From Saccoglossus kowalevskii (lineage: Eukaryota > Hemichordata > Enteropneusta > Harrimaniidae): a DNA stretch of 26,320 bases. A model generated the notes under the pieces. That model had not been told where the DNA came from. It was given only the letters and a program-made list of their open reading frames with translations, and did not search any database. This document shows, piece after piece, positions 1 to 26,320 of the stretch. Position numbers and translations under genes: made by a program. Position 1 is the first letter of the stretch, and each line of letters starts with the position of its first letter. The stretch is from contig NW_003140814.1 of assembly GCF_000003605.2 (NCBI RefSeq), positions 30,065-56,384 of the forward strand. The letters run 5' to 3'.

Positions 1-668
1 AATGACCTGCAGTCTTAGATGCTATTGGTACCATGTGTGATGGAGAATGGTCTGGTAGTCGTAGATACTGTTGGTACCATTGTGTGATGGAGAATGGCCA
101 GGTAGTCGTAGATACTGTTGGTACCATTGTGTGATGGCAAATGGACTGGTAGTTTTGAATACTGTTTGTACCAATGTGTGATGGAAAATGACCCTGCAGT
201 CTTAGATGCTATTGGTACCATTGTGTGATGGAGAATGGTCTGGTAGTCGTAGATACTGTTGGTACCATTGTGTGATGGCAAATGGCCTGGTAGTCCTGGT
301 TACTGTTGGTACCAATGTGTGGTGGCAAATGAACTAGTAGTTTTGAATACTGTTGGTACCAGTGTGTGATGGAGAATGGCCTGGTAGTCGTAGATACTGT
401 TGGTACCATTGTGTGATGGCAAATGGCCTGGTAGTCCTGGGTACTGTTGGTACCAATGTGCGGTGGCAAATGGACTGGTAGTTTTGAATACTGTTTGTAC
501 CAATGTGTGATTGAAAATGACCCTGCAGTCTTAGATGCTGTTGGTACCAGTGTATGATGGAGAATGGTCTGGTAGTCATAGATACTGTTGGTATCATTGT
601 GTGATGGCAAATGGCCTGGTAGTCCTGGTTACTGTTTGTACCAATGTGTGATGGCAAATGGCATGGGA
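1..668. repeat. Minisatellite, about 47-bp units, about 14 copies
   Basis: Landmark GGTACC (or TGTACC) recurs at 27, 73, 120, 167 and 214 and onward, so the period is 46-48 bp. The array begins before the window and stops near 668. Units fall into types by their variable middle: A (GCAGTCTTAGATGCT), B (GTCGTAGATACT), C (GTCCTGGTTACT) and D (GTTTTGAATACT). The order reads roughly A B B D A B C D B C D A B C, so blocks of several units were duplicated together. Long open frames on the minus strand (for example 209-610) come from the repeat itself: 47 is not a multiple of three, so the same peptides cycle through all frames. There is no sign of a real gene. Confidence 0.95.
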
Positions 669-1518
669 GACTAGTGGAAAAAGACTGCTGACTTATGTAC
701 AGAGCCAATTTGTTTTGTGGGCTAAATCACGATCACGATGTTGAGGGACTATAGCTAAATAAATCATACTGTGTCGGTACGAGGGAGAAATTGGGTGTTT
801 GTCTGTAGAGGGCGCTGTAGATGTGTATCTCTAACAGGGCTTTTCCAAGTTATAATCGTATTGTATACCATTAGTTCACATTATTTTGTTTTATTAAATG
901 TCTATGTCAGCTGATGTATTCACCAGTCGGATGCAGCTACATTGAAACAAGAATAATTGTTTAATGATGATGTGTGTGTGTGTTTTTGGCGGGGTGTGAT
1001 AATATCTTAATTAAAATTGGATCAAAAGGTCATATCACCATTGAAAAGAAATAATGATAGCTTTTTTTTTAATTCTTTAAAAGTAGTAACGGTTGACTTT
1101 GGCATTCAAGAGAAACAGGTCGATTTATTACGATTTATCATGATTTAAAAATTGTACAAAGGTCTTTGGCAGCCTGACCTTGACTTTTCAAGTATTTTCA
1201 ACGTGTGTGAAGTAAGTTTGCTCATTGTGTCAACTGCCGGGGTTATCTGCTGTTAAAATACTGCAGCGGACGAGAATGGTCGACAGCACCGGGACGTTTA
1301 ATGTCACAGTTGTCTCGCCTGGATATTTATTGCTAATTTGTCGAACACCGAATCGTGTTAGATATGGGACCCATAGCATCGTATATATACTACTAGTACA
1401 TTGTAAAATACTGTACATTGTTTGTTTGTTTGTTTGTGCAAAATAAGAAACGTGCAGTGCGACGACTGTAACGCTCCGAGATAGAATTTGTATTCAGCAC
1501 TTGAGCAATACAGTCATT
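669..1518. other. Non-coding flank, nothing recognised
   Basis: No ORF with protein-family character, no RNA gene and no clear repeat were seen, apart from a short TG run near 970-982. The short plus-strand frame at 1225-1446 has no recognisable motif. CpG density rises from about 1200 on. Confidence 0.5.
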
Positions 1519-1667
1519 GGATCGTTAAAGCGCGGTGGTCGTCGCGCAGCGAGTGTTCAAATTTCATGTAAATAAACAATGTATTTTACACGCGTTGTAT
1601 ACTTACGTCGCTATGAGTCCCGTATCAAACAGGACGCAGAACGACGACTACCGCCCTTTAAGAATCC
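1519..1667. mobile_element. Short inverted-repeat element (MITE-like), about 150 bp
   Basis: The left arm around 1523-1547 contains TTAAAGCGCGGTGGTCGTCG. The reverse complement of the right arm (1642-1662) contains TTAAAGGGCGGTAGTCGTCG, with two differences in 20 bases. GGAT (1519-1522) and ATCC (1664-1667) extend the match outward with a gap. The interior has no ORF. No clear target-site duplication was found, so the exact ends and the superfamily are open. Confidence 0.6.
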
Positions 1668-1903
1668 ACCAAAAATGTCTATAGTTTCGTTGACAATTTA
1701 ATTGGCCGAAACGTGTATAGAAAAGCGACACAATTTTATTACACCAGAGAGTAGTCTCGGGTCAGTGACATGGATCGAACACTTACCATAGTAACAATCA
1801 ACATCATTTATTTTTCATTTCTGCGTGCCTGTTGAATGTTTAATAAACGTAAATGAGAACAAAGATGTGAGGTTGCGACAACAGACATGAACATTTATTT
1901 ATA

Positions 1904-2123
1904 TACTATTCGTAGAAGGGTTAATTATTCACTGGGTTTTTAATTGTGCTTATTTCGCTGACTGGAAAATGAGCTAAATTAAAACCCAGTGAAAAAATTA
2001 AAAATTTAGCATAGAACACATTATCTAAATGATAAAACCGTGAATTTAAAACCTACTGAATATGCCTGAAATGGTAAATCAGCGAAATTTAAACCCAGTG
2101 AAAATTAGTCATTTTACAGCATA
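1904..2123. mobile_element. MITE-like repeat, family 2, copy a
   Basis: This copy shares ATTATTCACTGGGTTTT with a copy at 8083-8287, followed by alternating GTGAATTTAAA / CAGTGAAA words. Its right edge (CATTTTACAGCATA) resembles the inverted TACTGTAAAAT terminus of the other copy. The interior is AT-rich, without coding capacity, and folds on itself through AACCCAGTG / CACTGGGTT pairs. Ends are approximate. Confidence 0.6.
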
Positions 2124-4590
2124 CATTACAACGCGTGTACACTGAATATATTGTTCGTTTACACAATCATAAATAAACAATAAATGTTCCCGATTTTGAG
2201 AACGTTCAGACATTATATTACTAAAGGATGTGTCCGAATAGAATTCGTTATCGAAAAAAATGGGAAATCAATATAATAACAATATTTTATAATTTGTTTA
2301 ATGCTGTGGTCGATAATCGCTTTGTTGCGCGACTTCTCGTGCCTGGTGCGGTACGACGAATGTAACACTTTAACATCCGTTATACCCCAATAGTATTAGA
2401 TTCGACAAATCATAGCCAATGTTCAAGCTAAACTCTGGATAAAAAAAATCATCTTTCCGAGCATTGCATGCTGGGATCTCACATAACGTTTATGGTGAAT
2501 ATACCCACGTGACACGCACCTTGTGTTTTACCATTTCATTAAATTACAACTTTTAAAGCCGCTTTCCAAATAACTGTTGCGTTCTTTTATTTAAAACTAT
2601 TAATTATTAATCGAAGATTTAATGGTTTATATCATGCATGTTCAAGGTTTCACGACATTGGAGCTGCTATGTATACTAGTGCAATGATTTTCTATCAAGA
2701 TACTAACATTCCACTGAGTGGTTTTCTCAGTCCCGGTGACAATATTTATTTATTTTTTTATTTTTTGAGTTGTTTTTATTCTTGACACATACACTCAATA
2801 CTTATTTTACGTTTTTGACACTAAATTCGGGTTTCGAAAGTGCCAAACGTGCACTCAGACAAGTATGTACATAATGTGACGCGCGACTAAAAATGTGTGT
2901 ATTACTTTCTAATAACTATGACTCCATCATGTATAAATATTCTACTGCTAAAAGTTAGATAATAACTGTAACTTTGATCCAATACTCGCGAAATTGTCAA
3001 CAGGTGGCGCCCTTGCGAGTTGAGGTGCGCTCTATACAGACCAAAGAGGCACTTTTTCTTCTTACAAGTATACAATGTTACTACAGTAACGGCGATGTAT
3101 ATTGCTAAATATATAAATATACGCGCCTAAACTGAATGTTTTGATTGTTGTTAGTGCCATGGCTTCAGTTTCCCACGCAATTTGCCTAAATAATAAATAA
3201 ATACAGTTGTTCATTTTCTCAACAAAATACAAAAGGTATACATTTGTCGGCGTTACTCTGAATAACCCTCACATTTGTAATGACACTCGTCTCATTTACG
3301 ATGATTGGGATCACCGTGTTTTCTGAAAATTCATGGATTAGAATTAAGAAAACTTCTAAATTCAGTGACAATGGTTTGTATGAGCACGATATTAGATTAA
3401 AAATATGCCGGTTATATCTAGATATTTAATTGGAATACTGATTTTTAATTCAAACAAGCAATACAGTGATTCATTTTTAATATTTTTGGTAAACAACGGG
3501 ATTTGTATAATCTAACACCACGTGGTGTATTGATATATCTCCAAACTTCTAACTTTAGTTATTGTAGCAATTCTGCAATTGCGACACCCGCACACAACAA
3601 AACAAACACTATTTCGAAAATGTGGTATTAATGTGATAGTTTTTCCAATACAAAATATCCGTTTTTGGTGCGTGCTCAACAATCAAAATACCGAAAATAC
3701 ACAGAATTATAACAAACATTATAATTTAAACAATATGTAGAGAGACTCTACCAGTACCACGGTTATTTGCTTAAAAACTTTGTCTATGGGTTTGTGAAAT
3801 GTGTACGGCAATTTGATTGGCCGAAACCTCCGTTAAATCCCTGCAGTCTGTGGTCTGTGTCAAACATTGTCACGTGATTGTCACGGCACGCAGACCATTC
3901 GCGTTCGTTATTTACATGCCATAACCATCATGTGACCATGATTTCATTTTTACATAGATATTGAGACAACTTGAAACAATGCAATCACTTTTTATAAGAA
4001 ATAATTGTCAAATTATCAATGACAGACACTATCTTGATGGGCGTATTTACTCTTTGCTCATATCGAAAAGAAGATATCTTCAAGTTGCCATATGCGTGGT
4101 CACCTAAACCGAAGACGAAAATATAAGCAAAATGATGAAACACCATACATAGATTCCTTGTAGACAAAGATAAATACTATTTAACATAAAATGTCATTTT
4201 CTCTGTGGGAAATTTGGCTAATTTTATTAAAATATAGTTTCTAACTTCTAAATATCCGAATGAATGAATGAATGAATGAATGAATAAATGAATAAATAAA
4301 TACCTAAATACAGATATGTGACTTTTAAGGATTATATGAAAAAAAATATTTCAGTCAAAATAAAAATTAACCAAAATAAAAAAAATAAAATAGTTTTAAT
4401 TTTCCATAAATTCATCATAAGTCTGAAAAGTCGGATAACATTTTTCAGCGCGTTTTTGGTAATGTAATAGCTTCGGCGACCCTTCCAGAAAATGTCATTG
4501 CATGGCAACCATATCTCGTTTACCGGTATGTTAATGCTAAAATGCTAAACTAAAATTAAAATATGCGAGTGCGTTGGTGGTCAATAACTA
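2124..4590. other. CpG-rich non-coding 5' flank
   Basis: No gene was recognised on either strand. CpG is frequent here, unlike the region after 5.5 kb. Promoter-like words occur: GCATGCTGGG at 2466-2475 (ZNF143/STAF-like core), CACGTG at 2506-2511 and 3871-3876, and ATTGGCCGAAAC at 3816 (also at 1701). The stretch may hold a distal or divergent promoter for a gene to the left of the window, but no start or exon can be supported. Confidence 0.4.
4258..4303. repeat. Microsatellite (GAAT)n grading into (AAAT)n
   Basis: Six to seven GAAT units are followed by AAAT variants. Simple repeat, no gene. Confidence 0.9.
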
Positions 4591-4599
4591 TAAACAAGC

Positions 4600-4740
4600 A
4601 AAATGGCGGAAACATTTCAGTAACACACGATCTCATTCGATCGAGTATTTGAGCCAGCGCATTTGATTGGTTCTTTTTTCGTCACGTGATATATGTTGCT
4701 ATGTGCCAGCGATTCAGCGGTTAACATACATTGTGATAAG
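4600..4740 (+). promoter_or_regulatory. Probable TTLL4 core promoter
   Basis: Three familiar proximal-promoter words are clustered: AAAATGGCGG (4600-4609, YY1-like), ATTGG (4666-4670, CCAAT box on the minus strand) and CACGTG (4683-4688, E-box of the USF/MYC type). All are CpG-rich and lie just before a strong splice donor at 4809. No TATA box is evident. Assignment to TTLL4 is inferred from the absence of other exons before 13358 and from the fall in CpG density shortly downstream, which fits the start of a gene body. No transcript evidence is available. Confidence 0.45.
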
Positions 4741-4808
4741 TGAACCCGAACTCTAGCTGTCCAAGTGTTTCCATATCGTTGCCGTTTTAACCCGTCGTTC
4801 CGTACCTG
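4740..4808 (+). other. Candidate non-coding exon 1 of TTLL4
   Basis: The sequence ends in ACCTG followed by GTAAGTATT (donor at 4809), a near-ideal 5' splice site, and lies directly downstream of the promoter cluster. The start is a guess. It contains no good ATG. If right, intron 1 runs 4809-13358, about 8.5 kb. An open frame at 4826-5041 begins inside the putative intron and looks like chance. Confidence 0.4.
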
Positions 4809-5545
4809 GTAAGTATTCTAGTCACATGTCATCAAAGTATGCTGTCATGTATGTTGTTGAATATCTATTCACCGGAGTCATATCGACACAATCACAGAAT
4901 TCGGGAAAGTACTGTAAGGAAGGGATCGGGACCGATCAGCTGTTCCTGCAGCAAAGCGACATAAGCCCTGTGCATGTACCGGCTGGGTATTGTATTACGG
5001 TGTGGTTAATTATTAGTTGTCAAATACTAAGCGTGTTTTAGTGTTTGCTGTGAACGATTTGTCAATCGGCTGTCAAGCCTCCTCTTTCCACGTGATTGAA
5101 TGTTTATTTTTGGACGTCTTGAATAATTTTGAAACTCAAAAAAAAAAAGTTCGGTAACACAGCACAGCGGTCTCAGTCCCCGTTTCATTCTACTCTTGTT
5201 GTCGTTTGCAGGTTGCAACTCCAGGATTTCACAAACAAATCATTTCACATTTGATGTCATGTTTTGGTATTATCACTATCCAAAGTAATTTCTAAGTATT
5301 ACGCATATTGACACCTAGCTAGTACTGTAGTTGCAGAAGTCGCGAAACATATTGTCAAAACACGCACAATCCTTCACCTGTAATTGGAATCTGGCTTGTG
5401 ATATAATAATGTGTGTAACCCCCACCTGGCAGTGTTTTGTTCGTTTGTTATTGTCCGGTGATCAGGTTTCGGTATGGTTTGTTAGTGTGCACGAACTGGA
5501 CCAAATGCAGTAAATTTGTCGCTCTTATTACTTTTTGGGATATTT

Positions 5546-5595
5546 ACCAGTCCATGGAGCTAAAAAAAGATCTTTTTTAGCTCCATGACCAGTCC
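5546..5595. mobile_element. Tiny palindrome flanked by 8-bp direct repeats
   Basis: Arms CATGGAGCTAAAAAA and TTTTTTAGCTCCATG (15 bp, perfect) surround a 5-nt centre AGATC at 5553-5587. The direct repeat ACCAGTCC lies on both sides (5546-5553 and 5588-5595). An 8-bp duplication around an inverted repeat is the pattern of a hAT-type insertion. Here it would be a nearly empty foldback of about 34 bp, or the fused ends of a deleted element. Confidence 0.6.
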
Positions 5596-8082
5596 TACAA
5601 TTGATTTGGGGGAGGGGGTTCAGAGATTGTCAACTTGTTATCATCACCACTGGGACTCACCAGCTACAATCTAAATCTGTAATTGAAATTCACTTGCAGT
5701 TTGGTGTTGGTCCAAGTTGACTATTTCGATTGTATTTTTATAATAATAATATTTCACACCACACTTTTGATAACCCTAAATAGGAACCTATTGTGCATTA
5801 CATTTTACATTGGCTGCAATGAATTTTCTATTTTATTTTATGGCTAACCATTAAGACAGTGTTATCATCATCATCGATGGAGAGTTAAATTAATTAATTA
5901 ATTTAACATTGTTCGTTAAATCATATTGCTTGAAATTGTTTTACCTGATCTATGTTGTTGATTGCTTTTGATGAACGAGTATGACATAGACCAAATGCAA
6001 CAATAATGTGTTTTGCAAATAGTCATAAATGACCATAGATTGTAGTTCCGATTGTCTTTTGTAGCATTTTGGTGCACCATCTAGTCGCTTGAATCAATGT
6101 TTTGTACATAGGATTTTCCCACCTATAATTCACATACAGCATTTTCAATTAATATTAATTTTGCGATGTTTTGCGATGAACACCTGTCTCTCATGTTTTC
6201 CTTTACTAGTTCAATTTGGCTGTTCCTCCTGAATTTACATGACAGTATATCTTAACATAACATGCATGTATTTTGCTCTTGTGTTTGAGAGAACTTTGAA
6301 CATGGAACATTTTGTTAGTTGAATTGATCAAATTTTGAAATAGGATAGAATTCAAAATCATGTTGCATAAAAAAGTTAGGCAAATTTATTCCCAGTTGAG
6401 ACCCAGTGTAATGTGTGTCCTCAAAGAAATTCAGAAATCTTGTATGAATGCCTATGTACATCAACAGATTTTTTTTTATTCAATTTTATTTTTTATCAAA
6501 TTGTTTTTGAAATGCATCAAAGCACAACTATTAAGTATTGGTACCAACTGCCTACTTTTATTTTCAGACACAGTTTGTTTTAGTGTATTTTCGCTTCCAT
6601 TGTTTCGATTGATTGACTGAGTAAACCGGTAGTTCACATCTAGCAGATATCAAAACATTATTGTACTCTAGCTTTCAGTTTTGCAGCAGTCTCTTTTTTT
6701 CTTTTTGACCCTTGCTAAAAAGGGTAGCATTGTACAAATGCTAACCATTAATTTTGCAAATTCCAAAATGTGAAACCGACTGTAACAAATTAGAAGCTAG
6801 TCAACTGAATTTATATTATATGGCAGTGTTTCCTTGTGTTGAGGACAATAACGTGGTGAAATTATTATGGAGATGGTATGTTGCTATAGCAACAATGAAA
6901 AATATACATAGCGTTAACAGTGTATGACTTTGTCAGACTTGTATGTTTGGGTTATTATTATAATAATAATTGTGTAGCACATCTTGGTTGATTACAGTTT
7001 AGTCTACAAGGTTGAGTAACATCTGCTGTTTCACTATTATTTTATTTTTTCAGTGTGAACTAATTTGAATAATAGTTTACAAGGCCAAAAATGTCATTTT
7101 TGTTTTGCGAAGTGAACAAATACTTGTCAGGAAATAATATAATTTATTACACACATTGAGAATCTTCTCATGAGTGATTCTATAAATATCGAATGCAATT
7201 TATTGAATCACGATGTTTTATCACGATGTCGATTTGCTTAACCTGAAAGTCAAAAGAGCAGTCCATATATTTATTGAGATTTATTTCACATAATTGGAAT
7301 TGTGATACTAACAAATATATTAGAAGGTATCATGGAATAAATAAAGATATCCCATGCAACAAACTTTTGTACACCTAAAAAAATGTTGTATCCTTATTTA
7401 TCATCTTAAATACACACTGTAAGGTGATATCATGATTTTTGATAAATATTGATAACACCAAGAAGAAGAAAAATAACTAAATAGCAAGCACTTTTCTTGC
7501 TATCATTATTTCCGAAAGAAAATTGTTATTACAAATAAAAACAAATTTAATGGCTTTAATACGCACAAATTGTAGGATATATTTGTGTATTGTTTCTAAA
7601 TGCAGCCTGTCGCTATAATTTAGAATATACATTCTAGATGAATTATTAATTTGTGCAAAAAACAAAAGCATTAGCGAATGAAATTCATACAAGTAAATGG
7701 GAAGCTGAAATGATCGCCAATATTTGGACATACTGAAAATCATTGAAAATATGACATTTAGTACATATTTCCTTTCAGTTTGCACAAATTCAGATCAACA
7801 ATGGTTTCTTTTAACAGCCTGAAGCCCCCTTATAAATAAAGCTAATGATCTTAGAGTGCAAGTTTAAACATTCTCGTAAATATATTTTATTAAGCTGTAT
7901 TGTACGAGTATGTGCACTATATGATGTGTTGTCAATCATTCAATAATTTCATTCGCTGTAGTCTTCTTTTAGTACAATGTCAGTAATGACATGTTATCAA
8001 TTCTTATAAACATTAGTACATAATACTCAACTCATTGAAGTTACATGGCTTCCCTGCACACAACTAAATTATACATTCTACT

Positions 8083-8287
8083 TACTGTAATTGTAGTGAT
8101 TATTCACTGGGTTTTAATTTCACTATTTTCACTGATAAGTAAAATTCGCTAAATTAAATTCACATGTAAAATAACAATAAAACTCATTGTTTCTTTGACA
8201 AATTTGTGAAATTAAAACACAGTGAATATGCTCATGGCATTAAAATAGTGAAATTAAATGTTGGTGAAAATAAATGATTTTACAGTA
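8083..8287. mobile_element. MITE-like repeat, family 2, copy b
   Basis: The left end is TACTGTAATTGTAGTGATTA. The right end, read in reverse complement, is TACTGTAAAATCATTTATTT. Both share TACTGTAA. ATTCACTGGGTTTTAATTTC and GTGAATATGC link it to the copy at 1904-2123. It is AT-rich and non-coding. Boundaries are set by the TACTG...CAGTA ends. Confidence 0.65.
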
Positions 8288-8342
8288 CCCATCATTCAAC
8301 CAAAGTGCATGAACAACCACATGTATTGCCTATGCATTTGGT

Positions 8343-8360
8343 TTAAAGCTGTATTGTCAC
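8343..8360 (+). repeat. Dispersed 18-nt motif TTAAAGCTGTATTGTCAC
   Basis: Near copies stand at 16371-16388 (TTAAGGCTGTATTGTCAG), 21367-21384 (TTAAAGTTGTATTGTCAG) and, inverted, 22150-22167. An ATTTGGT follows within about 10 nt here and at 16371. Probably the end of a repeat family. The rest of the element at this locus was not delimited. Confidence 0.45.
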
Positions 8361-9801
8361 ATCTATTTGGTAATAAACATTCACTTCCTTGTTTGTTGTG
8401 TTTAGTATGCACCCAAATTCAAAACAACATAAAACTGCATGACAGATTTTATTGTAGTGAAGATGAAAAATATATAAATAATTACCGGTATATTATTGAT
8501 AAATGACAAAATATTTAAGGTTTAGACTTGAAAAGCCTAAGAACTTCATAGCTTTTCGACAACACTAATTTAATAAGGAGAACACAAGGGCTTGAACTTT
8601 AGTATTCTTGGGACAGCCAATTTCAAGATCAAAATTTACAAATTTTCTTATGATGTAAGTTTTTCATTATTTTGCATCAAGGCATTCAAAAAAGACCGCA
8701 AAGCAATTGCCTTGATGGCCCTTGTAATTTTCAGGCACCACAAACACTGTATACGCATGATGTAACAATTATATTGTGCAAGTTAGTATATCTCACAAAA
8801 TTCTTGAATTGACTCACCACTATGAATAGATATACCGGGGGTAGATAAATCATCTAGTATCGTTACAATGACTAGTCTGGTACCAGGTAATAGTCAGCTG
8901 AGTTACAGAACATATATTGCCATGAATTGGTTGCTATGTCACTATGTAAACTATCCTTATATCATTGAGGTTTTATCGTTATTCCCTAGTTACCAATATA
9001 TGACCATTGAACAGCAGAGAACAATACCGTATATATCTATATATATTTGATATTATATATATAGAATATAATGTACGTTTGTCCACATACCTTACCTTAA
9101 AAATATTTTTAAAATCTATGGTTGTTTGATTATTACAACACTTTGTTGTTGTTGAATTGCTAATATAGAAGTAAATTGCAGGATACTATGTCTTCTGGAA
9201 TCATAACTGGCTGGAATGTATTTGAGAATGTTATGGCTATAAATTTACCTATTAATATCTTTAATACATTGGTAAACCCATGGACCCTACAATCTACAAT
9301 CACCCTACACAAGGATTTATGAAATCTAAATAGCATAAACACTACAATCAAAAGTTTATGATGAATTTGCTTAAACATACCACTGCAGTGTGAACTTTTT
9401 ATTCAGTCAATAATTGTTGATAATGAACATGCTTCTCTTCATAGCAATCTTCACAATCATGTAGAGATAGTCGTCCGATCTTAGTATGATCACAATATCA
9501 ATAATGGTGTTAAATTCAATGTAAACTTTGGCGGTAGTCTTGGCATGTGAACTGTGCCTCAGGTAAGCCTACCTTACAAACTCTTTTGTATTGTTGGTAA
9601 ATTTTTGTTTGAAACGTTTTAAAAAGTTGAGTACCGGTAATACATGTGTATTGACATCTGTGGTATTCACAAGATAATCAATTAACATAATCTTAACATC
9701 ACTGAGCAGTGGATTCAGTTGTGAATGAGTTTTCAGCATTTTAGGGTGTCATCAAGTCACTGAGTCGCACATGGATACGCTGTTAGATAATCAAAATTGA
9801 C

Positions 9802-9994
9802 TACTGTAAAATACTTTATTTTCATTTGGAATTCATTTTCTCTATTTTCGCTGAAGAGAAGATTCAGTGAAAATAAAATCCATTCAATATACTGTTTCTT
9901 TGTCTTATATTTTACATTCATCTCACCAAAAATCAGTGAAAATGTCTTTTCAGCAAAAATAAATTCCAGCTATTAAAAATAAAGTATTTTATAA
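9802..9994. mobile_element. MITE-like repeat, family 1, copy a
   Basis: Terminal inverted repeats are TACTGTAAAATACTTTATTT at the left and AATAAAGTATTTTATA at the right. The interior has CAGTGAAAATAAAATCCA, a ...TTATATTTTACATTCA... block and AATAAATTCCAGCT, all shared with copies at 20048-20258 and 23905-24092. It has no coding capacity, so any mobility would depend on a transposase supplied elsewhere. Confidence 0.8.
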
Positions 9995-10112
9995 ATCCCA
10001 TATTCAAAGCAATAACCTCTAAGATTAGTCTAAGATACCTATCTCTTGAGTTTTTTCCAGAGTAGCTATTTGAATTTAAAGGACTCAAATATTACACACT
10101 TTCTAGATTATT

Positions 10113-10180
10113 TGTGTTTAGCGTCCAGCTGACAGCAATGCATGTTGGGATTTATAACAAAGACAATTTACATTTGATCA
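10113..10180 (+). repeat. Dispersed repeat with ZNF143-like word, copy 1
   Basis: TTGTGTTTAGC, then GCAATGCATGTTGGGATTTA (10135-10154), then AAGACAATTTAC. The same three blocks occur in the same order at 16964-17050. The middle block resembles the reverse complement of a ZNF143/STAF site. Probably an old transposable-element fragment. Confidence 0.5.
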
Positions 10181-11652
10181 GTGTAATTTGCAAGTGCCTT
10201 ATTTTTCAGATTGAATTTTTTGCCAACAATAAAACTTAAAATATATTGCTGCCAGATGATGCACACTGACTGTTAATAAATAAGCCTAACAGATGGCAAA
10301 AATTTGGGTTGACAATATACCGGTATTTCTGTCATTTGTGTCCTTTTTATTGACATCTTTAACAAGGCAAAATAAAAGACGTTTTACCAATTTACCAATA
10401 CCTAATTAATAATGACTTCAACATACAGATTCTTTAGTTAGAATGGAAATATTAGTGTTGTATCTAAGGACCTTGAATCAGAGTACTACTGTACATTGAT
10501 ATCAGTAAGGCATCTGGGCGTGAGAATGAAGGTGGTAGGGGAAAAAATAGAGTGGTTGTTTAAAAAACTTGTATACCGGTAAATGTATTTATTTCCTTTC
10601 TTAAAATACATGTATTGGAGGTACCTACATGTATTATAAAATTAAAATAAAGGGAATACAGGAGCTCAATGCAGACGGACTATTATTGCTACAAATGCAG
10701 TGCGCGTAGGGCCCAGTGCACAAACAAATACCAGTTCTGAATGGTTTTGATAATAAATAATGATCTGGCTTGTTTCGGTATTCATGTCTGTTTTCATGTT
10801 GCCATTTATTACTGAACAATTATGGCAGTTTTGATACTCCTGTTTAATTTTCAAACTCTTTATTTTTTAAATCCCCTTATACCTGGTAGGTACAATGCAT
10901 AATCCACTAACACATACCCCCAGTAATGTATGACAGGGTAATTTACACCAATATAAGCAGTCTAATAAAAATGATTCATGTAATTCTATTGTACCATTTT
11001 TTTTAGAACTGAGTTATCGTCACCGATGCTAAATAATAAACGAATTGCATAAAATAGTAGTAAAAAGTGGTTCACAAAAATTTATTAATAATGATGCCTT
11101 GTCATTAAATTCTATATAATTATTTAGCGCAAAATATTCATGAAATATAATATAATTTAAATGGGTATAATTTAATGTATTTGTATTGTTATGTGACCTG
11201 CCACTGTCACATTGTGTACAAGTACAGGTGTGTACCTTGATCCTTTGTATGCTGTGCTAGTAGCAACCGCGTTATGAGGGAATTCTGTTGTTTTCTTAGG
11301 ACATGTACCTGCCTACATACCTATGTATCTATGCACATTTCTTAACAAAGAACCTCTCCTGCATTACTCATACAGATTTATTCAAATACATCTGAAAAAA
11401 TTCAACAGTAGCTCAGGACACCCAGTATCTGCTACCCCGGTAATACTTGGAACGAAACACTGTAGGGATGTCATGACGAAATTATTGGTTTACAAAGTTG
11501 TTTGGATTATTATAAAATACTTTTAAGCTTAGATGTTTGATTTACATTTGTATATAAAGAATTTTACAAAAAAAATAGGTTTTTTGATTTATATGAAATT
11601 TGTTATAAGCTTATGTGTTCATTTCATGTAAAGAATGTTCTTAAGCAAGAGC

Positions 11653-11942
11653 ATCATGGAAAAGGTGTATGGTTTAGGGACAGTCTTGCATTGTCACAGA
11701 ACCATGGAAAAGGTGTATGGTTTAGGGACAGTCTTGCATTGTCACAGAACCATGGAAAAGGTGTATGGTTTAGGGACAGTCTTGCATTGTCACAGAACCA
11801 TGGAAAAGGTGTATGGTTTAGGGACAGTCTTGCATTGTCACAGAACCATGGAAAAGGTGTATGGTTTAGGGACAGTCTTGAATTGTCACAGAACCATGGA
11901 AAAGGTGTATGGTTTAGGGACAGTCTTGCATTGTCACAGAAC
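11653..11942. repeat. 48-bp minisatellite, six near-identical copies
   Basis: ATGGAAAAGGTG recurs at 11656, 11704, 11752, 11800, 11848 and 11896, exactly 48 bp apart. The only difference noticed is GAATTG for GCATTG in copy five. Because 48 is a multiple of three, two forward frames (11613-11978 and 11635-11991) stay open and appear to encode 16-residue repeats. This is a by-product of the period: there is no splice context, no homology, and the array lies within intron 1. The near identity suggests recent expansion and probably variable copy number. Confidence 0.95.
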
Positions 11943-13358
11943 CTCAGGAAATTTAATTTGGGGGGGTGGGGCAGCTGATTTTATTTGTTGAACTTCAATT
12001 CAGTGTATTCACTAGTCAGTGAATATCATAAAAATGTACAAAATAGAAGGCACAGCATAACACCAAAACATCACAGAAAACACACTGCACAAACATTTTA
12101 CTGCAATATAAATCAATCAATGTCTACAATGTAGCAAAAGTTTTTGCACTATTAACGTTTTGTTTAGGGAAGTGGGAAGGTCCAGATTTAAACAAAAAAC
12201 TATGTTCTTTTATAGATATGTTTCGTTGACAATATTTACTTTATTATTTTAATTGAGATATATGTGGGTAGATGTTGTCCCATAGTTGACTAAATATAAA
12301 TACCAAGCAACAAACAGTATCTATATCAAAAATAATTTTTAATAAATAATATTTCTTTAATAAAATTTCAATGAAAAGCTTGTATTTTTGTGTTGTCTTT
12401 TGATAGTGTGCTTTTATGCTGGCTACTCATACTAGATAAAACCACAGCTTTGTACGCTTTTTATTGTGTACACTATTGTTATTTAAGCTTCTGATGCTGT
12501 GAATTAAATAGAACTAAATAGCATGACCTCTATAATAATTGAAATCAGGACCCATTGCTATATATACTAGATCATTCTATTGTAGAAATGAGTGCTGACA
12601 TGGATTGGTGGTCACACCTCGTACCACAGTTAAAATGGCTGTTTTTCCACTTTGTCTAAACAAATTACCTGATGACCTGTCCTGTGTGGCTAGTTTTTAA
12701 AGTTTCACTCTGCTAATAATACAACATATATATTTATGATTTTGTTTAAATATTCCATGCTCAAAAAGAGATATATGTATATATGCTGGATTTATCACTT
12801 GTTGGCTTAAAAAGAAGGTAACAAAATCAAATATTTGCGCTTAGGTAAATGTTCGTCATTCATTGATCCATGGATGTACTAAGAACATCCATGATTGATC
12901 ATAGAAAACATCATGCACGTACATTGCAGCTAATGTGTCCAACTTTAAAGCATCAAGGAGGTGGTATACAACGTTCTTATGAACACGTAAAACTCCTACT
13001 TACAGCCACAAATACTGGGCCAAAGAGCAGCCTAACCTAGTTTACAAATGTAGTTCCATGGTGTAGTATGTAGGGTTAATTAGCATACAGATGAAAAAAC
13101 TTTTCTACATTTCAAATAAAAAGTTTAATGACCGTGCATAACAACGATCGTTGTCTTGGTTGTTATTGTTTTTGTGGATTTTTAAATATATGGGGTTCTG
13201 ATTCCGTTGACATTAATTGACACTAGTGACTTACAGGTGTAATCTTTGGAAAATGTCAGTGTGCCTTAGATAGACTGTGCATCTTGCATAAAGGAGGAAG
13301 TGTACCATTATATGCAGTGGGACTGCAGTTTCATATTTATTTTGTCGATTCTTTGCAG

Positions 13359-13466
13359 GCCATGTAATCATGGATACTGGATGAAGTTTGCAGTGCAAGT
13401 GGCCAAATTGACAATGAGCTACTATATATGTCATTTTCCGCCAATGGAGTAACTACAAAATCTGCC
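13359..13466 (+). promoter_or_regulatory. 5' leader of the first coding exon with upstream ATGs
   Basis: If the acceptor at 13358 is used, the leader contains a minimal ATG-TAA (13362-13367), a four-codon uORF (13370-13384) and an ATG at 13381 whose frame runs to a stop at 13450-13452. That last frame overlaps the first in-frame TTLL4 ATG (13428) and ends 14 nt before the better ATG at 13467. An in-frame TAA at 13365 closes the TTLL4 frame upstream, so coding cannot extend further 5' in this exon. The arrangement suggests leaky scanning or reinitiation. Confidence 0.5.
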
Positions 13467-14116
13467 ATGGCGTCTGCAAGTGACTATGAACAGCTAAGGG
13501 CCACCTTACAAAGGGGCTTAGACAATTTGGTATTGTCCAACAACCACAAACAGTTACCACTAAGGAAACAAACACACAGACCTATGTTGAAGTACAATAC
13601 AAGTGTTTCCAGTAGTAGTCCTCAACCATTGATGGTGAACGGTAACGATGATGTCAGTACCGATATCTCTCCTAAAGCCACACGTGTGCACTCAAGACCG
13701 GCGAGTGCTAAAGATATTAGAAGTCCCAAGCCTCCTCTAATTATACGATCTTCCAACTCAACTGGCAATATCAGTAATATAAATAGCAGTAATCCTGTAC
13801 ATAGTAAATCTTTTATGAAGCCAAAGACCCCAGCGCATGTTCTTTCAAGAACCAGTGCTGACAGAGAAAGGACTAGATACACAACAAATAATAAACCTCT
13901 AAGTGCCAAGAAAACAAGTAAACAGGTCACCATGCAATTGCCAAATAAGACCCCAAACTTGAAGAATTCTAAACCCACCTATAAAGGCCATGAGAACGGT
14001 GTTAGACAGAATGCTGATGGCGCATGTAAGAAAGGACGAGTTAGAGACAAGTCTTATGACAATGAAGAATGGAGTGACGTAGACGAACATGAAGAGTTTG
14101 ATGAAGACTTAACCAG
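13428..14116 (+). CDS. TTLL4 coding exon 1: disordered N-terminal tail
   Basis: Residues 1-229 plus two bases of codon 230. The sequence is rich in Ser, Asn, Thr, Lys and Arg, lacks predicted domains or membrane segments, and turns acidic at the end (EEWSDVDEHEEFDEDL). A long, poorly conserved tail before the catalytic core is normal for TTLL4. Donor AG/GTAAGA at 14117. The open frame on the opposite strand (13622-13978) is a shadow. Confidence 0.85.
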
Positions 14117-17100
14117 GTAAGATAAGGTGCACTTCGTTGGTGGTGTACACGTGTTGAATCTATGTGTGATTGACACAGCATTCGTTATTAATTTATACAT
14201 GTTTGTTCCAGTGAGCGTTCTCCCGGTGATGGCTCATCGTTTATCTATGAAGATGATGGTGATGAAGACGATGGGATAGATGGATTAGATGATGATTTAC
14301 CAGATGGGGGTGAGTTATCTAATTAGTAATCATGTCTCTTAATCTTATTCATTTTATTTCCCCTTAAGATAGCACATGGTGAACTATAGTTGTCATTTGC
14401 ATAATTTGCCTACTCCCTAAAAAAATTATCCCTGGAGCTGAGTGCCCTGGGTGCTTAGTTGCAGAAGCATGGCATTATTAATAAGTGGCTAAACAATAAA
14501 AAATGCTTTACTCATATATGGTAGTTACAAAATAGTTGCTCCATGAGCAGTTTGGCTTGAAGTTTATTCAACCTAGAGGTTTCATTACTCCTACCACATG
14601 TCTAGACCACAGATTGTGATATATGTTGCATTATACAATGCCTATAGTTGTTCCTACTCAACTGAAGTGTTTGTGGAGTAGTGATCACCTCCGTCTCTGT
14701 CTCATTATTATTTTTAGTCACAAATGTGTTTATAATCCATAGAAGCAATGCAATGCTGTGCCTACCTGATTTATGTGAATACCACAGATTAAGTTGATTC
14801 ACAGGATTTTTCAACGTTGTGAATTTTCTGACACTTTATATGAAAACTATATCTAGAGTGAAAATGAAATGACGTGGTTATGCATAGTGAAACAAATATT
14901 TCAAATCATAAAGAATATGCATAGAATTTGAATACAAGTGAATGTACCGGTAATATACTTCTTTACCACTTTCTATCCACTTCTGATGTTAAATAGTGCT
15001 CTCGAGTTTTTAACACACATGACAGTAGCAATATTTTGTATCAAATTCTGTCTACAATTATTCGTTTTAGTATGAGTCAACAGTGTCTGAACTTGTTTGG
15101 TTCACTGTCAATCTGTTTTTTGAGAAACAATAATATGCATAAAATGCCCTTTTTTCAGCTGTTTCCATAGACCGCAATGGAAACACATTTCCTTGATAAA
15201 AACTTACTAAAAATATTGTCAATTTTTTAATACTTCTAGACATCATAAAGTACCTTGTATATCCGGTATATCTTTTTTTCCACCATATGTCGCTCACTGG
15301 GCAAAATTTTGAGATAAATCCGATTCATAGGGAACATTGGTAAACATTCTTAAATAGACAAAACATGCTATTTTTAATCGATTTTGCACATCAATTTCCT
15401 CTGAGTACAGTGACACATATTTTTATTACATTTTCTTTATCCTCATGACATTAAATATCTGATACGTAAAAATGAAGAAAATGGTCGCTTCAATTCGCTT
15501 TGAAATGGACACCATGCTCTTTGACTATTGCTCAATCACTCTCCATTTGATGCCAACTTCAAATCCTCTTGACTAATTTGGCCATAAATGTTGACACAAC
15601 TCGCATAGATATATGTTCATCATAATTTCATTACAATATGTATATTCAGCAGTTATAATAACTGTTTTTTGCCTGGAAATCCTTGCAAATTAATTTTCCA
15701 TGACACTTGAAATGAATCTTCTTCATCTGCTTTCCCATTCTTCTTTCAGACGATTCTGATGGGTACTCTACAGCGAGCACCTTGTCACGGAATTCCTCGG
15801 CCCTGCTCTATTCCGGTCGTCATTCAGCAAAAAAATTTACAGCCGAAAAACTAGACTCTATAGCCAACGAAATTGACAGAACATCTATTGGATCGCGAGC
15901 GTCAATGAGATTATATCAACCAGTTGTTGTAGATGGAGATGAGATACAACCAGCTCTCACACCAAGTCTTTTTAGTAATACACCTCCAACTATTAATTTT
16001 ATAACTCAATATGAAAAGGGTAAGTATGGTAGTCATTATTTCTATCTAGCACCCTCTTGTGGCAAAAAAGAGAAATTACATTTCGGATTATGGCATTGCG
16101 GTTCATAATATTGTGGTGTTATGCTCATATGTCGCAATATTAAAGTATTATAGGAATTCACATCACAGTGTTGTTTGAATATAACATACTTATTTACTCT
16201 GTTACATGTAGTAGCTCATATAAATGTCTATGGTGTGTCTATGTTCAAAATAAGTCATACTTCAATAATAAGGCATATAATGAATGACTTTTTTGGTTTA
16301 TGTACACATCTACCGGTAATAGTGATGCACCTGAAATACTATATCAGCTACTGAATCAAAAATTCACAATTTAAGGCTGTATTGTCAGCAACATTTGGTT
16401 TGAAACCTTTGACATGTTAATACGCATACGGTATTTGCTATATATCCACATCATGGACAGCCTGACATCACCAGTTCATAGTTGAACATCTCTGAACAGT
16501 TCCTCCTAGGATTTGATTGTGATCAGCATTTAGGTAGTCATTGAATGGCATGTGGGATTCTCTGTTCAACGGTCAAGGATGCACTATATTATAAAACTAA
16601 TATTTGAAATATTTTTCTTTAACCTTTTCACCACTAGACTTCCTTGGCCAAATTTGCCTCCACTTTTTTCTTATGTTCTTCAATATTTCTGGAAATGGGT
16701 CAATGTTCAGTTTTTACTCAAAAAATTTGGCTATTTTTGTTCCAATCTTTTGAAAGAAATTGCAGACTGTATACTGGACTATTCTATGATTTTGTTATGA
16801 AAAGAGGGAACTGGTAGTGAAAAGAATAAGATTAGTTTGAGATGTAGATTGGACACTTGAATTCTTTCTATTAGAGATCCCCCTTTCAATTTTATAGCAC
16901 AACTATTTTACTCATGTTATTCCTGCGTCTGGATATCATACATTAATGCTTCATAGGTTAGTTGTGTTTGGCACTCACCCAAAATCAGAATTCAAACTGC
17001 AATGCATGATGGGATTTATTGTAGTGAAGACAATAAATTACCTAAATTTCTCAATATGCCAAATTTCGATCAATATAATGATTCCCCAAAATTTAAAGGA

Positions 17101-20100
17101 CTTTATTGTTGACAGTAACATTTTAGTAAGTACAATTTGTTTGGGTAGAACAAATTCTGTTGTATCTGAAGCAGTAATATATGTGCAGCACACTATTAGA
17201 TAATGAATAGCGTCTATTTATAGTGGTACCCTCAACCAGCATAAACATTACTATTTTGTATCACCAGGACTTTGATGCTAGGATTTGTCTCAGGGATTTA
17301 AAGACCATCCACCTGTGTGTTACATAGTGATATTAATAAAATTGAAAAGAAACAACAATTACGTGGGACTTGTTTATTATTGCTAGAATTTAAATTTTAC
17401 TATAAACAGAAACTCAGTGCATAACTTATTCAGAATTTCTTCTGTTCAAGGCTTAAGGAACAATTTTCATAGATTGCTTATTTATTCCTCGAACAGCAAA
17501 CAAATTCCAATAAATATTTAACATTTACAAATAAGAACACTTCCACATGTATTTTCTATTTGTACAAACCAGTTAAACTTTTTAATATAATAGTAACCAT
17601 TCAAATCAAATTATCCATATTTTATATGGTTCACCTACGTGTATGTTTGCTGGGTAAATATGATTCTAATTGTTATTATTTCAGTTGCGCAGTTACCATG
17701 GGAGCTACGTAAATTATTGAAATGGCGAATGAGTCCAATAACGCCGCATGTTGTGAAGAACTGCATTGCAAGGTCAGGATTCAGAGCAACAAAAAGTAAG
17801 TTTGAAGTACCGGTAGTTACCTATTATTCTGTAGAATTCTTTACAGCGACAATGTGAGATAATATTAATAAGGTTATCACCAAATATAACTTGTGTGTAT
17901 AACTAGCTGATACAAGTGATGTCATGGACTAGTATTATTTACAAAGTATATCAACCAGCTTTATAAACAGGTGATAACTTGTTTATCACATGACCAACTC
18001 AGAGTGTCTAAACAACAAATAGATCGTGATTTTATGGAACTACATTTTTAGCTCCGCTGTTGACTTTGTCGAGCGGAGCTTATCATATGAGTGATTGTCT
18101 GTCTTCAGTGTCCGTCGTCGTCCGTGTCAATGTTTTACGTTTTCAACTTCTTCTTGAAAACTACAAGCCTGAATGCTTTGATACTTGGTGTATATGTACC
18201 TCTCTTAGATTTGTTCATTACATGATGATATCTTCAATTTTCTAATTTTGGTGAATATTTTTGTCATTTTTGGAAAAAAGTGATATTTTCGACTTCTTGT
18301 TAAAAACCGCGAGGCCAATTACTTTGATATTACATATATAGGTACTACATGTGGACCTCTCTCAAATTTGTTCATTTTGTAATGATATCTTTAATTCTCT
18401 AATTTTGTAATTTTTGGTAAAAAGTGATATTTTCGACTTCTCGTTAAAAACCGCAAGTCCAATTGCTTTGATATTACATATATAGGTACTACATGTGGAC
18501 CTCTCTCAGATTTGTTCATTTCATGATGATATCTTTAATTTTCCAATTTTGGTGAATATTTTTGTCATTTTTTCCCATTGCATTGATACTGTGCATATTG
18601 TTCATTTTCTAATGATATCTTCTGTTCTTTATTTGAAATGTGCATTACTAACAGCGGAGCTATCTCAGCCGAGAGGCTGCTTGTTTTTTTAAATTTTTTT
18701 TTCACAAATGCAATAAAATGATCAAATTGAGAATTGTTAGCAGTTTACAGAGTCCTGTGGAATTAAGGATTCCGTAACAAGGGAGTTAATAACTATTGTT
18801 GTTTATTTCCTATGTAATCATATTAATACTTGTGGAGCACTTCAAATATGGAATTTTTTTTTTTTTTATTGCTGTTGTACTATTCAGAAATATTATTCTC
18901 ATTTTTCCCTTCTGACAGCAGCATTGGATGATATTGAGAACTGTAACCCCTATTATGATGAGGGTAACTTAATGTTTTATGGTTTGCATGGGTTTCACTT
19001 TGTTCTTATTTGTAACCCAATCATCACAGCTCCCCTCTCAGGGCACATCCTGCAAATTTTGATACCACACCTCCTACACTTTTTCCCGATCAATGTCACA
19101 TGAACACGTATCCCAATTTCACCTGTCACAAAAATTTGTTTCCCATTTTGTGGTTTAACCAGAGTGTCATTTTATCGATTAGAGACGAATGTGCTGTTAT
19201 TTTGATCTTTTCTTTTATTTACAGAGTCACATGACTGGTTGGGGTACTGGGGCAAACACATGAAAGCCATCGGGTTCAAAGCAGTACGGGAGTATCAAAA
19301 GGTGAGATTGACATAGAGGGCGCTGCCTATCAAGCTGGCTTCTTGGATCTTGCAAGTAATACTGTATGCAGTTCTAAATGTGTGCAATGTTGGCGTTCTC
19401 CTGTTTAAAATTGGCCTCAATGTTTTTATGAAAATTAAACTTGCATGCTAGAATCTAACAACTCATATTATGTGCTGAAGGGATACTGTTGTTAACACAT
19501 ACTGCAGCGAGCATAAACATAATGGAGCAAAATTTGGTACTAGACTTTGTTTATACCTACGTAGTACTGTGTGATCTTCAGACAGTCGTTTCTAGTTTTC
19601 TTAACTTTGCCATTTGTCTTAATCTATCTTTTCCTAGGTCAACCATTTTCCAGGTTCCTTTCAAATAGGCAGGAAAGATCGTCTGTGGCGAAACTTGTCC
19701 AGAATGCAGGTTCATTTTGGTAAGAAGGAATTTGGTTTCTTTCCACAAACGTTTGTGCTGCCGTATGATATAAAATTGTTGAAAAGGGCCTGGGAAGATG
19801 GTGGTACGAAGCAGAAGTGGATTCTAAAACCGGTAAGACATTGATTTTTTTTCTACCCGTCTATGTATATGAGATAGAATAACCAGAACTGTATTTGCAC
19901 TATTTAGTAGTTGTATGTACATGACATGTGTCTGTGGTGAAAATCATTTATCAAAATCGTAACATCATTTATTTTTTACTGGCGTTTATTTTCACTCCAC
20001 TGAGTTCTATCACATGTTCTTGTGGATTCAATTCAGCAGATTTTACTTACTATAAAATACTTTATTTTCGCTTGGAATTAATTTTCGCTATTTTTGTTGA

Positions 20101-23100
20101 AGGAATATTTCAGTGAAAATAAAATCCAGCGAATATGCCTTTTTTCCTATATTTTACATTCAACTTGTTAAAAATCAGTGAAAATAAATTCCATACAAAA
20201 CACCCAAAAAGTCCTTTCAGCAAATTTTATTCCAGCTAAAATAAAGTATTCTACAGTATCAGTGTAAATAGGAAATTAAAATGAATAATTAATGCATTTA
20301 CAGTAGGTCATATTTTTAATGATCTATAATACAATTCATGCAACTGTTAGCATCTGTAAGTCCCATCTCAATACAAACCTGCCAAGCAACCAATGGCTAC
20401 AGATAGTTTGAAATGCACGAGCATCACATTTCAAAATATCACCAAACCAATATTGCTCTACTGCCAACATAACACTTTTAATTGATGGTAAACCAAAATA
20501 TTCATATTTATGCTATAACTGAATACACACAATTAGCCAGCACTGCATTCCCAGTTTTTTTTATTTATTGGGTTGAAAGTGTGAGGTACTGTAAAAATGA
20601 TTAATTTTTTGCGAGTGAAAAATTCTCGTCAGTCTACAATTTTGTGTCAGTGAAAATATTTTTGTTGACTCATGACTGAAGTTTTGTTTTCGTGAATACC
20701 ATAAAATTATCAATTAATGCCAAATTCTAACCACAAAAAATATGCAGTTCATAGTATACACCCTGTTTGCTGTTCAACTCATACTTAATGTTCGTATCGT
20801 GTATGTTTATTTGTACAGCCAGCATCAGCACGTGGTATTGGTATTAAAGTCATACATAAATGGAGTCAAATACCAAGACGTAGACCAGTGTTAGTGCAGA
20901 GATACCTCTCAAAACCATTTCTTATTAATGGTAGTAAGTTTGATTTACGTATCTATGTATACGTAACCAACTATGATCCCCTACGTGTCTATGTCTTTGA
21001 AGATGGTTTGGTGAGATTTGCAACAATGAAGTAAGTTGGATTGTTTTATGTTGATCATTGCACCCTTAAAGTTTTATGTTTAATATTAGACTCTGTTATT
21101 GTAAGTCAAAAGAAACCCATAAAAACTGGGTTTCTTTCTCCTCCAGTGATGACACACAAATCCACAGAATGTCTAAAAAAATACTATCTCCTGAATTAAA
21201 AAATAATATATATTAAACACAAAGACAAAATTAATATCTAAACAATTCCCTCATAATATCTTGTCATGAAGTACTTTTAAATTACTTTATGTTTTATTTT
21301 TGTATTAACCATAATAATTAAAATCAAAGTTATTTTGTTCTCGTCCTCTGAAAAAATTATTGTAAGTTAAAGTTGTATTGTCAGTAAAACTTAGTGGAAT
21401 GCCCTTTCAATTTTAATTATTAAATCAAATCTAAAAGTTATGGTGTACACAAGTTGTACTGATCGAAACATTGCACCGTTTATCGGCGAAGTTGTCTTCT
21501 CAACAATAAATCCTGTCATGCACACTGTTTTGAATTTTGCTTCAGGTGCCCACTAAATATAACTTACTCAGGAAGCATGTGATGTTTTAGTGTTTGCACA
21601 GACACATTGGTGACATGAGTATTAAAATAAAATAGTTGTTCTATAAATGAAAATAGAGAGGCCTTAAGGCTATACAGGAAACTACTCAAGCACCTAGTAT
21701 GTACATCTCGTACTAATCTCAATGAAAAATGCTTCCCATCAAATAATTATATTGTAATATAGTGATTAGTCTGTCTTCTAACAATGAATCCTCTATGTGA
21801 TTCAGTGAGTGGATAAACTAAGACTGTAAAAAATCAATCTTGTGAATCCCGTAACTGTTGTACCGGTATATATTACCGGGATAATATGCATATTACTTAT
21901 TATTATATATCTGTGACCGCAACACCATAAGTTACAGCGTGCTGTAATTTTGCCGTATTTTACGGGGTATTTTAATCCTACCATATAGGGAAATGCGAAT
22001 TCCGAACATGAATTGATTACACACATAAGCGTCCTCTAATAATAAAAACAAACATGGCTGCCACCTGGGTTTGGCCGGACTCCGTACAAAGAAGTTTGCT
22101 GATTTTGTTACTTTGAGGTATCCTTGTAATAACCTCATATTATTAAATGCTGACAATACAACTTCAATAGTATCATGATATGTATAGAGGTGCATTCCTG
22201 GTGGTTTCCTGATAGACCAAATCCTGTGCTAGCATTCCTGTGTAAGGAGTTCTTATGAAAGTACACAGGAACTGGACATTTATGTGTATCTGTGTATCTT
22301 GAAGGCCTCCAAACTAATTGAATTAATAAACATTGTCTCTGAATTAATGAATAATAATAATATCTTTTTGTTTTTCTCTAGGTACTCCTCTTCTATGAAA
22401 AGCTTAAGTAATAAATTCATGCATCTCACCAATTATAGTATAAATAAGAAGAACTCAGAATTTACTCCAAACGATGATGAAACTGTTTGTCAAGGACATA
22501 AATGGTATGTAATAATGGAATGGATTGAGTATGTAAGTATGTATGCAAGTTAATAAGTACATATGTGAGTGAATATGTATGTAAGTATGTATGTGAGTGA
22601 ATAAGTATGTAAATATGTACGTGAGTGAATAGGTACATGTATGTAAATATGTATGCGAGTGAATGTAAGTATGTATGTGAGTGAATAAGTATGTACATAT
22701 GTATGAGAGTGAGTGTAAGTATGTATTATGTGAATAAGCATGTAAATATGTACGCAAGTGAATAGGTACATGTATGTAAATATGTATGTGACTGAATGTA
22801 AGTACCGGTATGTATGTGAGTGAATAAGTATGTAAATATGTATGCGAGTGAATGTAAGTATGTATTTGAGTGAATAAGTATGTAAATATGTATGTGAGTG
22901 AATGTAAGTATGTATGTGAGTAAATATGTATGTGAGTGAATAAGTATGTAAATATGTATGTGAGTGAATGTAAGTATGTATGTGAGTAAATAAGTATGTA
23001 TGTGAATGAATAAGTATGTAAATATGTATGCGAGTGAATGTAAGTATGTATGTAAGTAGATAAGTATGTAAGTATGTTTGCGAGTGAATAAGTCTGTAAG

Positions 23101-25932
23101 TCAAATTACTGTATATGTTGCATGTACATGTATTATACTACATTTGTTTGGACTTAAACGACATTCCATGATTATTGACACATCTCTACATTTGAGTAGA
23201 TATCCTACATGTGTACATGTTACTATCAGTAGATGTAATTATCAGTTGATATTACTATTCTTAATTTTCTTACCAGGTCATTGAAAGCTTTATGGGGATA
23301 TATGCGCAAGAATGATATTGATTCGAATAAAGTATGGGATAGCATTAAAGATATTGTCATCAAAACTATCATAAGGTAACACTAAAAGTTTATTGCTGTG
23401 AAAAAAGTGTATACTACTAGATTACACTGTAAAAAAGACCTTAAAATAGATTGCTTTTTTTTATGAGTGTGATGAGATTTAGTATTGTATAAGGAATTAA
23501 TATTCCTATTGTGTTCTGTTGAATTCCTGTCAGTCAATTTTAGCTGAAGGCAGTGATTTGTCTTTTTATAAGGAGCTTTTATTTCTGTTGTGTTTAAAAT
23601 AGTACTCATTTCTATCTCTATCTTGGCTCCACTCAATGTTTTTGTCATTATTTACTGATTTTGCTAAGTTTAGATTTGTTCAGTTGATACCCGGCTCAAA
23701 CCCATGCTGTAGATCCTTTTCAGTAACTTCAACCATGACAACTTATTACTAACTATGTAGGTAGACATGTGTTATTGTATTTTAGCTCAAAAAGAATTGT
23801 GATTGCACTTCACTTTTTTTTTTTCCATTTATCGTTTGAATTTGGGTTTACAAGTAGTCTTGGTTGCCATGGTATGATCACATGCGATCTCCTTATCTTA
23901 CAGTTACTGTAAAATACTTTATTTTCACTGAAAAGACTTTTGGGGTGTTTTGTATGGAATTTATTTTCACTGATTTTTGACAAGTTGAATAAAAAATATA
24001 GGAAAAAAGGTATATTTGTGAAATTTTATTTTCAATGAATCATTCCTTTAGTGAAAATTCATTCCAAGCAAAAAATAAAGTATTTTACAGTAGTTATAAA
24101 TTCGCCCAATTTGTTGAAATCAACTTATTGTTTTATATCAGTTCTGAGGCAGCAGTTAACAGCTTGGTGAAATCTAATGTTCGAAGGCGTTACTGTTGTC
24201 ATGAATTATTCGGCTTTGATGTCATGTTAGACGACAACCTAAAACCATGGATTATTGAAGTCAATATCTCTCCTAGGTAAGACGTGTTTGAAATGACGTG
24301 TTCACATGTCATTTTGTTTTAGCAACCCGATGTGGCATGTGCTAGACCAGAAAGTGGCCATGATGCTTATAATATTGGTTCTCCATGTGCTTCCAATGAA
24401 TGTATTTCTTTGACATGCTTTGGTCAAAATTAACACAAAGTCAAAACATGAAATAATGGTATACTTAGGCATATGAGTTTGTTTTTGATTCAATGTGACT
24501 GGACTGACTGGCATTAATTTTTCTTTCAACAAACCACAATATACCTCAAAATGTCATTATCTGCAAATTTAATTCAAACATGGACATTTTGATAACATTT
24601 TCACACGAAATGCACATAATATCTATTTACTGATTCAGAAATAATCTGCTTGAGTTTGTATTTTGCTCATTCCGTTTTTTTTTTCTCTCACATTATTGTT
24701 CCAACAGCTTACACTCCAATTCTTCATTAGATGTTAATATCAAAGGTCAAATGATCAAAGATTTACTCAACTTAGCTGGTTTCCAACTGCCTGATAAGAG
24801 AGACATCTATCCACATGTGCCACCTACAAGTTCTGCGATAAGGTACACATCCAAACCTACTTAAATATTGCCACTTGAAATCTTCAGGAAATCTTCAATA
24901 TGAACGACGTCAGCTGGTGTGTTAAACTAAACCTCTTCTTTAGTTCCTGTCCTATTACTTTGTTTCTGAAAAAGGTCCCAGAATCTTGTTCAGTGTTGTT
25001 GGTTCATGTCTAGTATATACACTACAGTACATGGTGTAACTTGAACACAAATTTTAAGAAATCTTCACCAGTCATGTAAATAATTCCCTGATATTCAATG
25101 GTATATTTAACAATTCTTTTCAGCATCATACATACAATACTAGGAATAAAAATAATTTAAACCAATCTATATCCTAAAAAAAGCATATTTTTACTATTTT
25201 TGGCCCAGAACTATGGAATGTACTCAGTGAATCAATCAATCAATCAATCAAGATCAAACAAAGTATGCATTTAGGTCAGCTTACAAAACCTTCTTCTTAA
25301 AATCAGTATCCTACTCTTCTGATTTAGTGTCCAGGCTACTCGGTTCACAATTATGTTTCTAGTAGGGTGGGCGCTTAGCCGAGCACCCACTCAAAAAAAT
25401 GGCCAAAAGACAATTTACATTCACCTTGTGGTAGATTTGGGGGAATAGTACGCCTTTTATTTAGATTCTTTTTTGTCAGCCTTTATTTTGTTATTTCCAA
25501 CTTTTTTTTTGAAATACAAGACCTTGATGTTTTTTTCACTTTCCCCCACTCGACAGTTTGGATGATAAGAATCTTTCAATGTAACCATTTAAACACATGT
25601 GCCTTGATAATACAGCAGCATTTAACTTGAATGTATGAGTGAAAATAAATTGAATAGTTTTTAAACCTACCGGTAATAATAAAACCAGCATCATCAATAT
25701 CAAATCATTACAAAATATTGTACTATTGTGTTTTCTTTTTTACTTTCTATACAATATATATGTATTTAAACATGAATCATATCACCCGTTATAAGTTTGT
25801 AAATATTCTACTTTCTTCCATAACAGCACGGAATATAGGTGTGTATTTACAGACAAGAAACTGTGGAATGTTCCAGTCAGTAAAGATGAGCGTGCCAAAC
25901 ATGCTTTCTATATTCAGAAACACCTTGATGAT
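13428..25932 (+). CDS. Tubulin polyglutamylase TTLL4 (spliced, 3' incomplete)
   Basis: TTLL4 ligates glutamate onto gamma-carboxyls of tubulin tail glutamates, starting side chains. In vertebrates it also modifies nucleosome assembly proteins. Twelve exons join in one frame: 13428-14116, 14212-14309, 15750-16019, 17685-17795, 19225-19301, 19638-19832, 20819-21030, 22382-22504, 23277-23375, 24142-24276, 24708-24842 and 25827-25932. Numbering from the ATG at 13428 gives 750 residues. Landmarks are PWELRKLLKW (357-366), DWLGYWG (393-399), NHFPGS then GRKDRLWRN (417-434), WILKPPASARGIGI (476-489), SKFDLRIYV (519-527), HLTNYSINKKN (565-575), HELFGFDVMLD (645-655) and IIEVNISPS (662-670). The ATP-grasp acid/amide pair is E664 and N666. 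The order and wording match TTLL4 better than TTLL5 or TTL. The ATG at 13467 (GCCATGGCG, residue 14) has the stronger start context and is the likelier start. Human TTLL4 is about 1,200 residues, so several hundred C-terminal residues lie past the window. Confidence 0.93.
14212..14309 (+). CDS. TTLL4 coding exon 2: acidic segment
   Basis: Acceptor TTTGTTCCAG; donor GTGAGT at 14310. It encodes residues 230-262, an Asp/Glu run (YEDDGDEDDGIDGLDDDLPD) continuing the acidic tract of exon 1. The intron before it is only 95 nt. Vertebrate TTLL4 also has an acidic stretch N-terminal to the core, so the composition seems conserved although the sequence is not. Confidence 0.85.
14310..15749 (+). other. 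Intron, nothing but one TACCGGTA
   Basis: GTGAGT ... TTCTTTCAG. AT-rich sequence with no recognised repeat or second gene. TACCGGTA stands at 14945 and a variant (TA-TCCGG-TA) at 15260-15268. Confidence 0.6.
15750..16019 (+). CDS. TTLL4 coding exon 3: linker to the catalytic core
   Basis: 270 nt, phase 1 at both ends. Residues 263-352 begin DDSDGYSTASTLSRN and end with LTPSLFSNTPPTINF and a short charged tail. The PALxxSLFxNxPPTIxF-type segment is characteristic of TTLL4 directly before the PWE..KLL.W segment. Acceptor TTCTTTCAG, donor GTAAGT at 16020. The frame runs on to a stop at about 16108 in the intron if the donor is skipped. Confidence 0.88.
16020..17684 (+). other. Intron with dispersed repeat fragments
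   Basis: Contains TACCGGTA at 16311, the 18-nt dispersed motif at 16371, TA-CGG-TA at 16427 and the ZNF143-like repeat at 16964-17050. Open frames at 16552-16800 and 16946-17203 show no family features and are taken as chance. Acceptor TTATTTCAG. Confidence 0.55.
16964..17050 (+). repeat. Dispersed repeat with ZNF143-like word, copy 2
   Basis: GTTGTGTTTGGC, then GCAATGCATGATGGGATTTA at 16999-17018 followed by TTGTAGT, then GAAGACAATAAATTAC. It shares the order of blocks with 10113-10180. The central word plus TGTAGT resembles the long form of the ZNF143/STAF element on the minus strand (TTCCCAGCATGC preceded by ACTACA). Confidence 0.5.
17685..17795 (+). CDS. TTLL4 coding exon 4: start of the conserved core
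   Basis: Residues 353-389, VAQLPWELRKLLKWRMSPIT then a segment ending GFRATK. The PWE.RKLL.W.MS..TP..VK pattern is the conserved N-terminal edge of the TTLL4 core. Phase 1 at both ends; donor GTAAGT at 17796. A TACCGGTA lies only 12 nt behind the donor. Confidence 0.92.
18050..18690. mobile_element. Non-autonomous element with 144-bp internal repeats
   Basis: The left edge AGCTCCGCTGTT (18050-18061) is mirrored by AACAGCGGAGCT (18650-18661). The left edge also forms a hairpin, GCTCCGCT - 13 nt - AGCGGAGC. A CGTCGTC-rich patch follows (18113-18125). The interior has tandem units: TGATATTTTCGACTTCT at 18281 and 18425 gives a 144-bp period, and a third, diverged unit precedes them. Each unit carries ATATTACATATATAGGTACT- and CCTCTCTCA-type words. 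After the right terminus come GCCGAGAGGCTGC and long T runs. The frame at 18060-18245 has no protein features. Superfamily unknown. Confidence 0.6.
18919..18963 (+). CDS. Candidate 45-nt cassette exon of TTLL4
   Basis: A strong pyrimidine tract and CTTCTGACAG precede 18919, and GTAACT follows at 18964. The 45 nt have no stop and fit phase 1 on both sides, so inclusion would keep the frame and replace one Lys codon with TALDDIENCNPYYDEE. The insert is acidic and aromatic and would sit directly before SHDWLGYWG. The acceptor is a tandem CAGCAG, so inclusion could also give 42 nt (one Ala fewer). TTLL4 relatives I know lack an insert here, so constitutive use is unlikely. The donor is only fair. 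Confidence 0.4.
19225..19301 (+). CDS. TTLL4 coding exon 5: DWLGYWG segment
   Basis: 77 nt; residues 390-415, KSHDWLGYWGKHMKAIGFKA then VREYQK. D-W-x-G-x-W-G is a TTLL signature at the N-terminal lobe of the core. The exon starts in phase 1 and ends in phase 0 with AAG/GTGAGA. Confidence 0.92.
19638..19832 (+). CDS. TTLL4 coding exon 6: substrate/ATP lobe
   Basis: 195 nt, phase 0; residues 416-480. VNHFPGSFQIGRKDRLWRN (416-434) is followed by a KKEFGFFPQTFVLP segment and ends in KWILKP. The lysine of the ILKP motif belongs to the nucleotide-binding lobe of the ATP-grasp fold. Acceptor TTTTCCTAG, donor CCG/GTAAGA. The exon is cleanly conserved with no break. Confidence 0.95.
20048..20258. mobile_element. 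MITE-like repeat, family 1, copy b
   Basis: Ends TACTATAAAATACTTTATTT (left) and AATAAAGTATTCTACAGTA (right). Interior blocks CAGTGAAAATAAAATCCAGC, TTCCTATATTTTACATTCAA and CCATACAAAACACCC match, in reverse complement, the copy at 23905-24092 and, directly, the copy at 9802-9994. No ORF. Confidence 0.85.
20587..20720. repeat. Diverged MITE-related fragment
   Basis: It begins TACTGTAAAAATGATTAATT and contains GCGAGTGAAAAATT, CAGTGAAAATATTTT and TTTTCGTGAATACC words like those of the families nearby. No clear inverted right end was found. Confidence 0.35.
20819..21030 (+). CDS. TTLL4 coding exon 7: ATP-grasp centre
   Basis: 212 nt; residues 481-550 plus two bases. PASARGIGIKVIHKW (the glycine-containing nucleotide loop), RRRPVLVQRYLSKPFLI, then SKFDLRIYVYV (R524 in the DLR motif) and DGLVRFATM. 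All hallmark residues of the fold are present. Acceptor TTTGTACAG, donor GTAAGT at 21031. Confidence 0.95.
21031..22381 (+). other. Intron with a putative 0.8-kb inverted-end element
   Basis: Flanks are AT-rich. The middle part, 21367-22167, is listed separately. The frame from an ATG at 22284 is open into coding exon 8 in the right frame, probably by chance. Confidence 0.5.
21367..22167. mobile_element. Putative element with inverted 18-nt ends
   Basis: TTAAAGTTGTATTGTCAG at 21367-21384 pairs with the inverted TTGAAGTTGTATTGTCAG at 22150-22167 (one mismatch). Between them, about 21.84-22.09 kb is unusually CpG-rich for this gene body (about 12 CpG in 250 nt). It contains TACCGGTA (21861), TA-CCGGGA-TA (21874) and AACATGGCTGCC. 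The different CpG level suggests inserted DNA or an unmethylated patch. No target-site duplication was recognised and no ORF looks real. Confidence 0.35.
22382..22504 (+). CDS. TTLL4 coding exon 8: HLTNYSINKKN motif
   Basis: 123 nt; residues 551-591 plus two bases. SMKSLSNKFMHLTNYSINKK (555-574) is among the most conserved TTLL4 segments; the HLTNYS asparagine lies in the nucleotide site. It ends with DDETVCQGHKW. Acceptor TTTTTCTCTAG. The donor is TG/GTATGT at 22505, followed at once by a repeat rich in donor-like words. Confidence 0.94.
22527..23097. repeat. GTAAGTATG/GTGAGTGAATAA satellite, about 50-bp units
   Basis: Degenerate tetranucleotide-like DNA (GTAT, GTAA, GTGA). Its better-preserved part shows a 50-bp unit such as GTGAGTGAATAAGTATGTAA then ATATGTATGCGAGTGAATGT then AAGTATGTAT. 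One unit carries an inserted CCGGTA (22803-22810) and two carry TACATGTA (22634 and 22767). The His/Tyr/Thr-rich frames on the minus strand (for example 22550-23104) are products of the repeat. Confidence 0.95.
23277..23375 (+). CDS. TTLL4 coding exon 9: helical segment
   Basis: 99 nt; residues 592-624. WSLKALWGYMRKNDIDSNKV then WDSIKDIVIKTII, the amphipathic segment between the HLTNYS and HELFGFD motifs. Acceptor TTTTCTTACCAG, donor AG/GTAACA at 23376. Length and register match the family. Confidence 0.93.
23376..24141 (+). other. Intron with MITE copy next to the acceptor
   Basis: AT-rich. MITE family 1 copy c occupies 23905-24092 and ends only 49 nt before the next exon, so the branch-point region lies at or just behind the element. 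Nothing else was recognised. Confidence 0.6.
23905..24092. mobile_element. MITE-like repeat, family 1, copy c (inverted)
   Basis: Ends TACTGTAAAATACTTTATTT and AATAAAGTATTTTACAGTA are perfect inverses over 19 bases. The interior (GGGGTGTTTTGTATGGAATT, AGTTGAATAAAAAATATAGG) matches the reverse complement of 20048-20258, so it is inserted in the opposite direction. It is the best-preserved pair of termini in the window. Confidence 0.88.
24142..24276 (+). CDS. TTLL4 coding exon 10: HELFGFDVMLD and EVN
   Basis: 135 nt; residues 625-669 plus two bases. RRRYCCHELFGFDVMLDDNL, then KPWIIEVNISP. D655, E664 and N666 correspond to the metal/ATP ligands of the ATP-grasp fold. Acceptor TATATCAG is short of pyrimidines (TTGTTTTATATCAG). 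The upstream frame is open from an ATG at 24035 inside the MITE. Donor AG/GTAAGA at 24277. Confidence 0.95.
24277..24707 (+). other. Intron, nothing recognised
   Basis: 431 nt, GTAAGA ... CCAACAG, with a T9 run before the acceptor. Confidence 0.7.
24708..24842 (+). CDS. TTLL4 coding exon 11: end of the catalytic core
   Basis: 135 nt; residues 670-714 plus two bases. SLHSNSSLDVNIKGQMIKDL, then LNLAGFQLPDKRDIYPHVPP. SLHS.S.LD..IKGQM..DLLNLAGF closes the TTL domain in TTLL4. Donor AG/GTACAC at 24843 is weaker than the others. Confidence 0.94.
25229..25251. repeat. Microsatellite (AATC)n
   Basis: Five to six AATC units in an intron. Confidence 0.9.
25367..25390. repeat. Imperfect hairpin GTGGGCGCT...AGCACCCAC
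   Basis: Nine-base arms with one mismatch around TAGCCG. It resembles in style the hairpin at the left edge of the 18050 element (CGAG in the loop side, GC-rich arms) and may be the terminus of another non-autonomous repeat running toward about 25500. The other end was not found. Confidence 0.35.
25827..25932 (+). CDS. TTLL4 coding exon 12: post-catalytic segment
   Basis: 106 nt; residues 715-750, STEYRCVFTDKKLWNVPVSK then DERAKHAFYIQKHLDD. It joins in frame to exon 11. Lys/Arg-rich with KHAFYIQK, like the KKAYYLTQK segment of vertebrate TTLL4 that follows the core. Ends in phase 0 with GAT/GTAAGT. The following exons are outside the window. Confidence 0.85.
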
Positions 25933-26320
25933 GTAAGTAATTTATTTCTATTCTATCTGCATCTTGTGATCCAGTTGATTACTGTCTACTAGAAACATAG
26001 CGACATTGATTGATATTTCCAGCAAGAATATCATTCATTATGAGCAGTAGTTCACAGGATGATCTTCGTCACCAATGACGAATTATTATCAAATTATTCT
26101 GTAAAAAACAGGTCACACTTACATGTAAACTATTTTACATTTTCTGATGGAAGCCCAGACAGTGTTAGAGGCTGCAGAGAAAAGTTGTGAATTCAACAAC
26201 ATGAATGGATGTGTTTTCAATTTGATTGTAGAAAATGCCTCCAAACATGCATTTCTTTATGCATTTATTATTTGTGGAGTGAGATATGATTTTCCATTGT
26301 GAGCTGAATTCTATTCTTGT
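25933..26320 (+). other. Start of the next TTLL4 intron
   Basis: Donor GTAAGTAAT. Within the remaining 388 nt no segment resembling the expected LDVLTPDDVR-type continuation was found, so the next exon lies beyond the window. Confidence 0.65.

Follow-up and report, generated by a model that had tools for sequence, protein, structure and literature searches.

The window (the whole stretch of 26,320 nucleotides of Saccoglossus kowalevskii DNA that was analysed) contains exons of a tubulin-tyrosine-ligase (TTL) family gene, recognised by Pfam TTL within 19638-19841, 20789-21031, 22233-22550, and 24002-24277; no match to Rfam was found in the window. Dispersed repeats occupy 15007-15483 and 16610-16834 and together have more than 40 matches listed elsewhere in the genome (70-84% identity), and a second copy (haplotig) of window 14000-18000 was absent among the matches listed (40 of 3,089 candidates scored). 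A 47-bp tandem array at 1-666 (14 copies, higher-order unit of 188 bp, TGGTACCA in many units) is traversed by open frames on the minus strand, and a 48-bp array at 11655-11943 (six copies, 99% alike) is open in three frames, one of which repeats HGKGVWFRDSLALSQN. The palindromic 8-mer TACCGGTA was detected at 11 positions, listed here without strand:

4521..4528, TACCGGTA, no paralogue spanning the word in the stretches read
8483..8490, TACCGGTA, no paralogue spanning the word in the stretches read
9632..9639, TACCGGTA, no paralogue spanning the word in the stretches read
10318..10325, TACCGGTA, no paralogue spanning the word in the stretches read
10574..10581, TACCGGTA, no paralogue spanning the word in the stretches read
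14945..14952, TACCGGTA, about 55 bp from the start, near 15007, of a multi-copy repeat
16311..16318, TACCGGTA, outside the dispersed repeats matched elsewhere in the genome (search with window 14000-18000)
17808..17815, TACCGGTA, immediately downstream of AAAAAGTAAGT, which by eye is a likely splice donor of the TTL-family gene
21861..21868, TACCGGTA, no paralogue spanning the word in the stretches read
22803..22810, TACCGGTA, scar, with CCGGTA inserted at the TA of a satellite unit
25668..25675, TACCGGTA, no paralogue spanning the word in the stretches read

Dinucleotide shuffles of the window contain the word 0.11 times on average and none of 100 reached 11, and Markov models of orders 1, 2, and 3 expect 0.13, 0.22, and 0.80 (orders 4 to 6 expect 3.7, 7.2, and 11, such models being fitted to the word itself). 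Among palindromic 8-mers, TACCGGTA has the highest excess both in the window and in the other stretches fetched. These other stretches, 155,758 bases partly chosen for containing matches to the word, hold 31 copies against 0.6 expected, and over all stretches read, with the same partial choice, the word reaches about 58 times its expectation. The first-pass annotation had spoken of genome-wide words by extrapolation from the window. The whole assembly (572 Mb, part of which reads N) has 11,501 sites, compared with 8,627 for a reversed, CpG-free control word. The 24 one-letter neighbours number 77,452 for TACCGGTA and 135,354 for the control word (by subtraction); genome densities are approximate owing to the N positions. 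The genome mean would place 0.5 sites in the window, or 0.9 if some 335 Mb are readable (a rough guess), and with 11 sites the window is thus a local cluster.

The flanks of the 11 window sites differ from each other, those of the 42 sites in our first set are mostly unrelated, and little sequence context beyond the TA is seen in them. This bears on the possibility that the word spread only by the copying of satellites and other repeats that contain it. Such copying does occur, since a 33-bp satellite (G000 C10:175047-175681, part of it in L068) carries TACCGGTA in many units (GTCTACCGGTAATCCTGTTGCAATGTTTG), so that a scar-like word has been multiplied there by tandem amplification, and the two words in L014 are copies of each other within a 35-bp duplication. 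As a general account, copying alone is highly improbable given the unrelated flanks, and for the 11 window sites it is, as judged from their surroundings, already contradicted.

The site at 22803 lies in a satellite that preserves the state before the insertion:

about 22528..23101, + strand, irregular tandem array built of roughly 22-bp and 28-bp units (composite 50), pre-insertion state
22634..22641, no strand, TACATGTA, 6-bp insertion relative to some sister units
22767..22774, no strand, TACATGTA, 6-bp insertion relative to some sister units, flank the same as at 22634

TRF reports periods of 50, 28, 22, and 70 among others for this array. The word at 22803-22810 sits within GTAAGTACCGGTATGTATG (22798-22816), and the alignment with the closest sister segment (161 bp, 89%) has a 6-bp gap at CCGGTA. 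The proposal from the letters alone that CCGGTA had been inserted here at a TA of the satellite unit therefore holds, and the excision mechanism proposed with it is very likely right for this site. The same proposal counted the two neighbouring TA-CATG-TA units as further cases; they do have the insertion form relative to some sisters, but they share the same flank and probably derive from one event that was then duplicated.

We looked at 85 TACCGGTA words, 42 from the first set and 43 from small fetched flanks. A paralogue spanning the word was available at eight loci, which comprise five clear insertions at TA, one weak case, one case that looks like a substitution, and one uninformative case. 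The clear insertions are window 22803, L010 5880 (45-bp alignment, E 2.5e-4), and L065, each of +6, L015 253 with +12 reading TACCGGTACTAGTA, and L001 with +4 at TATA. The weak case (L022 3780) shows a 4-bp gap, L052 is the sole locus at which the word looks like a substitution, and the paralogues at L068 belong to its own 33-bp satellite, hence uninformative. Insertion of CCGGTA at TA is thus seen in several unrelated repeats, including the satellite, L010, L065, and the MITE copies described below, and since exactly these six letters are missing from sister copies of several repeats, we read TACCGGTA as mostly an excision scar. The extension of this reading to all TACCGGTA words, as first suggested, is too broad: five loci out of eight comparable ones among 85 words are clear insertions that duplicate a TA relative to an empty site, L052 looks like a substitution, and some words are copies made by the C10 tandem array.

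By a scripted rule, most or some paralogues show such a gap at four of five TACCGGTA sites, at three of 16 other TACNNGTA sites, and at 10 of 234 further TANNNNTA sites that do not belong to the TACNNGTA class (Fisher p 3.6e-5 for 4/5 against 10/234, the sites being not fully independent). The one TACCGGTA site scored as gapless is presumably L010 5880, where the gap seen by eye is 6 bp long but has one of its columns outside the word. In a census of six-bp insertions, three of 29 duplicate the TA, two of them reading TACCGGTA and one TACATGTA. For TACCAGTA, TACTGGTA, TACTAGTA, and TACATGTA, a paralogue was present at three of 77 sites. Two scar words sharing one TA (TACCGGTACTAGTA, in both orientations) occur at L015 253 and L029 3507, where TACTAGTA is fused with TACCGGTA, as if a scar had been hit a second time.

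An abundant MITE family with ends of the CT…AG type (TA-CTGTAAAATACTTTATTTTC) is represented twice in the window and served as a trap for scars:

20048..20258, no strand, MITE copy of the same family as the one at 23905..24092, with ends CTATAAAATACTTTAT / CTGTAGAATACTTTAT
23905..24092, no strand, MITE copy with ends TA-CTGTAAAATACTTTAT…, whose own footprint would be TACTAGTA

A MITE 22-mer had no match in public viral and prokaryote contigs. A genome-wide search, allowing up to three mismatches, for the MITE end with CCGGTA inserted between ACTTTA and TTTTC returned 15 places compared with 12 for the control, and the nine places that were fetched are four MITE copies and five stretches of other DNA. 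At this one TA, alignments show TACCGGTA in L071 and TACTGGTA in L079 (+6 each), while L073 has TACCGTTA (+7) and L074 has TACCGGTA, the latter by eye; a fifth copy (L010 4845) carries TACCGTA (+5). The decayed and shortened forms TACTGGTA, TACCGTTA, and TACCGTA are thus insertions at the same MITE TA that carries TACCGGTA. As the CCGG query favours CCGG, we also left the four bases free, which gave 14 places at +6 bp and none for the control. Five of the 14 have the form TAC-NN-GTA (TACNNGTA) or are a CpG product of it: one TACCGGTA and one TACTGGTA (L071 and L079, already found by the first query), one TACATGTA, and two TACTAGTA, the last two at a neighbouring TA. TACATGTA and TACTAGTA act like TACCGGTA in being insertions at TA, and TACTAGTA is the expected residue of this MITE's own CT…AG ends, so that in two of the 14 places a scar matches ends that are known. 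The nine other places comprise five with a common TTTTAA-type variant, which looks like a MITE subfamily, and four with other changes. An exact search for the scar pattern at another TA of the MITE, between GGAATTTA and TTTTC, gave four matches with no scar, which limits the frequency of scars.

In the search for a filled site at TTTACC of the MITE, no clear case was found among nine new places inspected (20 of 87 listed places fetched), which showed mostly point changes or other DNA. L088 begins as the MITE, continues with TTTACCTTCAATACTATG, and leaves the MITE for other DNA right after TTTACC; it could be a filled site. L083 is a MITE-like copy with a 7-bp insertion (CCCAGTA between TTTA and TTTT) that is perhaps another footprint variant. 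L092 resembles a TACGGTA scar, but an internal deletion of the MITE fits equally well.

Simple-repeat slippage or templated end-joining might produce TA-NNNN-TA palindromes without any transposon. The window case does lie inside a TATG-rich array and one of the 14 places (C4223) is a plain duplication, but CCGGTA copies no neighbouring sequence and the same six letters stand at unrelated TAs, also outside arrays, which makes this origin very unlikely.

TACCGGTA is one of several over-represented words of the form TA-NNNN-TA in the stretches read. The words in excess include, besides TACCGGTA itself (42 copies against 0.7 expected), TACATGTA (41 against 8.4), TACCAGTA (23 against 6.2), TACTAGTA (13 against 3.3), TACAAGTA (29 against 12.6), and TACGAGTA (9 against 2.3). 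TATATATA and TAATAATA are likewise in excess, which we count against the footprint reading, and, apart from a few weaker words, the remaining top words are AT-rich simple repeats. The shortened forms TACCGTA and TACGGTA occur 18 times against 8.4 expected, so that a palindromic residue of both ends with minor length variants is found, TACCGGTA being accompanied by the 5-bp TACCGTA insertion in the MITE. Across 182 kb, the two CpG-transition products of TACCGGTA occur 23 times (6.2 expected), whereas the other 22 one-letter variants together show no excess (19 against 21.8 expected). The pooled spectrum of variants is what neutral scars would show under CpG methylation, the latter being assumed. 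In the window alone, the CpG products show no excess (1 against 0.97 expected).

These variants also bear on the idea that TACCGGTA is a palindrome bound by a protein, for example a CP2/Grainyhead-like factor, and that selection has kept or created such sites in clusters near regulated genes. A palindrome that is locally clustered, with 11 copies around one TTL-family gene, would suit such a site, as would the substitution-like L052 and the window's lack of excess CpG products. A site under constraint would be gained and lost by substitution, but apart from L052 we found insertion at TA in most comparable repeats, words located in satellites and MITEs, and an excess of CpG-decayed forms over the stretches read. 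Sister TAC-NN-GTA palindromes are in excess too, and of the 13 ACCGGT in the window just two lie outside TACCGGTA, with 1.65 expected in all. A selected binding-site palindrome is already disfavoured by these observations, and we regard it as quite unlikely.

We consider it likely that the majority of TACCGGTA words were left as footprints when a Tc1/mariner-type cut-and-paste transposon was excised, and the mechanism put forward in the first-pass annotation probably holds for most of them. An element would insert at TA and duplicate it; on excision the transposase would cut inside the 5' ends, leaving a few terminal bases at each flank, and repair would join TA-CC to GG-TA to give TACCGGTA. 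The source would end either in 5'-CC…GG-3', with a 2-nt stagger that is filled in, or in CCGG, with a self-complementary stagger of 4 nt that anneals, and a mariner-type transposase would be responsible. The scars would be neutral and decay mainly at CpG.

A single element with TACC…GGTA ends had been proposed as a source that would account for the genome-wide words. About 182 kb containing 42 scars yielded no element with CC…GG ends in multiple copies. CC-ended inverted pairs in the same 182 kb have 11-13 of 16 matches and are mostly chance-like, and recurrent TACC-headed words (at least four copies) were rejected as termini, being pieces of satellites or internal repeat pieces. When 13 or more of 16 matches and a span below 400 bp are required, a single CC pair is left, alongside 20 pairs for CT, three for CA, and none for six other starts. 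This CC pair, L008 7011-7173, measures 163 bp and reads TA-CCACAGCTGTC…GACAGCTGTGG-TA with 11-bp perfect inverted ends. Judged by its letters, it is possibly a CC-ended MITE and a candidate source, whose excision with a 2-nt footprint would yield TACCGGTA. The stretches read contain it once, with one weak partial match (L030 681-732, 54 bp, E 0.1), and as a single copy it leaves the strength of the footprint reading unchanged. The claim of one source element thus gains a single-copy candidate, but neither a multi-copy family in the 182 kb nor a clear filled site among the nine places inspected.

Transposases of the superfamily are present, with at least 150 matches to PF01359 (150 of 208 candidates scored), many of them interrupted by stops, and 27 matches to PF13358, a few of them with open frames near 300 residues; the matches to both have no tie to the CC ends. 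Four copies of a mariner family were compared at their 3' ends, which read …CCCCTCG-TA in L101 and L103 and are diverged in L100 and L102; over L100-L103 the end reads about TTGAACGCCCCTCG-TA. An end of the form …CTCG-TA would agree with the over-represented TACTCGTA/TACGAGTA, a match that is suggestive only. KolobokP was set aside as a source type, its target being TTAA (PMC9587614).

Many scars and hardly any filled copies in the part read would also be seen if germline TA elements were excised in the soma by programmed elimination, giving a somatic assembly with scars and without elements. Against this, the decayed forms at one MITE site imply that scars are inherited and age, several scar types coexist, one candidate element (L008) is present, and the search for the element covered a tiny part of the genome; programmed elimination is extremely unlikely. 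One family may have left many thousands of near-identical scars while its own copies became very rare or absent, the word surviving as the chief trace of an element that is extinct or confined to the germline and whose scars far outnumber the remaining elements. We offer this last step tentatively and think it rather doubtful.

Should the majority of the 11,501 sites be scars, the count of one 8-mer would be a direct, datable record of transposon excision in the germline of an animal, a process usually studied one locus at a time. A scar origin would account for an over-represented palindrome that could be mistaken for a regulatory motif, and the spectrum of scars (CCGG, CATG, CTAG) would reveal active TA-transposon families, including ones hardly visible today. 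Among the papers listed, no literature on TACCGGTA as such a word was found by title.

HIP1 in cyanobacteria is a highly iterated short palindrome that is strongly over-represented. It resembles TACCGGTA in being one over-represented short palindrome, whereas TACCGGTA would be made by insertion at TA and decays at CpG. The footprint of Tc1 in C. elegans has the form TACATGTA. The +4 scar is its typical excision footprint and makes up 78% in the soma (as quoted in PMC13148408), whereas the scar described here is CCGG rather than CATG, has a source that is a candidate only, and forms inherited genome-wide traces. The mechanism of Tc1/mariner footprints is already known (PMC1925063, PMC2170065, PMC13148408), and what is unusual here is how abundant and how sharp a single scar word is. 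Tc1/mariner footprints of 2-4 bp are described in PMC7913693, in which the zebrafish Tc1/mariner element ZB itself leaves 0-3 bp, unlike the present scars. ISY100, the subject of work on Tc1/mariner cleavage (PMC2170065), is a bacterial element studied in vitro and differs in this from the present case. Stowaway MITE footprints in Triticeae (PMC1925063) consist of TA plus 1-4 bp fragments of the terminal inverted repeats, including TACT…AGTA, and lie in an intron; they trace one locus across species, whereas here one word stands at about 58 times its expectation in stretches partly chosen for matches.
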